DNA from: Citricoccus muralis | GTDB lineage: Bacteria > Actinomycetota > Actinomycetes > Actinomycetales > Micrococcaceae | Assembly: GCF_029637705.1 (NCBI RefSeq) | Contig: NZ_CP121252.1 | Coordinates: 1,488,001-1,552,000, forward strand | Direction of reading: 5' to 3' | Length of the DNA stretch: 64,000 nt | In this document: piece by piece, positions 1-64,000 of the stretch | Layout: every line of letters begins with the position of its first letter | Numbering within the stretch: the first letter of the stretch is position 1 | Translations under genes and position numbers: made by a program | The notes under the pieces: generated by a model | Databases searched by the model: none | What the model saw: only the letters and a program-made list of their open reading frames with translations | What the model was told of the DNA's origin: nothing

Positions 1-167
1 TGGCGCGGCTCGTCACGGAGGGTGACGGTTAGATAGCGCGGGGATCGTTCACCAGCTGTCTCCCCGTTGTCCACCGAAGCGTTGACGCATGCTGTCCCCG
101 CTGTCTATTTGTAGGAGACAATAGTGGGTGGTGTCATCGAGGCACCCGCTTGTCGTGAAGGAGACCC

Positions 168-1082
168 ATGAAGCTGCTGAGTCCGGATTCCCCGCGCGAA
201 AATCTTCGCGAGTTCATCGACAAGATGCGCGAAGGCGGATATACCATTGCCGATGGTCACACCCCGGACCCGGATCTGATCGATCCTCAGGGCAAAGCGG
301 TCGAGACTTGGCAAGAGGATTACCCCTACGAGACGCGCCTGACACGGGAAGAGTACGAGCTGGAAAAGTACAAGCTCCAGATCGAGCTGCTCAAGCTGCA
401 GTACTGGGGCGAGGACACCGGCCAACGGCTGATCCTAGTGTTCGAGGGCCGCGACGCTGCTGGTAAGGGCGGCACTATCAAGCGGTTCACTGAGCACCTC
501 AACCCGCGCACCGCCCGCACCGTGGCACTCAATAAACCCAATGAACGCGAGCGCGGTGAATGGTATTACCAGCGCTACATTGATCATTTCCCCACAGAAG
601 GCGAGATCGTGCTCTTCGACCGTTCCTGGTACAACCGTGCCGGCGTGGAGCGCGTGATGGGATTCTGCACCGACGATCAGTACCACTCATTCATGGAGCA
701 GACCCCGCTCTTCGAGAAGATGTTGGTCGACGATGGTATCCACCTCACTAAATTCTGGTTTTCGGTCACCCAGACGGAGCAGCGCACCCGCTTCGCTATC
801 CGTCAGCTGGATCCGGTGCGCCAGTGGAAGCTGTCTCCCATGGACCTCGAGTCCCTGGACCGCTGGGAAGACTACACGGACGCCAAAGAGGCGATGTTCT
901 TGCACACGGACACGGACCACGCGCCCTGGATCACCATCAAGTCCAATGACAAGAAGCGTGCCCGGCTCAACGCGATGCGCTACTTCCTGAGCCAGTACGA
1001 CTACGAGGGCAAGGACCACGACGTCGTGGGTACTCCGGATCCGTTGATTGTGCGGCGCGGTCGCGAGGCCGTCGGCGACTGA
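168..1082 (+). CDS. ppk2: Polyphosphate kinase 2 (PPK2 family)
   Basis: This 304-residue protein belongs to the PPK2 family, cytoplasmic kinases that move phosphate between inorganic polyphosphate and nucleoside mono- or diphosphates. It has a Walker A-like loop GRDAAGKGG (residues 94-102), a Walker B/lid segment LFDRSWYNR (149-157), and the usual length for a one-domain PPK2. The ATG at 168 follows an AAGGAG site at 158-163 with good spacing. It stands alone upstream of the 6-phosphogluconate dehydrogenase gene, about 125 bp away. The sequence does not decide whether it prefers ADP or GDP, or synthesis or use of polyphosphate. The 167 bases before it hold no supported gene. Confidence 0.93.
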   Translation: MKLLSPDSPRENLREFIDKMREGGYTIADGHTPDPDLIDPQGKAVETWQEDYPYETRLTREEYELEKYKLQIELLKLQYWGEDTGQRLILVFEGRDAAGKGGTIKRFTEHLNPRTARTVALNKPNERERGEWYYQRYIDHFPTEGEIVLFDRSWYNRAGVERVMGFCTDDQYHSFMEQTPLFEKMLVDDGIHLTKFWFSVTQTEQRTRFAIRQLDPVRQWKLSPMDLESLDRWEDYTDAKEAMFLHTDTDHAPWITIKSNDKKRARLNAMRYFLSQYDYEGKDHDVVGTPDPLIVRRGREAVGD

Positions 1083-1208
1083 TTCGCGTTGGTGTGAGGT
1101 GTGTCCTCGCACCGTGGGGCGGCGTGCCAAACCGGGCGCGGGTGCGTAATCTGGAGTGCAGCAGAACGATACCCAGAGAAGACGATCGTCTTCATCGAAG
1201 GAGTGAAC

Positions 1209-2687
1209 ATGAGCGGTGCTCAAGCAGACATCGGTGTGACCGGACTCGCCGTGATGGGCGCGAATCTCGCCCGGAACTTCGCACGCAACGGATACACCGT
1301 CGCTCTCCATAATCGCACCGCGCAGAAAACTCATGATCTTATGAGTGCCCACGGTGATGACGGCGAGTTCGTTGCCACCGAGTCGCTGAAGGAACTGGTC
1401 GATAGCCTCAAGGCCCCGCGCCGCGTGCTCATCATGGTCAAGGCCGGTGCCCCCGTGGACGCCGTCATTGATCAGCTGGTCGATCTCCTCGACGACGGGG
1501 ACATCATTATCGACGCCGGTAACTCTCACTACGAGGACACGCGCCGTCGTGAGGCCGCCCTGGCTGAAAAGGGATTGCATTTCGTGGGCGTCGGCGTGTC
1601 TGGCGGCGAGGAGGGCGCCCTGAACGGTCCGGCCATCATGCCCGGCGGTTCGCGGGAATCCTATGTGGCACTCGGCCCGCTGCTGGAATCCATCTCCGCT
1701 GATTTTGAGGGTGAGCCCTGCTGCGCGTGGATCGGCCCCGACGGTGCTGGCCACTACGTCAAGATGGTGCACAACGGCATCGAATACGCCGACATGCAGG
1801 TCATCGGCGAGGCCTACGACCTGTTGCGCCAGGTCGGTGGTCTGGAGCCACGAGAACAGGCCGGGGTGTTCCGCGCCTGGAACGAGACTGAACTGGCCAG
1901 CTACCTGATCGAGATTACCGCCGAGGTGCTGGAACAGGTTGATGCCGCCACCGGTCAGCCGCTCGTGGATGTGATCGTTGACGAGGCGGGCCAGAAGGGC
2001 ACAGGTCGTTGGACGGCTATTTCCGGGTTGGATGTGGGCTCACCCATCGGTGCGATTGCGGAATCGGTGTTCGCCCGTTCGCTGAGCTCGCAGCGCGCGG
2101 TCCGTGATGCGGCTTCCTCTGTGCTGGTGTCCGGCACCGAAAACGTCCAGATTGCTGACGTTGGGGCTTTCGTAGAAGACGTCCGACTGGCCCTGTATGC
2201 CTCGAAGCTGGTGTCCTACGCTCAGGGCCTGGACATGCTGCGTGCCGCGGCGTCTGAATACGGCTGGCCGTTGGACATTGGCACGATCGCTTCGGTGTGG
2301 CGTGATGGCTGCATCATTCGGGCGGACCTGCTGGATGACATTATGCGTGCCTTCGGTGGGCGTGACACCACCCGCCACCCGGAACCCGGCACCACGTCAG
2401 CCGATCAGCCCGCGAACCTGCTGTTCGCGCCGTTCTTCGCTGAGGCAATCGGTGCAGCCGTTCCTGCATGGCGACGTGTGGTGAGCGTAGCTTCGGCCGC
2501 GGGCGTGCCGATTCCGGTGTTCTCATCGGCTCTGAGCTACTACGACGGGCTGCGACAGGAGCGCCTGCCCGCTGCACTTACCCAGGGGCTACGTGACTAC
2601 TTCGGCGCCCACACTTATCGCCGCGTTGACCGCGAAGGCACCTTCCACACGCTGTGGTCGGGGGACCGGACCGAAGTTGAGGCCTAA
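1209..2687 (+). CDS. gnd: 6-phosphogluconate dehydrogenase, decarboxylating
   Basis: This enzyme oxidises and decarboxylates 6-phosphogluconate to ribulose 5-phosphate in the oxidative pentose phosphate pathway and yields NADPH. The 492-residue product has an N-terminal Rossmann fold (GLAVMGANLARNFA near residue 10), the substrate-binding segment GVSGGEEGALNGPAIMPGG and the catalytic stretch GAGHYVKMVHNGIEY, then the all-helical C-terminal domain. The length fits the long dimeric form. I chose ATG 1209 because AAGGAG sits just upstream (about 1198-1203) and the Rossmann strand follows directly. An upstream in-frame start at 1101 would add a tail with no homology features. Confidence 0.96.
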   Translation: MSGAQADIGVTGLAVMGANLARNFARNGYTVALHNRTAQKTHDLMSAHGDDGEFVATESLKELVDSLKAPRRVLIMVKAGAPVDAVIDQLVDLLDDGDIIIDAGNSHYEDTRRREAALAEKGLHFVGVGVSGGEEGALNGPAIMPGGSRESYVALGPLLESISADFEGEPCCAWIGPDGAGHYVKMVHNGIEYADMQVIGEAYDLLRQVGGLEPREQAGVFRAWNETELASYLIEITAEVLEQVDAATGQPLVDVIVDEAGQKGTGRWTAISGLDVGSPIGAIAESVFARSLSSQRAVRDAASSVLVSGTENVQIADVGAFVEDVRLALYASKLVSYAQGLDMLRAAASEYGWPLDIGTIASVWRDGCIIRADLLDDIMRAFGGRDTTRHPEPGTTSADQPANLLFAPFFAEAIGAAVPAWRRVVSVASAAGVPIPVFSSALSYYDGLRQERLPAALTQGLRDYFGAHTYRRVDREGTFHTLWSGDRTEVEA

Positions 2688-2720
2688 GCCTCAGACCGGG
2701 TCAAACCCGCGCAGATCTCC

Positions 2721-3308
2721 TTAGATCCACATCGCCGGGTCAACGTACTCGGCAGGGTCCACGGCAGGCTTCTTTTCCTCCTTGCCCCGCCGGGCCCGGA
2801 AGGTCGCCGGCACACCGGTGGCGATCGAGTCAGACGGGGTGTCCTTGACGACGACGGCGTTGGCGCCCACCGCGGTGCCAGCGCCGATGTCGACGGGGCC
2901 GAGGATCTTCGCCCCGGCACCCACCACTACGCCGTCGCGCAGGGTGGGGTGGCGCTTGACCTTCTCCAGGGACTGACCGCCCAGGGTGACTCCGTGGTAG
3001 ATCATCACGTCGTCGCCGATCTCGGCGGTTTCACCGATGACCACGCCCATGCCATGGTCGATCACGAACCGGCGGCCAATCGTGGCGCCGGGGTGAATCT
3101 CAATGCCGGTCAAAGACCGGGAAATCTGGGAGAGCACCCGCGCCGGAGTGCGCAGTTTCTCGTTTTGCCAGAGGCGATGGGACACCCGGTGCATCCACAC
3201 CGCGTGCAGACCGGAGTAGACGAGCGCTACTTCCATATTGCCGCGTGCGGCCGGATCGTGCCCGCGCACCGCTGAGATGTCTTCCTTCATGCGCGAGAAG
3301 ATGCCCAT
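2721..3308 (-). CDS. cysE: Serine O-acetyltransferase
   Basis: The protein transfers acetyl from acetyl-CoA to L-serine to give O-acetylserine, the substrate of cysteine synthase. At 195 residues it is the short EpsC/CysE type. It has a helical N-terminus followed by left-handed hexapeptide repeats, with the motif [15 protein letters not shown] and the acetyl-CoA-binding segment HGVTLGG. The C-terminus, rich in Glu and Pro, ends in Ile, matching the C-terminal Ile that in this family inserts into the CysK active site. It lies downstream of cysK on the same strand but is separated from it by a strong hairpin at 3372-3404, so it may have its own promoter. Confidence 0.94.
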
Positions 3309-3371
3309 GCTTGCCTTTCGCCTGCCTGCAGATGAGGTGATGTGAGCGCGTCCGTTGAGGTGGTACGCGAA

Positions 3372-3404
3372 CGTGCCCGCTGTTGTGGTGCAACAGCGGG
3401 CACG
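3372..3404 (-). terminator. Perfect hairpin between cysK and cysE
   Basis: A 14-bp perfect inverted repeat (3372-3385 with 3391-3404, five-base loop) follows the cysK stop in the direction of transcription. There is no U-tract, as is common for actinobacterial hairpin terminators. It probably ends or attenuates the cysK transcript before cysE. Confidence 0.7.
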
Positions 3405-3433
3405 ATATCAGTATTCCAGGTGTGGAACCGCGG

Positions 3434-4369
3434 TCAGCCGCGGATGTCTTCGTACAGCACGGTGGAGATATAGCGCTCACCGAAGTCGGGGACGATGGCG
3501 ACGATCAGCTTGTCGCGGTTTTCCTCGCGGCTGGCCTGGTCCAGAGCGGCGGCGATGATCGCACCGGTGGAGATTCCGCCGAGGATGCCTTCCTTCACGC
3601 CCAGATCGCGGGCCGCGGCCACGGACTCATCGAGGGTTGCGGTGTACACCTCGGAGTAGACCTCGGTGTCGAGGACCTCGGGCACGAAGTTGGCGCCGAT
3701 GCCCTGGATCTTGTGAGGGCCGGGGTTGCCACCGGAGAGGATGGGGGAGTCAGCAGGCTCCACGGCCACCGCGGTGACCTCGGGCTTCTGCTCTTTCAGG
3801 TAGCGGCCGGCGCCGGTGATGGTGCCTCCGGTGCCGATGCCGGACACGAGAATGTCCACAGCGCCGTCGGTGGCGTCCCAGATTTCGGGGCCGGTGGTGT
3901 CGTAGTGGGCGGCGACGTTGGCCTCGTTGGCGAATTGCTGAGCCCAGATCGCGTTGTCGGACTCGGCCACGATCTGCTGCGCCTTCTCGACGGCGCCACG
4001 CATGCCATCGGCACCCGGGGTCAGGACAATCTCGGCACCATAGGCGCGCAGCATGACCCGGCGCTCATTCGACATGGTCTCGGGCATGGTCAGCACCACG
4101 CGATAGCCGCGGGCCGCGCCCACCATGGCCAGGGCGATACCGGTGTTACCGGATGTGCCCTCCACGATGGTGCCGCCGGGCTTGAGCTGACCGGACTTCT
4201 CGGCGGCGTCGACGATCGCCACACCAATGCGGTCCTTCACCGAGTTGGCCGGGTTGTAGAACTCCACCTTGACCGCGATGTTTCCGGGCAGATCCTGGCC
4301 CACGCGGTTCAGGCGGACGAGCGGGGTGTTGCCGACCGCTTCGGTGATGTTGTTGAGCAGAGAGGCCAT
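3434..4369 (-). CDS. cysK: Cysteine synthase A (O-acetylserine sulfhydrylase)
   Basis: This PLP enzyme condenses O-acetylserine and sulfide into cysteine. The 311-residue product starts MASLLNNITEAVGNTPLVRL. It carries the PLP lysine in NPANSVKDRIG, the phosphate-binding loop EGTSGNTGIA and the glycine-rich GIGTGGTITGAG. ATG 4369 was chosen because it gives the canonical CysK N-terminus and follows an AAAGGAC-type ribosome site; the longer open frame upstream has no family features. The serine acetyltransferase gene follows on the same strand, so the two-step cysteine pathway is clustered here. Fold-type II cystathionine beta-synthases are similar, but length and motifs fit CysK. Confidence 0.95.
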   Translation of the reverse strand: MASLLNNITEAVGNTPLVRLNRVGQDLPGNIAVKVEFYNPANSVKDRIGVAIVDAAEKSGQLKPGGTIVEGTSGNTGIALAMVGAARGYRVVLTMPETMSNERRVMLRAYGAEIVLTPGADGMRGAVEKAQQIVAESDNAIWAQQFANEANVAAHYDTTGPEIWDATDGAVDILVSGIGTGGTITGAGRYLKEQKPEVTAVAVEPADSPILSGGNPGPHKIQGIGANFVPEVLDTEVYSEVYTATLDESVAAARDLGVKEGILGGISTGAIIAAALDQASREENRDKLIVAIVPDFGERYISTVLYEDIRG

Positions 4370-4445
4370 GAATGAGGTCCTTTCACAAGAGGGTTGGGGC
4401 ACAAAGCTTCCAGGATTCCAATTTAGGCGGTGGTGTGCGAAAACG

Positions 4446-5006
4446 TCATGTTTCCAGCCACGCTGAGTAATGTTGCCGCACTCGGGCGAGTTTCGGATTG
4501 ATGATGACCTGGCAATAGCCGACGTCGGGACGTTTCCGGTAAAAGTCCTGGTGGATGTCCTCGGCCGGGTACCAGATATCGGGTTGTTCGATCGTGGTGA
4601 CGATGGGGTCATTCCAGAGTTGCTGGGCGCGCTCGATGGCGTCATGGAAGAGCTGGGCCTGTGCGTCATCATGCGGGAACATGGCCGACCGGTACTGGGT
4701 GCCGACGTCGTAGCCCTGCCGATTCAGGGTGGTCGGATCGTGGGAGGCGAAGAAGATGTCGAGAATAACCTCCGCGGGAACGATGTCCGGGTCGAAACGT
4801 ACCCGCACCGCCTCGGCGTGGCCTGTCTGCCCGGTACACACGGCTTCGTAGTTCGGATTCGGCCAGGAGCCGCCGGTATAGCCGGACTCGACGAAGCTCA
4901 CGCCGCGCACGGTGCGGTAGATGGCATCCTGACACCAGAAACATCCGCCGGCAAGATCGAACTCGACGGTGGTTTTCTCGGGACTGTGTGGATTCAGCAC
5001 GTTCAC
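4446..5006 (-). CDS. msrA: Peptide methionine sulfoxide reductase A
   Basis: MsrA reduces the S-epimer of methionine sulfoxide in proteins and protects against oxidants. The 186-residue product has the signature GGCFWC with catalytic Cys22 and a second cysteine at 25, then SGYTGG, the catalytic acids in the HAEAVRV region and YDVGTQYRS. It lies upstream of cysK on the same strand, so a sulfur/redox cluster is plausible. The methionine sulfoxide reductase B partner is not in the window. Confidence 0.95.
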   Translation of the reverse strand: MNVLNPHSPEKTTVEFDLAGGCFWCQDAIYRTVRGVSFVESGYTGGSWPNPNYEAVCTGQTGHAEAVRVRFDPDIVPAEVILDIFFASHDPTTLNRQGYDVGTQYRSAMFPHDDAQAQLFHDAIERAQQLWNDPIVTTIEQPDIWYPAEDIHQDFYRKRPDVGYCQVIINPKLARVRQHYSAWLET

Positions 5007-5099
5007 ACCCTGTACAAGTCGGGACCGGCCCAGAACATTCCTGAGCGGGCCTGTTGAGATCCCCGCATGTGGCTGCGGGGAAGTGTAAGAATGGGAGCT

Positions 5100-5993
5100 A
5101 TGAGTGTCGAATCATCGTCGCGTACCATCCACCGCCCCGACGACGCCCGCGCCCCGCGACTGTCCGAGGTGCTGGAGGTGCTCGAAGACCTCTGGCCTGC
5201 CGCGCTGAGTGAAGAGTGGGACGCGACCGGGCTGGTGGCAGGGCGCCCGGACGCCCGGATCAGGCGCATCCACTGGGCTGTCGACCCGGTGCAAGCGGTG
5301 GCCGATGAGGCGGTGCATCACGCAGCTGATCTGTTGATCACCCACCACCCACTGCTGCTCAAGCCCGTCAACTCGGTGGCAGCCACCGGATTCAAAGGGC
5401 GGTTGATTCACACGCTGATCGAATCCGGGTGCGCCCTGGTGACCGCCCACACCAACGCAGACTCTGCGGTGGGTGGGGTGTCGGACGTGATTGCCCGGAT
5501 TCTGGACTTACGCGATATTCGACCGTTGCAACGAGCTGGCGCCGGCCTGGACGAAGAAGGCATCGGGCGCGTGGGAGAACTTCCCGCGGCCCAGACGCTG
5601 CAGGAATTCGCCACCGCAGTCTTCTCTGCGATGCCCTCAGTGGCCGGCGGAGTCCGCGTTGCCGGAGACCCGACCGGCCTGGTGTCGACCGTGGCCGTGT
5701 GTGGCGGGGCAGGAGACTCACTCTTCGACGCCGTCCGCGCGGCCCAGGCAGACGTGTATGTCACCGCGGACCTACGACACCATCCGGCCTCCGAAGCGCG
5801 CGAGGCTGCGGGGCTGACCGGGGACCGGCCGTATCTGATCGACGTCTCCCATTTCGCCTCCGAATGGTTATGGCTTCCCGAGGCCGCCGAGGCCACCCAG
5901 CGGGCGTTGGCAGATCGCGGGTACGACGTCGAGTGCGCGGTGTCCTCGGTGAACACCGACCCGTGGGACTTCATCTTGACCCCCGGACGCTAA
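5100..5993 (+). CDS. Nif3-like dinuclear metal-centre protein
   Basis: This 297-residue protein belongs to the Nif3/YbgI family (GTP cyclohydrolase I type 2 homologue), hexameric proteins that hold two metal ions. Family members are widespread but their reaction is not established. The metal-binding motif ITHHPLLLK and the later DVSHFASE are visible. I start it at ATG 5100; ATG 5091 in the same frame is possible, and the ribosome site (GGGAG) is weak for both. It is followed at about 100 bp by a coiled-coil protein and then an RNase H fusion. The Nif3, zinc-ribbon, RNase H order is common in actinobacteria. Confidence 0.85.
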   Translation: MSVESSSRTIHRPDDARAPRLSEVLEVLEDLWPAALSEEWDATGLVAGRPDARIRRIHWAVDPVQAVADEAVHHAADLLITHHPLLLKPVNSVAATGFKGRLIHTLIESGCALVTAHTNADSAVGGVSDVIARILDLRDIRPLQRAGAGLDEEGIGRVGELPAAQTLQEFATAVFSAMPSVAGGVRVAGDPTGLVSTVAVCGGAGDSLFDAVRAAQADVYVTADLRHHPASEAREAAGLTGDRPYLIDVSHFASEWLWLPEAAEATQRALADRGYDVECAVSSVNTDPWDFILTPGR

Positions 5994-6092
5994 GGACGCT
6001 ATGGGCCCTGACGACGCTGACAGTACGACCGCAGCACCGACGCAGTATCGTGCCGACATTGCCGGATTTCCCGCAGACGAGAGGACCAGACC

Positions 6093-6824
6093 ATGGCATT
6101 GACCGCAACCCTCGAGGAACAACAGCGGCTGCTGGAACTGCAGCGCCTCGATTCCGACACCGACGCTGCCCGGGCTCAGATGGGGCGCCTGCGCTCGGAC
6201 GAGCAATTACGGGAGCTCAAAACCCAGGCGAATGCGATCGCGGCCGAAGAAACCGAACTCTCCGGTGCCGCAGACACCGCACGAACGGAGCTGGCCACTG
6301 CCGAAGAACGCGTCGAACGCACCCAGGCCCGACGCGACCAGACCCGCTCGCGCCTCGACGCCGGACAGGGTGGCGCCAAGGAACTGCAGAACATGGGACA
6401 TGAACTGGAAACCCTCGAGTCGCTATTGCAGGACCACGAGGAGCAACAACTTGCTGCGATGGAGAACGCCGAAACAGCCGAGGACGCGCTGACTGCGGCC
6501 AGCACCCGCCTCGCCGCCGTCCGCGACCACGTGAGTGCGCGGGAGCAACACGTCCAAGCAGAACTGCAGGAGGTTGCTGGTCGCGGCAAGGCACTGCTCG
6601 CCCAGCGCGCAGAACTAGCCGCCTTGCTGCCCGAAACTTTGATAGCTGCCTATGAACGGGCGCGTGAGCGTAACGGTGGGATCGGTGCTGCACGGCTGGA
6701 AGGCAACATTTCGGGTGCCTCCGGTATGGCACTGTCACCGGTTGAGCTCGAAGCCATTCAGGCGCTGGAACCCACTGAAGTGGCCCGGTGCCCCGAAACC
6801 GACGCGCTGCTGATCCGCCCGTGA
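6093..6824 (+). CDS. Coiled-coil protein of the C4 zinc-ribbon family, ribbon degenerate
   Basis: The first ~190 of 243 residues are almost entirely heptad-rich helix, as in the DUF164/zf-RING_7 family. Family members end in a C4 zinc ribbon. Here the places where the two CxxC knuckles are expected read EGNISGAS and RCPETDALL. Only one cysteine (residue 233) remains, so the ribbon is very unlikely to bind zinc. The frame is open to a normal end with no frameshift, so this is substitution and not a broken gene. It sits between the Nif3 gene and the RNase H fusion, the usual place for this family. Its function is not known. Confidence 0.8.
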   Translation: MALTATLEEQQRLLELQRLDSDTDAARAQMGRLRSDEQLRELKTQANAIAAEETELSGAADTARTELATAEERVERTQARRDQTRSRLDAGQGGAKELQNMGHELETLESLLQDHEEQQLAAMENAETAEDALTAASTRLAAVRDHVSAREQHVQAELQEVAGRGKALLAQRAELAALLPETLIAAYERARERNGGIGAARLEGNISGASGMALSPVELEAIQALEPTEVARCPETDALLIRP

Positions 6825-6861
6825 ACGACGACACCGATGTGAAAGGCCAGGCTACCGCCCG

Positions 6862-7785
6862 ATGAACCCTCCTACCGATGCCGCCACGGCACCGACGCAC
6901 CTGATCGTAGAAGCCGACGGCGGCTCCCGCGGTAACCCCGGGGTGGCCGGCTACGGAGCCCTGGTTCGTGATCCGGACTCGGGCGAGTTGCTGGCCATCG
7001 ATGCTGCTCCTTTGGGCATAGCCTCCAACAACGTCGCCGAATATTCGGGGCTGATTGCCGGGCTGACCATGGCGCGTGACCTTAATCCGAACGCCATGGT
7101 CCGGGCACGGCTGGACTCGAAGCTGGTGGTCGAGCAGATGACGGGGCGCTGGAAGATCAAGAACGCCGATATGAAGCGGTTGGCGATGGAAGCTCACGCG
7201 GTTCTGCCCGCCCATCAGGTCAGCTATGAATGGATCCCTCGGGAGAAGAATAAAGACGCCGACCTGCTCTCCAACGAGGCCATGGACGCCGGGGCAGCGG
7301 GCACCGCATGGGTGGAAGCAGATTCAGCACTCAGCGTGGCGTCGTCGCCGAACACGCCGGACACCACGGCCAGCGCGCCCGCAGCACCACCGCGCCGACT
7401 CGGACGACTGCATCACGTGGAGATCTGGGTGCCAGACCTGGCCCGGGCCCGCGACACCCTGGGTTGGCTGTTGACCGAACTGGGCTATGAGATCAGTGGC
7501 GAATGGTCCGAGGGCACCAGCTACCAGGGGGCAGGGGAGTACATCGTGCTCGAGCATGGCTCCGACGTCACGGAGGCGGCACACGAGCGGCGCCGGCCAG
7601 GGATGAATCATCTTGCCTTCTACGCCGGACCCCGCGAAGCGGTCGACGCGCTGACCGAGGATGCCGTGCAGCGGGGCTTCACCCTGATGTTCCCGGATCG
7701 TCACCCCTACGCCGGGGGACGCCGTCACTACGCCGCTTACCTGGAGTCACCCGACGGTTTCGAGGTCGAACTCGTCGCCGACTAG
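6862..7785 (+). CDS. RNase H-like domain fused to a VOC/glyoxalase domain
   Basis: The 307-residue product has two domains in one open frame. Residues 10-142 are an RNase HI fold with the acidic active site visible: Asp19 (EADGGSRGNPG), Glu60 (NNVAEYSGL), Asp85 and Asp134. Residues 180-307 are a vicinal-oxygen-chelate domain starting GRLHHVEIWVPDL, with likely metal ligands His185, Glu231, His250 and a C-terminal Glu in FEVELVAD. An Ala/Pro/Thr-rich linker joins them. In many actinobacteria this RNase H is instead fused to a phosphatase domain (Rv2228c type). RNA-DNA hybrid cleavage is likely for the N-terminus; the VOC substrate is unknown. Its stop overlaps the yaaA stop in CTAG. Confidence 0.85.
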   Translation: MNPPTDAATAPTHLIVEADGGSRGNPGVAGYGALVRDPDSGELLAIDAAPLGIASNNVAEYSGLIAGLTMARDLNPNAMVRARLDSKLVVEQMTGRWKIKNADMKRLAMEAHAVLPAHQVSYEWIPREKNKDADLLSNEAMDAGAAGTAWVEADSALSVASSPNTPDTTASAPAAPPRRLGRLHHVEIWVPDLARARDTLGWLLTELGYEISGEWSEGTSYQGAGEYIVLEHGSDVTEAAHERRRPGMNHLAFYAGPREAVDALTEDAVQRGFTLMFPDRHPYAGGRRHYAAYLESPDGFEVELVAD

Positions 7786-8588
7786 GCCTCTTCGGGCAGA
7801 ACCACCCGCAACACGCCCGGGCGGGACCCCTGGCTGGGCACATGGTTGATGCTCCAGCGGTCTTCGGCGTCGGGGTTCTCGGCGCTACCTACCCAGTTCA
7901 GATATTCCACGACGGCGTTGGGCGTGCGCACCCGGCGCGCATCGGCGTGGAGCAGGGCGCGGGCCACCCGACCCCGAGTGTGCTTGGCCCAGTGCGAGAC
8001 GACCTTCATCTCGCCGTCGCGCATCTGGAACACATCGACAGCCAGGGTCTTCGGTGCCGGAGCCTTCCACTGGGCCGCATAGCCGCCGGACCGGCAGTCC
8101 ACGATCACTCCGGACCGGGACGCTAACAGATTCAACCCCGGGGTCAGCCGCGGCCGCCACCAGGCGCCCAAACCTCCAATAGCCGGGAGTTTCGCCGACG
8201 TCGAGAGCCGATAGGCGGGAATCCGGTCGGCCACTCCGGTGGCACCAAAGAGCGCAGAGAAGATGACCACGGAGGACCGGGCCCGGCGCTTTGCGGCGCT
8301 GGAGAGGCTGGCATAATCCAGGGCGTCGTAGAGGACACCGGTATACACCTGGTGAGCAGGGGCTGCTGGATTCGTGGTGAGGTGAAGATTTGCCTCTACC
8401 TCAGCGGCGAGCGAGGCGCCCACCCCGAGCACCTTGAGCGCACCGGGGGTACCGGATACCGATTCGAGCGTGCCCATCAGGGTGTGGCGTTCTCCGCTGA
8501 GCTGCGGCAACAGCAAGGAGTCGAGATCGATCGGAGCACCCGAGGCGGGCGCAGATTTACCTTCGGACGGAGGGAGAAGAATCAGCAC
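7782..8588 (-). CDS. yaaA: YaaA/DUF328 family peroxide-stress protein
   Basis: The 268-residue product starts MLILLPPSEGKSAP, the hallmark of the YaaA family. In E. coli YaaA limits free iron and DNA damage during peroxide stress. Other conserved stretches are YTGVLYDALDY, DCRSGGYAAQW and VVSHWAKHTRG. The gene converges on the RNase H-VOC gene, and the two stop codons share bases. Its upstream side faces the RNase P RNA gene, leaving only about 50 bp for divergent promoters. Confidence 0.88.
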   Translation of the reverse strand: MLILLPPSEGKSAPASGAPIDLDSLLLPQLSGERHTLMGTLESVSGTPGALKVLGVGASLAAEVEANLHLTTNPAAPAHQVYTGVLYDALDYASLSSAAKRRARSSVVIFSALFGATGVADRIPAYRLSTSAKLPAIGGLGAWWRPRLTPGLNLLASRSGVIVDCRSGGYAAQWKAPAPKTLAVDVFQMRDGEMKVVSHWAKHTRGRVARALLHADARRVRTPNAVVEYLNWVGSAENPDAEDRWSINHVPSQGSRPGVLRVVLPEEA

Positions 8589-8639
8589 GATTCCACTGTA
8601 CCGTCAGCAAGATGCGCCGTCGGCGTTAGACTAGTTCCC

Positions 8640-9017
8640 GGGATGGAGCGGCGGATGGCCGCGTGCCGCACGCTCGTCGTGACGGTACGAGGAACGTCCG
8701 GGCACCACAGAGCAGGATGGTGGGTAACGCCCACTCGGGGTAACCCGCAGGACAGTGCCACAGAAAGCAGACCGCCCCGTCACGGGGTGAGGGTGAAAGG
8801 GTGGTGTAAGAGACCACCAGCGGTCCAGGTGACTGGATCGGATCGGTAAACCCCATCCGGTGCAAGACCGAACAGGATGTGCTTGACGGCGGCTCGCCGG
8901 AGCATCCGGGTTGGTCGCTCGAGCGCGTCGGCAACGGCGCGCCTAGATGGATGGCCATCACCGGGGAGCGGGTAACGGCTCCCCGGGACAGAACCCGGCG
9001 TATGCCCGCTCCATCCC
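8640..9017 (+). ncRNA. rnpB: RNase P RNA, class A
   Basis: This is the catalytic RNA that removes 5' leaders from tRNA precursors. The conserved core GAGGAACGTCCGGGCACC followed by ACAGAGCAGGATGGTGG is present near 8686, and the P4 partner ACAGAACCCGGCGTATG lies near 8990. The P1 helix closes it: 8640-8651 pairs perfectly with 9006-9017 over 12 bp. The length of about 378 nt is typical for high-GC actinobacteria. No protein gene fits here. Confidence 0.95.
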
Positions 9018-9024
9018 GCCCACC

Positions 9025-10797
9025 TCAGCCCGTGAGCGTCTGCAGCGTCGCTCCCGTCACGTCCAGGGCGAGTATCCAGCTACGATCCCCGCGCCGCAGC
9101 CGCAGCGAGAATTCCTGATCGCACGCGGTCTCTGTGTCCTCACGGGTGATCTCGAGCGGCTCTTCGAGTTCCGGGGAGATCGCCACCGCCAGGGTCGTTT
9201 CCCAGCCGGAGGCGCTCGCGGTCACCACGGTGGAGGGTTCCTGGGTTTTCCACCGAGTGCCGATCCAGCCGCGCAGGTCGCCTGCTTCGGTCTTCTCCGC
9301 CTCGACGGCGCGGTGCACGTCCAGGTCCACCGGGCATAGCCACTGCAGATGCACCCGGGGTTGCCGGGCGTTCACCGTGCCACTTAGCACCACCCGGTTC
9401 TGGTCTGGGTGCTGCTCCACGGTGGCACCGATCTCCACCAGCCAAGGTTGGATGAGCGCGGTGGGCACGGCGGAGCGCCCGTGGTCGATCACCAGCAGGC
9501 AGTCCGGGCCTGAGCAGTACACGATGCGACGCGTGAGCATCGCCGCCGTGTGGCCGTCGTCGAGCAAGAGCAGTTCATCGACGTCGTCGGAAAACCTGCA
9601 GCGCACCACGGGAACCTCATCCGGGGAACGATAAGGCAGGTCCGGGAACATCGGCACGTTGTGCCCAGACCGGGAACGCAGAAAATCACGCACCGGATCA
9701 TGGTGCTGATAGCTGTGGAACCCACCGTCGACGAGCCAGCGCAACCCCTCGGTGGCGTAGTGGACGCTGAGCCGGTCCTGGTGCGAATGCCGCAGCAACT
9801 CGGCACCATGGCGTACCACCATATGTGTCTCCCGGTTGAGCGCCCGATGCCGTCCCCAGCCGGAGCGAAGCACGGTGAGCCCGCGTTCTGTGTGCAGCAC
9901 GCGCTGGTCCGGCCGGGTGCCGGATTTGCCGAGGGTCGCCACGAAATCGGTGTGCGGATGCAGCCCGGTGCGGACTTTGGCTCGCACCGAATCCCCGATC
10001 TGGGGGAGCTGACCGAACGGCAGACTCAGGTGGGCCAGCACGGCCCCGGCGCGTTCCAAACGGTGATCGGCGTCGGGGCCCAGATCGAGCCCCTCGGCAC
10101 GGAGTCGGGCCACCGCCTGTGTCCACCACACCAGGTTGGACTGATGGTAGGCAGCTGAGCCCTCCTCATTGATCCCCTGGGTGTCGAACGCTTCCCGCAA
10201 CTGCGCCTCTAACCGGTCGCGGGCCAGTTCCTGTCCGGGGCGATCACGCAACACCGAAGCCGTGAGCAGCAGTCCCAGATGTTGGAAGAGCCCGTGGTTG
10301 CCGCCCACCAGGTGCTGTTCATCGGCAAGCCAGTCACGGTGATATTGCAGAATCTGACGGTACCGTGCCTCCTGTGCCGCGGGGACCAGGGCCACGCCCA
10401 GACTGAGCTCCGTGGCGCGGAGCCCATCCGCCATGTCGACCCAGGCAAACGACGACGGTGCCTGGGCGGCGGGAATATTCGCGTCGGCCCACGATTCCAC
10501 GGTCGCCCACCAGAACGCCCGGGCCGCCTCGTCGCCGTCGAGTCCGTGCCAGCGCACCGGGTTCAACCAGCGCAGCGCATGGAACTGAAATTGCCAGTTC
10601 CGGTCCCCGAAAGGATCCGCAGCCCAATCGTGCAGATTGCCCGTCCAGACGGGGTGCGGGGGCAGATTCAGCTTCCCGTTCAGCAGTTTCTGAGTGCTCT
10701 GTGCGGCGTGGGCCGGCCGTTCGGCGTGCTTGCCGAAAGATTGGCGCTGCCCGACGGTGCGGTCCAGGCCAGGGTGGGGCTCAGCGGCGGAAGTCAT
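9025..10797 (-). CDS. Heparinase II/III family protein
   Basis: The 590-residue protein has the layout of heparinase II/III-type polysaccharide lyases: an N-terminal alpha-toroid rich in Trp (LNPVRWHGLDGDEAARAFWW; HQSNLVWWTQAV) and a C-terminal beta-sandwich opened by the H-x-H segment LRHSHQDRLSVHYA and WLVDGGFHSYQ. No signal peptide is seen, so it probably acts in the cytoplasm or on a cell-envelope precursor. The substrate cannot be named. Its start overlaps the stop of the small membrane protein gene upstream (ATGA), so the two are probably co-translated. It ends only a few bases from the rnpB 3' end, on the opposite strand. Confidence 0.8.
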   Translation of the reverse strand: MTSAAEPHPGLDRTVGQRQSFGKHAERPAHAAQSTQKLLNGKLNLPPHPVWTGNLHDWAADPFGDRNWQFQFHALRWLNPVRWHGLDGDEAARAFWWATVESWADANIPAAQAPSSFAWVDMADGLRATELSLGVALVPAAQEARYRQILQYHRDWLADEQHLVGGNHGLFQHLGLLLTASVLRDRPGQELARDRLEAQLREAFDTQGINEEGSAAYHQSNLVWWTQAVARLRAEGLDLGPDADHRLERAGAVLAHLSLPFGQLPQIGDSVRAKVRTGLHPHTDFVATLGKSGTRPDQRVLHTERGLTVLRSGWGRHRALNRETHMVVRHGAELLRHSHQDRLSVHYATEGLRWLVDGGFHSYQHHDPVRDFLRSRSGHNVPMFPDLPYRSPDEVPVVRCRFSDDVDELLLLDDGHTAAMLTRRIVYCSGPDCLLVIDHGRSAVPTALIQPWLVEIGATVEQHPDQNRVVLSGTVNARQPRVHLQWLCPVDLDVHRAVEAEKTEAGDLRGWIGTRWKTQEPSTVVTASASGWETTLAVAISPELEEPLEITREDTETACDQEFSLRLRRGDRSWILALDVTGATLQTLTG

Positions 10798-11171
10798 GAA
10801 GCATCGGTGTCCGAAGGCAGACGCTTCTCCAGATCATCCAGGCGTGCCTCCAGGCGGGCCCGAGCGGTGGCCAGAGCGATTTCCTCGGCAGCGAGCTGGG
10901 CCACGACAAGGCGGAGCTGGGCGGTGGCATCACGTTCACCCCCGGGTGGCAGGCTGAGGCGGGCGGCATCGCCGGAGCTGGCGCCCGACAGGGTTGCACT
11001 CAGTTGGGTGTGCTGACGGCGCAGTCCCAGGACCAACAGCACCGGCAGTCCCGCCACCGAGAAGGCTAGCAGTGTCAGTCCGAGCAGTGGCGACCCCAGG
11101 GCGAAGGCGAGTGCGGAGCCGACGGCGACGACGCTGATCGCGCCCCCAGTCCCGGCGAACCTATTCAACAT
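10794..11171 (-). CDS. Small membrane protein with C-terminal coiled coil
   Basis: The 125-residue product has two adjacent hydrophobic segments (about residues 10-30 and 33-50), then a soluble tail ending in a heptad-like helix (LEARLDDLEKRLP). ATG 11171 has a GAGGGA site at good spacing; the in-frame TTG at 11177 is too close to it. It overlaps the heparinase-like gene by 4 bp, suggesting a two-gene unit, perhaps with the membrane protein as partner. No family is recognised. Confidence 0.7.
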   Translation of the reverse strand: MLNRFAGTGGAISVVAVGSALAFALGSPLLGLTLLAFSVAGLPVLLVLGLRRQHTQLSATLSGASSGDAARLSLPPGGERDATAQLRLVVAQLAAEEIALATARARLEARLDDLEKRLPSDTDAS

Positions 11172-11341
11172 GGGCAATCATCCCTCGTCGTCGTGTGTGA
11201 GATCCGTGAAGGTTTCCTTGGGGATCACGGTAGCTCAGGTCCCGGTTCAAGAGAATGCGGTCACGGCGTGTCCGGGCGTTTAGACTGGACGAACAAGCTG
11301 ACGAACCGATCGGCAGAGTCGCCGGTCAGGGAGGAAAACCT

Positions 11342-12793
<1,452 letters not shown>

Positions 12794-12830
12794 TCACGGG
12801 CATGGGCCGACATGGCCCAGCTGAACCGGT

Positions 12831-12878
12831 AACGACCCCGGGGCCAGCCACCAGATAGGTGGCCGACCCCGGGTCGTT
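12831..12878. terminator. Bidirectional hairpin between gap and def
   Basis: A 22-bp stem with two mismatches (12831-12852 against 12857-12878) lies between the convergent gap and def genes. It can serve both transcripts. There is no U-tract on either side. Confidence 0.8.
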
Positions 12879-12898
12879 CAGTTAATGGGCAGGGTGGG

Positions 12899-13543
12899 CT
12901 ATTTCGATTCCTCTGCGTTGGCAGTATCAACGTCGTCGTGTTCGTGGTCGACGTCGTCGTGTCCGAAGGGATCCGCGTCCACACCGGGCATCCACGTCCG
13001 CCCCGCCTCATTCCAGCCCTCGCGCCGCAGCGCCTTTTTCCAGCGCCGCGCCCACTTGTCCTTGAGCCGGTTGACGTAGAGGTAGCCGTCGAGATGATCG
13101 TGTTCGTGCTGCATGATCCGGGCGAACCAGCCGTGCGCCTCGAAATCGATCTCCTCTCCGTCGACGGTGAATCCTTGGAGCCGTACGTGGTCCGAGCGTT
13201 TCAGAGGGAAACCATAGCCGGGCACGGACAAGCACCCCTCGGTTTCGGAGTCGGCGTCAGGGGACTCCTGGGAGACCTTGCCCAAGAGCGTGAGCACCGG
13301 GTTGATGACCTCGCCCTGGTTCGGCGCCTCGCCCGTGTCTTCGTAAGCCCAGGTGAAAATGCGCAGTCCCACACCCACTTGAGGTGCGGCCAGACCCACA
13401 CCGCGGGCAGCCTGCTGCGTGAGGTGCATGTCCGCCACGAGCTCACGGATGTGCTCGTCGATCTCCTCCACCTCCGAGGCACGGCGGTGCAGGACGGGCT
13501 CACCGTGAATGGTGATGGGGCGGATGCGCGGCGTATACGCCAT
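12899..13543 (-). CDS. def: Peptide deformylase
   Basis: This metalloenzyme removes the formyl group from nascent proteins. All three signature motifs are present: GVGLAAPQVG (residues 48-57), EGCLSVP with ligand Cys104, and QHEHDHLDG with the HExxH zinc/iron site (146-150). The 214-residue length is slightly above the norm because of an Asp/His-rich tail (last ~25 residues, HDDVDHEHDDVD) that might bind metal. ATG 13543 follows AGGAG at about 10 bp. Confidence 0.95.
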   Translation of the reverse strand: MAYTPRIRPITIHGEPVLHRRASEVEEIDEHIRELVADMHLTQQAARGVGLAAPQVGVGLRIFTWAYEDTGEAPNQGEVINPVLTLLGKVSQESPDADSETEGCLSVPGYGFPLKRSDHVRLQGFTVDGEEIDFEAHGWFARIMQHEHDHLDGYLYVNRLKDKWARRWKKALRREGWNEAGRTWMPGVDADPFGHDDVDHEHDDVDTANAEESK

Positions 13544-13635
13544 AGTCAAGGTGCTCCTGTGGGTGCCGGTGGTGACAATGCTGCCCCACAGTCTAGTGAC
13601 TGCGGGGCAGCTCAAGGGTATCGGGTCGGGGAGAC

Positions 13636-13950
13636 TTACTCGGAGGCAAGCGCTTCCAGGTCCACGATTTCAAACGCCATGGTGGTGGCCATAGTGGAGA
13701 TCGGGGTGGGGCGGGGCCCGGACTCACCCTGGGCGTTGTGGCGGTGGGCCAGCCATTCCTGGTAGTTCTCCTCGGTGTCGAACTGGGTGACCACGTAATA
13801 GCGGTCTTCACCTTCGACCGGGCGCAACAGCTGGAAGCCTACGAAACCGGTGACCGTGCTGACTTCATTGCGGCGGGCGGCGAAGCGGCGCTCCAACTCG
13901 GCTCCCTGTCCTTCCGGAACGGTGAGGACGTTGATCTTGACCACGGACAT
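13636..13950 (-). CDS. MhuD-like haem-degrading monooxygenase
   Basis: The 104-residue protein is an antibiotic-biosynthesis-monooxygenase fold close to mycobacterial MhuD: MSVVKINVLTVPEG, GFVGFQLLRPVEGEDRYYVV. MhuD breaks haem to release iron. The catalytic Asn7 and Trp66 are in place. The axial His75 of MhuD has no direct counterpart, because the stretch reads WLAHRHNAQGESG; His69 or His71 might substitute. It sits upstream of def on the same strand, separated by about 90 bp. Other ABM functions are possible. Confidence 0.75.
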   Translation of the reverse strand: MSVVKINVLTVPEGQGAELERRFAARRNEVSTVTGFVGFQLLRPVEGEDRYYVVTQFDTEENYQEWLAHRHNAQGESGPRPTPISTMATTMAFEIVDLEALASE

Positions 13951-14079
13951 GAGGTGACTCCTTCGTCGAGTTGTGTCAGTACGGGCGGCGAGTGGTGCCT
14001 CCCCAGGCTATCCTGGGTGCTGACACCTTGGCAGGGCCGATCTCACCGGATGAGATGGGCGAGAGGAGAGCTTCACCCC

Positions 14080-15333
14080 ATGACGCCGACGTCCGATCAC
14101 GGGATGAAGTCCGACGACGCCGGTCAGCGGGGCCTGGGACCGGGACTACTGACCCTGCTGGGCTTCCTCGCTGCTGTGGGTCCCTTCGCCACCGACATGT
14201 ACCTGGCGTCGTTCACGGATATCGCCAGCTCGCTGGGGGCTCCGGCGTCGTCGGTACAGCTCACCCTCACCGCGTTTATGGCCGGTATCGCCAGCGGACA
14301 GCTGATCCACGGGCCGCTCTCGGACCGGCTGGGGCGCCGGCCGGTGTTGCTCACCGCCATGCTGCTGTTCGCCCTGACCTCCATCCTGATGGTGTTTTCC
14401 CCGAACATCGAAGTGTTCATGGCGCTGCGAGTGGTGCAGGGCTTCGCCGGTGCAGCCGGGATCGTGCTGGCCCGAGCCATCGCGGTCGATCTGAGTTCCG
14501 GCGGCACCGCGGTGCGCGCGTTGAGCCTCATCTCCACTGTCGTCAGTGTGGCGCCGCTCATCGCACCCCTGGTGGGTGGTGCGGTCGCCACGTTCTTCGG
14601 CTGGCGCGGCGTGCTGGCGGTGCTCGCGGTGATCGCAACCCTGATGTTCCTCGTTACTCTTGTCGGCGTCCCCGAAACCGTGCCCGCCCACGATCGGCGC
14701 ACCGGTGGGCTGGGGGCGATGTACCGGCCGATGTGGGATCTGGTCCGTGTGCGGTTCTATGTGGCCCACGTCGGCGCCTTCGCCATGGTGTTCGTGGCCA
14801 TCATGTCTTATGTCGCCGCATCGCCCTTCGTCGGACAACGGATCCTGGGCATGAACGAGATCCAGTACGGCATGTCCTTCGCCGCCGGAGCCACCGCGCT
14901 AATCATGGCCAACCTCATCAACGCCCGCGTTGCTCCTCGCACGGGTCCGGCGCGCATGCTGCTGCTGGGTAATGTCCTCGCGCTGAGCGCCGGAAGCGCG
15001 ATGGCGCTGCTGGTATTCATCGACACGCTGAGCATCCCCACCTTCATCGCCTGCGCCTTCCTCCTGAGCGGTGGAGCCGGACTGGTGATGTCCAATGCCT
15101 CCGCCCTGGCATTTACCGTCACGACCCGTTCCACTCGCGGTGCAGGTGCCGCACTCATGGGTGCCTCGCAGTTCATTTTGGGCGGTATTGCCACCCCGCT
15201 GGTGGGCCTGGGCGGGGAAGAGACCGCGGTGCCGATGGTCGTGTGCATCTTGTTTGGCGTTGTGGTGTCTCTGTTGTTGACCTTGATCGCCCGTGGGGGA
15301 CGGCGGCCCGCGCCGGTCGGCCCCCATTCCTGA
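14080..15333 (+). CDS. MFS multidrug transporter, Bcr/CflA type
   Basis: A 417-residue proton-coupled exporter with 12 predicted membrane segments. The Bcr/CflA features are LTLLGFLAAVGPFATDMYL at the N-terminus, motif A GPLSDRLGRRPVLL after helix 2, and RVVQGFAGAAGIVLARAI in helix 4. Substrates in this group include bicyclomycin, chloramphenicol and other drugs; none can be assigned here. ATG 14080 follows AGGAG at about 11 bp; ATG 14104 is an alternative. It is divergent from the MhuD-like gene. Confidence 0.88.
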   Translation: MTPTSDHGMKSDDAGQRGLGPGLLTLLGFLAAVGPFATDMYLASFTDIASSLGAPASSVQLTLTAFMAGIASGQLIHGPLSDRLGRRPVLLTAMLLFALTSILMVFSPNIEVFMALRVVQGFAGAAGIVLARAIAVDLSSGGTAVRALSLISTVVSVAPLIAPLVGGAVATFFGWRGVLAVLAVIATLMFLVTLVGVPETVPAHDRRTGGLGAMYRPMWDLVRVRFYVAHVGAFAMVFVAIMSYVAASPFVGQRILGMNEIQYGMSFAAGATALIMANLINARVAPRTGPARMLLLGNVLALSAGSAMALLVFIDTLSIPTFIACAFLLSGGAGLVMSNASALAFTVTTRSTRGAGAALMGASQFILGGIATPLVGLGGEETAVPMVVCILFGVVVSLLLTLIARGGRRPAPVGPHS

Positions 15334-15461
15334 CCCACACCGGGACATTCAGGTCGTGTTCAGGAAGTACTCGGACGCGCCCGGTACAGTCCACTGCCGA
15401 ACGCGCCCCACTGTGTCACCACACCACGGGCCACCTGAAGTCTCGACGTCGGGAGTACCTC

Positions 15462-17600
15462 ATGACCTCGTCCCAGCGACGGCACGGCCTCGTGCCGATC
15501 TACGGGAAGATCGCGCTCTTTTTCGGTATCAGTGCCCTGTGTGGAGTGCTGGTGGCCGGGTTCTTCCTGCCGTGGGCTTCCACCGGTGCCACCATGGCCC
15601 AGGGCGGCAACCAGATTCTGGAGGAGAACCCGGCTGAACTCGAGGACGCCTCTATCGGTGTGCCTTCACGCATCCTGGCCTCCGACGGCACCGAGATCGC
15701 CACGTTCTATGCGGAGAACCGGCAACCCGTAGAGATCAACGAGATCGCCGAGGACCTGCAACACGCCGTCGTCGCGATTGAAGACGAGCGCTTCTACGAG
15801 CACAACGGAACCGACCTACGCGGCATCGCACGCGCTGCGGCGTCTAACCTCACCAGCGACACCACCCAGGGTGCGTCCACCATCACCCATCAGTACGTCA
15901 GCCAGCTCATCCTCAACGCCGACCAGTTGGCTGGCGAAGATGATCTCGCGATGTCCGGCTCCACCACGGTGGCCGATCGCCTCAACGAGGCCCGCATCGC
16001 CGTGGACCTCGAAGAGGAGATGAGCAAGGACGAGATCCTGGCCGGATACCTCAACATCGTCCTGCTGGGCGGCCGCAACTACGGCGTCGAAGCCGCCTCA
16101 CAATACCTGTGGGGGATCCCGGCATCCGAATTGAATCTGGCCCAATCGGCCCTGCTGGCGGGCCTGATCCAGAACCCGAACGGCCTCAATCCGGAGGAAA
16201 ATCCGGAAGGGGCATTGGAACGCCGGGACGCGGTATTAGAGGCCATGGTCCGCAACGACTACATCACCGAAGCCGAGCGTGATGAAGCATCCGCACAGGA
16301 CCTCGACCTTGATATCCACCAGCGCTCCTCGGGGTGCCAATCGGCCGCTTTCGGACCGTACGTGTGCGACTACGTGGTCCGTTCCATCCAGGGCGACGAG
16401 GCTTTCGGGGACAGCGTCGAAGAGCGGGAGGCGCTGTTGAACCGTGGCGGCCTCGAGATCACCACCACACTCGATGCCACGTTGCAACAGGAAGCTGACG
16501 CTGAAGTTGCCAGGACCGTACCCGCCGATGATCCCTCCGGAGCTGGCGCCTCGCTGGTGACCGTGCAGCCGGGGACCGGCAACATCATGGCCATGGCGCA
16601 GAACACTACCTACTCCACCGCTGATGAGGCCGGCGCCACCACCTTGAACTTCAACGTGGACCAGAACATGGGCGGCGGTAACGGTTTCCAGGCAGGCTCC
16701 ACCCTCAAGCCGTTCGTCGCGGCCGCCTGGATCGACGCCGGGAACTCCATGACGGACACCGTTGATGCCTCCCGCGATGAGTACGAGCAGGGCGCGACCT
16801 TCGACGCCCAGTGCCAGCCCGGGGGAGAGGTGGCGATTCCCGACGAAGATGGGTGGAACATCTCCAACGCCATCGAGGATATGAACAAGGAGATGACCGT
16901 CGACTACGGTCTCTACTGGTCGATCAACACCTCCACCGTGGCCACCCTGGCCGAACTCGATGTCTGTGATGTCACCGAGTTGACCACGGACCTCGGAATC
17001 CACCGGGCAGACGACGGCGAACCGTTGAACCCCGCCAACCCGTCCTTCGTGCTGGGTGCGGAAGAGGTTTCCCCGCTCACTCAAGCGTCTGCTTTTGCTG
17101 CGTTCGCCGCCGACGGCACCTACTGCCGCCCCCGGATTCTCAGCGATGTCACCGACGCCGCAGGAAATAACTACGAGGTCCCTGCCGAGGACTGCACCGA
17201 GGCCGTCGACCCCGACACCGTGGCCCAACTCAATGAAACTCTCGGGCTGATCGCTTCCGAGCGTGTGGCCGAAGGGGAGGCCTCGTTCCCGATGGCGGGC
17301 AAGACCGGTACCAACAATAATGAGTCCTCCACCTGGTTCATTGGCTACACCTCCGGCTTGGCCACCGCATCCTGGGTCGGCAGCTACACCGAACTGTCAT
17401 CGCTGGCCGGAGTACCGATCAACGGCACCGCGCACGAGGACTTTTGGGGATCCACTCTGGCGGCACCGCAGTGGCTCAACTACATGAACGCGGTGGGCGA
17501 AGACCATCCCACGGAGGAGTTCACCACGCCAGAAGAATCGGACTTCGACGACGTCGACGATCTCGATCGCTATGACCTCGACCACGACGGCTCCGAATAG
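15462..17600 (+). CDS. Class A penicillin-binding protein (transglycosylase/transpeptidase)
   Basis: The 712-residue protein builds and cross-links peptidoglycan outside the membrane. A short cytoplasmic N-terminus and one membrane helix (about 15-38) precede the GT51 domain with Glu107 in IEDERFYEHNG, QGASTITHQ (136-144) and GYLNIVLLGGRNYGVEAA. The transpeptidase domain has SxxK at Ser413/Lys416, SIN at 487-489 and KTG at 614-616. The C-terminus is an acidic Asp-rich tail with no PASTA repeat. ATG 15462 has GGGAG upstream. It is the PonA-like type, and beta-lactams would be expected to bind Ser413. Confidence 0.93.
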   Translation: MTSSQRRHGLVPIYGKIALFFGISALCGVLVAGFFLPWASTGATMAQGGNQILEENPAELEDASIGVPSRILASDGTEIATFYAENRQPVEINEIAEDLQHAVVAIEDERFYEHNGTDLRGIARAAASNLTSDTTQGASTITHQYVSQLILNADQLAGEDDLAMSGSTTVADRLNEARIAVDLEEEMSKDEILAGYLNIVLLGGRNYGVEAASQYLWGIPASELNLAQSALLAGLIQNPNGLNPEENPEGALERRDAVLEAMVRNDYITEAERDEASAQDLDLDIHQRSSGCQSAAFGPYVCDYVVRSIQGDEAFGDSVEEREALLNRGGLEITTTLDATLQQEADAEVARTVPADDPSGAGASLVTVQPGTGNIMAMAQNTTYSTADEAGATTLNFNVDQNMGGGNGFQAGSTLKPFVAAAWIDAGNSMTDTVDASRDEYEQGATFDAQCQPGGEVAIPDEDGWNISNAIEDMNKEMTVDYGLYWSINTSTVATLAELDVCDVTELTTDLGIHRADDGEPLNPANPSFVLGAEEVSPLTQASAFAAFAADGTYCRPRILSDVTDAAGNNYEVPAEDCTEAVDPDTVAQLNETLGLIASERVAEGEASFPMAGKTGTNNNESSTWFIGYTSGLATASWVGSYTELSSLAGVPINGTAHEDFWGSTLAAPQWLNYMNAVGEDHPTEEFTTPEESDFDDVDDLDRYDLDHDGSE

Positions 17601-17764
17601 AACGTGATCTGGGGCAACGGTATTTCGGTGCGGTGAAGATTCTGTTGCCGTGATGCAGACACGCTGGGATGTCCTGTGCCTGAGTATGCGACCCCGTTAG
17701 TAGGACGACCATCACTGACACCGGGTCCTCGTTTCCGCGAGGCCCCTCCACGCTCGGAGGCATC

Positions 17765-19324
17765 ATGGTTTCCCCACAGGTCCAGGCTTACCTGGACAAC
17801 GTGAGCTCTTATATCTGGGGCATGTTCTTTCTCATCCCGCTATTGGTCGGTACCGGTCTGTACTTGACCTTCCGGTTGCGCGGGTTGCAGTTCCACAAGC
17901 TCGGAAAAGCACTCAAACTGGCCGTGTTGAAGCGCAAGGGTGCCGACGACGACGCCGGCGATATCTCCCAGTTCCAGGCGCTGGCCACCGCCATGGCCGC
18001 AACCGTCGGCACCGGCAACATTGTGGGTGTTTCTACCGCGATCGCGATCGGTGGTCCCGGTGCTCTGGTCTGGATGTGGGTCACCGGAATCTTAGGCATG
18101 GCCACCAAATACGCCGAGTGCTTCCTCGCCGTCCGCTTCCGTACCACCGATTCCAAGGGCGAGAAATCGGGCGGACCGCAGTACTACCTTGAACGCGGTA
18201 TCAAGGGGCCCTTCGGGAAGATTCTCGGCTTATCCTTCGCGATCTTCGCCGTCATCGCCTGCTTCGGCATTGGCAATATGACCCAGGGCAATTCCATCGC
18301 GGAGAACCTCAACAACACATGGTCGATGCCGCACTGGCTGACCGGTGTGCTGTTGGCACTGTTCACCCTGATTGTGCTGGTCGGCGGCATCAAATCCATC
18401 GGCCGCGTGAGCGCCAGTATCGTCCCCGCCATGGTGGTGCTATACCTAGTGGCTCAGACCATTGTTCTGATCTTCCACTTCGACGCCATCCCGGCAGCTT
18501 TCGTCACCATCTTCACTGACGCCTTTACCGGAACATCCGCTGTTGGCGGGTTCGCCGGCGCCGCCGTGATGCTGATCGTCCAGACGGGTGTGGCACGTGG
18601 ACTGTTCTCCAACGAGTCCGGTCTCGGATCCGCAGCGATGGCCGCGGCGGCAGCCAAGACCAGCCACCCGACTCAGCAGGGCCTGGTCCAGATGACACAG
18701 ACCTTCATCGACACCATCATTATGGTGAGCTTCACTGGCGTCATGCTGGTGGTGACCGGCGTTTGGCAGACCCCCGACGCCGACGGGAACCAGATCAGTC
18801 CGGCCCTGATGGTCGGCGAGGCATTCAATACTGTGCTCCCGGGTACCTCTGGATTCTGGCTGGTTTCCATCTGCGTGCTGCTGTTCGCCTCCACCACCAT
18901 CATCGGTTGGTCCTACTACGGTGAGCGCAATGTGGAGCGCCTCTTCGGTCGCCGCGGCGTGATGCCGTTCCGTGTCATCTTCTCGATTGTCGTCTACTTT
19001 GGCTGCACCGTGGAGCTGGCCGCGGTCTGGACTTTCTCCGATATCGCTAACGGCCTGATGGCCCTGCCGAACCTGATCGGACTCATCCTCCTCTCCGGGC
19101 TGGTTGCAAGGGAGACCAAGCACTACCTCGAGAACGACCCGCAACTCAACGCTGGGCACGACGAGGTGGAGAAGTTCATGGCTGGTCGGCCCGGATGGGC
19201 AGATTGGAAAGCCGGCGACGTGATCGGCTCCAGCCGTACACTCACAGGCCGTGCTCCGAGTAAGCGTCTGAACGACTCCGATGGACCGGAAGGAAGGTCA
19301 GGGGTCGGCACCGCAGTGCACTAA
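17765..19324 (+). CDS. Alanine/glycine:cation symporter (AGCS family)
   Basis: A 519-residue inner-membrane transporter that takes up alanine or glycine with Na+ or H+. The family signature stretches are ATVGTGNIVGVSTAIAIGG in the third helix and TGVARGLFSNESGLGSA (DagA/AgcS signature). About 10-11 membrane segments are visible, followed by a ~60-residue soluble tail. The 164 bp upstream hold an imperfect hairpin (17613-17649) but no riboswitch I recognise. Confidence 0.92.
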   Translation: MVSPQVQAYLDNVSSYIWGMFFLIPLLVGTGLYLTFRLRGLQFHKLGKALKLAVLKRKGADDDAGDISQFQALATAMAATVGTGNIVGVSTAIAIGGPGALVWMWVTGILGMATKYAECFLAVRFRTTDSKGEKSGGPQYYLERGIKGPFGKILGLSFAIFAVIACFGIGNMTQGNSIAENLNNTWSMPHWLTGVLLALFTLIVLVGGIKSIGRVSASIVPAMVVLYLVAQTIVLIFHFDAIPAAFVTIFTDAFTGTSAVGGFAGAAVMLIVQTGVARGLFSNESGLGSAAMAAAAAKTSHPTQQGLVQMTQTFIDTIIMVSFTGVMLVVTGVWQTPDADGNQISPALMVGEAFNTVLPGTSGFWLVSICVLLFASTTIIGWSYYGERNVERLFGRRGVMPFRVIFSIVVYFGCTVELAAVWTFSDIANGLMALPNLIGLILLSGLVARETKHYLENDPQLNAGHDEVEKFMAGRPGWADWKAGDVIGSSRTLTGRAPSKRLNDSDGPEGRSGVGTAVH

Positions 19325-19367
19325 ACCCTCACATCACCGCACCTGAGTGGGCGGTGGACTGGCCTGG

Positions 19368-19556
19368 TCAGTCGCGCGCGGAGGAACGATCGAGTGCTCT
19401 CTTGATGAGCACGTAGAGCACGACCGCGACAATAGCGACGAAGACGAGTCGGACCACCGCCCACAGTGCACTCCACAAAAAGCCAACCAGCCACCAGGCT
19501 ACGACGACAGCGACAATGACGATTAAGACCGTAACCACGGTGTTGCGCTCACCCAT
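19368..19556 (-). CDS. Small hydrophobic membrane protein
   Basis: This 62-residue protein is nearly all hydrophobic, with two closely spaced membrane segments rich in Val and Trp and a basic C-terminal end (IKRALDRSSARD). It converges on the symporter gene. No family is assigned. The composition and clean start/stop support a real gene, though its size limits certainty. Confidence 0.55.
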   Translation of the reverse strand: MGERNTVVTVLIVIVAVVVAWWLVGFLWSALWAVVRLVFVAIVAVVLYVLIKRALDRSSARD

Positions 19557-19784
19557 GCCAGCAGTATCTCACGCGCCAGTCCTCCATCGTTTTGCTAAGC
19601 TGGGCAACGGCACCTACCGTGCGCTCGCGCAGTCGATGACGAAGTGCTCGTCTGACACATTCGCGGAGGGGACTGGCCCCGGCCAGAACACGTCCGCGAC
19701 GGAGATTGCGCAACCGGCCCCGAGACCCGGGGTCCGTTGTGTACACCCTGCCGCGAATGCGGCGCGAGAGAAGGGCGGGACGAG

Positions 19785-20156
19785 ATGTCCGCGACCACGA
19801 AAGACTCATCGAGCAAAGATCAAAAGGATCAGCAGGCCGTTCTGAAGAAGATTGCCGGATGGCCCGAACCCTTCGCCTCGATCGGCGCTCAACTCCACGA
19901 GACGATACTGTCCGCCGGGCCAAAGGTGAAGCCGCGAATCTGGTACGGGATGCCGGGCTACGCTACGGGACGCAGCACCCCGGTGCTGGTGTTCTTCCGA
20001 CTCGATGACGGCGTGATGTCCTTCGGAATTTCCGAGAAGGCCACGGTTAAGCGTGAGCCCGACACTCTACTCAAGCCGTCGGCCTGGTTCCTGGACGACA
20101 TGGATGAGGCGACCCTGGCGAAAATCTCAGACCTGGTCCGCACCGCGTTCTCCTGA
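19785..20156 (+). CDS. DUF1801/YdhG-like protein
   Basis: The 123-residue product matches the DUF1801 (YdhG/frataxin-like fold) group: LHETILSAGPKVKPRIWYGMPGY, then FFRLDDGVMSFGISEKA. Some members are called iron chaperones, but the role is not firmly known. I chose ATG 19785, which gives a usual N-terminus; an upstream in-frame start at 19737 has no support. The 228 bp before it hold no recognised feature. It is the last ordinary core-like gene before the accessory island. Confidence 0.75.
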   Translation: MSATTKDSSSKDQKDQQAVLKKIAGWPEPFASIGAQLHETILSAGPKVKPRIWYGMPGYATGRSTPVLVFFRLDDGVMSFGISEKATVKREPDTLLKPSAWFLDDMDEATLAKISDLVRTAFS

Positions 20157-20189
20157 TTTCGTGGTTGTTCGTAGGGGACTCTTGGCGCC

Positions 20190-20366
20190 ATGCTGTCGCC
20201 AACAGCCAGAGTCGCGAAAGGGCCCACTATTGTCGTGGAGCTAATCGTGGCACAAGGAAACCCGGCCCTCAAGGGGACGGATGCTGGACACAAAGGTTTG
20301 CGCCCAAGTTCGACCGTGATGGCTTCAACAAGCGAAGCGCTTGAGATGCCAGATTCGTCCGAATGA
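20190..20366 (+). CDS. Possible small protein of unknown function
   Basis: A 58-codon frame from ATG 20190 to TGA 20366 ends 10 bases before a strong terminator. Its composition (Ser/Thr/Ala-rich, one short hydrophobic patch IVVELIV) is unlike anything I know. A weak GGGGA lies upstream. It could be a real small gene at the island edge or the remnant of a longer one. Confidence 0.25.
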   Translation: MLSPTARVAKGPTIVVELIVAQGNPALKGTDAGHKGLRPSSTVMASTSEALEMPDSSE

Positions 20367-20375
20367 ACAGAAAAG

Positions 20376-20412
20376 AACGTTGTCCCCGAGCTTCTTGCTC
20401 GGGGACAATGTT
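20376..20412 (+). terminator. Strong stem-loop terminator
   Basis: A 12-bp perfect stem (20380-20391 with 20397-20408, loop TTCTT) extends to 16 bp when G-U pairs are allowed, and pyrimidine-rich TTTCTCTT follows. It closes whatever is transcribed from the DUF1801 gene or the small frame at 20190. Confidence 0.75.
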
Positions 20413-20504
20413 TCTCTTCGGGGTCCCTACGTGACACGTTCGCAAACTTTCCCCCTCGGACAAAAACCCTGGCAACCCGCTGGTATCGGGGCGTTTACCG
20501 GGAC

Positions 20505-20861
20505 GTGCGGCGTACCAGCGGACCCCCGTCGAAGGATGTTCGGGGTCCGATCGTAAGGAGGATCGAGACGGCTCAAACTTTTCTCACGTCCTCGGAGGTG
20601 GACAGTCTCATAGGAGACTATCTGGCCGGAGCGAGCGTCCAGGAGCTTGCCCAGGGCTACGGAGTTCATCGTGCGACGGTGTTCGCACACCTCCGACGGC
20701 GGAACACACCGCGTCGCAGTCTTGGGCTCGACGTCGATGACAGTGCCGAGGCAGTACGTCTGTTCCGCGCAGGAGTCTCGATGCGCGCCATCTCCCGGCG
20801 TCTAGGCGTCGGGCGCAAGGCGGTGCGCACTGTCCTGGTGGGGGCAGGGGCCCTGAGCTGA
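20505..20861 (+). CDS. Orphan helix-turn-helix protein, resolvase-tail type
   Basis: The 118-residue product carries two tandem Hin/resolvase-like helix-turn-helix units: LIGDYLAGASVQELAQGYG with VHRATVFAHLRRR, and AVRLFRAGVSMRAISRRLG with VGRKAVRTVL. It has no catalytic serine-recombinase domain. Such orphan genes are frequent on actinobacterial mobile DNA. The start is uncertain: GTG 20505 is the furthest upstream candidate and has no strong ribosome site. It may be a regulator or the C-terminal remnant of a recombinase. It faces the end of the defence operon convergently. Confidence 0.55.
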   Translation: MRRTSGPPSKDVRGPIVRRIETAQTFLTSSEVDSLIGDYLAGASVQELAQGYGVHRATVFAHLRRRNTPRRSLGLDVDDSAEAVRLFRAGVSMRAISRRLGVGRKAVRTVLVGAGALS

Positions 20862-20980
20862 GTCGTCATTACCCCTCGTCTGCTGCTTTCGTGGGAGGAC
20901 TGTGCATCTTACTGGCCCCTGCTTGACGCACGTTGTAGCTAGCCAGTGCTCTTGCGGACTCACTGCAAAGCGGTGACCGG

Positions 20981-23900
20981 CTACGTGAAAAGTAGTTGAC
21001 CTGTCGCTGCACGCTCCATCGTTACCGTTGTGTTCTTCAAGCTGAAGTCGAGCAGCAGGCCGCTGTCTAGGACTGCCGCGACGCCAGCATGATCACGTGC
21101 GATGACGAGGCCGAGAAGGGTGCGATCGTCAGCCAAGACCTTGATCTCACCATCGTCGGTGGAGGCAACGAGTGTCACAGGAACGGACTCAGCATCCGGC
21201 TCTACTGTCGGGCCACGACTTGTCAACTGCACTTCCGCAGTCGACGAACCAGTGGCCATCATCTCGCCGAGCTTGTGCCGGTCTCTGCCTTGGACGTACT
21301 GCAGCAGATCGAGTATGTCCGTTGGCGTCGCACCGAGGTTATGCCGCCAACCGCGGATGTGCTGTTCGCTCAGATAAACTCGCAGGCCCTCTTCATCCAG
21401 GTCGCGGTCTTGTGCGATTTTGCCTATGTCGCGAGCTAGGCTCCGGGATTTCACGTCCCGAATGAGCAGGTCAATAGCCGTGGGAGTATCAACACCGTAT
21501 CGAAGGTGGGCTGCGGTATTTCTGTAGAGCTGTCCCAAGGTCAAGCGTGACTGCAGGATGTCGTTCGCTTGAGCGATGACGAGACCGACAGTCCACGACA
21601 GATAATGTTGCATTCCCTCGCTTATTGCGTCGACCATTTGTTCAAGTCGGAATGCTGGGTCTGTCACCTCGCTTAGGTGGGTGTCGGCGAGGTCAGTGAG
21701 TTCACGACCAGCGATCCAGTCACGAACGATCGCGTGGGCGGAAACCTCGATAAAAGCTCCTTTGGGTGACACGCGAAATTTCCAGCAGTTCCCCCGCTCA
21801 GGCAACTGGAGCAGTTTCGTATATACGTCTTGTTCGGCGAGAAGGTCGAGAGTCTCATAGAGCGTCAGTTCCTCGAAGCCATTGAGGAGTTGCACTTGGT
21901 CGGCCAGAGTCGAGGCTATGACCTCGATCTCGGTTGCTGATCCTAGGCTCGTTCCAGCCTGCGCCCAACGGCGGCGAGATGCTGGGGGTGTCTGCGCGTA
22001 ACGGTCAGCGACTACCTCGGCGATTCTCAGCCACCGGGCCTTCAGATCGTCGGGCAGCTGAGTGAAGGCGAACAGTCGTGTGACGACGTCTCGCCACGTA
22101 CGGGCATTGCTGAGGTCGGGGACATGCTCCAGTGCGTGGAGGATGAACCAGACGTAGTTGACGAATCCGCCAGTCGCACGTTCTGGAGGTAGTTGCAGGA
22201 TCGCGTCTTGCGTCTGAGCTATCAAGTCCTCTGCTTCAGCGAGTGCAGCGAGGGCGGTGTCGTCAGTCAGGCTCGAACGCACTTCCAAGTCGCTCGGTGC
22301 GGGCGTCAATCGGTCGAAGTCGGTGCTTTCCAAGGCCTTCTGCAATGCGAGCACGATCCAACCTTCGGACTCCTTACCTGCGCGACCGGCGCGGCCGACG
22401 GCATTAAGTAGTTGTGCGGCGGACATGCGTTGACCGGGGTCTTGTCCGTCGTACTCGGTTGTCGCAATCACGACCGTTCTGACGGGAAGATTGACGCCGT
22501 CGGTGAGAGTGCTCGTCGCAACCACGGCCTTGATTATTTCGTTGCGGATCGCGTCCTCGACAGCTTCCTGCACCTCGACGGGCAGCCCAGCGTGGTGGTA
22601 GGCCACACCCTTGCGGACGCAGTCGATAAGAGGGTGGTTGGCGCCGAGTCGCGCGGCTAGAGAATCAGCCAGGCCCTGTGAGTGTGGGTCGTCCTCCAGC
22701 TCCGCAGCCATGACCTTGGCTGCGTTGCGTGCGATGGCGCGTTGGGAGACGACCATCAGTAAGCTGCCCGCTCGAAGTAGCAGCGTGGACATCTTGGCCG
22801 TCGTCACGTACGTGGGCGATGTGTTGCCTTGCCCGGTCTTGCGTTTGTTGTCTGCATCGACGACCAGTTGACCGATCGGGGTGTCGTCGCTGGTGACTAG
22901 GTGCCGCTCAGTCGCTCGTGTTGGGCGGACCGCGAGGTGGGCGCGTAGATCGTACCGTGTCTTGTCTGGCGCGCCACGGCGACCGGGAATGACTGTTCGG
23001 CTATCCCCGATCTTGTCCGTGGCAGTGAGGATGTGCAGCCGTCGTGGTGCTCGCCATTCGTCGGTAAACAGCACCTCTCCCTGTCCGTCCGCAGTCCACG
23101 CTGCGAGCGAGGCGGCGTTGCCGATCACGCCGGAGAACAGCATCAACCTCGCGCCGCTGGCGTCGAGCAGGGTCAATAGTCCTTCGAGGAGCAGCCCACG
23201 ACCCCCTGATTGAGCGATCAGGTGCGCCTCGTCGATGATGAACAGGCTGAACCGGCTCAGAACCTCCTGCGGCGATTGCCGCAGTGCGTTCATGAGTCGC
23301 TCGGGCGTCATCACTTCGACCTGAGGTGTCTGGCCTGAGACGTCTTCTGTGTCCTCTAGGTCGATGCCGTCGAAGTTGTGTGGACCGAAACCGTCCGGGA
23401 GGTCTGCGCCGAGGCGCCGGTCTAGGTAGCTCAATCGGGACCGGAGCGCCTGGCGCATCTCTCGGCCAAGGCTGCGGAGCGGCGTTACGTAGCAGACGTC
23501 TCGATCGTCCTGTGCTGTATGCGCACAGATGATCAACTGCGCGAGAAGCGTTTTTCCCGCACTGGTCGGCACAGACACGAGGAGCCTCGATGTCGTTTGG
23601 TTCAACGGGCTCATCGTTGGGTGCGCGATGAGGTCACGCTGTGGCGGCCAGAGCGTCAGAACCGGTTGCCGAGTGAGCGTGAACGCCTGCTTTACTGCTG
23701 CGGGGACCTCGGGGGGAAGCACGGCCCAAATGCTGCGCTCACCGAGGCCGTCCGCTAAGGCCAGTAGGTGTCCAGCGACCCAGCGGGTGTCTAGGTCGCT
23801 GAGACCAACTTCGGCGCGGACGACGCGCAGTAAGTGGCCGCGGGCAGCTTCGAGCGCGTCGGTGCTGCCTTCACGCATGTATCGGACTAGGTCTGCGATA

Positions 23901-24499
23901 CCGCGCAGTAGCCGCTGCGTCGGGCCGAACATTGTCCCGTCAAGATTGTCGAGCTGAGCGCCGCGGGTTAGTGAAGCAGTGGCATTAGCCCACGTCCTCA
24001 GTTGTCGGTTGAGTGTTGTCATGTCGAGGCCGAGAAAAAGAATTCCAGCGTGCAGTGCGACGGTCGCGCTTTCCGTGAGCTCAGGCGGCTCAGTCAGGCT
24101 TCCGCGCATCTTGCGATGGACAGCACCAGCGTTCGGGCTCTCGTCAGCGCGGTGGTATCCGACCTGTGCAGCGAATGCGGTGGTCAGCCGGACTCGACTC
24201 GTCTCTGTGGAGTCCTCCAAGAGAAGGTCAAGGACGTGGGCGCTGACGGCGAAGGCGCGGCGGCGCTGTTCGGTTGGGTACCGAGAAATGTCGGCGGTCG
24301 AAGCGATCCCATGTAGATACCAAGCAGAACGTCGCAACGGTGAGATGTCAGCGCGGAAGCCCGTCTCGGTCAATCCCCGGACAAGTTCGATCTCGAGTTC
24401 GGCGATGAGGGTGGTCAACTCGTCGACTGAGGGCAGCTCGCTAAGGCGCAGTTCGCCGAACGCGCCGGTGACGTGCTCTGCGGCTAGAGCGCGGTCCAC
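20981..24499 (-). CDS. HamB-like Ski2-type DEAH helicase of a defence operon
   Basis: This 1172-residue protein has a ~280-residue N-terminal region of unknown fold. A superfamily 2 helicase core follows: WPPQRDLI (284-291), Walker A VPTSAGKT (310-317), DEAH (423-426), SGV in place of SAT (456-458), YHHAGLP (634-640), TSTLTDGVNLP (662-672) and NAVGRAGRAG (699-708). A long helical C-terminus comes after. The arrangement is Ski2-like and matches HamB of Hachiman or AbpB. The GTG start overlaps the nuclease gene by 16 bp, so the two are probably translated together. The likely role is DNA unwinding or sensing for the nuclease partner. A different helicase-nuclease defence family is possible. Confidence 0.75.
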   Translation of the reverse strand: MDRALAAEHVTGAFGELRLSELPSVDELTTLIAELEIELVRGLTETGFRADISPLRRSAWYLHGIASTADISRYPTEQRRRAFAVSAHVLDLLLEDSTETSRVRLTTAFAAQVGYHRADESPNAGAVHRKMRGSLTEPPELTESATVALHAGILFLGLDMTTLNRQLRTWANATASLTRGAQLDNLDGTMFGPTQRLLRGIADLVRYMREGSTDALEAARGHLLRVVRAEVGLSDLDTRWVAGHLLALADGLGERSIWAVLPPEVPAAVKQAFTLTRQPVLTLWPPQRDLIAHPTMSPLNQTTSRLLVSVPTSAGKTLLAQLIICAHTAQDDRDVCYVTPLRSLGREMRQALRSRLSYLDRRLGADLPDGFGPHNFDGIDLEDTEDVSGQTPQVEVMTPERLMNALRQSPQEVLSRFSLFIIDEAHLIAQSGGRGLLLEGLLTLLDASGARLMLFSGVIGNAASLAAWTADGQGEVLFTDEWRAPRRLHILTATDKIGDSRTVIPGRRGAPDKTRYDLRAHLAVRPTRATERHLVTSDDTPIGQLVVDADNKRKTGQGNTSPTYVTTAKMSTLLLRAGSLLMVVSQRAIARNAAKVMAAELEDDPHSQGLADSLAARLGANHPLIDCVRKGVAYHHAGLPVEVQEAVEDAIRNEIIKAVVATSTLTDGVNLPVRTVVIATTEYDGQDPGQRMSAAQLLNAVGRAGRAGKESEGWIVLALQKALESTDFDRLTPAPSDLEVRSSLTDDTALAALAEAEDLIAQTQDAILQLPPERATGGFVNYVWFILHALEHVPDLSNARTWRDVVTRLFAFTQLPDDLKARWLRIAEVVADRYAQTPPASRRRWAQAGTSLGSATEIEVIASTLADQVQLLNGFEELTLYETLDLLAEQDVYTKLLQLPERGNCWKFRVSPKGAFIEVSAHAIVRDWIAGRELTDLADTHLSEVTDPAFRLEQMVDAISEGMQHYLSWTVGLVIAQANDILQSRLTLGQLYRNTAAHLRYGVDTPTAIDLLIRDVKSRSLARDIGKIAQDRDLDEEGLRVYLSEQHIRGWRHNLGATPTDILDLLQYVQGRDRHKLGEMMATGSSTAEVQLTSRGPTVEPDAESVPVTLVASTDDGEIKVLADDRTLLGLVIARDHAGVAAVLDSGLLLDFSLKNTTVTMERAATGQLLFT

Positions 24500-25416
24500 G
24501 CATACCTCCGCACCATCGTCGCGATCTCGATATAGCAGCTGATGCTGGTGGCCAGGCCGCGCAGCTGGCCCGGCTTGTTGAGCAGAGGCAACTTACTCGC
24601 CATCTTGTTGAATGGCGTTGTGGGTAACGACTGGTGCGTCGCGAGCATCACACCAGCGCCGACAAGTTCGTCTCCTTGAACCCATGCGGCGGGGAGCTCG
24701 GTGACCAAAGCCAACACTTCGTCGGAAGTGTCGTTCGAGACCTGTTCGAAGGTGCCAACGATCTTGGCGACGTATCGTTGGCCATCCTCAGCAAGCTGTT
24801 TGTAAGCCTTATTCAGGCTCACGGACAGCGACCCCTTACCTGTGTTCTTCTTGCTCTCCCAAAGTCGAAACCGAAGCTCGCCAGTACTCATCTCGTAGAT
24901 CGAGAACCCGTCTCCTCCGGCGTCAGTAACGTCACCTTTCGGGTCGAGTTGAACTCGGACGGCGGGATTGTCCTTCGTCAGCAGGTGCCAGAACCACTCG
25001 CCAACATGGCCGTGTAGGTGGTCGTCACTCTTCTTGACGTTGGGTAGCCCGAATACTGGCTCGATGAACGACGCGATCACGCGGTCGTGTGGTGGCGGTA
25101 TCTTGGTGCCCGCTAAAGTGTGCTGCTGCCATGTGTCATGCAGGTGAGTAGCGGGACCGAAGCGAGCCCTCATAATCGTGTCAGTCAGAACCCAAGCGAG
25201 CGCGCCGGACTCATCGGCGGTGAGATCGATAGCGACGTGTGAACTCCACTCACACTTGCCTGCGGCGGCGGACCCGTCGTGAAATGTTCTTGGAAGATAG
25301 TCGTGGATTGTCAGACGGTTGTTGGCGTGAGCGAACGCCTCCGCCTGCGCGGGTGTAAGTCCCGTTGACCCTGTCCCCGCCATCTCAACAGGGTTCTGTT
25401 CAGATGACAATGACAT
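24484..25416 (-). CDS. HamA/DUF1837-like nuclease of a defence operon
   Basis: The 310-residue product shows a PD-(D/E)xK-like core: HGHVGEWFWHLL with Glu140, then GGDGFSIYE with Asp169, then FRLWESKK with Glu187 and Lys189. This pattern is what HamA (Hachiman) and AbpA show. The gene starts at ATG 25416, inside the end of the cyclase gene (17 bp overlap), and overlaps the helicase gene by 16 bp. A second start, ATG 25383, lies just after the cyclase stop. DNA cleavage together with the helicase is inferred. The family call rests on motif pattern and neighbour, so moderate certainty. Confidence 0.65.
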   Translation of the reverse strand: MSLSSEQNPVEMAGTGSTGLTPAQAEAFAHANNRLTIHDYLPRTFHDGSAAAGKCEWSSHVAIDLTADESGALAWVLTDTIMRARFGPATHLHDTWQQHTLAGTKIPPPHDRVIASFIEPVFGLPNVKKSDDHLHGHVGEWFWHLLTKDNPAVRVQLDPKGDVTDAGGDGFSIYEMSTGELRFRLWESKKNTGKGSLSVSLNKAYKQLAEDGQRYVAKIVGTFEQVSNDTSDEVLALVTELPAAWVQGDELVGAGVMLATHQSLPTTPFNKMASKLPLLNKPGQLRGLATSISCYIEIATMVRRYAWTAL

Positions 25417-26740
25417 CTTGGCGGCTCTTTGCGACGCACACACCGTCTTTGACAACCATTGCTTCAACATAATGGTGTCCGATATACAAGGTTCGCTCTG
25501 TCCAACTCTGCGAACCATCGTCTTTATGGATGTCTCCCCGGAGAGAGTGCGCCTCCTTGGCTTCCTCTCCATTGTTACGAATCTTCCAATACACTTCATA
25601 AGGCCTGGGGATGTTTGATCCTTCGATCTTGAACTTCAACGAGCGGTGTTTGCCAACGCGATCACCTCGCCTTGGCAATGGGCCGTCACGGAATCCCTTC
25701 CGTGGCACCATGTACCCGACTGTCTTGAAACGATATGACGAGTTCAGAGATTCTGAGATATTGAAATCACGATCCAGGAATCGCTCGGTGTCCGGTACAA
25801 GTGGCTTCGTGGATGCGCTAGCGGTGAGACTGGCTGATTCGCTGACGGTGCCGAAGTTAGGACCGAAAAGATCACGCCAGACCTTTACGGCTTCATCGTA
25901 ATCAGACTCATCGCACGCTTCACCGATCTTCTGGGCATAGGAGGTGAACCTCGCCCGGAAGGTCTGATAGTTGTCACTCTGCCAGCGGTCAGCCAGATTT
26001 TGCCCTGTACCAGCGTCGGCGATGTATGGGGGGTCCGAGGGGTGCGCTGCGATCTGACGAGAAAGCTCATCAGCCAGTGTGCGAAGTGTGTTGGCAACGT
26101 TCTTGTAAGCATCTGGGGTTACCAGTTTCGTGCTGTCGCTGACATGGTGAGCCAGGGCTGCCGTTAGGGTGACTGACGGGACGGTGTAACGCGTCTTGTG
26201 GTCGCGTAGATACTTCAAGATACGGACAACCTTCACCAGGTTGCCATTAGTGATTCGGTTCTTGCCTTCTAACCACTCTGTGAACTCATCCGGAGCGGCA
26301 AGCTCGAACTGATCAGTCTTCCTGTTGGTTACGTACGTCGCGCCGTACTTGGTCACAAACGGAACGACATCGATATGGAAGTCACCCGTATAGTTGATCG
26401 TTACGCAGCGCTTCTTGCGTGACCGCATCGTCTTGTAAGTCGCACTGCGACCGAACGCTTCGTAAAGCTTCTGGACGTAGTCGCAGGCCGCCCAGCCATC
26501 GACTGCAGCCAACGGCACTAGAATGTCCGCGTCGAACTCCTTATTTCCAACAGGCTTGATGATCGTTCCATGCGCGAAGGAGCCTTGTGGAACAACCTCT
26601 GATACATATACGGAAAAGACTTCATCCTTTGTCAGGAAATTCTCAATCGCAGATACATGTTGAGAGAGAAGGTTCAATCTATTCTGGTTTAGATTGACTT
26701 TGTCGTTGAGAAAATTCTTGAAGTCACTAGATTGACTCAC
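25400..26740 (-). CDS. CD-NTase (cGAS/DncV-like cyclase) with AGS-C sensor
   Basis: The 446-residue protein has the nucleotidyltransferase active site of CBASS cyclases: Gly53-Ser54 in PQGSFAHGT, Asp70 and Asp72 in KEFDADILVPL, and the third acid Asp124 in FHIDVVPFV. An OAS1-like helical part follows. The C-terminal ~110 residues look like the adenylyl/guanylyl and SMODS C-terminal sensor: YEVYWKIRNNGEEA, RGDI, YIGHHYVEAMVVKDGVCVA. Such enzymes make cyclic or linear oligonucleotides on phage infection to switch on an effector. The gene is second in the operon, 51 bp after the 2TM-NUDIX gene. The nucleotide product cannot be told from sequence. Confidence 0.88.
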   Translation of the reverse strand: MSQSSDFKNFLNDKVNLNQNRLNLLSQHVSAIENFLTKDEVFSVYVSEVVPQGSFAHGTIIKPVGNKEFDADILVPLAAVDGWAACDYVQKLYEAFGRSATYKTMRSRKKRCVTINYTGDFHIDVVPFVTKYGATYVTNRKTDQFELAAPDEFTEWLEGKNRITNGNLVKVVRILKYLRDHKTRYTVPSVTLTAALAHHVSDSTKLVTPDAYKNVANTLRTLADELSRQIAAHPSDPPYIADAGTGQNLADRWQSDNYQTFRARFTSYAQKIGEACDESDYDEAVKVWRDLFGPNFGTVSESASLTASASTKPLVPDTERFLDRDFNISESLNSSYRFKTVGYMVPRKGFRDGPLPRRGDRVGKHRSLKFKIEGSNIPRPYEVYWKIRNNGEEAKEAHSLRGDIHKDDGSQSWTERTLYIGHHYVEAMVVKDGVCVAKSRQDVIVI

Positions 26741-26791
26741 TGGGTTCCTCCCTCGGGTGAAGTCTGCATTATCAGGCCCGTCGCTAAGGCA

Positions 26792-27598
26792 TCAGATCGA
26801 GGTGTCAATTGTCCACACCGCCGTCTGCGCTATCCGTGTGGTCTGACTGGGGGAGTCATCTGCTGCGCCGAGTCGCCGTATTTGCTTTTCGGAGGCCCAG
26901 AGAATGCGAGATTCGGTGGAATTCTTAAGTTCACGAAGCTCAACGAGTTGATCAGGGGTCGGGATGAGTTCGAAGATGTCGGCGATCAGCAACTCTTGAC
27001 TTTCGGCCGATTCGCTGTATCTCAATGGTTGATAACGGCGTTGAATTCGGTCGTACTTAATGAATCGAAAATTGCTTTCGCGCAGGATGCCGGTAGCGAC
27101 TAGTTCTTCGTAGAACTCGCGCCAACCATCGGTCTCACGTCCGCGGCCTGTCTCGAACCAACGCACAAAAGAGACTAGGTTTCTTCCAGGAACGCGTACC
27201 CGCAAGTCCCCTTCGCTGACTTCGTCGGGTTCCAGTAGCCTGTCGTCCAGGATGCCCATATCGTTGCGTCTCCCCGACGATGAGGGGTAGGCCTTGTAAA
27301 CGCCACCGACTGGTTGATACTGATCGAATCGCTTTCCTTTTACAAGTAGATAATCATTGTCTACCTGAATTCGATAAAGGTACGAAGCGGATATCCTAAC
27401 TCGACTTCGCCAAGTTCGGATCGAGTACCAAGCGATCCTTAGGAAGCTGAAATGCACGATGACGGCATCGATCAGAGGTATGACAAAGCCGATCGCCAAG
27501 CCGCTTGAGATAGCGAACCATGGGCTGTCTGTATCGGAACTGAGCATCACGCCCACGGAAATTAGTAGCCCGGCCACGTAGATAGCTAGACGAATCAC
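26792..27598 (-). CDS. 2TM-NUDIX membrane effector of CBASS type
   Basis: From GTG 27598 (AGGAG seven bases upstream) the product is 268 residues: two membrane helices (about 2-18 and 30-51), then a NUDIX-like fold with YLLVKGKRFDQYQPVGGVYK (83-102) and a partial Nudix box REFYEEL (160-166). This is the SMODS-associated 2TM-NUDIX architecture; from memory this class is named Cap16. Such effectors bind the cyclase product and are thought to disrupt the membrane. The Nudix box lacks its upstream Glu and the usual Gly, so ligand binding is more likely than hydrolysis. The longer open frame up to 27856 adds an Arg/Thr-rich part that looks non-coding. Confidence 0.78.
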   Translation of the reverse strand: MIRLAIYVAGLLISVGVMLSSDTDSPWFAISSGLAIGFVIPLIDAVIVHFSFLRIAWYSIRTWRSRVRISASYLYRIQVDNDYLLVKGKRFDQYQPVGGVYKAYPSSSGRRNDMGILDDRLLEPDEVSEGDLRVRVPGRNLVSFVRWFETGRGRETDGWREFYEELVATGILRESNFRFIKYDRIQRRYQPLRYSESAESQELLIADIFELIPTPDQLVELRELKNSTESRILWASEKQIRRLGAADDSPSQTTRIAQTAVWTIDTSI

Positions 27599-27905
27599 AA
27601 GGAGTCTCCTCGACTGCGTCCGCCAAAGACTATATGCCGTGAAACCAGCCGTGCAGTCGGCCGGTTTGTGCCGACTACGAGGAGCGCGCATCCTCGCAGT
27701 CGCGCTGTGTGCGATCTGGCCACTAGATGTCCTTCCGACCGACTCCAACGTCGGCCGTCCAAGCGTGGCAGCCGCTACGAGTTCATACTGCGTATGATAT
27801 CGCTCGGCGGTGACGCTCGTCCTGTGGCACGCCGGTGCGCGTGAGCGGTTCAGCACTGTACGGCCTGGGCATGGTGGCGGTCGTTGGGGCGAGTGGACAG
27901 GGCTT

Positions 27906-27937
27906 ACGCGGTTGACCTAGATCATCTTCAACCGCGT
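27906..27937. repeat. 10-bp inverted repeat upstream of the defence operon
   Basis: ACGCGGTTGA (27906-27915) and TCAACCGCGT (27928-27937) form a perfect inverted repeat with a 12-base spacer, directly against the IS3-family end. It could be an operator, a hairpin, or part of the insertion target. The rest of 27599-27905, upstream of the effector gene, shows nothing else I can name. Confidence 0.5.
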
Positions 27938-27944
27938 TTGTCAA
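27916..27944 (-). promoter_or_regulatory. Possible hybrid promoter at the IS3-family end
   Basis: On the minus strand the IS end supplies TTGACA (27939-27944). At 17 bases spacing lies TCTAGG (27916-27921), a poor -10, so the call is tentative. It points into the defence operon about 320 bp upstream of its first gene. Confidence 0.25.
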
Positions 27945-27980
27945 GCCCTGGGTTTGGTAGAGGCTTCTTTTCTTGGTTTC

Positions 27981-28193
27981 CTATGCGGCCACGCCTGTAG
28001 TGGTCTGCTGTTTGATCCAATCAGAATGCGCCTCGATCGGCGGCCGGTAGTGCAGCGCCGAATGCAGTCGGACGTGGTTGTACCAAGCCACCCACTTCGA
28101 CGTCTCGGCCATCACTTCGATCACTCCCGACCATTCCCGCCGGTCGATCAGTTCGGCCTTGTACTCCGAGTTCAGGGCCTCGGCCAGCGCGTT
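27981..28193 (-). pseudogene. IS3 orfB, 3' fragment
   Basis: The 70 codons read NALAEALNSEYKAELI ... WYNHVRLHSALHYRPP and end TGVAA-stop. This is the C-terminus of an IS3-type DDE transposase, including the third catalytic acid (Glu of NALAE). It is cut from its 5' part by the IS110 insertion and has no start of its own. Confidence 0.88.
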
Positions 28194-28209
28194 GATGCTC
28201 CTATAGTTG

Positions 28210-29280
28210 TCAACTCATGATTTCGCCGGTTCGCGGGTCGGTCTTGACGAGGTGGTAGACCTCGCGGATCACGTAGCGTTTCAGACAGCGGATGATGTCG
28301 CGTTTGCTCTTGCCCTCGGCGGTGCGACGGGCGACGTAGGCGATCGTGGGCTCGTGGAATCTCATCCTGACAATCACGGTCCGGTAGATCGCCGCGTTGA
28401 GTTGCCGATGTCCGCCATGGTTGATGCGATGCTTCCCACTGGTCATTCCTGAACCGGTCGGAACAGGGCTGATTCCGGCGAGCTTCGCGAACGCGGCCTC
28501 GCTTCGGATTCGTTCGGGATTGTCACCGGCGACGATGAGGATCTCCGCGGCGGTATCGACGCCAATCCCGAATTCGTCAAGCAGGTGCGGCGCGCGTTGG
28601 AGCACGAGCTGCTCGATCTGTGCTTCGAGTTCCTTGGTTTCTTCGCTTAGTGCGATCCAGCGCTTCGTGATCGATCTGAGCGCGTAACGGTTCGCATCTT
28701 CTGGCGTCTCCAAACCCCGCGGACGGAGCGCGGCGCAGTGCCTCGCGACCATCTTCTGCGTTTTCTTCGCCGTCTCCCGGCGAAGGTCCTCAGAAGAGTG
28801 GACGAGCATCGCTTTGAGGGTAACCATCGCGCCGGTGCGGTCCTTCACCGCGGTATCGTGCGCGACTTTCAGCTGTCGAATCATCTCAACGACGCCGTCC
28901 GCGGTTTTGGGGATCGCGGTCGCGAACCCGGCGAGCACTGCCCTGGCAGCGTTCTCTGCGTCGAGGGTGTCGGACTTCCCGTTCAGTCTCCGCAGCCGCC
29001 GATCAGGACGGGAGACCTTGATGACCTTGTGCCCGTGACGGCGGACGAAAGACGTGAGCGCGGCCCCGTAGGAGCCGGTGCCCTCGATGCCGAACGCGAT
29101 GATCTCCCCGAATCCCGCAGCCCACTCAAGGAGTTGTTTGAACCCGGCGGTGTCGGTCGCGATCGTGAGAGTCGCGAGGATCCCGCCGACAGAGTCCATG
29201 ACTGCTGCGACGTGGATGTGTTTGTGGGTGTCGATGCCGATTACGATGTGCCCTGATCTGAACTGCTCAACATCGTCCAT
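28210..29280 (-). CDS. IS110-family DEDD/serine recombinase
   Basis: The 356-residue product has the N-terminal RuvC-like domain (GHIVIGIDTHKHIH with the first Asp, FGIEGTGSYGAAL with the Glu, and KSDTLDAENAARAV with the Asp pair). A coiled region and the C-terminal Tnp domain follow, with GISPVPTGSGMTSGKHRIN containing the catalytic Ser. These enzymes insert DNA under the guidance of a bridge RNA. ATG 29280 has GGAG at 8 bp; a GTG at 29316 is less likely. The gene looks intact. Confidence 0.93.
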   Translation of the reverse strand: MDDVEQFRSGHIVIGIDTHKHIHVAAVMDSVGGILATLTIATDTAGFKQLLEWAAGFGEIIAFGIEGTGSYGAALTSFVRRHGHKVIKVSRPDRRLRRLNGKSDTLDAENAARAVLAGFATAIPKTADGVVEMIRQLKVAHDTAVKDRTGAMVTLKAMLVHSSEDLRRETAKKTQKMVARHCAALRPRGLETPEDANRYALRSITKRWIALSEETKELEAQIEQLVLQRAPHLLDEFGIGVDTAAEILIVAGDNPERIRSEAAFAKLAGISPVPTGSGMTSGKHRINHGGHRQLNAAIYRTVIVRMRFHEPTIAYVARRTAEGKSKRDIIRCLKRYVIREVYHLVKTDPRTGEIMS

Positions 29281-29540
29281 GATGCTGTCTCCTTCGCCCG
29301 TTATCGTGGGTTTCACGCTGTCGTCGGCGGGTGGACAGGACTGTCACGGGGACGCTGTCGAAAGTATGCTCCAGGCTCCTATTAGGTCACGCCCGACCGG
29401 CGGCAGCGCTTGATGCAGCCCCGGCCGGACGGTCGACAGATCAACGCAAAGGCACCATGCGGGCCAATCATAAGCAAGGGTCAAACCGCGCCGGCCGGGA
29501 CTACCCGATTCTCGCGGAACCCGGCAGAAACAGACTGACA
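29281..29540 (-). ncRNA. IS110 non-coding end, predicted bridge-RNA region
   Basis: These 260 bases between the element end and the recombinase start hold no protein gene but contain several GC-rich complementary stretches (for example GCCGG/CCGGC pairs near 29395-29430 and 29488-29502). In the IS110 group this region encodes the bridge RNA that pairs with target and donor DNA. The position is predicted from family knowledge; no structure was computed. Confidence 0.5.
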
Positions 29541-30251
29541 ATCGAAGGAATCGCCCCGCGAACCCACTGATGCCACGATCGCAGACTCAGCCAGCGTCTC
29601 GCCATAGCGAATCGAGCGGAACTGGACTCCGCGATCCGAGTGGTGAACGAGCCCGGATACATCGTGCCCGGCCCGGTACTTCGCCGCCAGAGCCATCGTG
29701 AGCGCGTCCCGGGCCAGGGATTCACGCATATTGTTCGTCACCTGCCAGCCGACGATCTCGCGATGGAACACATCGAGGATGAACGTCGTGTACACCCACC
29801 CCGAGCGCGTCGGCACATAGGTGATATCGGCCACCGATAAGCAGTTCGGTGCAGGCGCGGTGAACTCCCGCTCGACGAGGTCCTCCGGGCACTCCTCGGC
29901 TCTGGTCGATGCCGTCTTGGGACGTTTGCGTTTGCGCCGCACCCCATCGATGCCCAGTTGGCGCATCAAACGCTCGACCGTGTAGCGGGCCACCGGCCCG
30001 AACCGGTCGGCGTGATCACGGTTGATCGCTTTCCACATCTTGCGCACTCCATAGCAGGAGTAGTTCGCTTCGTAGATGTCCCGGATGACGACCATGAGAT
30101 CGCAGTCCCGAATAGCCCGAGCCGAGGGCCGGCGCAGTTTGTACGCGTAGTACGAGCTCACAGCGATCCGTGCAGCAGTCCCGCGCAGGACCCGCACGAT
30201 CGGCTCGACTCCGAACTCGTCACGATTCTCGTCGATGAAGTCGACGATCAC
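29541..30251 (-). pseudogene. IS3 orfB, 5' fragment
   Basis: From GTG 30251, overlapping the orfA stop as GTGA, 237 codons read as an IS3 transposase: IDENRDEFGVEPIVRVL, SCYGVRKMWKAI, VADITYVPT with the first Asp and VHHSDRGVQF with the second. The match stops at GDSFD, where the IS110 element begins. Reading on would run 20 further residues into IS110 DNA before a stop. The third catalytic acid lies in the fragment at 27981-28193. Confidence 0.9.
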
Positions 30252-30559
30252 CTTGATGGGCGGTCGAGCTCCGCCGCGAAGAAAGCCGATGCTCTGCGCA
30301 GGATCTCGTTCGCTCGCCTGGCTTCGGCCAGCTCCGCCCGTAAGCGTCGGTTCTCCGATTCCAAATCCACAGACTCCGACGGTGTGATCCTGCCGGATTC
30401 CTTGTGCTTCCGCACCCACACGCGCAAGGTCTCCTTACTCACCCCGAGCTCTTTCGCGACCCGAGTAATCGAGCCGTTGGCAGTCGCGGGATCGGCCTGA
30501 GCGTGAATGACGAGCTCTACTGCACGAGCCCTGAGCTCGTCGGTGTACTTCACTGGCAT
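30248..30559 (-). CDS. IS3-family OrfA (helix-turn-helix)
   Basis: The 103-residue product starts MPVKYTDELRARAVELV and has the TnpA-type helix-turn-helix (RVAKELGVSKETLRVWVRKH) and a leucine-zipper-like end (ENRRLRAELAEARRANEILRR). AAGGAG lies 8 bases before ATG 30559. It binds the IS ends and, fused or coupled to OrfB, forms the transposase. OrfA is intact, but OrfB is split, so the element should be inactive unless helped in trans. Confidence 0.9.
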   Translation of the reverse strand: MPVKYTDELRARAVELVIHAQADPATANGSITRVAKELGVSKETLRVWVRKHKESGRITPSESVDLESENRRLRAELAEARRANEILRRASAFFAAELDRPSR

Positions 30560-30613
30560 GAGAGAAACTCCTTCTTCCAATCTCCCTGCCTCCATTATCC
30601 CCGGGGCGATTCA

Positions 30614-30807
30614 GGATCGACAGAACCGGCAAAGTCAGCCTCCGCTACGACTCCCGCATGTACTCCATCGGCGTCGGCCGAACCCACGCCCGAACGCGCG
30701 TCGTCCTCATCATCAAAGACCGCCACATCACGATCGTGGACAAGACCACCGGAGAAGTCATCCGCGACCTCACTCTGGACCCCACACGCCGTTACCAGAA
30801 GCAATAG
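30614..30807 (+). pseudogene. C-terminal remnant of an IS481-type transposase
   Basis: Read in the plus direction, the sequence codes for DRTGKVSLRYDSRMYSIGVG, TRVVLIIKDRHITIV and RDLTLDPTRRYQKQ-stop, the typical C-terminus of IS481-family transposases. The rest is absent: the left part stops at the IS3 end. It is therefore a decayed element whose 5' part was lost or displaced, and it lies next to the tRNA-His terminator. Confidence 0.8.
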
Positions 30808-30808
30808 A

Positions 30809-30839
30809 AAACACCCCGAACCATGGGTTCGGGGTGTTT
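30809..30839 (-). terminator. tRNA-His terminator
   Basis: A 14-bp perfect stem (30809-30822 with 30826-30839, loop ATG) lies 21 bases downstream of the tRNA-His 3' end. On the minus strand it ends in TTTTCTATT, a good intrinsic terminator. Confidence 0.85.
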
Positions 30840-30860
30840 CCGATGTACTGAGACATCACA

Positions 30861-30937
30861 TGGGGTGAGTAACGGGGCTTGAACCCGCGACCTTCTGGAC
30901 CACAACCAGACGCTCTACCAGCTGAGCTATACCCACC
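30861..30937 (-). tRNA. tRNA-His (GTG)
   Basis: A cloverleaf is visible on the minus strand. The anticodon loop TTGTGGT sits on a TCTGG/CCAGA stem. The T arm is GCGGGTTCAAGCCCCGT. The extra 5' G(-1) pairs with C73, as tRNA-His requires. CCA is encoded in the DNA. It lies between orn and the accessory island, whose right edge it marks. Confidence 0.95.
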
Positions 30938-31053
30938 ATGCGAGACGATCCCCGGTTCTCACCTTACGGTGGTTCTCGGTGTCTCGCCGCTTTGACAGCG
31001 GATACCAATATACACGGATTCTGAAGAACGAACCAATCCGCGGAATTGGTGTT

Positions 31054-31692
31054 TCACTGGGTGTAGAAATCCAGGCTTTCGCGAATGCGCTGTGCCTCAG
31101 AATTTGTGGGGCCGGGAGCATCGACCAGGATCGTTGCCCGGAAGTAGCGCAATTCATTGATTGAGTCGATGATGTCACCCAGGGCACGGTGATTGCCGGT
31201 CTTTTCGGGGGAGTGGCGCTTGGCTGCCGGGTACCACCGCCGGGCGAGTTCCTTGATGGTGGAGACATCCACAACGCGATAATGCAGGTGCTCGATGACT
31301 TCAGGCATCTCCTTGCTGAGGAACAGCTTGTCCTGACCGATCGTGTTGCCCGACAGTAGCGCGGTGCGCGGGTTTGGGCAGTGCTTCTTGATGTAGTCGA
31401 GTACCTGCTGGGTGGCATCCTCGATGCTCAGTCCCTGTTCCCATTCCTCGATCAGCCCGGAGTTGGTGTGCATGGTGCGCACAAAGTCCACCATCTGATC
31501 CACCGCAGCCTGCGGGGGCTTGATCACGATGTCTATACCCTCGTCGAGAACATTGAGCTCGGCGTCGGTGATCAACACCGCGACTTCCACCAGTGCATCG
31601 ACCTCCGGATACAGGCCGGTCATCTCACAATCAACCCAGACGAGGTTCTCGTCGGGGTTCGTTGGACGGGGCTCAACAGCGGATGATGTCAT
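31054..31692 (-). CDS. orn: Oligoribonuclease
   Basis: Orn degrades short RNA oligonucleotides to mononucleotides. The 212-residue product is a DEDDh exonuclease: LVWVDCEMTGL with the first Asp and Glu, and EKTGNHRALGDIIDSINEL with the His and final Asp. ATG 31692 has AGGAG at about 10 bp, so starts at 31713 and 31716 are rejected. A tRNA-His next to orn is a frequent actinobacterial arrangement. In a cell with a CD-NTase system, Orn could also clear short signal nucleotides, but that is only inference. Confidence 0.94.
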   Translation of the reverse strand: MTSSAVEPRPTNPDENLVWVDCEMTGLYPEVDALVEVAVLITDAELNVLDEGIDIVIKPPQAAVDQMVDFVRTMHTNSGLIEEWEQGLSIEDATQQVLDYIKKHCPNPRTALLSGNTIGQDKLFLSKEMPEVIEHLHYRVVDVSTIKELARRWYPAAKRHSPEKTGNHRALGDIIDSINELRYFRATILVDAPGPTNSEAQRIRESLDFYTQ

Positions 31693-31781
31693 GTGTGGGT
31701 ATCTCCTGCTCATCATGGAGTGGGGGCGAATACGGTTCTGCTTCCAGGGTAGACGGTGTGCGCGGTGATATTCTGCGAGCC

Positions 31782-33392
31782 ATGGCCAGCCCCCCTGCTA
31801 CGAGTGAGACCAGTGTGTCCACGCGCGCGTCGTCGTCGCTGTGGATCGCCCTCATCGTCGGCTTTTTAGGTTCCTGTGCCATTACCGCGGGTAGTTTCTC
31901 GATCGGGTGGCTTGCCTCGGCTTCACCCATCCATCGTTGGGACTGGCTACTGCCGTGGCGGACCACCGAGACCGGGGTCATCACCGGCACCATCGTGTTT
32001 ACCTTCGGCTGTTGGCTGATGTTCTGGGCGTGGATCCGACTCGGGCTGGTGATGCGCCGTCGCACGAGCAAGGACGAGGGCTACTATCGCTTCCCGCCGA
32101 AATCGTTGCGCACGGTCAACCTGGCCACGCTGTTGTGGTGTGCCCCGCAGATGCTGTGTCTGCCGATTTTTTCCCGCGATATTTTCGCCTATATAGGGCA
32201 GGGACGCCTGGTGTTGGCCGGCCAGGACCCGTATGTGGACGGAATCTCGACGCTCAACAACTGGTTCCAGTTGGGCACCGACACCACCTGGGCACAGTCC
32301 GAGACCCCTTACGGCCCCATGTTCCTCTGGATTGAGGCCGCGGTGGTGGCGATCACCGGCCCGGACAATCCGGATGCGGCAATATTCTTGTTCCGCGTGG
32401 TGGCGCTGATCGGCGTGCTGCTGATCATGTACTACGTGCCGAAACTGGCGGAGCACTTCGGGACCGACGCGGCTCGAGCACAGTGGATTTCTGCGGCGAA
32501 TCCGCTGTTCATCATTAGTTTTATTGCCTCCGGTCACAACGACGCGCTGATGGTGGGCCTGGCACTGGCCGGCGTGTGGTTCGCCCTGCAGGGCCGGGGG
32601 ATTATTGCCATTCTGTTGGTGATGGCCTCGGTCGGAATCAAGCCCATCACCCTGGTGATTCTGCCGTTCATTGCATTGTGGTGGGCAGGTGCTCAAGCGA
32701 GCTGGCTGCGCCGCTTTGTTTTCTGGGGCATGAGCGCGGGCATAGCCGCCGTCGTGATGGTGATTGTCGGACTGCTGAACGGGTACGGCTTTGGTTGGCT
32801 GGCCGTGATGGCTGGCACGGGTACCGGTTCGGTGCCATGGTCGCCGGTGGGCATCTTGACGAACATGGTCTCCGCGATTCTCTCGTCGGTGGGGATTCCG
32901 ACTTACTGGGTGCTGGACACGTTCAAACTTGTAGGCCGTATTGCCTCGGTGCTGATCGTGCTGCTGCTGATGTTCCGTGGCAAGCACGAGAACCTTTTAT
33001 GGCGGATGACCTGGGCCTTCGCGGCTCTCGTGGTGCTTTCACCGATCATCCAGCCTTGGTACCTGTTGTGGCTGCTGCCGTTCTTCGCAGTGGCCGGGAT
33101 TCAGGGTAACTGGCAGCTGAAGTGGGTGATCTTCACGGTCGCGTTCTTCGTGGCCTTTGGCGCTGCGGATCAGCTCTTTGTGTGGCAGTTCCTGGAGATC
33201 GAGGGATTGGTGGCTGTCCTCTCGACCGTGATCTCGTGGTGCTGCCTCGTATGGATTCTGTTGTTGGACCCGTACACGTCGCGCATCGTCAAGGAAGACT
33301 GGCATGTCCGGGCAGCTCTGCGCCGCGTGTGGGTACGACGTCGCACTCGGAAGCAAGATAAAGCGGCTGTGGAGGCCGCGGGGGAGCGGTGA
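31782..33392 (+). CDS. Membrane alpha-1,6-mannosyltransferase, MptB-like
   Basis: A 536-residue polytopic membrane protein of the polyprenol-phosphate-mannose-dependent alpha-1,6-mannosyltransferase group (MptA/MptB, GT-C fold). The loop motif SRDIFAYIGQGRLVLAGQDPY after the second helix group carries the catalytic Asp expected in GT-C enzymes. ETPYGPMFL, ASGHNDALMVG and SPIIQPWYLLWLLPF are further conserved stretches. It is probably part of lipomannan-type glycan assembly on the outer face of the membrane. It overlaps the next, similar gene by one base (TGATG), so the two are probably translated together. Confidence 0.82.
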   Translation: MASPPATSETSVSTRASSSLWIALIVGFLGSCAITAGSFSIGWLASASPIHRWDWLLPWRTTETGVITGTIVFTFGCWLMFWAWIRLGLVMRRRTSKDEGYYRFPPKSLRTVNLATLLWCAPQMLCLPIFSRDIFAYIGQGRLVLAGQDPYVDGISTLNNWFQLGTDTTWAQSETPYGPMFLWIEAAVVAITGPDNPDAAIFLFRVVALIGVLLIMYYVPKLAEHFGTDAARAQWISAANPLFIISFIASGHNDALMVGLALAGVWFALQGRGIIAILLVMASVGIKPITLVILPFIALWWAGAQASWLRRFVFWGMSAGIAAVVMVIVGLLNGYGFGWLAVMAGTGTGSVPWSPVGILTNMVSAILSSVGIPTYWVLDTFKLVGRIASVLIVLLLMFRGKHENLLWRMTWAFAALVVLSPIIQPWYLLWLLPFFAVAGIQGNWQLKWVIFTVAFFVAFGAADQLFVWQFLEIEGLVAVLSTVISWCCLVWILLLDPYTSRIVKEDWHVRAALRRVWVRRRTRKQDKAAVEAAGER

Positions 33393-35008
33393 TGATGGGA
33401 CTGAGCACCTTCGGTCACGTGCACCCGCGACGCCACGTGACCGTCGGAACGCTCGGCTCGCTGTTGATTATGGTTGGCTCGTGGGGAGTGGGCTGGTTGC
33501 CGTCCAACCAGCTCTCCTGGTTCGCTCACTCTACGATCTTGAACCCGCTGAGAGTGGAGACCTCCGGAGTGATCAGCTGCGCGGTGGCCATGATGCTGGG
33601 CTGTTTGCTGTTGATTCGCTCATGGCTTCGCCTGGGCCAGGATCTGCGGTTGCCGACGCTACGGATACCGCCGTCGTCGATCGTGTCGGGGGAACCCCAC
33701 GTGCACGCGCGGCGATACCTGAGCCACGCGATGATCGCCTGGATGACCCCGCTGATGCTGGCGTTCCCCATTTTCTCCCGGGACGTGTATTCCTATCTGG
33801 CGCAGGGACGGGTGCTTCACACGGGGCTGAACCCTTACGAGCACGGGGTGTCTTCGCTGTCCGGGTGGTTTATGCAAGGAGCGGACTCGATCTGGGCAGA
33901 ATCGCCATCGCCGTATGGGCCTTTGTTCCTGCTGATGGCCCGGGGTATTTGGGTGGTGACCGGCGGTGTTCCGGAAGCGGCGATCCTGATCTTCCGGCTG
34001 ATTACCGTCACCGGACTGGTGCTGTGTTGGTGGGCGGTGCCGCGGCTGGCGCGTCGTTTCGGCTCGAACCAGGAATGGGCGCTGTGGGTGGCGGTGCTGA
34101 ACCCGCTGACGGCGTTCTACCTCATGGCCGGCGTGCACAACGACTCCCTCATGACGGGACTCCTGCTGGCCGGGTTCTTGCTTATCGGTGCCGGTCGTGA
34201 TCGATGGGGTACCAGCACCGCGGGACTGGTACTGATCGGTGTCTCGATCGCTATCAAACCGCTGACGGTGTTGACGTTGCCGTTCGCCGGGTTGCTGATG
34301 CTGTATCGGCCCGACCAGGCGCGGGTGCGCTACCGGCACCGCGCGGCCGCCTGGGTGTGGTGTCTGGTCGTGGTCGGTGCGGTGATGACGGTGGCCGGTG
34401 CCGTATCTGGTCTCTGGTTCGGCTGGATCCCCGCCATGCTCACGTCCGGGGATGCTGCGTTTCCGTACGCCCCCTTTGGCCTGCTGGGGCTGGGGGTCGG
34501 CTGGCTCGTGGATGTGGTGTTTAACACAGGTCTGCGTCCGGTGGCAGACGTGGTATACACCTTGGGAACGGCGGCCTCCCTGGGGCTGGTGGCCTACCTA
34601 GCGCTTCGTCGTCGTGTGATCAATCCGCTGGTGTCAACGGCCCTGGCGCTGACCGTGACCATTTTGCTGGCTCCGATCATCCAGCCTTGGTATGTGCTGT
34701 GGGTCATCCCGATTTATGCGGTCACCCGCGTGTGGCGTGGAACCATGGAGTGGCAGTCATGGACCGTGTATCTGATGGTGGTTGCGTTGGCCGTGGTGGG
34801 AGTGATCGATCAGGTGTCCGTGGCCCAGTGGATCCCCATCCTGCTGGTGCGCGGCATCATCTTGGTGGTGGGAGTGGCCGGTATGGTGTACTTGGTGCTC
34901 TTCGACCGCGCTACCGCCTGTTTGTTCCCCTTTCGCAGAGACGCTCGCCAGGCCATGCGCCGCTGCGAGCCACCCAGTGAATTGACGACGACGAGGGAGT
35001 CCGAGTGA
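33392..35008 (+). CDS. Membrane alpha-1,6-mannosyltransferase, second copy
   Basis: The 538-residue product is a paralogue of the preceding protein with the same landmarks: SRDVYSYLAQGRVLHTGLNPY, SPYGPLFLLMARG, VHNDSLMTG and LAPIIQPWYVLWVIPI. Two tandem copies may work on early and late parts of a mannan chain, as MptB and MptA do in mycolate actinobacteria. GGGGAG lies just before ATG 33392; GTG 33389 and ATG 33395 are alternatives. The stop overlaps the next start (GTGA), continuing the operon. Confidence 0.82.
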   Translation: MMGLSTFGHVHPRRHVTVGTLGSLLIMVGSWGVGWLPSNQLSWFAHSTILNPLRVETSGVISCAVAMMLGCLLLIRSWLRLGQDLRLPTLRIPPSSIVSGEPHVHARRYLSHAMIAWMTPLMLAFPIFSRDVYSYLAQGRVLHTGLNPYEHGVSSLSGWFMQGADSIWAESPSPYGPLFLLMARGIWVVTGGVPEAAILIFRLITVTGLVLCWWAVPRLARRFGSNQEWALWVAVLNPLTAFYLMAGVHNDSLMTGLLLAGFLLIGAGRDRWGTSTAGLVLIGVSIAIKPLTVLTLPFAGLLMLYRPDQARVRYRHRAAAWVWCLVVVGAVMTVAGAVSGLWFGWIPAMLTSGDAAFPYAPFGLLGLGVGWLVDVVFNTGLRPVADVVYTLGTAASLGLVAYLALRRRVINPLVSTALALTVTILLAPIIQPWYVLWVIPIYAVTRVWRGTMEWQSWTVYLMVVALAVVGVIDQVSVAQWIPILLVRGIILVVGVAGMVYLVLFDRATACLFPFRRDARQAMRRCEPPSELTTTRESE

Positions 35009-36372
35009 TCCGTTCATCGAGGCAGACGAGCCGCCCGGGAGCACCGGACCGCCGCTGGGTGTTGATCCTGTTGGGCATTACCCTCATCGCCGGCATTGTT
35101 GCGGTGCTGACCAAACAGTGGTGCCGCATCAACGGGTGGGCGGCACCCGATGTGCACATCCACATGTGTTACTCCGATTTCGGACAGCTCTTCCCGACGC
35201 GCGGTCTCGCCGAGGGGTACTTCCCGTTCTACACACCGTTGCCCGAAGATCAGTGGATGGAGTATCCGGCCTTACTCGCCGTGGTCGCCGGGGTGACCGC
35301 TTGGCTGGTACCGGGCAGTGGTGATGGCCATGAGCGCACACTGATGTACTTCGATATTAATGCGGCCGGTGCGCTGCTGTGCTGGATGATCGTCGTGGTG
35401 GCCACCGCGTACTCCGCCCGTGGTCACTCCAAGGATGCGCTGTTGGTGGCGATTGCCCCGGGCATCATCTTGACCGGCTATCTGAACTGGGACTTGTGGG
35501 CCGTGATGCTGGCCGCCCTGGCACTCTGGGCATGGAGCTCCGACAAGCCTCTGCTCACCGGGTTCCTGCTCGGGCTGGGCGCGGCCATGAAGCTCTATCC
35601 GTTGTTCTTCTTCGGCGCGATCCTGGTTCTGTGTCTGCGAAGTCGCCGGCTGGGAACTTTCTTCTGCTCACTGGCGGTAGGCGTCGCTACGTGGCTCGCC
35701 GTCAACGTGCCCTTCATGCTCACCGCGTTTGACCAGTGGTCCCGGTTCTATACATTCTCGGGGGACCGAGAGGTTTCCTTTTCTTCTATGTGGTTGGCCT
35801 TCACCTGGACCGGTCTCGATGGCTCTGCGTTCTCGCTGATCTCCAACGGGCTCTTCGCATTGTGCTGTGTCGGTATCGCCTGGCTCGGACTGGCTGCCCC
35901 GCAGCGGCCCCGGATGGCGCAACTGTGCCTGCTCATTGTGGCCGCGTTCCTGTTGTTGGGCAAGGTGTATTCACCACAGTTCGTGATGTGGTTGATTCCG
36001 CTGGTGATCCTGGCCCGCCCACACTGGAAGCAGTTCTGGATCTGGCAGGCTGCCGAGGTCTACCACTGGGGTGGGGTCTGGATGGAGTCCGCCCGGATCA
36101 CGTCCGGTGGCGAGTTCGGCAACGATGTGCTCATCGCACTCTGGTACGGCTCGGGGATCATCGTTCATATGGCTGCGGTGATCTGGATTTGTGTGAGTGT
36201 CATCCAGGATATTCTGCACCCAGAACGGGACACAGTGCGGCAAACATCCGTCACCATCGGAGTCGCTGAGTCCACCTCTGACTTCGCTTCCGATCCACTG
36301 GCCGGGACCGTGCGCACCTCGCCGGACGCGCTATTGCTGCCACCGGCGTCTCGCAGAGGGACGGCAGCTTAG
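35005..36372 (+). CDS. GT87/DUF2029 membrane glycosyltransferase
   Basis: A 455-residue multispanning protein of the DUF2029 (GT87) type, which uses polyprenol-linked sugars in envelope glycan synthesis. Visible landmarks are CYSDFGQLFPTRGLAEGYFPFYT, WMEYPALLAVV, GAAMKLYPLFFFG and GKVYSPQFVMWLIPL. The GTG start overlaps the stop of the preceding mannosyltransferase, and GAGGGAG is the ribosome site. The last ~60 residues are a soluble cytoplasmic tail. Its stop overlaps the convergent DUF2079 gene stop (TTAG). Confidence 0.82.
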   Translation: MIRSSRQTSRPGAPDRRWVLILLGITLIAGIVAVLTKQWCRINGWAAPDVHIHMCYSDFGQLFPTRGLAEGYFPFYTPLPEDQWMEYPALLAVVAGVTAWLVPGSGDGHERTLMYFDINAAGALLCWMIVVVATAYSARGHSKDALLVAIAPGIILTGYLNWDLWAVMLAALALWAWSSDKPLLTGFLLGLGAAMKLYPLFFFGAILVLCLRSRRLGTFFCSLAVGVATWLAVNVPFMLTAFDQWSRFYTFSGDREVSFSSMWLAFTWTGLDGSAFSLISNGLFALCCVGIAWLGLAAPQRPRMAQLCLLIVAAFLLLGKVYSPQFVMWLIPLVILARPHWKQFWIWQAAEVYHWGGVWMESARITSGGEFGNDVLIALWYGSGIIVHMAAVIWICVSVIQDILHPERDTVRQTSVTIGVAESTSDFASDPLAGTVRTSPDALLLPPASRRGTAA

Positions 36373-37895
36373 TCCCCGGGCAGATAGCTTGAGCACACCG
36401 GGTCCACCGGCGCATCCCGCTGAAGCACCCACACACCGTGATCGTCTTCGGTGACGACCTCGAAGCCGAGTCGCTCGGCACGTAGGAGTGCTTCATCCGG
36501 GGTGAGCGGATCCCAGCCACCGAGTTCTTCCACATCGGTGTCGATGATCATCCACGTGGACAATGTATCGCCGATCACCCCGTGCAAGCTGACATAGGTG
36601 CGGTCCACCAGATGCGGAATCGCATTATCTGCAGCCTCGACACATACATCGTCTGGAATGAGATCGACGGCGCGCTCGAAGGCCTCCGCCTTCTCCTTCT
36701 TGGTCCACAGCTCGCCTGAGAACGTGCGGTGGAACGGGAAGACCTGCGGGAAGAAAACAGTCCCCACCACGGCACAACCCACGACGGATGCCGTAAAGAT
36801 AGTCATCATCCGACTCCGGGTCTTTCCTCGCTTGGCCCACCAGCCCACAGCACGATGCAATCCGTCGATGGCCGCCATCAGGAAAACGACCGAGATGATG
36901 GCGTCGTATTGGTAGACCGGCGCCCAGAGGTTCAACCGGTCGTTGAACAGACGGGATAGCAACAGCGGTGCCGCCATCAACGTGTACGGGGAAAGGAAGG
37001 GCAGGAACCAGAGTGGCACAAAATGCAGCAACCACAGACCCACTTTGAGCGGGTGGTCGAACAGTACGGCCAAAGCGGCGAACGGGTTGGTGATCATATA
37101 GAGCAGAGAGCTACTCATGTCGGGGCCGAGGGCGGTGAACTGCCAATATCCAAACTCACCATCGGGGGAGTAATGGGGAATCACGACTTCGGTGGCGAAG
37201 TAATAACCCAGCACGCCAGCCACCACGAGCAACGCGGTCTGTGCCCATGCTTTGCGCAAGGCCAACACCAGGGCGATGGCAATCAGCGTGACGCCCATGT
37301 CTTCGCGCACAGTGAGCAAGATCAATGACAGTCCGGCGGCCAGCCAGTGCCGACGCGCGTCGATGGCCCAGACCACCCACCCCATCACCGGCACGCCGAG
37401 GGTGACTTCGTGGAACTCCCAATTGACCATGGCTTGGAAGGGCCACCAGGCGAGCACAGCGATCGCAGCAAGCAGACTGGCAACATGGGAGCCACGGCGT
37501 CGAGTGAACAGATAAATCGGAATGGCACTGGACGCTAAAGCCAAGGCCATGACGATCCCGAGCATCCGAGGGTCGTCCCATACCCAATAGAACGGCGCAA
37601 GCAACGCCAAAATCGGGTGGAAGTGGTCACCGAGCAAGTGGAAATCTACGCCCTTGATGGGAACGATCGGGGCGTTGAACAAGGCATACTGTCGGACCGC
37701 CTGGTCAAAGATACCGAGGTCGTATCCCTTAGCGTCGAAGTTCCGGAACCGCAACAGAGAGTGTGTCACGTAAACGGAGACCGCTACGGCCAGCACGATC
37801 CCCAGATGGATCCATTCGCGCCGATTCAGAGACGGGGCCGGTACGTTTTCGGTCTCTTTGCTTTGCGCTGTACCGGACTTCGTTCGCTTCCCCAC
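36369..37895 (-). CDS. DUF2079 membrane protein
   Basis: A 508-residue protein with about 10 membrane segments. DUF2079 landmarks are FRNFDAKGYDLGIFDQAVRQ, GVDFHLLGDHFHPILALLAPFYW and DMGVTLIA. The C-terminal ~110 residues are soluble. The family is related to GT-C-like membrane glycosyltransferases but its reaction is not established. It converges with the mannosyltransferase operon and shares its stop bases, so a common envelope role is plausible. Confidence 0.8.
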   Translation of the reverse strand: MGKRTKSGTAQSKETENVPAPSLNRREWIHLGIVLAVAVSVYVTHSLLRFRNFDAKGYDLGIFDQAVRQYALFNAPIVPIKGVDFHLLGDHFHPILALLAPFYWVWDDPRMLGIVMALALASSAIPIYLFTRRRGSHVASLLAAIAVLAWWPFQAMVNWEFHEVTLGVPVMGWVVWAIDARRHWLAAGLSLILLTVREDMGVTLIAIALVLALRKAWAQTALLVVAGVLGYYFATEVVIPHYSPDGEFGYWQFTALGPDMSSSLLYMITNPFAALAVLFDHPLKVGLWLLHFVPLWFLPFLSPYTLMAAPLLLSRLFNDRLNLWAPVYQYDAIISVVFLMAAIDGLHRAVGWWAKRGKTRSRMMTIFTASVVGCAVVGTVFFPQVFPFHRTFSGELWTKKEKAEAFERAVDLIPDDVCVEAADNAIPHLVDRTYVSLHGVIGDTLSTWMIIDTDVEELGGWDPLTPDEALLRAERLGFEVVTEDDHGVWVLQRDAPVDPVCSSYLPGD

Positions 37896-37943
37896 GGTCT
37901 CCTCATGATGACCAACCCCTGCACTGGGTGCAAGGTTGACGAG

Positions 37944-38017
37944 TGCCCCAGGAGGGATTCGAACCCCCGACCCACGGATTAGAAGGCCGTTGCTCTATCC
38001 AGCTGAGCTACTGGGGC
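37944..38017 (-). tRNA. tRNA-Arg (TCT)
   Basis: On the minus strand the acceptor GCCCCAG/CTGGGGC closes the cloverleaf. The anticodon loop is CTTCTAA (anticodon TCT) and the T arm is GGGGGTTCGAATCCCTC. The top pair of the anticodon stem is C-T. CCA is not encoded. It lies upstream of the DUF2079 gene on the same strand. Confidence 0.93.
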
Positions 38018-38180
38018 GTGAGCATGAACCAGTGTACCCGCTGAGCACAGAGACGTGCCTCCTCCACAGATTCCTTCCCGCGCCGTGTCGGTGACCACGA
38101 TCCACAGCCTTGTCGACCTTCGGGCGTGTGAGATTCCTTCACCGCCTGTACTGGAGGGACCTCGATGAAAGGAGAATGCG

Positions 38181-38768
38181 ATGAATCAACTCATCACTAT
38201 TCGCGGAAATCTGGCAGCCGACCCCAAGAGCAAGATGTTGCCTGATGGCATCACAGAAGCCGTGGAGTTTCGCGTGGCCAGTACCGAGCGGCGGTTCGAC
38301 CGCCAGACCGAGAGTTGGATCGATATCAATACCAGCTGGTTCACGGTGAACTGCTACCGCGGACTGGCACGCAATGCCCGCCGCAGTCTCTCAAAAGGTC
38401 ATCCCGTGGTGGTCACCGGCAAACTGTCGGTGCGGACCTGGAAGACCAAGGAACCGGACGGCGACGTGCCGAAGACCGGCACTACGGTTCAGATCGACGC
38501 CGATTCTGTCGGTCACGATCTGTCACGTGGCTGGACGGATTTCGTGCGGACGGGTGTTGAAGGAGAAAGCCTGCAACGTGCACCACGAGCAGAAACTTCT
38601 GAAGAACCCACTCGTGTTGACTTCGGAGAGTCCTCGGCCTCGTGGACTTCTGTTCGAAGCGAGGATGACCTTACACCGCAGCGCGTTCCTGATCCCGTGC
38701 CGCATGACGATGAGGCAGCGGCGGCCATGTACGCGATGGCAGGAGACCACGATCTGGTTCGACACTGA
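38181..38768 (+). CDS. ssb: Single-stranded DNA-binding protein paralogue
   Basis: The 195-residue protein has an SSB OB-fold: ITIRGNLAADPKSK, WFTVNCYRGLARNARRSLSKGHPVVVTGKL. It lacks the acidic DDDIPF-like tip that recruits partners in housekeeping SSB, ending instead in MAGDHDLVRH. It is therefore probably a secondary SSB for stress or recombination, with the main ssb elsewhere. AAAGGAG precedes ATG 38181. Confidence 0.85.
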   Translation: MNQLITIRGNLAADPKSKMLPDGITEAVEFRVASTERRFDRQTESWIDINTSWFTVNCYRGLARNARRSLSKGHPVVVTGKLSVRTWKTKEPDGDVPKTGTTVQIDADSVGHDLSRGWTDFVRTGVEGESLQRAPRAETSEEPTRVDFGESSASWTSVRSEDDLTPQRVPDPVPHDDEAAAAMYAMAGDHDLVRH

Positions 38769-38913
38769 GCCAGACCCCTCCTGCACGTTCGGCTGTCGGT
38801 GGTCGTTGGATGCTCGTCCTTCGAGTTGATATTCAGCACAGTGAGAGACCTATCTCCTGTCGTCTGGGCGCGGAGTATGCGGAACCCGGCGACCACCGAC
38901 TAGCCTTATGGAT

Positions 38914-40596
<1,683 letters not shown>

Positions 40597-40613
40597 TCAA
40601 TCAGTCCTGAGAT

Positions 40614-40652
40614 GATTGTGACTCCCTCGGCACTGCCGGGGGAGTCACAATC
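40614..40652. terminator. Bidirectional hairpin between ettA and tesB
   Basis: An 18-bp stem (40614-40631 with 40635-40652, loop ACT, one G-T pair) lies between the convergent ettA and tesB genes and should stop both transcripts. Confidence 0.85.
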
Positions 40653-40673
40653 GTCAATGCGTCAGTCCGCAGG

Positions 40674-41594
40674 TCAGTTTTGCTCAGCGAACTCCGGGAG
40701 CCGGACCATTCCTTCCTGGCCCACGGTTGCTACCAGGATGCCGTCGCGGGTGTAGATCCGGCCGAGTCCCAATCCACGAGCGGACTGTGCCGACGGTGAT
40801 TCTTGCACGTAGAGAAGCCATTCATCCACGGCCACCGGGCGATGGAACCACATCGAGTGGTCGAGTGACGCCACCGAAAGATCACGTTTCGCCCAGGCGA
40901 CCCCATGCTGACGCAAAATCGGCTCCAACAAGGTGTAATCCGAGGCATAGGCCAGCGCAGCGGCCTGAGCGTTGGCGGAAGTGAACGGTCCGTCGAAGGT
41001 AATCGGAGTGAACGTTTTCATCCAAGCGATGTTTTCTGGCCGTTTTTGCTCATCGGGGCGCAGGTAGATCGCCGGATACACGTGGCGGACATCGAAGGGC
41101 CGGGCCCGGGCGAACTCTTGGGCCACCGGAACATCCAGGTGGCCGAGGAGGTCGGCGGCGGTGGGCAGATCCTCGGGGCCGGGGAGGCCCTCCGGCATCG
41201 GAACCTGGTGTTCCAGTCCGGGGCTGGGTTGCTGGAAGGAACAGCTCAGCGACAGGATGACCTTGCCGTGTTGCCACGCCTGAACGCGGCGTACTGAGAA
41301 GGAACGCCCGTCACGAGGGGACTCCACCACGAAGTCGATGGGCTCTTTGGCGTCGCCGGGACGGATGAAGTAACTGTGCATGGAATGCAGCAACCGGTCA
41401 TCGTCGATCGTCGTTGATGCCGCCAGCAAGGACTGAGCCAAGACCTGGCCGCCGAAGACTCGTCCACGAGCCTGGGGAGGGGTATCGCCTGTGAAGCGCC
41501 GGAAACCAAAGTCATCCAACCCGTGGTCTTCGAGCTGTAGCACGGAGCGCAGGATGTCGGTCGGGTCATCCGGGTAGAGGTTCGTGTTCATCAT
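40674..41594 (-). CDS. tesB: Acyl-CoA thioesterase II
   Basis: TesB hydrolyses acyl-CoA to free fatty acid and CoA. The 306-residue double hot-dog protein contains RVFGGQVLAQSLLAA, LHSMHSYFIRPGD, and in the second half SVASLDHSMWFHRP with the conserved Asp, followed by a Gln/Thr-type active-site region (ESPSAQSARGLG). Two adjacent ATGs (41594, 41591) are possible. The region up to 41739 should hold divergent promoters, but I see no clear boxes. Confidence 0.93.
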   Translation of the reverse strand: MMNTNLYPDDPTDILRSVLQLEDHGLDDFGFRRFTGDTPPQARGRVFGGQVLAQSLLAASTTIDDDRLLHSMHSYFIRPGDAKEPIDFVVESPRDGRSFSVRRVQAWQHGKVILSLSCSFQQPSPGLEHQVPMPEGLPGPEDLPTAADLLGHLDVPVAQEFARARPFDVRHVYPAIYLRPDEQKRPENIAWMKTFTPITFDGPFTSANAQAAALAYASDYTLLEPILRQHGVAWAKRDLSVASLDHSMWFHRPVAVDEWLLYVQESPSAQSARGLGLGRIYTRDGILVATVGQEGMVRLPEFAEQN

Positions 41595-41739
41595 GAAGGT
41601 GGCGTTTCCTCAAGGTGGTCGGTCACTGTGACATTCTGGTCGATTCTACTAGTCGGTATCGCGCTTGGGGTGGAATCCATGGTTAAGCCCGGGGCAATGT
41701 GGCAGGACATTCAGTGAGCCACTGGGCATAATGGGCGGT

Positions 41740-42474
41740 ATGCCCGTTTTTTCGCATGACTCAGCCAGGCGAGTCCACCCGAATCGAGACACTGGCCTGC
41801 CCCTGGCGAATCGCGAAGCAGCGCGTGATCTAGAGCAATTGGCCTCCAGAACCAAGACCATCGGCACCACCGGAATGAGGTTCCAGGTGGTCTCTGACAT
41901 GCTGGCCACGTGGGTTTCGGTGATGCACCCGGCCGGGTTGGGAGATGACGTGCCGCTCGTACTGGGCTTGCGTGCCCAGCGACTACCGAGTCAGCCCGAA
42001 GCGGGTCTGGACCCCGGATCCTGGGACGGGCTTGACGTTGTCTTCGATCTGGAGGCGGTGACAGAGCGTACGGCGCGCATGGTTTCCCAAGAATCCGCTT
42101 GGTTTTCGTTCCCGCCGCGTCAGCTACGCGTGACATGGACCGCTATCACGCCTCCGCGCCAGGGATGGGAGCTACGGGCCACCGTCGACGACAATGACAT
42201 CAGTACCGTCGCACGGACTGGAATCGAAGAACTTGCTCAGAGCCTGCCGACCAACCCGGGAGAATCACTCGTGTCACGGGCTCGGGCGCAGGTATGGAAC
42301 CGCATGCTCGGAGATGCCGAGCGAGCCCAATTTCCGGCCGGGGCAGCCATGGGCGCCTACACCCTCGGGTTCCTGGAACCCGGAGGTACGACCACTGTTC
42401 ACCAGACGGGCGTGTGGACTCGGCTATCGAGCCGGCGGGGCACCATTCTGACGCGCCGCGCCGTGGCACTGTAA
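41740..42474 (+). CDS. Conserved hypothetical protein
   Basis: The 244-residue soluble protein has no membrane segment or signal peptide. It is rich in Trp and Arg with an alternating beta-type C-terminal half (FPPRQLRVTWTAITPP; VWTRLSSRRGTIL). I do not recognise a family. ATG 41740 is preceded by GGGCGG at short spacing; a start at 41665 would add a tail without features. It is divergent from tesB and converges with the OsmC-globin gene. Confidence 0.65.
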   Translation: MPVFSHDSARRVHPNRDTGLPLANREAARDLEQLASRTKTIGTTGMRFQVVSDMLATWVSVMHPAGLGDDVPLVLGLRAQRLPSQPEAGLDPGSWDGLDVVFDLEAVTERTARMVSQESAWFSFPPRQLRVTWTAITPPRQGWELRATVDDNDISTVARTGIEELAQSLPTNPGESLVSRARAQVWNRMLGDAERAQFPAGAAMGAYTLGFLEPGGTTTVHQTGVWTRLSSRRGTILTRRAVAL

Positions 42475-42498
42475 TGCGGGGGCAGCGGGGAAGCTCAG

Positions 42499-43536
42499 CT
42501 AGGCGTTGACCATGGCGTGTGCTGCGCGCTCAAGGTAATCCCACAGAGTTTCCTCTTGGAGAGGGGGAAGCTCCAGCGAGTCGACGGCGACGCGCATGTG
42601 CTTGAGCCAGCGGTCTCGTGCGTCGAAATCCACTCGGTACGGCATGTGCCGCATGCGCAACCGGGGATGTCCTCGTTGCTCGGAATAGGTGCCAGGACCG
42701 CCCCAGTATTGTTCCAGAAACAGCAACAAACGCTCTTCTGCCGGACCGAGATCTTCCTCCGGATACATCTCGCGCAGCACCGGATCTTCCGCAACTCCTT
42801 CATAAAACACTCGGCAGAGCTTGGCGAAGGTGGGACGTCCGCCGATCTGCTCATAGAAACTGGTGGGCTTCGACGTCGGCTCCGGGGTCTCATCCTTGGC
42901 GGGAGTACTGGTGCGCTGAAAAGGGGGAGTGTGTGCCGTTCCCGCAGCTATAGGGCGGTTCTCTAGCCCCGTCACCTGGCTGGGGCGGTTAGCCTGACGC
43001 GGGCGCAAGACCGCAATCGGGGCCCCCAACCGTGAACTGAAGTCCGGAAGCTGTTTACCACCACCAGAGAGGTGACGCTGTGGTTCGATGGTCACCGGGA
43101 AATTCACCGACCGCGCTATGAAGCACTGGCGATGGGCTTGTTCGTGCAGGGCATCCAGCTGCTCTTGCGTGACGGAATCGTCGTCAACCCACACTTCCGG
43201 GCGTAGCGTTGCTGCACTGATCTGACCGCCTTCAGCCGTGTGGGTGAGAATGAGCTCGGCACGACAACTCATTTGCGTTACCCGGACCTGAGAGCTCATC
43301 GCGACGAAGAGGTAGGACAGAATGTGGCACTCGGCCAGCGCACCGAGCAGCAACTGCTCCGGGTTCCACCGTCGGTAGTCCCCATGAAAAGCAGTTGCAG
43401 CAGAGCCCAGAATCTCACCTGGGTCCTCGGCCTGTATGACGACGTCCCGGTCAAAATCCCGGGGTCCTGAGGTACCGGTGCCCCGGTTGCCGGTCCATTC
43501 TGCGCGCAGAGAAAAGCGATGTTCCACGCATGACAC
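42499..43536 (-). CDS. OsmC-like domain fused to a group II truncated haemoglobin
   Basis: One open frame of 345 residues encodes two domains. Residues 1-155 are an OsmC/Ohr-type fold with the thiol pair Cys70 (ALAECHILSYLF) and Cys138 (HRQCFIARS), which in this family reduces organic peroxides. After a ~70-residue Pro/Thr-rich linker, residues 226-345 match mycobacterial GlbO: SFYEQIGGRPTF, Tyr245 (B10), Tyr258 (CD1), proximal His297 in HPRLRMRH, and Trp310 (G8). The protein may couple oxygen or NO chemistry to peroxide removal; that is inference. No frameshift is seen at the join. Confidence 0.9.
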   Translation of the reverse strand: MSCVEHRFSLRAEWTGNRGTGTSGPRDFDRDVVIQAEDPGEILGSAATAFHGDYRRWNPEQLLLGALAECHILSYLFVAMSSQVRVTQMSCRAELILTHTAEGGQISAATLRPEVWVDDDSVTQEQLDALHEQAHRQCFIARSVNFPVTIEPQRHLSGGGKQLPDFSSRLGAPIAVLRPRQANRPSQVTGLENRPIAAGTAHTPPFQRTSTPAKDETPEPTSKPTSFYEQIGGRPTFAKLCRVFYEGVAEDPVLREMYPEEDLGPAEERLLLFLEQYWGGPGTYSEQRGHPRLRMRHMPYRVDFDARDRWLKHMRVAVDSLELPPLQEETLWDYLERAAHAMVNA

Positions 43537-43579
43537 TCTACCGCTAGCTACGGATCAAGACATCCGCAGCCAGCGGCGA

Positions 43580-46189
43580 TCAGGACCGCCGAGCGTTGAG
43601 CGCCCGGTGTAGATCATCGGTGGCCTCCAACAGCACCCGACGCAGTCCAGCGAACTCGGTAGCTTCCTGTGCGGCCTCAGCAGCCTGGATCGTCTCGGTA
43701 GTCACCGACCAACTGGGAAAGAGCCCGACGGCTGCCGTCTCGGCCATCTCATGTGAACGTGAAGCCCATAGCCGATCGATTTCCGCGAAGTAGGCGTCGG
43801 CGTAGGGGTGCAAGAGAGCCTGATCGTGAACTCGGTTGAACCCGAGGACGACGCTGCGTTGGGTGGAGTTCGATAGCTCTCCGGCGACGATCTGATCCCA
43901 TGCCTGCTGCTTGGCCTCGGCGGTCGGAACGGCCGCCCGTGCTTTGGCTGCGGCGAGAGCACCGGTAGCGGTGTCGTCCTTGCTCAGTGCGTTCTCAATC
44001 TGAGTCTCATCGGCACGACCGCCAGCTACCAAAGACGTCAACAGTTCCCACTTTAGATCTGTGGTCAGGTCCAGGCCGGGAACCTTGTTGACGTCGCCTG
44101 AGTAAAGCACCTGCACAGCATCCAGCTGGTCACCGCGCGCCTGCGCAGCGTAGGCAGTGACGAACTGAAGTTGCTGATCGGAGCCAGCCTCGGCCTCCTG
44201 CGCGAGCGTCCAGAGTCGCTCGGCCACCTCCCGTCGCAGTGACGAAATCTGTTCCTCCGCCGTAAACTGCGATACCGCTGTGGCCAGCTGACGCAGCAAG
44301 GTCTGAACCACTGAGGAATCGGTTACCGAGCCGATATGGCGCAAGACGACATCCACAAACCAGGCAGAGCTGGCCTCCCCGTCACGTGCGGTATCCCAAG
44401 CTGCACCCCAGAGCAGGGTGCGAGGCAGCGACTCCTCGACCGAGGACAGGTCCGCGGCGGCACGCTCCCAGGACTGGTCGTCCAGGCGGATCTTGGCGTA
44501 TGCGAGGTCGTCGTCATTGATGACAATAATTTCGGGTCGCTGGATGCCGGCGGCCTCAGCCACCACGGTCACTTCACCATCGACATCCAGCTCGAAGCGC
44601 TCCTTCCGGACCAGACCAGAATCCGAACCGGGTTCCTGACGATAGAAACCCACCGCGAGCCGATGTGGGCGGAGCACCTGGTCGCCAGGGAATCCTGGCT
44701 CACCCGAAGGCGCAGTCTGGACGATCCGAAGCTCAGTGATGCGACCCTCGGAGTCGGTGTCGACCTCCGTGCGCAGTGCATTCACGCCGGAGGTCTCGAG
44801 CCAGAGCCGGGTCCAGTCCGTCAGATCGCGCCCTGAGGACGACTCGAGTTCAGCCATCAGGTCGGAGAGTTCGGTGTTGGACCAGGCGTGCTTGTCGAAG
44901 TAGGCGCGTACACCGGCCATGAAGTTCTCTTGACCCACCCAGGCCACCAGCTGGCGCAGAACCGAGGCGCCCTTGGCATAGGTGATGCCGTCAAAATTCA
45001 CCAAGACATCGTCGAGGTCACGGATCTCGGCGGTGATGGGATGGGTGCTGGAGAGCTGATCCTGACGGTAGGCCCAGTTCTTCTCCATCGACGAGAACGT
45101 CGTCCAGGCACCGGTGTACTCGGTGTTCTCGGCAGCGGCGAGGGTCGACATGAACTCCGCGAAGGACTCGTTGAGCCACAAGTCGTTCCACCAGCGCATG
45201 GTGACCAGGTCGCCGAACCACATGTGAGCCAGCTCGTGAAGCACCGTGATGGCCCGACGCTCGATCATGGCTTCGGGAACGGTGCCGCGGAATACGTAGT
45301 TCTCCAGGAACGTCACGGCCCCGGCGTTCTCCATGGCGCCGGCATTGAACTCCGGAACGAAGAGTTGGTCGTACTTTTCAAATGGGTAGGGGGTGCCAAA
45401 CTGGGCTTCAAAGAACTCGAAACCCTGTCGAGTCAAGGTGAAGATGTTTTCAGCGTCCAGGTGCTCGAACAGTGAGGCGCGGCAGTAGACACCCAGATCA
45501 ATACGGCGGCCATCGGAACTGGTCAGATCCGAATGCACCGACCGGTAGGGGCCCGCGATCAGGGCGGTGATGTACGAGGAGATCCGCGGGGTCGGGGAGA
45601 ACTCGTAGAGCACTGCAGAGTCCCGATCTGCCACGGAGAAGTTCACATGATCGATTGGAAGCGGGGCGGGAGTCGGCTGGTTGGACACCACGGACCAGTG
45701 CTGAGGGGCAACGACCACAAACTGGAAGGTGGCCTTCAGATCGGGCTGCTCGAAGACGGCGAACATCCGGCGGGAATCCGGGACCTCGAACTGAGTATAG
45801 AGATACGTCTCCTCGTCCACGGGATCGATGAACCGGTGCAGACCCTCACCGGTGTTCATATACACGCCGCGTCCGGCGACGATGAGTTCATTCTCGGCGG
45901 CAAGGGGGCCGACGGTGATGCGGACGCCGTCCGATGCTTCCGAACCTAGCTCCTCGCCGTTAAGAAGGACCGAGGTCACTTCTGAGGAGACAAAATCGAT
46001 GAAGGTGGAGGTTCCAACCGCCTCTTCCGTTGCGGAAAAACGCACGGTGGTGGTGGAACCGAAGGTGTCCTGCGAGCCGGTGAGGTCGAGCTCGACCCGG
46101 TAACTGTCCACCGAGACGGCGGCCGCGCGGGCCGTGGCTTCGTCGCGGGTGATGTTCAGGGCCGATGACGCGGGCTGGGGTGCAGACAC
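43580..46189 (-). CDS. pepN: Aminopeptidase N
   Basis: The 869-residue M1-family zinc peptidase removes N-terminal amino acids from peptides in the cytoplasm. The substrate motif GAMEN is at 284-288, and zinc ligands are HELAH (318-322) with Glu341 in NESF. The N-terminal beta-saddle and the long C-terminal helical domain have the length expected for the actinobacterial PepN. There is no signal peptide. The divergent rpiB gene begins 96 bp away. Confidence 0.95.
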   Translation of the reverse strand: MSAPQPASSALNITRDEATARAAAVSVDSYRVELDLTGSQDTFGSTTTVRFSATEEAVGTSTFIDFVSSEVTSVLLNGEELGSEASDGVRITVGPLAAENELIVAGRGVYMNTGEGLHRFIDPVDEETYLYTQFEVPDSRRMFAVFEQPDLKATFQFVVVAPQHWSVVSNQPTPAPLPIDHVNFSVADRDSAVLYEFSPTPRISSYITALIAGPYRSVHSDLTSSDGRRIDLGVYCRASLFEHLDAENIFTLTRQGFEFFEAQFGTPYPFEKYDQLFVPEFNAGAMENAGAVTFLENYVFRGTVPEAMIERRAITVLHELAHMWFGDLVTMRWWNDLWLNESFAEFMSTLAAAENTEYTGAWTTFSSMEKNWAYRQDQLSSTHPITAEIRDLDDVLVNFDGITYAKGASVLRQLVAWVGQENFMAGVRAYFDKHAWSNTELSDLMAELESSSGRDLTDWTRLWLETSGVNALRTEVDTDSEGRITELRIVQTAPSGEPGFPGDQVLRPHRLAVGFYRQEPGSDSGLVRKERFELDVDGEVTVVAEAAGIQRPEIIVINDDDLAYAKIRLDDQSWERAAADLSSVEESLPRTLLWGAAWDTARDGEASSAWFVDVVLRHIGSVTDSSVVQTLLRQLATAVSQFTAEEQISSLRREVAERLWTLAQEAEAGSDQQLQFVTAYAAQARGDQLDAVQVLYSGDVNKVPGLDLTTDLKWELLTSLVAGGRADETQIENALSKDDTATGALAAAKARAAVPTAEAKQQAWDQIVAGELSNSTQRSVVLGFNRVHDQALLHPYADAYFAEIDRLWASRSHEMAETAAVGLFPSWSVTTETIQAAEAAQEATEFAGLRRVLLEATDDLHRALNARRS

Positions 46190-46285
46190 ATGTCCTCCTG
46201 GGAGTCGCTACGCTGGGGTATAACAGTCCACTCTAGACGCAATCCACTGTGAAGCGTGACCCAACCCACAGCGAAGGAGACCTCT

Positions 46286-46789
46286 GTGCGCGTACATATT
46301 GCCACCGATCATGCCGGGCTTGACCTGAGCCGATACCTCATCGAGCAGCTGAGCGACGCCGGTTACGACATGGTTGATCACGGCCCGCAGGAGTACAACG
46401 CATTGGATGATTACCCCTCGTTCTGCATCAACGCCGCACTGGCTGTGAAGAAAGAACGCGAGGCCGGTGCAGATTCACTGGGCATCGTTCTGGGTGGGTC
46501 CGGCAACGGCGAACAGATGGCGGCCAACAAGGTTGAGGGCATTCGTGCAGCCTTGGCATGGTCCGTAGGCACCGCGCAATTGGCTCGCGAGCACAACAAC
46601 GCGCAGGTGGTGGCCGTGGGCGGGCGCCAGCATTCTCAAGAAGACGCCTTGGAAATTATCACCGCGTTCCTGACCGCAACCTGGTCGGACGAAGAGCGTC
46701 ACAGCCGCCGGATCGCCCAGATGAACGAGTACGAGCGCACCGGAGCCATTGCGGGACATGAGTTGGGAACGGACGGAATCGAGAAGTAA
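46286..46789 (+). CDS. rpiB: Ribose-5-phosphate isomerase B
   Basis: RpiB interconverts ribose 5-phosphate and ribulose 5-phosphate. The 167-residue product has the LacAB/RpiB landmarks HIATDHAGLDLSRYL, GIVLGGSGNGEQMAANK and AREHNNAQVVAVGGRQHS. Family members usually carry a catalytic Cys in that strand; here SLGIVLGGSGNGE has none, as in the mycobacterial type that uses Glu. GTG 46286 follows AAGGAG at 6 bp. Its stop overlaps the next start (TAATG). Confidence 0.92.
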   Translation: MRVHIATDHAGLDLSRYLIEQLSDAGYDMVDHGPQEYNALDDYPSFCINAALAVKKEREAGADSLGIVLGGSGNGEQMAANKVEGIRAALAWSVGTAQLAREHNNAQVVAVGGRQHSQEDALEIITAFLTATWSDEERHSRRIAQMNEYERTGAIAGHELGTDGIEK

Positions 46790-47682
46790 TGCCCGAAGGG
46801 CACACGATACATCGCGTCGCGCAGCAATTCACCGACACTTTCGTCGGGCAGCGACTCCGGGTGAGTTCACCGCAAGGGCGTTTCGCGGACGGCGCGGCGC
46901 TTTTGGACGGTCACACCCCGGTCTCCGCGAGGGCGCACGGCAAGCATTTGTTCCTGACGTTCGACCATGATCTCATCCTCAACGTTCATTTGGGGATGTA
47001 CGGAGCGTGGACGCTGGGTGGTGATGAGACGTTCACCGCGGCGTCATCATTAGGCGCACCGCGGAAGATCGGCGAGCAGGAGATCGCCCGTGGTCACGAC
47101 GACGGTGATTCCTATTCTGGACCACCGGAACCCAGGCCGACCACCCGGGTTCGGTTGGTGACCGAACACGGTTGGGCTGACCTCGTCGGAGCCAGTGTTT
47201 GCCGTGTACAGACCCCCGCGGAGATGGCCGGTACCGTCGCTGCGATGGGGCCGGACCCGCTGGGGGACGAACCTGGAGTAGAGGACTTCCTGCATCAGTG
47301 TTCGTCGACCCGTACCGCCATCGGAACGGTGCTCATGGATCAGTCCCGAGTAGCCGGGATCGGCAATATTTATCGTGCCGAAGGACTCTTCAGGGCAAGG
47401 ATTGACCCTTATCGGCCGGCGAACGAAGTTGATGAGACCACGTTGCGATCCCTCTGGGATGACGAAGTGTTTCTCATGCAGCTTGGTGTGGAACACGGAC
47501 GCATTATTACCACTGCGCCGGAACACCGCCCAGGCGTGGACTTAGCCGAAGCGTGGCCTGAGCATGCCTATTACGTGTATCAGCGACAAGGGATGAGCTG
47601 CCGTGTCTGCGCCAGCGACTCGATCGTGGTTTCGTCCATGGCCGCTCGAAAACTGTACCGGTGTACCGTATGCCAGCGCTGA
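46789..47682 (+). CDS. nei2: Fpg/Nei-family DNA glycosylase, Nei2 type
   Basis: The protein excises oxidised bases and cuts the abasic site. The 297-residue product starts MPEGHTIHRVA, with Pro1 (after Met removal) and Glu as catalytic residues. The helix-two-turn-helix follows with DQSRVAGIGNIYRAEGLF. It ends in a C4 zinc finger (CRVC ... CTVC). MPEGHT with this length is the actinobacterial Nei2 form and not MutM. It is coupled to rpiB by a one-base overlap. Confidence 0.92.
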   Translation: MPEGHTIHRVAQQFTDTFVGQRLRVSSPQGRFADGAALLDGHTPVSARAHGKHLFLTFDHDLILNVHLGMYGAWTLGGDETFTAASSLGAPRKIGEQEIARGHDDGDSYSGPPEPRPTTRVRLVTEHGWADLVGASVCRVQTPAEMAGTVAAMGPDPLGDEPGVEDFLHQCSSTRTAIGTVLMDQSRVAGIGNIYRAEGLFRARIDPYRPANEVDETTLRSLWDDEVFLMQLGVEHGRIITTAPEHRPGVDLAEAWPEHAYYVYQRQGMSCRVCASDSIVVSSMAARKLYRCTVCQR

Positions 47683-47768
47683 AACCCCTCGCTCCCTTAC
47701 CGGGGAGTCACGGTCACATCATGACACGAGTGGAACCATCGGGTGTTCTAGCGCGTTAGGCTGAAGGC

Positions 47769-48452
47769 GTGCGAGTGGTGAATCTCTTGGACCGTGGACT
47801 CACGGCATATCAGGATGCCGATATTCGGCAACGTTCCATCCATGCTGGTGTCGCGGACGGAACAGAGCCGGACACCTTCCTGGTGTTCGAATCCAACGCG
47901 ACCTACACGGCAGGTCGACATACTCGCCCCGGTGACATCACCGACCCGGATCTCCCGATCGTGGACACTGACCGGGCAGGATCCATCACCTGGCATGGCC
48001 CCGGGCAGCTGATCGTCTACCCGATCGTGAAGCTCACTGAGCCCGTCGACCTGCACGCCTATATTCGCGCTGTCGAAGGGTCCGTGCTGGACACCCTGCG
48101 TGATCATTGCGGCCTCGATGTCGTGCGTATCGACGGACGTGCTGGAGTTTGGCTCCGCAACGCGGACCGGAAAATCAGCGCTATCGGTTTGAAGATCAGC
48201 CGTGCGGCCACCTTGCACGGAATTTCCTTGAACGTCAACACCGATTTCACCTCAGCATTCTCAGGCATCGTCCCCTGCGGAATTAACGACGCCGGAGTGA
48301 CCTCCTTGGCGCAAGAGGGCATCAGCATCACTCTGGACGAATTAGTCGAGCCCTTGACGGCAGCTCTGCGACATCGTCTGGCCCCGCTGCTTGCTCGTGG
48401 CGCCGGGGCCGACACCAGCACCGAGAAATTGACGGCATCCAGCATCCGATAA
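47769..48452 (+). CDS. lipB: Octanoyltransferase
   Basis: LipB moves octanoyl from acyl carrier protein to lipoyl domains. The 227-residue product has [16 protein letters not shown], the lysine motif [12 protein letters not shown] with Lys135, and the catalytic Cys170 in GIVPCGI. GTG 47769 is the start. The lipA gene begins 13 bp after its stop, so the two lipoate steps form an operon. Confidence 0.95.
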
Positions 48453-48465
48453 AGGAGCAACCGAC

Positions 48466-49641
48466 GTGTCAACTCTTCCTAAAGTCGAGGGCCGCAAGCT
48501 GCTGCGTATCGAGGCGCGCAACAAAGAGGTTCCGCGCGAGGAACGCCCCGAGTGGCTCAAGACCCGCGCCACCGTGGGTCCCGAATACCAGAACATGCGC
48601 GAGCAAGTGCGCAAAACCTCGCTCAACACCGTGTGTGCAGAGGCGAACTGCCCCAATATCTACGAGTGTTGGGAAGACCGCGAAGCTTCGTTCCTCATTG
48701 GCGGTGCCGTCTGCACCCGCCGTTGTGGCTTCTGCGACATTGCCACGGGCAAGCCGGGGGAGTACGACCGGGAAGAGCCCTACCGCGTAGCGGATTCCGT
48801 GGAACAGCTCGGTTTGCGCTATGTGACCGTGACGGGCGTGGCACGCGATGATCTCGAAGACGGCGCCTCCTGGCTCTACGCCGAAACCTGCCGTGCTATC
48901 CATGAGCGCACTCCCGGCACCGGTGTCGAGTTGCTCGTGGACGATTTCCGCGGTGGGGATGCACCCCTGGAGGCTGTGTTCGAGGCCCGTCCCGAAGTGT
49001 TCGCGCACAACCTGGAGACCGTGCCGCGGCTGATGAAGACCATCCGCCCCGCATTTTCTTACGACAAGTCGCTCTACGCGATTTCCAAAGCCCGGGACGC
49101 CGGCCTGATCACCAAGTCGAACTTGATCCTGGGCATGGGGGAGACCACCGAAGAGATTGAGTCCACGATGCGCGACCTGGCCGATGCCGGGGTCCACATT
49201 CTCACGGTGACCCAGTATCTGCGGCCGTCGCCGCTGCACCATCCCGTGGACCGCTGGGTCAAGCCCCAGGAATTCCTGCGCCTGCGTGATGTTGCCAAGG
49301 GAATGGGCGTCGCCGCCTGCATGTCGGGCCCGTTGGTGCGCTCCTCGTACCGGTCGGGCAAGCTCTGGGTCGAAGCCATGCAATCTTTGGGTCGCGACAT
49401 CCCGAGCCATCTCACCCAGCTGGCCGAATTTGCCGCTCAGGGCTCGGCGCGTCAGGAAGCAGAATCTGTGTTCAACCGATTCCGCAAAAACGACGACGAG
49501 AGCTCTGCGGATGTTCCCGCCCAGCCGGGCCTGCAGGGTCGTGTGTCACTGCCGCTGTCACCGGTCGGAGCCCCCGTCGGCGGCAGTGGCGGTTGCTGCG
49601 GCGGAAGCTCCGCAGGATCATCGGGCGGTTGCGGTTGCTGA
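48466..49641 (+). CDS. lipA: Lipoyl synthase with a Gly/Cys-rich tail
   Basis: LipA inserts two sulfurs into the octanoyl chain by radical SAM chemistry. The auxiliary cluster cysteines are 57, 62 and 68 ([12 protein letters not shown]) and the radical SAM cysteines 83, 87 and 90 (CTRRCGFC). The body ends near residue 345. The remaining ~45 residues are unusual: a Pro/Val-rich stretch then [20 protein letters not shown]. This tail has four cysteines and is not needed for known catalysis. GTG 48466 follows AAAGGAG at 8 bp. A terminator lies at 49708-49735. Confidence 0.95.
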
Positions 49642-49707
49642 TGTTCCTGGGCGTGCAGTGAAGCCACTGCAGGTCACAAAAGCAGGTTTCAGGGCTCAAG
49701 ACGCGAC

Positions 49708-49735
49708 TCAGGCCGGGAAGAAATTCCCGGCCTGA
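49708..49735 (+). terminator. lipA terminator
   Basis: A 12-bp perfect stem (49708-49719 with 49724-49735, loop GAAA) is followed by a T-run (CTCTTTTT). Confidence 0.88.
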
Positions 49736-49766
49736 CGTGCTCTTTTTAAGTGGTCTATTTAATCGG

Positions 49767-49837
49767 AGGGGATGACGGGAATCGAACCCGCACCACCAGT
49801 TTGGAAGACTGGGGCTCTACCATTGAGCTACATCCCC
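49767..49837 (-). tRNA. tRNA-Gly (TCC)
   Basis: The minus-strand cloverleaf has acceptor GGGGATG/CATCCCC, anticodon stem CCAGT/ACTGG around TCTTCCAA with anticodon TCC, and T arm GCGGGTTCGATTCCCGT. CCA is not encoded. Confidence 0.93.
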
Positions 49838-50009
49838 GTAGCTACAAGCATCGAAGTCGAGCATAACCGACAAGCGCAATGATCCGCAAAATGCGAAATC
49901 AGGATGAACTATGCGTAGAATATTCGATGGCCGGTGTTCGTGCAGGCCTTCGGTCTGTCTGAGCCATGAGCGTGTCATAGCAATTGATTCAGGGCACGAC
50001 CGCCTCGGA

Positions 50010-50083
50010 CGGGGTGTAGCTCAGCTTGGTAGAGCGCGCGCTTTGGGAGCGTGAGGCCGCAGGTTCAAATCCTGTCACCCCGA
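50010..50083 (+). tRNA. tRNA-Pro (TGG)
   Basis: The plus-strand cloverleaf has acceptor CGGGGTG/CACCCCG, D arm AGCTCAGCTTGGTAGAGCG, anticodon loop TTTGGGA with TGG, and T arm CAGGTTCAAATCCTG. It lies 93 bp before trigger factor; tRNA-Pro next to tig is common in actinobacteria. Confidence 0.93.
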
Positions 50084-50176
50084 CATCATGGTGATCGGCA
50101 GTCCGGTCACCAGAACGGCCGTTGATCCCACATCAACAGCCCTTGAACCAAGAAGATCAATCCACAGGAGTCCTAC

Positions 50177-51754
50177 GTGGTCAAGAGCACCGCAGAAACC
50201 CTCAACCCGACCCGGGTGAAGCTGGACGTCGAGGTTCCCTTCGATGAGCTGAAGCCACGTATCGATGAGGCGTACAAGACCATCGCGAACCAGGTCCAGA
50301 TCCCAGGCTTCCGCAAGGGCAAGGTTCCGAACCGTCTGATCGACCAGCGTATTGGCCGCGGTTACGTGATCGAGACCGCCATCAACGAAGGCCTCAACGG
50401 GTACTACCAGGAGGCTCTGCGCGAAGCTGAGATCACTCCGCTGAACCGTCCTGAGGTTGACATCACCTCTGCACCGGGTGCTGAAGGCGACGCCGAGGCT
50501 CCGCTGAAGTTCACCGCCGAGGTGGACGTGCGCCCGACCATCGAGCTGCCTGATTACAAGGGCCTTAAGGTCACCGTCGATCCCGCCGCCGCATCCGCTG
50601 AGGACGAGGAGAAGGCGCTCAACGACCTGCGTTCTCGCTTCGGCACCCTGAAAGAGACCGACCGTCCGGCCGGCAAGGATGACTTTGTCACCATCTCCCT
50701 TACCGCCACCATCGACGATGAGACTGTCGATCAGGCCGATGACCTGTCCTATCAGGTGGGCGCAGGTACCATGCTCGAAGGCCTCGACGAGGCTCTTGAG
50801 GGCCTGTCCGCCGGCGAAGACGCTATCTTTGAAACCACCCTGTCCGGTGGCGAGCACTCCGGTGAGAAGGCCACCGTCAAGGTCGTCGTTTCTGCCGTGA
50901 AGGACCGCGAGCTGCCCGAGGCTGACGACGAGTTCGCACAGCTGGCCTCCGAATTCGACACCATTGCTGAGCTGAAGGAAGACCTCAAGAAGCAGGCGTC
51001 CGAGCAGGCCATCACCGAGCAGGGCGTCGAGGCCCGCGACAAGGTGCTCGAGGAGCTCGTGAAGCTCATCGAGGTTCCTGTTCCGGATTCGGTCGTTGAA
51101 GAACAGGTCGAGCAGCACTTCTCCCAGGGAGGACACTCCGAGGGCGACGACCACGACACCGCAGATCACCGCGAAGAGGTCACCGAGAACTTCCGCGAAG
51201 CCTTCCGCAATGAGGTCATCCTCGATGCTGTGGCTGACGCCGAAGAGGTCGGCGTGGAACAGTCCGAGCTGATCGAATACATCATCTCTTCCGCCTCGCA
51301 GTACGGCATGGACCCGAACCAGTTCGCCCAGATGCTGGATCAGGCAGGCCAGGTGCCCCTGATCATGGGCGAGGTGCGTCGTCGCAAGGCTCTGGCCAAG
51401 GTGCTGGAGTTCGCCGAGGTCACCGACACCGACGGCAACGCTGTAGACCTGACCTCGTTCGTGAAGCCCGCCGGCGAGCAGGAAGAGGACGCTGCCGAGG
51501 CTGCCGACTCCGCTGACGCCGAGGCGCCGAAGGAAGAGAAGAAGGCCCCTGCGAAGAAGCCTGCTGCGAAGAAGGCTCCCGCCAAGAAGGCTCCCGCGAA
51601 GAAGGCAGCTGAGAAGGCAGAGGATGCTGACGAGGCTGAGGAGAAGAAGCCTGCTGCGAAGAAGGCTGCCGCGAAGAAGCCCGCCGCGAAGAAGGCTCCG
51701 GCCAAAAAGCCTGCAGCCAAGAAAACCGCAGAAGACGAGGGCACTGAGGCCTGA
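50177..51754 (+). CDS. tig: Trigger factor with Lys/Ala-rich tail
   Basis: The ribosome-bound chaperone and prolyl isomerase Tig. The 525-residue product has the ribosome-binding loop [12 protein letters not shown] in the N-domain, an FKBP-like PPIase domain (about 150-240) and the helical C-domain. The last ~75 residues alternate [10 protein letters not shown] repeats with short acidic patches, like histone H1 or actinobacterial HupB tails. GTG 50177 follows AGGAG at 7 bp. A strong terminator lies at 51807-51851, so tig and clpP1 are separate transcripts. Confidence 0.95.
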
Positions 51755-51806
51755 GAATTCGTCGGCACGCCGTGAACCTCGCGTTCTCGACACCGTGCCT
51801 CACGGG

Positions 51807-51851
51807 CGAGGGGCTCGCTGATCGACACTCCGTTGATCAGCGAGCCCCTCG
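51807..51851 (+). terminator. tig terminator
   Basis: A 17-bp perfect stem (51807-51823 with 51835-51851, 11-base loop) is followed by TTTGCTTT. Confidence 0.85.
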
Positions 51852-51884
51852 TTTGCTTTCGGGATGGGTTCGGTGAGGATCGGT

Positions 51885-51900
51885 CCCGCCATCAGCGAAC
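51885..51900. promoter_or_regulatory. Candidate ClgR operator upstream of clpP1
   Basis: CGCCATCAGCGA (51887-51898) fits the core CGCYNANRGCG pattern of ClgR boxes when read on the minus strand (TCGCTGATGGCG). ClgR activates clpP1P2 in several actinobacteria. The site lies about 140 bp before the clpP1 start. One degenerate site is weak evidence. Confidence 0.35.
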
Positions 51901-52036
51901 AGCGGGCAACATGCGTGCCGAACCACGGCGACGCACAGTAGTCTCAATACAGATCGTTCGGATCAGTCGCACCACACGCAGTGCCTTCGAGCTCGAACGT
52001 GTTTCAGTCAGCCAGTTGAAGGAAGGTAAGGACGTC

Positions 52037-52657
52037 ATGACCGAATCGTCCCCCGCACCTCGCATGCAGTCGGTAGACCCGGCGCAGCGCGAAGACTACA
52101 TCTACAATCGCCTGCTCAAAGAGCGCATCATCTGGCTCGGCTCTGAGGTCCGCGACGACAATGCCAACGCCATTTGCTCGCAGATGCTGCTGCTCTCGGC
52201 CGAAGACCCAGAGAAGGACATCTACCTCTACATCAACTCGCCCGGTGGTTCGGTGACCGCTGGTATGGCCATCTACGACACCATGCAGTACATCCCCAAC
52301 GATGTCGTCACCGTGGCGACCGGCCTCGCGGCATCCATGGGTCAGTTCCTGCTGTCGTCCGGCACCAAGGGCAAGCGCTACGCGACGCCGCACGCACGTA
52401 TCCTGATGCACCAGCCATCGGGCGGCATCGGCGGTACCGAGTCCGACATTCGCATCCAGGCGCAGCTCATCCTGCACATGAAGCAGGTTATGGCTGAGCT
52501 GACTGCTGAGCAGACCGGACAGACCGTCGAGACGATCCTGAAGGATAACGAACGCGACAAGTGGTTCACCGCCCAGGACGGCCTGGAATACGGATTCTTT
52601 GACCACATCGCCGAGCGTTCCGGCAGCGTCACCGGTGGTGGCGGCGTCCAGCAGTGA
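52037..52657 (+). CDS. clpP1: ATP-dependent Clp protease proteolytic subunit 1
   Basis: A 206-residue serine peptidase subunit with catalytic Ser100 ([11 protein letters not shown]), His125 (MHQPSGG) and a later Asp. It starts at ATG 52037 after AAGG-rich sequence. In actinobacteria ClpP1 and ClpP2 combine into one mixed tetradecamer; the neighbouring clpP2 begins 64 bp downstream, so both subunits come from one operon. ClpX, the unfoldase, is encoded about 170 bp further on. Confidence 0.96.
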
Positions 52658-52721
52658 CGCCCGGTTCCGCCACCCCACATACCATCTCGACCCACGCGAC
52701 GTCGCCCTCAGGAGAGACATC

Positions 52722-53378
52722 ATGAACCACATGCCCACCGGAATGCCGACCGGTGCCGACATTCCGGCACCGAGCTCGCGCTACATTCTTCCCCAGTTCG
52801 AAGAGCGCACCCCCTATGGTTTCAAGCGTCAGGACCCCTACGCGAAGCTTTTCGAAGACCGCATCGTTTTCCTCGGCGCCCAGGTGGATGACGCCTCGGC
52901 CGACGACATCATGGCCCAGTTGTTGGTACTGGAGTCGATGGACTCCGAGCGCGACATCACGCTCTACATCAACTCGCCCGGTGGTTCCTTCACCGCGATG
53001 ACGGCCATTTACGACACGATGCAGTTCATCCGTCCCGAGGTGCAGACCGTGTGCCTCGGCCAGGCAGCCTCTGCCGCTGCTGTGCTGCTGGCCGCCGGCG
53101 CTCCCGGAAAGCGCCTGGCGCTGCCGAACGCCCGCGTGCTGATCCACCAGCCCGCTATGGGCGGCGACCGTGGTACCGCCACGGACCTTGCTATCCATGC
53201 TGAAGAAATCAACCGGATGCGTGTGTGGATGGAGCATACTCTGGCCAAGCACAGCAACAAGTCTGCCGAAGAGGTCTCCCGCGACATTGACCGTGACAAG
53301 TTCCTCTCCGCAGACGCGGCGTTGGAATACGGTCTGGTCGATGAGGTCCTTCCTTCGCGCAAGATCCAGCGCAGCTGA
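52722..53378 (+). CDS. clpP2: ATP-dependent Clp protease proteolytic subunit 2
   Basis: A 218-residue ClpP with Ser117 ([11 protein letters not shown]) and His142 (IHQPAMGG), and YINSPGGSF as the strand near the active site. Its N-terminus is longer than ClpP1's. ATG 52722 follows AGGAGAG at good spacing. It is co-transcribed with clpP1 and ends before a 15-bp hairpin. Confidence 0.96.
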
Positions 53379-53427
53379 CCACCGCACGATCAGTAGACAC
53401 ACTGCTGATCAGCCGGTCCAAGCGCAA

Positions 53428-53464
53428 TGTGGCGCACCGAGAGTAATCTTCTCGGTGCGCCACA
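53428..53464 (+). terminator. Hairpin between clpP2 and clpX
   Basis: A 15-bp perfect stem (53428-53442 with 53450-53464, 7-base loop) without a U-tract. It probably ends the clpP1P2 message before clpX. Confidence 0.75.
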
Positions 53465-53550
53465 GCTATGACCGGGCGACGTTACCTTCGTCGATTCACC
53501 GCCTCTACCCACTATGCTGTGGAGGTACCCCGTCTTGAGGAGATCCCCGC

Positions 53551-54837
53551 ATGGCACGCATCGGAGAAAGCGCCGACCTGCTCAAATGCTCATTCTGTGG
53601 CAAGAGCCAAAAGCAGGTCCGTAAGCTGATCGCCGGTCCCGGCGTTTACATTTGCGATGAATGCATCGAACTCTGCAATGAGATCATCGAGGAAGAGCTC
53701 ACCGAAGTCGTCGAATCCGGCGAAGTAGAGCTACCGAAGCCTCACGAGATCTACGAGCATCTCGAGCAGTACGTTATTGGCCAGACCGCAGCCAAGCGCG
53801 CTCTTTCGGTTGCCGTCTACAACCACTACAAGCGCATTCGCAATGGCGAAGCGCCCAAGACTCCCTTCGGCCAAGAATCAGACCTCGCCGACGTCGAAGT
53901 CGGTAAGTCCAACATCCTGTTGGTGGGCCCGACCGGCTCCGGTAAAACCTATCTGGCGCAGACTCTGGCCCGGAAACTCAACGTGCCCTTCGCTGTGGCC
54001 GACGCCACCTCGCTGACGGAAGCCGGCTACGTCGGTGAAGACGTCGAGAACATTCTGCTGAAGTTGATTCAGGCTGCGGATTATGACGTCAAGAAGGCCG
54101 AGCAGGGCATCATCTACATCGACGAGATCGACAAGATTTCGCGAAAGTCGGAGAACCCTTCAATTACCCGTGACGTCTCCGGAGAAGGCGTGCAGCAGGC
54201 GCTGCTGAAGATCCTCGAGGGTACCGTTGCCTCTGTGCCACCGCAGGGCGGACGCAAGCATCCGCACCAGGAGTTCCTGCAGATCGACACCACCAACGTG
54301 CTGTTCATCGTTGCTGGTGCTTTCGCGGGCTTGGACGAGATCATCGGTTCTCGTGCGGGACGCAAGGGCATCGGCTTTGGTGCTCCCTTGCACCACATCT
54401 CGAACGAGACTCCTTCGTATGCAGATGTTCAGCCCGAGGATCTGCTCAAGTTTGGTCTGATCCCCGAGTTTATCGGTCGACTTCCCGTGGTGACCGCTGT
54501 CGATTACCTCGATGAGGAATCGCTGATACGCGTGCTCACCGAGCCGAAGAACGCACTGGTGAAGCAGTACCAGAAGATGTTCATGCTCGACGGCGTGGAG
54601 TTGGTGTTTGAACGCTCCGCACTCGAAGCGATCGCCGGTCAAGCCAATGATCGTGGCACCGGTGCCCGAGGACTGCGTTCCATCCTAGAAGACGTCCTGC
54701 AACCGGTCATGTTCGATCTGCCCGCTCGGGATGATATTGCCCAGGTGGTCATCACCGGCGAAGCCGTTCGCGGTGAAGAAGAACCAACGCTCATCTCTCA
54801 GGAAGTCGCCCGGAAACGCCGGAATAAATCCGCCTAA
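53551..54837 (+). CDS. clpX: ATP-dependent Clp protease ATP-binding subunit ClpX
   Basis: ClpX unfolds substrates and feeds them to ClpP. The 428-residue protein has the N-terminal C4 zinc domain (CSFCGK ... CDECIELC), Walker A GPTGSGKT (126-133), Walker [11 protein letters not shown], and the arginine/sensor region of AAA+ proteins ([11 protein letters not shown]). The ClpP-contact loop GFG-type motif is visible in [11 protein letters not shown]. The length and N-terminus are normal for the family. Confidence 0.96.
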
Positions 54838-54910
54838 GGCCAGGTTGTGGCAGATGCCATCCGCGCCGCGCCTTCCTGTGCGCGGTCCTGCGAATCATCG
54901 AGGAGGACGA

Positions 54911-55534
54911 ATGCCTGAAGCCACTACCGAGAACCCCGAGATCGTTGATTTCTGGTTCGACCCGATTTGCCCCTTTGCCTGGATCACGTCCCGGTGGATC
55001 AAGGAAGTCGAGCAGGTACGCAACATCACGGTGCGCTGGCACATTATGTCTCTCTCGGTTCTTAACGAGGGACGCGACCTCGACGAAGGATACCGCGAAC
55101 TGATGGACCGGGCGTGGCTGCCCGCACGCTCCGTGGTGCAGGTGCGTGAGCGTCACGGCGAGGACAAAATTGGTGACTACTACACGGCTCTGGGCACCGA
55201 GATCCACAACAACGGCAACAAAGACTTCGAATCTGCCGTGGCCAACGCGCTGAACGAGCTCGGCCTCGACGCCGATCTGCTGGTTGACGCACGCACCGAT
55301 GCGCTCGACACGGAATTGCGCGCCTCGCATCGGGAAGGGATCTCCAAAGTGGGCGACGACGTCGGAACCCCTGTGGTGGCCTTCAACGACACCGCCTTCT
55401 TTGGTCCGGTTCTCACCCGTATCCCGCGCGGAGAGACCGCCGGTAAGATCTTCGACGGTGCTGTGGCACTGGGCTCCTACGAGTACTTCTACGAGCTGAA
55501 GCGTTCTCGGACCACCGACCTGCAGTTCGACTGA
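54911..55534 (+). CDS. DsbA/FrnE-like thioredoxin-fold oxidoreductase with CPFA site
   Basis: The 207-residue protein resembles mycobacterial Rv2466c, a mycothiol-dependent reductase: DFWFDPICPFAWITSRW, MSLSVLNE, GTEIHNNGN and GTPVVAFN, with FFGPVLTRIPRGE near the end. The active site has Cys20 but Ala23, where Rv2466c has CPWC. The resolving cysteine is therefore missing and a monothiol mechanism is likely. AGGAGG lies just before ATG 54911. It follows clpX by 73 bp and may share its transcript. Confidence 0.82.
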   Translation: MPEATTENPEIVDFWFDPICPFAWITSRWIKEVEQVRNITVRWHIMSLSVLNEGRDLDEGYRELMDRAWLPARSVVQVRERHGEDKIGDYYTALGTEIHNNGNKDFESAVANALNELGLDADLLVDARTDALDTELRASHREGISKVGDDVGTPVVAFNDTAFFGPVLTRIPRGETAGKIFDGAVALGSYEYFYELKRSRTTDLQFD

Positions 55535-55552
55535 CCTCTCGTCTTAACGGCA

Positions 55553-55590
55553 GTGGCGGCCGCGATCCATGATCGCGGCCGCCACTTTTT
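55553..55590 (+). terminator. Strong intrinsic terminator
   Basis: A 15-bp perfect stem (55553-55567 with 55571-55585, loop CAT) with TTTTT directly after. It closes the plus-strand unit and faces valS convergently. Two GCGGCCGC octamers form the stem. Confidence 0.95.
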
Positions 55591-55613
55591 CGTGCCCTCT
55601 GGCAGGGCTGGCA

Positions 55614-58295
55614 CTAGGAGGCTGGGGTCTCCTCGGCCGGTGCCAGCTCCACGTCAGTCACCTCAAGATCCGACTCCGGATTGGTGAGCTCGGGGCTGTA
55701 CTCCAGGTGCTCGACATTGCCAGCCGCCTGCAGGTCGGCGACGCCGCCTCGCAGCTGAGCCAAACGTGACTCCGTACCGCGGATGGTCGCGGTCATGACG
55801 GCGGTGCGCTGCTTGACCTTGGCCGTGGACTTCGCCTTGCGGATACCTGCCAGTGCCCGAGCCACCACGGTGAGTACCTCGGGATCACCCTCGGAGCCGG
55901 CAGCGGTGATGCCCGCGATGGTGTCGCCGTGACCGGGCCAGGCCGTGTGGTGGACCGAACCGGTGCGCCACCAACCCCAGACCTCTTCGGTCGCGAAAGG
56001 CTGGAATGGTGCGAGCAGTCGTAGTAGCGCATCGAGAGTGGTAGCCAGGGTGGCGACCACGGATTCCTTCTCGCCCTCACCATGACCGCCGTAGGCCCGG
56101 TCCTTGATGAGTTCGACGTAGTCGTCGGTGAACTGCCAGAAGAAGGTCTCGGTCACATTTAGTGCCCGAGCATAGTCGTAGCGATCAAACGCCGCGGTGG
56201 CCTGCTGGACGGCGTCGCTGAGCTGACGCAGCAGTGATCGATCGAGCGGGTTCGTGATTACGGCCGCGCCCTGGGCGTCACGCACCACGGAGTCTGCGGT
56301 GGCACCCAGATTCAGCACGAACTTGGAGGCGTTGAGCAGTTTGATGGCCAGGCGGCGTCCGATCTTCATCTGGGCCACTTCGTACGCAGTGTCGGCACCG
56401 AGCTTGGCGGAAGCCGCCCAGTAACGAACCGCGTCAGAGCCATACTCAGCGAGAATGTCCGAGGGAACCACGACGTTGCCCTTGGACTTCGACATCTTTT
56501 TCCGGTCTGGATCCAAGATCCACCCCGACAGTGCCGTGTTCCGCCAGGGGGCGGCGCCGTTGAGAGCATCGGCGCGCACCACGGTGGAGAATAGCCACGT
56601 GCGGATGATGTCGTGACCCTGGGGGCGCAGGTCGAAGGGGAAAACCTTCTCGAAGAACGCGTCATCGCGTGACCAACGCCCCACAATCTGGGGCGTCAAC
56701 GAGGAGGTTGCCCAGGTATCGAGCACGTCCGGGTCGCCCGTGAAACCACCGGGAACATCACGCTGGTCGGCGGTGTACCCGGGTGCGGGTTGGGCAATCG
56801 GGTCGATGGGCAGCGCCGCGTCGTCGGGGACGATCGGGTGCTCGTAGTCCGGTTCCCCCTGAGCGTCGAGCGGGTACCACACCGGGATCGGCACACCGAA
56901 GAACCGCTGACGCGAAACCAGCCAGTCGCCGTTGAGGCCATCAATCCAGTTCGTGTAGCGGGCCTGCATGTGCCCCGGGTGCCAGGTGAACTCGTTGCCG
57001 CGCTCGATCAGGGCGGCTCGGCGATCGGCGTCGCGACCACCGTTGCGCAGGTACCACTGGCGGGAGGTCACGATCTCGAGTGGCTTGTCGCCTTTCTCGA
57101 AGAACTTCACCGGGTGAGTGATCTTGCGCGGTTCGCCTTCCGTTTCACCGGTCTCGTTGAGCATCTCGATGACGGCTTTTTGTGCCGAGAACACCGTGGC
57201 GCCAGCGAGACGCTCATAGCGCTGCCGACCGGCCTCATCAGTGATCCACTCCGGGGTCTCGGCGGCGAAACGGCCATCGCGGCCGATCAGCGCGCGCGTG
57301 GGTAGGTTGAGTTCTCGCCACCAGGTGATGTCGGTGGAGTCCCCGAAGGTACAGATCATGGCGATGCCGGAACCCTTGTCGGGTTGAGCCAGTGGGTGGG
57401 CCTTCACCTCGACCTCGACGCCGAAGAGCGGGGAGGTCACGGTGGAGCCGAACAGCGGCTGGTAACGCTCATCATCCGGATGCGCCACCAGGGCCACACA
57501 GGATGCCAGCAGCTCCGGTCGGGTGGTCTCGATCCAGATGCGGCTCGAAGCCTCATCAGCGGCGTCGTGCCGGTGGAAGGAGATGCGGTGGTAGGCGCCG
57601 TCGCGCTCCTGATCCTCCACCTCGGCCTGGGCCACAGCGGTGCGGAAGGTGACATCCCACATGGTGGGTGCTTCGGCCAGGTAGGCGTCTCCCTGCGCGA
57701 AATTCTTCAGGAATGCCCGCTGTGAGACGGCCCGGGAGACGTCATCGATGGTGCGGTAGGTGAGGTTCCAGTCCACCGAGAGACCCAACTGGGTGAAGAG
57801 GTTCTCGAAGACCTTCTCGTCCTCAACAGCGAGTTCTTCACACAGCTCGATGAAATTCTGGCGGGAGATCACATCCCAGTCGCGCTGGTTCTTGGCGGGA
57901 GTTTCCGGCGGGCGGTATCCCTCGATATAGGGCTTGGTGGGGTCGCAACGCACGCCGTAGTAGTTTTGCACGCGGCGCTCAGTGGGTAGGCCGTTGTCGT
58001 CCCAACCCATCGGGTAGAACACGTTCTTGCCACACATGCGCTGGTAGCGTGCCATGACGTCGGTCTGCGTATATGAGAAGACGTGGCCGACGTGCAGGGA
58101 GCCGGAGGCCGTGGGCGGGGGAGTGTCGATGGAGTAGACGTTCTCACGGGTGGTTTCGGGGTCGAAGGTGTAAGTACCCTCGGAGCGCCACCGGGCGGTG
58201 AGCTTGTCCTCAAGGCCCTCGAGGCCGGGTCGATCGGGAACGGTCACGGATGCGGGCGCGTCTATGCCCTGGTTCAGTTCAGCCATGGTGGACAT
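55614..58295 (-). CDS. valS: Valine-tRNA ligase
   Basis: ValRS charges tRNA-Val with valine. The 893-residue class I synthetase has the HIGH motif as HVGH (68-71), the editing domain, and KMSKSKGN near residue 595. The signature MGWDDNGLPTERRVQNYYG marks the bacterial/actinobacterial type. The C-terminal coiled-coil arm is present but short. Starts at ATG 58295 or 58286 are both possible; no strong ribosome site decides. No T-box is seen upstream. Confidence 0.95.
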   Translation of the reverse strand: MSTMAELNQGIDAPASVTVPDRPGLEGLEDKLTARWRSEGTYTFDPETTRENVYSIDTPPPTASGSLHVGHVFSYTQTDVMARYQRMCGKNVFYPMGWDDNGLPTERRVQNYYGVRCDPTKPYIEGYRPPETPAKNQRDWDVISRQNFIELCEELAVEDEKVFENLFTQLGLSVDWNLTYRTIDDVSRAVSQRAFLKNFAQGDAYLAEAPTMWDVTFRTAVAQAEVEDQERDGAYHRISFHRHDAADEASSRIWIETTRPELLASCVALVAHPDDERYQPLFGSTVTSPLFGVEVEVKAHPLAQPDKGSGIAMICTFGDSTDITWWRELNLPTRALIGRDGRFAAETPEWITDEAGRQRYERLAGATVFSAQKAVIEMLNETGETEGEPRKITHPVKFFEKGDKPLEIVTSRQWYLRNGGRDADRRAALIERGNEFTWHPGHMQARYTNWIDGLNGDWLVSRQRFFGVPIPVWYPLDAQGEPDYEHPIVPDDAALPIDPIAQPAPGYTADQRDVPGGFTGDPDVLDTWATSSLTPQIVGRWSRDDAFFEKVFPFDLRPQGHDIIRTWLFSTVVRADALNGAAPWRNTALSGWILDPDRKKMSKSKGNVVVPSDILAEYGSDAVRYWAASAKLGADTAYEVAQMKIGRRLAIKLLNASKFVLNLGATADSVVRDAQGAAVITNPLDRSLLRQLSDAVQQATAAFDRYDYARALNVTETFFWQFTDDYVELIKDRAYGGHGEGEKESVVATLATTLDALLRLLAPFQPFATEEVWGWWRTGSVHHTAWPGHGDTIAGITAAGSEGDPEVLTVVARALAGIRKAKSTAKVKQRTAVMTATIRGTESRLAQLRGGVADLQAAGNVEHLEYSPELTNPESDLEVTDVELAPAEETPAS

Positions 58296-58406
58296 TGTCC
58301 CATAGAAGGCGCGGCGAACCGGCCCAGGTGTCCTCCTTAGACCGGTGAGTGTGGGCGTCGCGAAATCACCTCGTCAGCCACCGAGTTGCTCGTTTAGGGT
58401 GGAAAC

Positions 58407-59222
58407 ATGACTGAACCCATCACCGACGCACCTGCCGCGTCTATTTCCATCGATCGTTCCCGTTCCGCCATTGTCACCGGAGCCTCCTCCGGTATTGGCC
58501 GCGCCACCGCCCTTCAACTGGCCGAGAACGGTTGGCGCGTATTTGCGGTGGCTCGTCGGGCCGACCGGCTGGAGAGCCTCGTGGAAGAGGCAGCCAGCTA
58601 CGACGGCGTCGTCGTCCCACTGGCCGCGGATGTCACCGACGCCACCGCGGTGGAATCGGTGCGTGAAGCGGTCGAGCGTGCTGGTGGAGCCGACAGCCTG
58701 CTGAACATTGCCGGTGGAGCCCTCGGTACTGACACGGTGGGTGCCGGGTCCGTGGACGACTGGGAATGGATGTTTCAGGTCAACGTCATCGGGACCCTGC
58801 GGGTGACCCAGGCGTTCTTGCCGATGCTGCGGGACTCCGGTAAGGGCACCGTCCTGAATCTGACCTCGACCGCCGGTGTGGTCGCGTATGAGGGCGGCGG
58901 TGGTTACAACGCCGCCAAGCATGGCGCGCACGGACTGACCGGGGCCCTGCGTCTCGAGGAAGCCGAGCACAACATCCGCGTGGTCGAAGTGCTGCCCGGC
59001 ATGGTGCACACCGAAGAATTCTCGGTGAAGAGGTTGCGCGGCAACCAGGAGGCGGCGGACAACGTGTACGCCGGTGTCGAGAAGCCGTTGACGGCCGAAG
59101 ACGTGGCTGACGTGTGCTTCTACGCGGTGTCCCTGCCGCATCACGTTAACCTGGATCAGATTGTGATGCGCCCGGTCGCCCAGGCCGCACAGCACAAGGT
59201 GATCCGAGGCGCCGGTGCATGA
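58407..59222 (+). CDS. Short-chain dehydrogenase/reductase
   Basis: A 271-residue classical SDR: cofactor loop TGASSGIG (24-31), NIAGGALG, catalytic Ser154, Tyr167 and Lys171 (YNAAK). An Arg at 51 after the second strand suggests NADPH preference. The resemblance is to the YdfG/serine 3-dehydrogenase group, but the substrate is not clear. Its stop overlaps the next start (ATGA). Confidence 0.88.
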   Translation: MTEPITDAPAASISIDRSRSAIVTGASSGIGRATALQLAENGWRVFAVARRADRLESLVEEAASYDGVVVPLAADVTDATAVESVREAVERAGGADSLLNIAGGALGTDTVGAGSVDDWEWMFQVNVIGTLRVTQAFLPMLRDSGKGTVLNLTSTAGVVAYEGGGGYNAAKHGAHGLTGALRLEEAEHNIRVVEVLPGMVHTEEFSVKRLRGNQEAADNVYAGVEKPLTAEDVADVCFYAVSLPHHVNLDQIVMRPVAQAAQHKVIRGAGA

Positions 59223-59701
59223 GTGAGGCCATGACGATGTCGGTGACGACGAAGCGGCTCCGTGGGGCGGTGCTCATGGGTGCCACCACCGCAGTTGCCA
59301 CCGCGATTCCACTGGGACGACTGCCTCTGGGTCGCACTGCCGCCGTATCGGCCGCGCTCGGTGCCGCGGCGATGGGGGCCGGTCTGCTCGTGGCGCGCGC
59401 CCGCGATGCCTCAACTCCGGTTGCGACAAGCGATCATGAGGCTCCCGCAACAGGTCCCCATCGTTCCCGCACCATCCAGGGTGTGGCGATCTTGACGGTG
59501 GCAGCCGGTGCCGTCGCCTCTTTCGGGATGACCACCTCTGTGCTGGCAGACCGCTGGATCGAAAAGGGCGTGCGCGCCCTGGGGAGCCAGCATCCGCGTC
59601 TCTGGATGATCGCTGGGGCCGGAGTACTGGGGACGATGCTGGAATGGTTCGATCAGCCCGCGCCGTCATCAGATTCGCCCGCGGCCTCCCCGGAGGCATA
59701 G
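59219..59701 (+). CDS. Hypothetical membrane protein
   Basis: The 160-residue protein has about three hydrophobic segments (residues 17-34, 37-59 and 85-110, the last less certain) with Ala/Gly-rich helices and a Pro/Ser-rich end. It overlaps the SDR gene by 4 bp, so the two are probably co-translated. No family is recognised. The T-box leader of ileS starts directly after its stop. Confidence 0.6.
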   Translation: MSEAMTMSVTTKRLRGAVLMGATTAVATAIPLGRLPLGRTAAVSAALGAAAMGAGLLVARARDASTPVATSDHEAPATGPHRSRTIQGVAILTVAAGAVASFGMTTSVLADRWIEKGVRALGSQHPRLWMIAGAGVLGTMLEWFDQPAPSSDSPAASPEA

Positions 59702-59946
59702 AATGCATCGTAGAAGCGATGAACCGGCTATCACCGGGGAGCTGCCGGAAGAACCGCACCGTCATCACGGCGCTCAGTAGAACCGGCCGGGTCAGCCCGA
59801 GACAGCTGTCACAAGTGGTTTTTCCGCTCTTGAGGTGGAGAAACAAGCAGGGTGGTACCGCGCGAGTATTTGCGTCCTTGCACCAATGGACATTGTTGCT
59901 GTCGTGACACCTCGTCACGGCCGATGCTGAACCTGGAAGGCGCACC
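59702..59946 (+). promoter_or_regulatory. ileS T-box riboswitch, ultrashort stem I type
   Basis: The T-box sequence AGGGTGGTACCGCG is at 59849-59862. A short hairpin CCGG-CTATCA-CCGG (59724-59737) shows the specifier ATC (59730-59732) in its loop, which pairs with the tRNA-Ile GAT anticodon. This is the actinobacterial ultrashort form known for ileS, which controls translation by exposing the ribosome site; here that site would be GGAAGG at 59935-59940. Uncharged tRNA-Ile would raise IleRS. Confidence 0.9.
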
Positions 59947-62900
59947 GTGTACCCCCTGGCGAGTTCTGATCCCCACACCGTCGGCTCCACCCCAGCCACG
60001 CCCCGATTCCCTGAGATCGAAGAGCGCGTGCTGCGCTACTGGGACGAGGACGGCACGTTCCAGGCCTCCGTCGATCAGCGCCCGGCTGAGAATCCCGACG
60101 GCAGCCCGAATGAGTTCGTCTTCTATGACGGCCCGCCCTTCGCCAATGGTCTGCCGCACTACGGCCACCTGCTGACCGGCTACGTGAAGGATCTGGTGGC
60201 CCGTTACCAGACCCAGCAGGGACGCCGTGTGGAGCGCCGCTTCGGCTGGGACACCCACGGTCTGCCCGCCGAACTTGAAGCCATGAAGCAGTTGGGTATG
60301 AACGACAAGGCTCAGATCGAGTCCATGGGCATCGACAAGTTCAACGACGCCTGCCGGGCCTCCGTGCTCAAATACACCGAAGAGTGGAAAAACTACGTCA
60401 ACCGGCAGGCTCGCTGGGTCGACTTCGAGAACGACTACAAGACGCTGAACCCCGAATTCATGGAGTCGGTGCTGTGGGCGTTCAAGTCCCTGCACGAGAA
60501 GGGGCTGACCTACCAGGGCTTCCGGGTGCTGCCCTACTGCTGGAAAGACGAGACGCCGCTGTCCAACCACGAGCTGCGCATGGACGACGACGTCTACCAG
60601 AACCGCCAGGATCCCTCGGTGACGGTCGCCTTCGAGATCCTCGGGGCACCGGAGGATGCCTCGCTGATCCCCGACGGCGGCATCGACGCAGCGACCGCCG
60701 CATCACTGACCGGGGTGCGAGCCCTCGGCTGGACCACTACGCCCTGGACCCTGCCGACGAACCTGGCCCTGGCCGTCGGCCCCGAAGTGACCTACGCCGT
60801 GGTTCCGATCGGACCCAACGGTGCCAGCGTCGAGACCTTGAGTGGGACGCGGTTCCTGCTGGCCGAAGACCTGGTCGGCGCCCACGCCTCCGACTTGGGC
60901 TACGCGTCTGCGGAGGACGCCGTCGCCGCGGTGACCGAGCGCTACGTCGGCGCCAGCCTCGCCGGACTGCGCTACGCGCCGCTGTTTGACTATTTCACCG
61001 ACGCCGAGAAGTACGGCACCGAGGCCGCCTTCCGATTCCTTGCCGACGACTACGTGACCACCACCGATGGCACCGGCATTGTGCACCAGGCTCCCGCCTA
61101 CGGTGAGGACGACCAGCGGGTGACCGAGGCGAACGGGATCCCCGTGATCCTCTCCGTGGACGAAGGCGCGCGCTTCCTGCCGCTCTTTGGCGACGAGACC
61201 GTGGGCGGCGGCGTGCTCAAGGACATCGCCGGAGTCCAGGTCTTCGACGCCAACCGCACCATTATCCGGGCCCTGCGTGCCCAGGGTCAGCTGGTGCGCG
61301 AAGCCTCCTACGAACACTCCTACCCGCACTGCTGGCGCTGCCGCACGCCGCTGATCTACCGTGCGATCACCTCCTGGTACGTCTCGGTCACCGAGTTCAA
61401 ACAACGCATGGTGGACCTGAACCAGGAGATCAACTGGATCCCCGAGAACGTCAAAGACGGCCAGTTCGGCCGGTGGCTCGAGAATGCCCGCGACTGGTCG
61501 ATCTCCCGGAACCGGTACTGGGGTTCCCCGATCCCCGTCTGGGAGTCCGATAACCCGGAGTTCCCCCGTCGTGAGGTCTACGGGTCTATCGCCGAGATTG
61601 AAGAAGCGTTCGGCACCCTGCCGCGCAACGCCGACGGCGAGGTCGACCTGCACCGCCCGTGGATCGACGAGCTGGTGCGCCCGAACCCGGACGACCCCAC
61701 CGGTGCGTCCATGATGCGTCGCGTACCCGACGTGCTCGACGTTTGGTTCGATTCCGGCTCCATGCCGTACGCCCAGGTGCACTATCCGATGCAGAACAAG
61801 GACTGGTTCGACACCCATCATCCGGCGGACTTCATTGTCGAGTACATCGGACAGACCCGTGGCTGGTTCTACACCATGCACATCCTCTCGACGGCGCTCT
61901 TCGACCGACCCGCCTACAAGAACGTGATCTCTCATGGCATCGTGCTGGGCTCCGACGGGCAGAAGATGTCGAAGTCGCTGCGCAACTACCCGGACGTCTC
62001 CGAAGTTCTGGATCGCGACGGCTCCGATGCCATGCGCTGGTTCCTCATGTCCAGCCCGATTCTGCGTGGCGGCAACCTCATCGTCACGGAGGAAGGCATC
62101 CGCGAGGCCACCCGCCAGGTGATCCTGCCGGTCTGGAACGCTTTCCATTTCTTCACCCTCTACGCCAACACGGCCACCGTCAACGGCACCCGCCCCGACG
62201 GCTACCGCGCTCAGACGCGCTACCGTTCCGATGACCCGCTAGACCAGTACATCCTGGCCGCCACCGGAACCATGGTGCGCGAAGTGAAGACCGCGCTGGA
62301 CTCCTACGAGGTCTCCGATGCGTGTGACGCGCTGCGCACCTACGTCGACGTGCTCACCAACTGGTACATCCGCCGGTCCCGCACGCGTTTCTTCGACGAA
62401 GACCCGGTGGCCTTCGACGTGCTCTACACTGTGCTCGAAGCCACCGTGCGCGCCGCCGCACCGCTGATGCCGTTGGTGGCCGAGGAAATCTGGCGCGGGC
62501 TCACCGGAGGCCGCTCCGTGCACCTGACGGACTACCCCGACGCCGAGCTGTTCCCGAGCGGCCCGGAAGCCGAACGGATGCAGGAGCGCATGGATCTGGT
62601 GCGTACTATCACCTCGGCTGGCTCCTCACTGCGTAAAACCGCCCAGCGACGCGTGCGTCTGCCCCTGCGTGAGCTCAGCGTGGTGGTTCCCGACGCCGCC
62701 GGACTCGAGGGCGCCTACCGCAGCATCATCGCCGACGAACTCAACGTGCAGTCAGTGAACCTGCTCGATGCCGCCGAAGCCTCGCCGGAAGATTTCGGCA
62801 TCACTCAGCAGCTGGTCGTCAACGCCCGTGCCGCTGGTCCGCGTCTGGGCAAGAACGTGCAGACCGTGATCAAGGCGGCGAAGTCGGGGGACTGGTCCAT

Positions 62901-63336
62901 CGACGCCGACGGTGCGGTCGTCGCCGGAGGCCTGGAATTGGTCGAAGGCGAATACGCCCTCGCCACTCAGGTCGACCCGGCAGCCTCCGAGGGCGAAAAC
63001 GTAGTGTCCGTGATTCCCGGCGGATTCTTGATGCTGGCTACAGACGTCGACGATGTTCTCGCCGCTGAAGGCGTGGCCCGCGACACCGTGCGAGCCGTGC
63101 AAGCCGCGCGCAAGGCCGCCGGTCTGGAGGTTTCCGACCGTGTGACCACCACCATCTCCGGTCCCGCGACGGTGATTGCCGCCATCACCGCTCACCGCGA
63201 CCTTATCGCCGACGAGACACTGAGCACCGAGGTCGAGTTCGTCGAGAACGGGGCTGAAGACAAGCGCGCCTCGCACACCGATGACGCTTCCAAATCCGTG
63301 CAGGTCACGGTGACCCGAGTCGAAGGAACATCATGA
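59947..63336 (+). CDS. ileS: Isoleucine-tRNA ligase, type 2 (eukaryote-like)
   Basis: IleRS charges tRNA-Ile. The 1129-residue class I enzyme has HYGH (71-74) as HIGH and KMSKS (673-677), with the editing domain between. The long C-terminus and the HYGH form belong to the type 2 (IleRS2, eukaryote-like) clade, which includes mupirocin-insensitive enzymes; resistance here is only inferred. GTG 59947 follows GGAAGG at 6 bp, the site controlled by the T-box. Its stop overlaps the folC start (ATGA). Confidence 0.95.
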
Positions 63337-64000
63337 GCGCCGAAGACCCCACCACCACCGGCGAGCGATCCACCGCCGCGGAAGTCTACGCAGACCTACT
63401 GGACCGGGCCCCGGAAAACCGCATGGAGCCGCGCATGGAACCCATGCGCCGGATCATGGAGCTGCTGGGCGAACCCCAGCGCTCCGCTCCGGTCATTCAC
63501 CTGACCGGCACCAACGGGAAGACCTCCACCGCTCGGATGATCGAGGCACTGTTGCGAGCCCACGGGCTACGCACGGGACGCTACACCTCGCCGCACCTGG
63601 TCTCGGTCACGGAGCGGATCTGTCTCGACGGCGAACCGGTCGAGGAAGAAACTTTCGTGCGGGTGTGGAACGAGATCCTTCCACTGGTCACCCTCGTTGA
63701 CGCTGAGTTGATCGAGGCCGGCGAGAACCGGCTCACCTACTTCGAAGCGGTCACGGCGCTGGGCTTTGCCATCTTCGCCGATGCCCCGGTGGACGTGATG
63801 ATCCTCGAGGTCGGTCTCGGCGGGGTGACCGATGCCACCAACGTCGCCGACGCGCAAGTATCGGTGATCACCCCTATCTCCCTCGACCACACCGAGCTAT
63901 TGGGCGACACCGAAGGCGAGATCGCCGAGGAGAAGTCCGGCATCATCAAGCCCGGTGGCTTCCTCGTGTCGTCCCGCCAGGACCCGGACGCCGCCCAAGT
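63333..64000 (+). CDS. folC: Folylpolyglutamate/dihydrofolate synthase (partial)
   Basis: The 5' 222 codons of FolC run off the window. FolC adds glutamates to folates and, in the bifunctional form, makes dihydrofolate. The P-loop is GTNGKTS (59-65), followed by [28 protein letters not shown] and [13 protein letters not shown]. The usual GGRxDATN is GGVTDATN here. ATG 63333 overlaps the ileS stop, so folC is translated with ileS and probably falls under the same T-box. Confidence 0.93.

Follow-up and report, generated by a model that had tools for sequence, protein, structure and literature searches.

Does the minus-strand open reading frame at 42499-43536 of the window (the whole stretch of 64,000 nucleotides of Citricoccus muralis DNA that was analysed) encode a genuine fusion of an OsmC-type peroxidase with a truncated haemoglobin, and what could such a protein do? 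The frame was open throughout and specified a single protein of 345 amino acids, in which an OsmC domain was followed by a linker of about 73 residues (153-225) and then by a GlbO-type globin. Both domains scored above their Pfam cut-offs (OsmC, residues 56-151, 55 bits against 27.5; Bac_globin, residues 226-344, 114.8 bits against 21), which bears out what the sequence-only reading had proposed, namely a fusion of the two within one frame; its estimate of about 70 residues for the linker was also close. The features of the locus were as follows.

42499..43527, minus strand: OsmC-GlbO fusion gene, from the preferred start GTG 43527 (342 aa; the form starting at GTG 43536 has 345 aa)
43081..43527, minus strand: OsmC-type Cys peroxidase domain, residues 4-152 in 345-aa numbering (Pfam OsmC, 1.2e-14, and fold matches)
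42964..43050, minus strand: conserved 29-residue linker element LPDFSSRLGAPIAVLRPRQANRPSQVTGL, residues 163-191 (from conservation and dN/dS)
42862..42963, minus strand: variable spacer rich in Pro, Thr, Ser and Glu, from the element to the globin (from conservation and low pLDDT)
42502..42861, minus strand: GlbO-type group II truncated haemoglobin domain, residues 226-345 (Pfam Bac_globin, 3.5e-33; Tyr245, Tyr258, Tyr284, His297 and Trp310)
43535..43540, minus strand: TAGAGT, a -10-like box whose end lies 7 nt ahead of GTG 43527
43580..46189, minus strand: pepN, aminopeptidase N, the upstream neighbour on the same strand as the fusion (TIGR02412, 982.5 bits)
41665..42474, plus strand: convergent conserved gene downstream of the fusion, family not recognised (no match in Pfam or NCBIfam)

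The N-terminal domain belonged to the OsmC/Ohr superfamily by its Pfam score above the gathering threshold, its fold, and the presence of two active-site cysteines, a glutamate and an arginine. A fold search with the AlphaFold2 model matched this part to 2d7v and 1nye. Both cysteines pointed out in the sequence-only reading were recovered (Cys70 and Cys138) and, together with Arg30 and Glu60, were present in 31 of the 32 fused proteins (the window's included), the exception being L086. Arg30 was matched by eye to Arg19 of Ohr, which with Glu51 belongs to the active-site residues reported for the Xylella enzyme (PMC5962072). The Pfam family, the two cysteines, the arginine, the glutamate and the fold are shared with the Cys-based peroxidases of this superfamily (E. 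coli OsmC, 1nye; V. cholerae VCA0330, 2d7v; C. glutamicum Ohr), whereas the window protein is divergent and bears a fused globin. None of the named subfamily cut-offs was reached (TIGR03561 Ohr, 23.3 of 88.85 bits; TIGR03562 OsmC, 27.2 of 85.8 bits; TIGR03563 SACOL1771, the best match, 38.2 of 166.15 bits), and the substrate of the domain is uncertain because it lies far under the cut-off of every matched NCBIfam subfamily. Within OsmC/Ohr, the YhfA subfamily is exempted from thiol peroxidase activity in one account (PMC4069020), whose own protein falls outside OsmC/Ohr. A second OsmC-family gene (L151, PF02566) was found in the window's genome.

The C-terminal domain had its closest solved structures in the truncated haemoglobin of T. 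fusca (2bmm, 1.6e-53), HbO of M. tuberculosis (1ngk, 4.2e-42) and YjbI of B. subtilis (1ux8, 5.2e-19). The similarity to these group II proteins spanned the whole globin domain and the fold search agreed, so that its earlier designation as GlbO-type was upheld. The three residues named with that designation (Tyr245, His297 and Trp310) were present in all 32 fused proteins and aligned with Tyr23, His75 and Trp88 of M. tuberculosis HbO in the 1ngk alignment; Tyr258, likewise present in 32 of 32, aligned with HbO Tyr36. We take HbO Tyr23, Tyr36, His75 and Trp88 to be positions B10, CD1, F8 and G8. Tyr284, also found in every fused protein, is equated here with Tyr62 of M. tuberculosis and Tyr63 of YjbI. 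The window globin thus has the globin fold and haem-pocket residues of GlbO/trHbO (1ngk, 2bmm) and YjbI (1ux8); the chains of those proteins consist of the globin alone, whereas the window globin is C-terminal to OsmC and carries a conserved N-terminal peptide. No further GlbO match was found in the window's genome, and a PF00042 globin was found elsewhere in it, in a 529-aa frame (L152).

Fusion by an assembly or frameshift error, joining two genes that are separate in relatives, would make all of this spurious, and the distribution of the fusion bears directly on it. The window's genome consists of one contig of 3.13 Mb with 100% completeness. A family-wide search gave a match in 385 of 395 genomes, and 96 loci (the window and 95 others, covering all 32 genera) were examined; fused-looking genera were oversampled among the 96, so the proportions that follow are no census. 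The two domains were fused in frame in 32 of these genomes (window included), encoded by separate osmC and glbO genes in 44, and 20 had no OsmC at the fetched locus. All 29 examined genomes of five genera carried the fusion (g1, 1/1; g3, 8/8; g14, 11/11; g16, 1/1; g21, 8/8), as did two of 13 in g12 and one of five in g20; the family-wide search gave no match for a ninth g21 genome, which is 71% complete. Auritidibacter ignavus was among the genomes with the fusion, and linker length among the fusions ranged from 19 to 107 residues. The expectation that relatives would encode two genes therefore held for other genera, with 44 of 96 genomes having them separate, but its second half, an indel creating the fusion here, did not: the genome is a single contig and independent genomes carry the same uninterrupted fusion. 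An artefact was rejected on these grounds, and we regard it as vanishingly improbable.

In the 44 genomes with separate genes, both lay on one strand of the locus with osmC upstream, and the distance from the osmC stop codon to the globin domain varied from 11 nt to about 3.8 kb. Genus g12 was represented by 30 genomes in the family-wide search and 13 at the locus, of which 11 kept the globin without OsmC there. Outside g12, OsmC was likewise absent from the fetched locus of nine more genomes, among them L133, which has fewer than 700 bases upstream. No OsmC was found in any of 20 named loci from other actinobacteria (L032-L053, excepting L034 and L036), although L040 and L051 have little or no upstream DNA. 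A class sample of 296 genomes gave no fusion outside the window among the matches listed, where a split fusion could appear as a globin alone, and the 11 class-sample loci outside the window, each with a flank of at most about 1.5 kb, had no OsmC.

Phylogenies were inferred by quick searches without bootstrap, and their roots serve for drawing only. The tree of neighbouring-gene markers (97 rows, 36 of them with less than half of the columns; L092 dropped for little sequence) grouped g12 with the fused genera to the same side of a branch with an SH-aLRT of 99, and placed the fused g20 locus L123 elsewhere. L123 was nearest to unfused g20 relatives in the OsmC, globin and concatenated trees, and this locus (genome G108) therefore represents an independent fusion, with a linker of 19 residues. 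The trees fit at least two origins of the fusion, which would have arisen once in the main clade and once in g20. A single origin for the main fused clade including g12 is likely from the trees rather than proven, because the marker and concatenated trees disagree on g12, both fused g12 rows standing nearer the unfused group in the concatenated OsmC and globin tree.

Ten of the 11 g12 genomes without OsmC had a single genome-wide match, the globin, and G217 had a second one. In one of the two fused g12 proteins (L086, genome G137), Cys70 was replaced by Ser, Cys138 by Ala and Glu60 by Gln, and Arg30 was lost, with the globin intact. OsmC was probably lost in part of g12 after the fusion, in what looks, by these sequences, like decay of the domain followed by its loss. 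In g20, the osmC stop codons of G071 and G047 were 11 and 15 nt ahead of the globin domain, and their relative L123 was fused.

The linker was not uniform. The sequence-only reading had overlooked within it a 29-residue element that equals the globin in conservation and is under purifying selection. The mean majority-residue fraction, computed on 30 fused proteins (L086 and L123 excluded), was 0.71 for OsmC, 0.41 for the first spacer, 0.79 for the element, 0.41 for the second spacer and 0.78 for the globin. In the same order, dN/dS pooled over 15 within-genus pairs, which share members and are not independent, was 0.157, 0.453, 0.132, 0.320 and 0.095, indicating purifying selection on the OsmC and globin domains as well. 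A profile of the element built from the fused proteins outside g12 matched all 11 OsmC-less g12 globins with at least 31.7 bits, and the element, kept where OsmC is missing, therefore belongs with the globin side. With the same profile, no match reached 5 bits in 20 other actinobacteria; among 53 other unfused family members, six scored 5 bits or more (shuffled sequences, 0.33 on average) and two scored 8 bits or more (shuffled sequences, 0). A strict pattern of the element, chosen post hoc, was found in seven of the 53 (shuffled sequences, 0) and in none of the 20 other actinobacteria. These matches hint weakly at an ancestry of the element outside the fused clade. The independent fusion L123 was devoid of it, and the DNA pattern for RLGAPIA occurred once in the window's genome, which gave no sign of another protein sharing the element. 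The OsmC-less g12 globins bearing the element N-terminally were L081-L085 and L088-L093.

The AlphaFold2 model, built on 10 sequences as a monomer of a presumed dimer (mean pLDDT 68.5, pTM 0.46), gave pLDDT values below 50 for residues 156-221 (342-aa numbering), as well as for parts of OsmC (residues 36-52) and of the globin (residues 286-296), and the tether is predicted to be disordered. The element had no confident placement on either domain in this weak monomer model, with which docking is still compatible. Most likely, the element docks a partner or positions the globin. It is, in our estimation, loosely like encapsulin cargo-loading peptides; such a role was rejected, PF04454 being absent from the window's genome and from 17 sampled genomes (four each of g3, g14, g21 and g12, and one of g16), while it was present in 18 of 100 genomes of the family.

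The reading frame given originally was retained and its start corrected. The conserved N-terminus opened at Val4 of the 345-aa frame, which corresponds to GTG 43527, and a TANNNT box ended 6-7 nt before this GTG in 28 of 28 loci (g1, g3, g14 and g21), against three of 672 other upstream positions. The upstream candidate, GTG 43536, partly overlaps this -10-like box. Because of the conserved position of the box and the conserved N-terminus, the in-frame GTG 43527 (342 aa) is preferred and is probably the true start. The box count left out four fused loci (L086, L087, L116 and L123); by eye, a box at such spacing was not seen in the upstream sequences of L087 and L116. The arrangement suggests a leaderless fusion mRNA with its own promoter.

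What, then, could the protein do? It appears rather probable that it is a natural bifunctional protein detoxifying hydroperoxides or oxidants, with two flexibly tethered catalytic modules. This reading is founded on the fusion itself, on its conservation and history, on the catalytic residues kept (31 of 32 for OsmC, 32 of 32 for the globin) and on purifying selection on both domains; the activities, the dimer, the reductants and the docking role outlined here are inferred. The OsmC domain would reduce organic hydroperoxides through Cys70 and Cys138 with Arg30 and Glu60, and a reductant of the lipoylated or thioredoxin type would regenerate its thiols. The GlbO domain would contribute haem peroxidase activity and O2/NO chemistry. 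OsmC proteins are dimers, and two globins would be held on each OsmC dimer. The modules would be co-located and largely independent, supplied from one promoter at a fixed 1:1 ratio, and the 29-residue peptide of the tether would have come with the globin and may dock a partner.

Studied relatives of both halves are consistent with such activities. Ohr of C. glutamicum, an OsmC relative, is reported to reduce organic hydroperoxides, with lipoylated proteins as its main recycling partners; the mycoredoxin/mycothiol system that was tried did not recycle it (PMC4486171). The globin could possibly remove protein hydroperoxides, as YjbI reportedly does: this group II truncated haemoglobin of B. subtilis is described as peroxidase-like towards protein hydroperoxides, with Tyr63 essential (PMC9536834). 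The same source gives the in vivo electron donor of YjbI as unknown, and the cellular role and reductant of group II truncated haemoglobins as unsettled (PMC9536834). In 44 of the 64 unfused genomes osmC precedes glbO on one strand, which suggests that the two had a role in common before they were fused, and this arrangement, along with fusion on at least two occasions, means that both proteins probably serve the same stress. Joint action is dispensable in some lineages, because OsmC is missing at the locus in 11 of the 13 g12 genomes and its active-site residues are lost in L086.

Against a joint function, the joining of two neighbours on a chromosome can be a nearly neutral event, and the domains may do unrelated work after two adjacent genes were joined by loss of a stop codon. 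The short distances in G071 and G047, next to a fused relative, and the probable later loss of OsmC in g12 agree with such a by-product, whereas the presence of the fusion, with active sites intact, in 29 of 29 examined genomes of g1, g3, g14, g16 and g21, and its two or more origins, do not; we hold it to be unlikely while deserving consideration. Closer coupling than that of two tethered modules can also be envisaged, with OsmC thiols reducing ferric or ferryl haem, or a haem-bound oxidant reaching Cys70, in one coupled enzyme. Both sites are intact within one chain and the physiological electron donor of group II truncated haemoglobins is described as open (PMC9536834), but the linker varies from 19 to 107 residues and has no confident placement in the weak predicted model. 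The sequence-only reading had suggested that haem could pass oxidants or electrons to the peroxidase site, which found no support here; and an obligatory coupling of haem and thiols is contradicted by the separate genes of 44 of the 96 genomes and by the globins lacking a locus OsmC in 11 of 13 g12 genomes. Such a relay is accordingly judged improbable. A further elaboration, in which lipoamide-type electrons would pass to the OsmC thiols and on to the globin haem while the element docks the reductase, in a self-contained redox unit, is doubtful at best; if true, it would provide the electron donor that has so far been missing for a truncated haemoglobin of group II.

A free globin carrying the element could in addition be produced from an internal start within the linker. 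Probable starts of the g12 globins fall just ahead of the element, an in-frame ATG stood between the OsmC end and the element in 15 of 31 fused genes, and in four of 31 a start codon in this interval was preceded by a ribosome-site-like stretch. The window itself, though, offers just two GTG codons, both within the last OsmC strand and lacking such a stretch, and no position was common to the genera, which makes this additional product very improbable, if conceivable in single species. Sensing of O2 or NO by the globin, also raised in the sequence-only reading and here extended to a gating of the OsmC domain, went unsupported. Globin-coupled sensors exist, but those described are 3/3 globins, generally N-terminal (PMC1457004), whereas the window globin is 2/2 and C-terminal, and Pfam shows no output domain; we give this idea hardly any credence. 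The bifunctional detoxifying protein with tethered modules is the reading retained.

Fusions of truncated haemoglobins with enzymes are already known. An antibiotic monooxygenase fusion in Streptomyces avermitilis and fusions with a kinase or a nitrate reductase have been reported (PMC7082302), in which a 2/2 globin is likewise joined to another enzyme; the window protein differs from these multidomain proteins in having an OsmC peroxidase as the partner, placed on the N-terminal side of the globin. Flavohaemoglobin and the globin-coupled sensors are also chimeric, but their globins are 3/3 and generally N-terminal (PMC1457004). No report of OsmC paired with a truncated haemoglobin was found in the literature searched, which did not extend to the main reviews of multidomain truncated haemoglobins; a haloarchaeal genome description was the one paper there to mention OsmC, a globin and fusion together, and no fusion terms were found in the text of PMC4720485. 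The conserved fusion, with separate osmC and glbO genes close together in relatives, connects a truncated haemoglobin of group II with the removal of peroxides, and offers one protein in which this link becomes testable. The linker element, retained without OsmC, is a handle for a search for partner proteins.

The surroundings of the locus were widely shared. Within loci of about 11 kb, genes beyond which were not counted, pepN upstream on the same strand and, downstream, the convergent unrecognised gene and a same-strand tesB occurred together in 57 of 96 loci (26 of the 32 genera), and singly in 61, 89 and 88 of the 96, respectively. Downstream ettA on the opposite strand was present in 70 of 96 loci, and upstream rpiB on the opposite strand in 53. 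Where osmC and glbO were about 1 kb apart, the gap held a mechanosensitive channel gene in L105 (MS_channel Pfam matches), with similar frames in other loci looked at, or alternatively a DNA_alkylation repair gene in L034; DNA_alkylation matches were also obtained in L036, L117, L118, L124, L131, L137 and L140. The channel or alkylation-repair gene interposed in several genera without the fusion suggests that osmC and glbO are part of a wider stress cluster.
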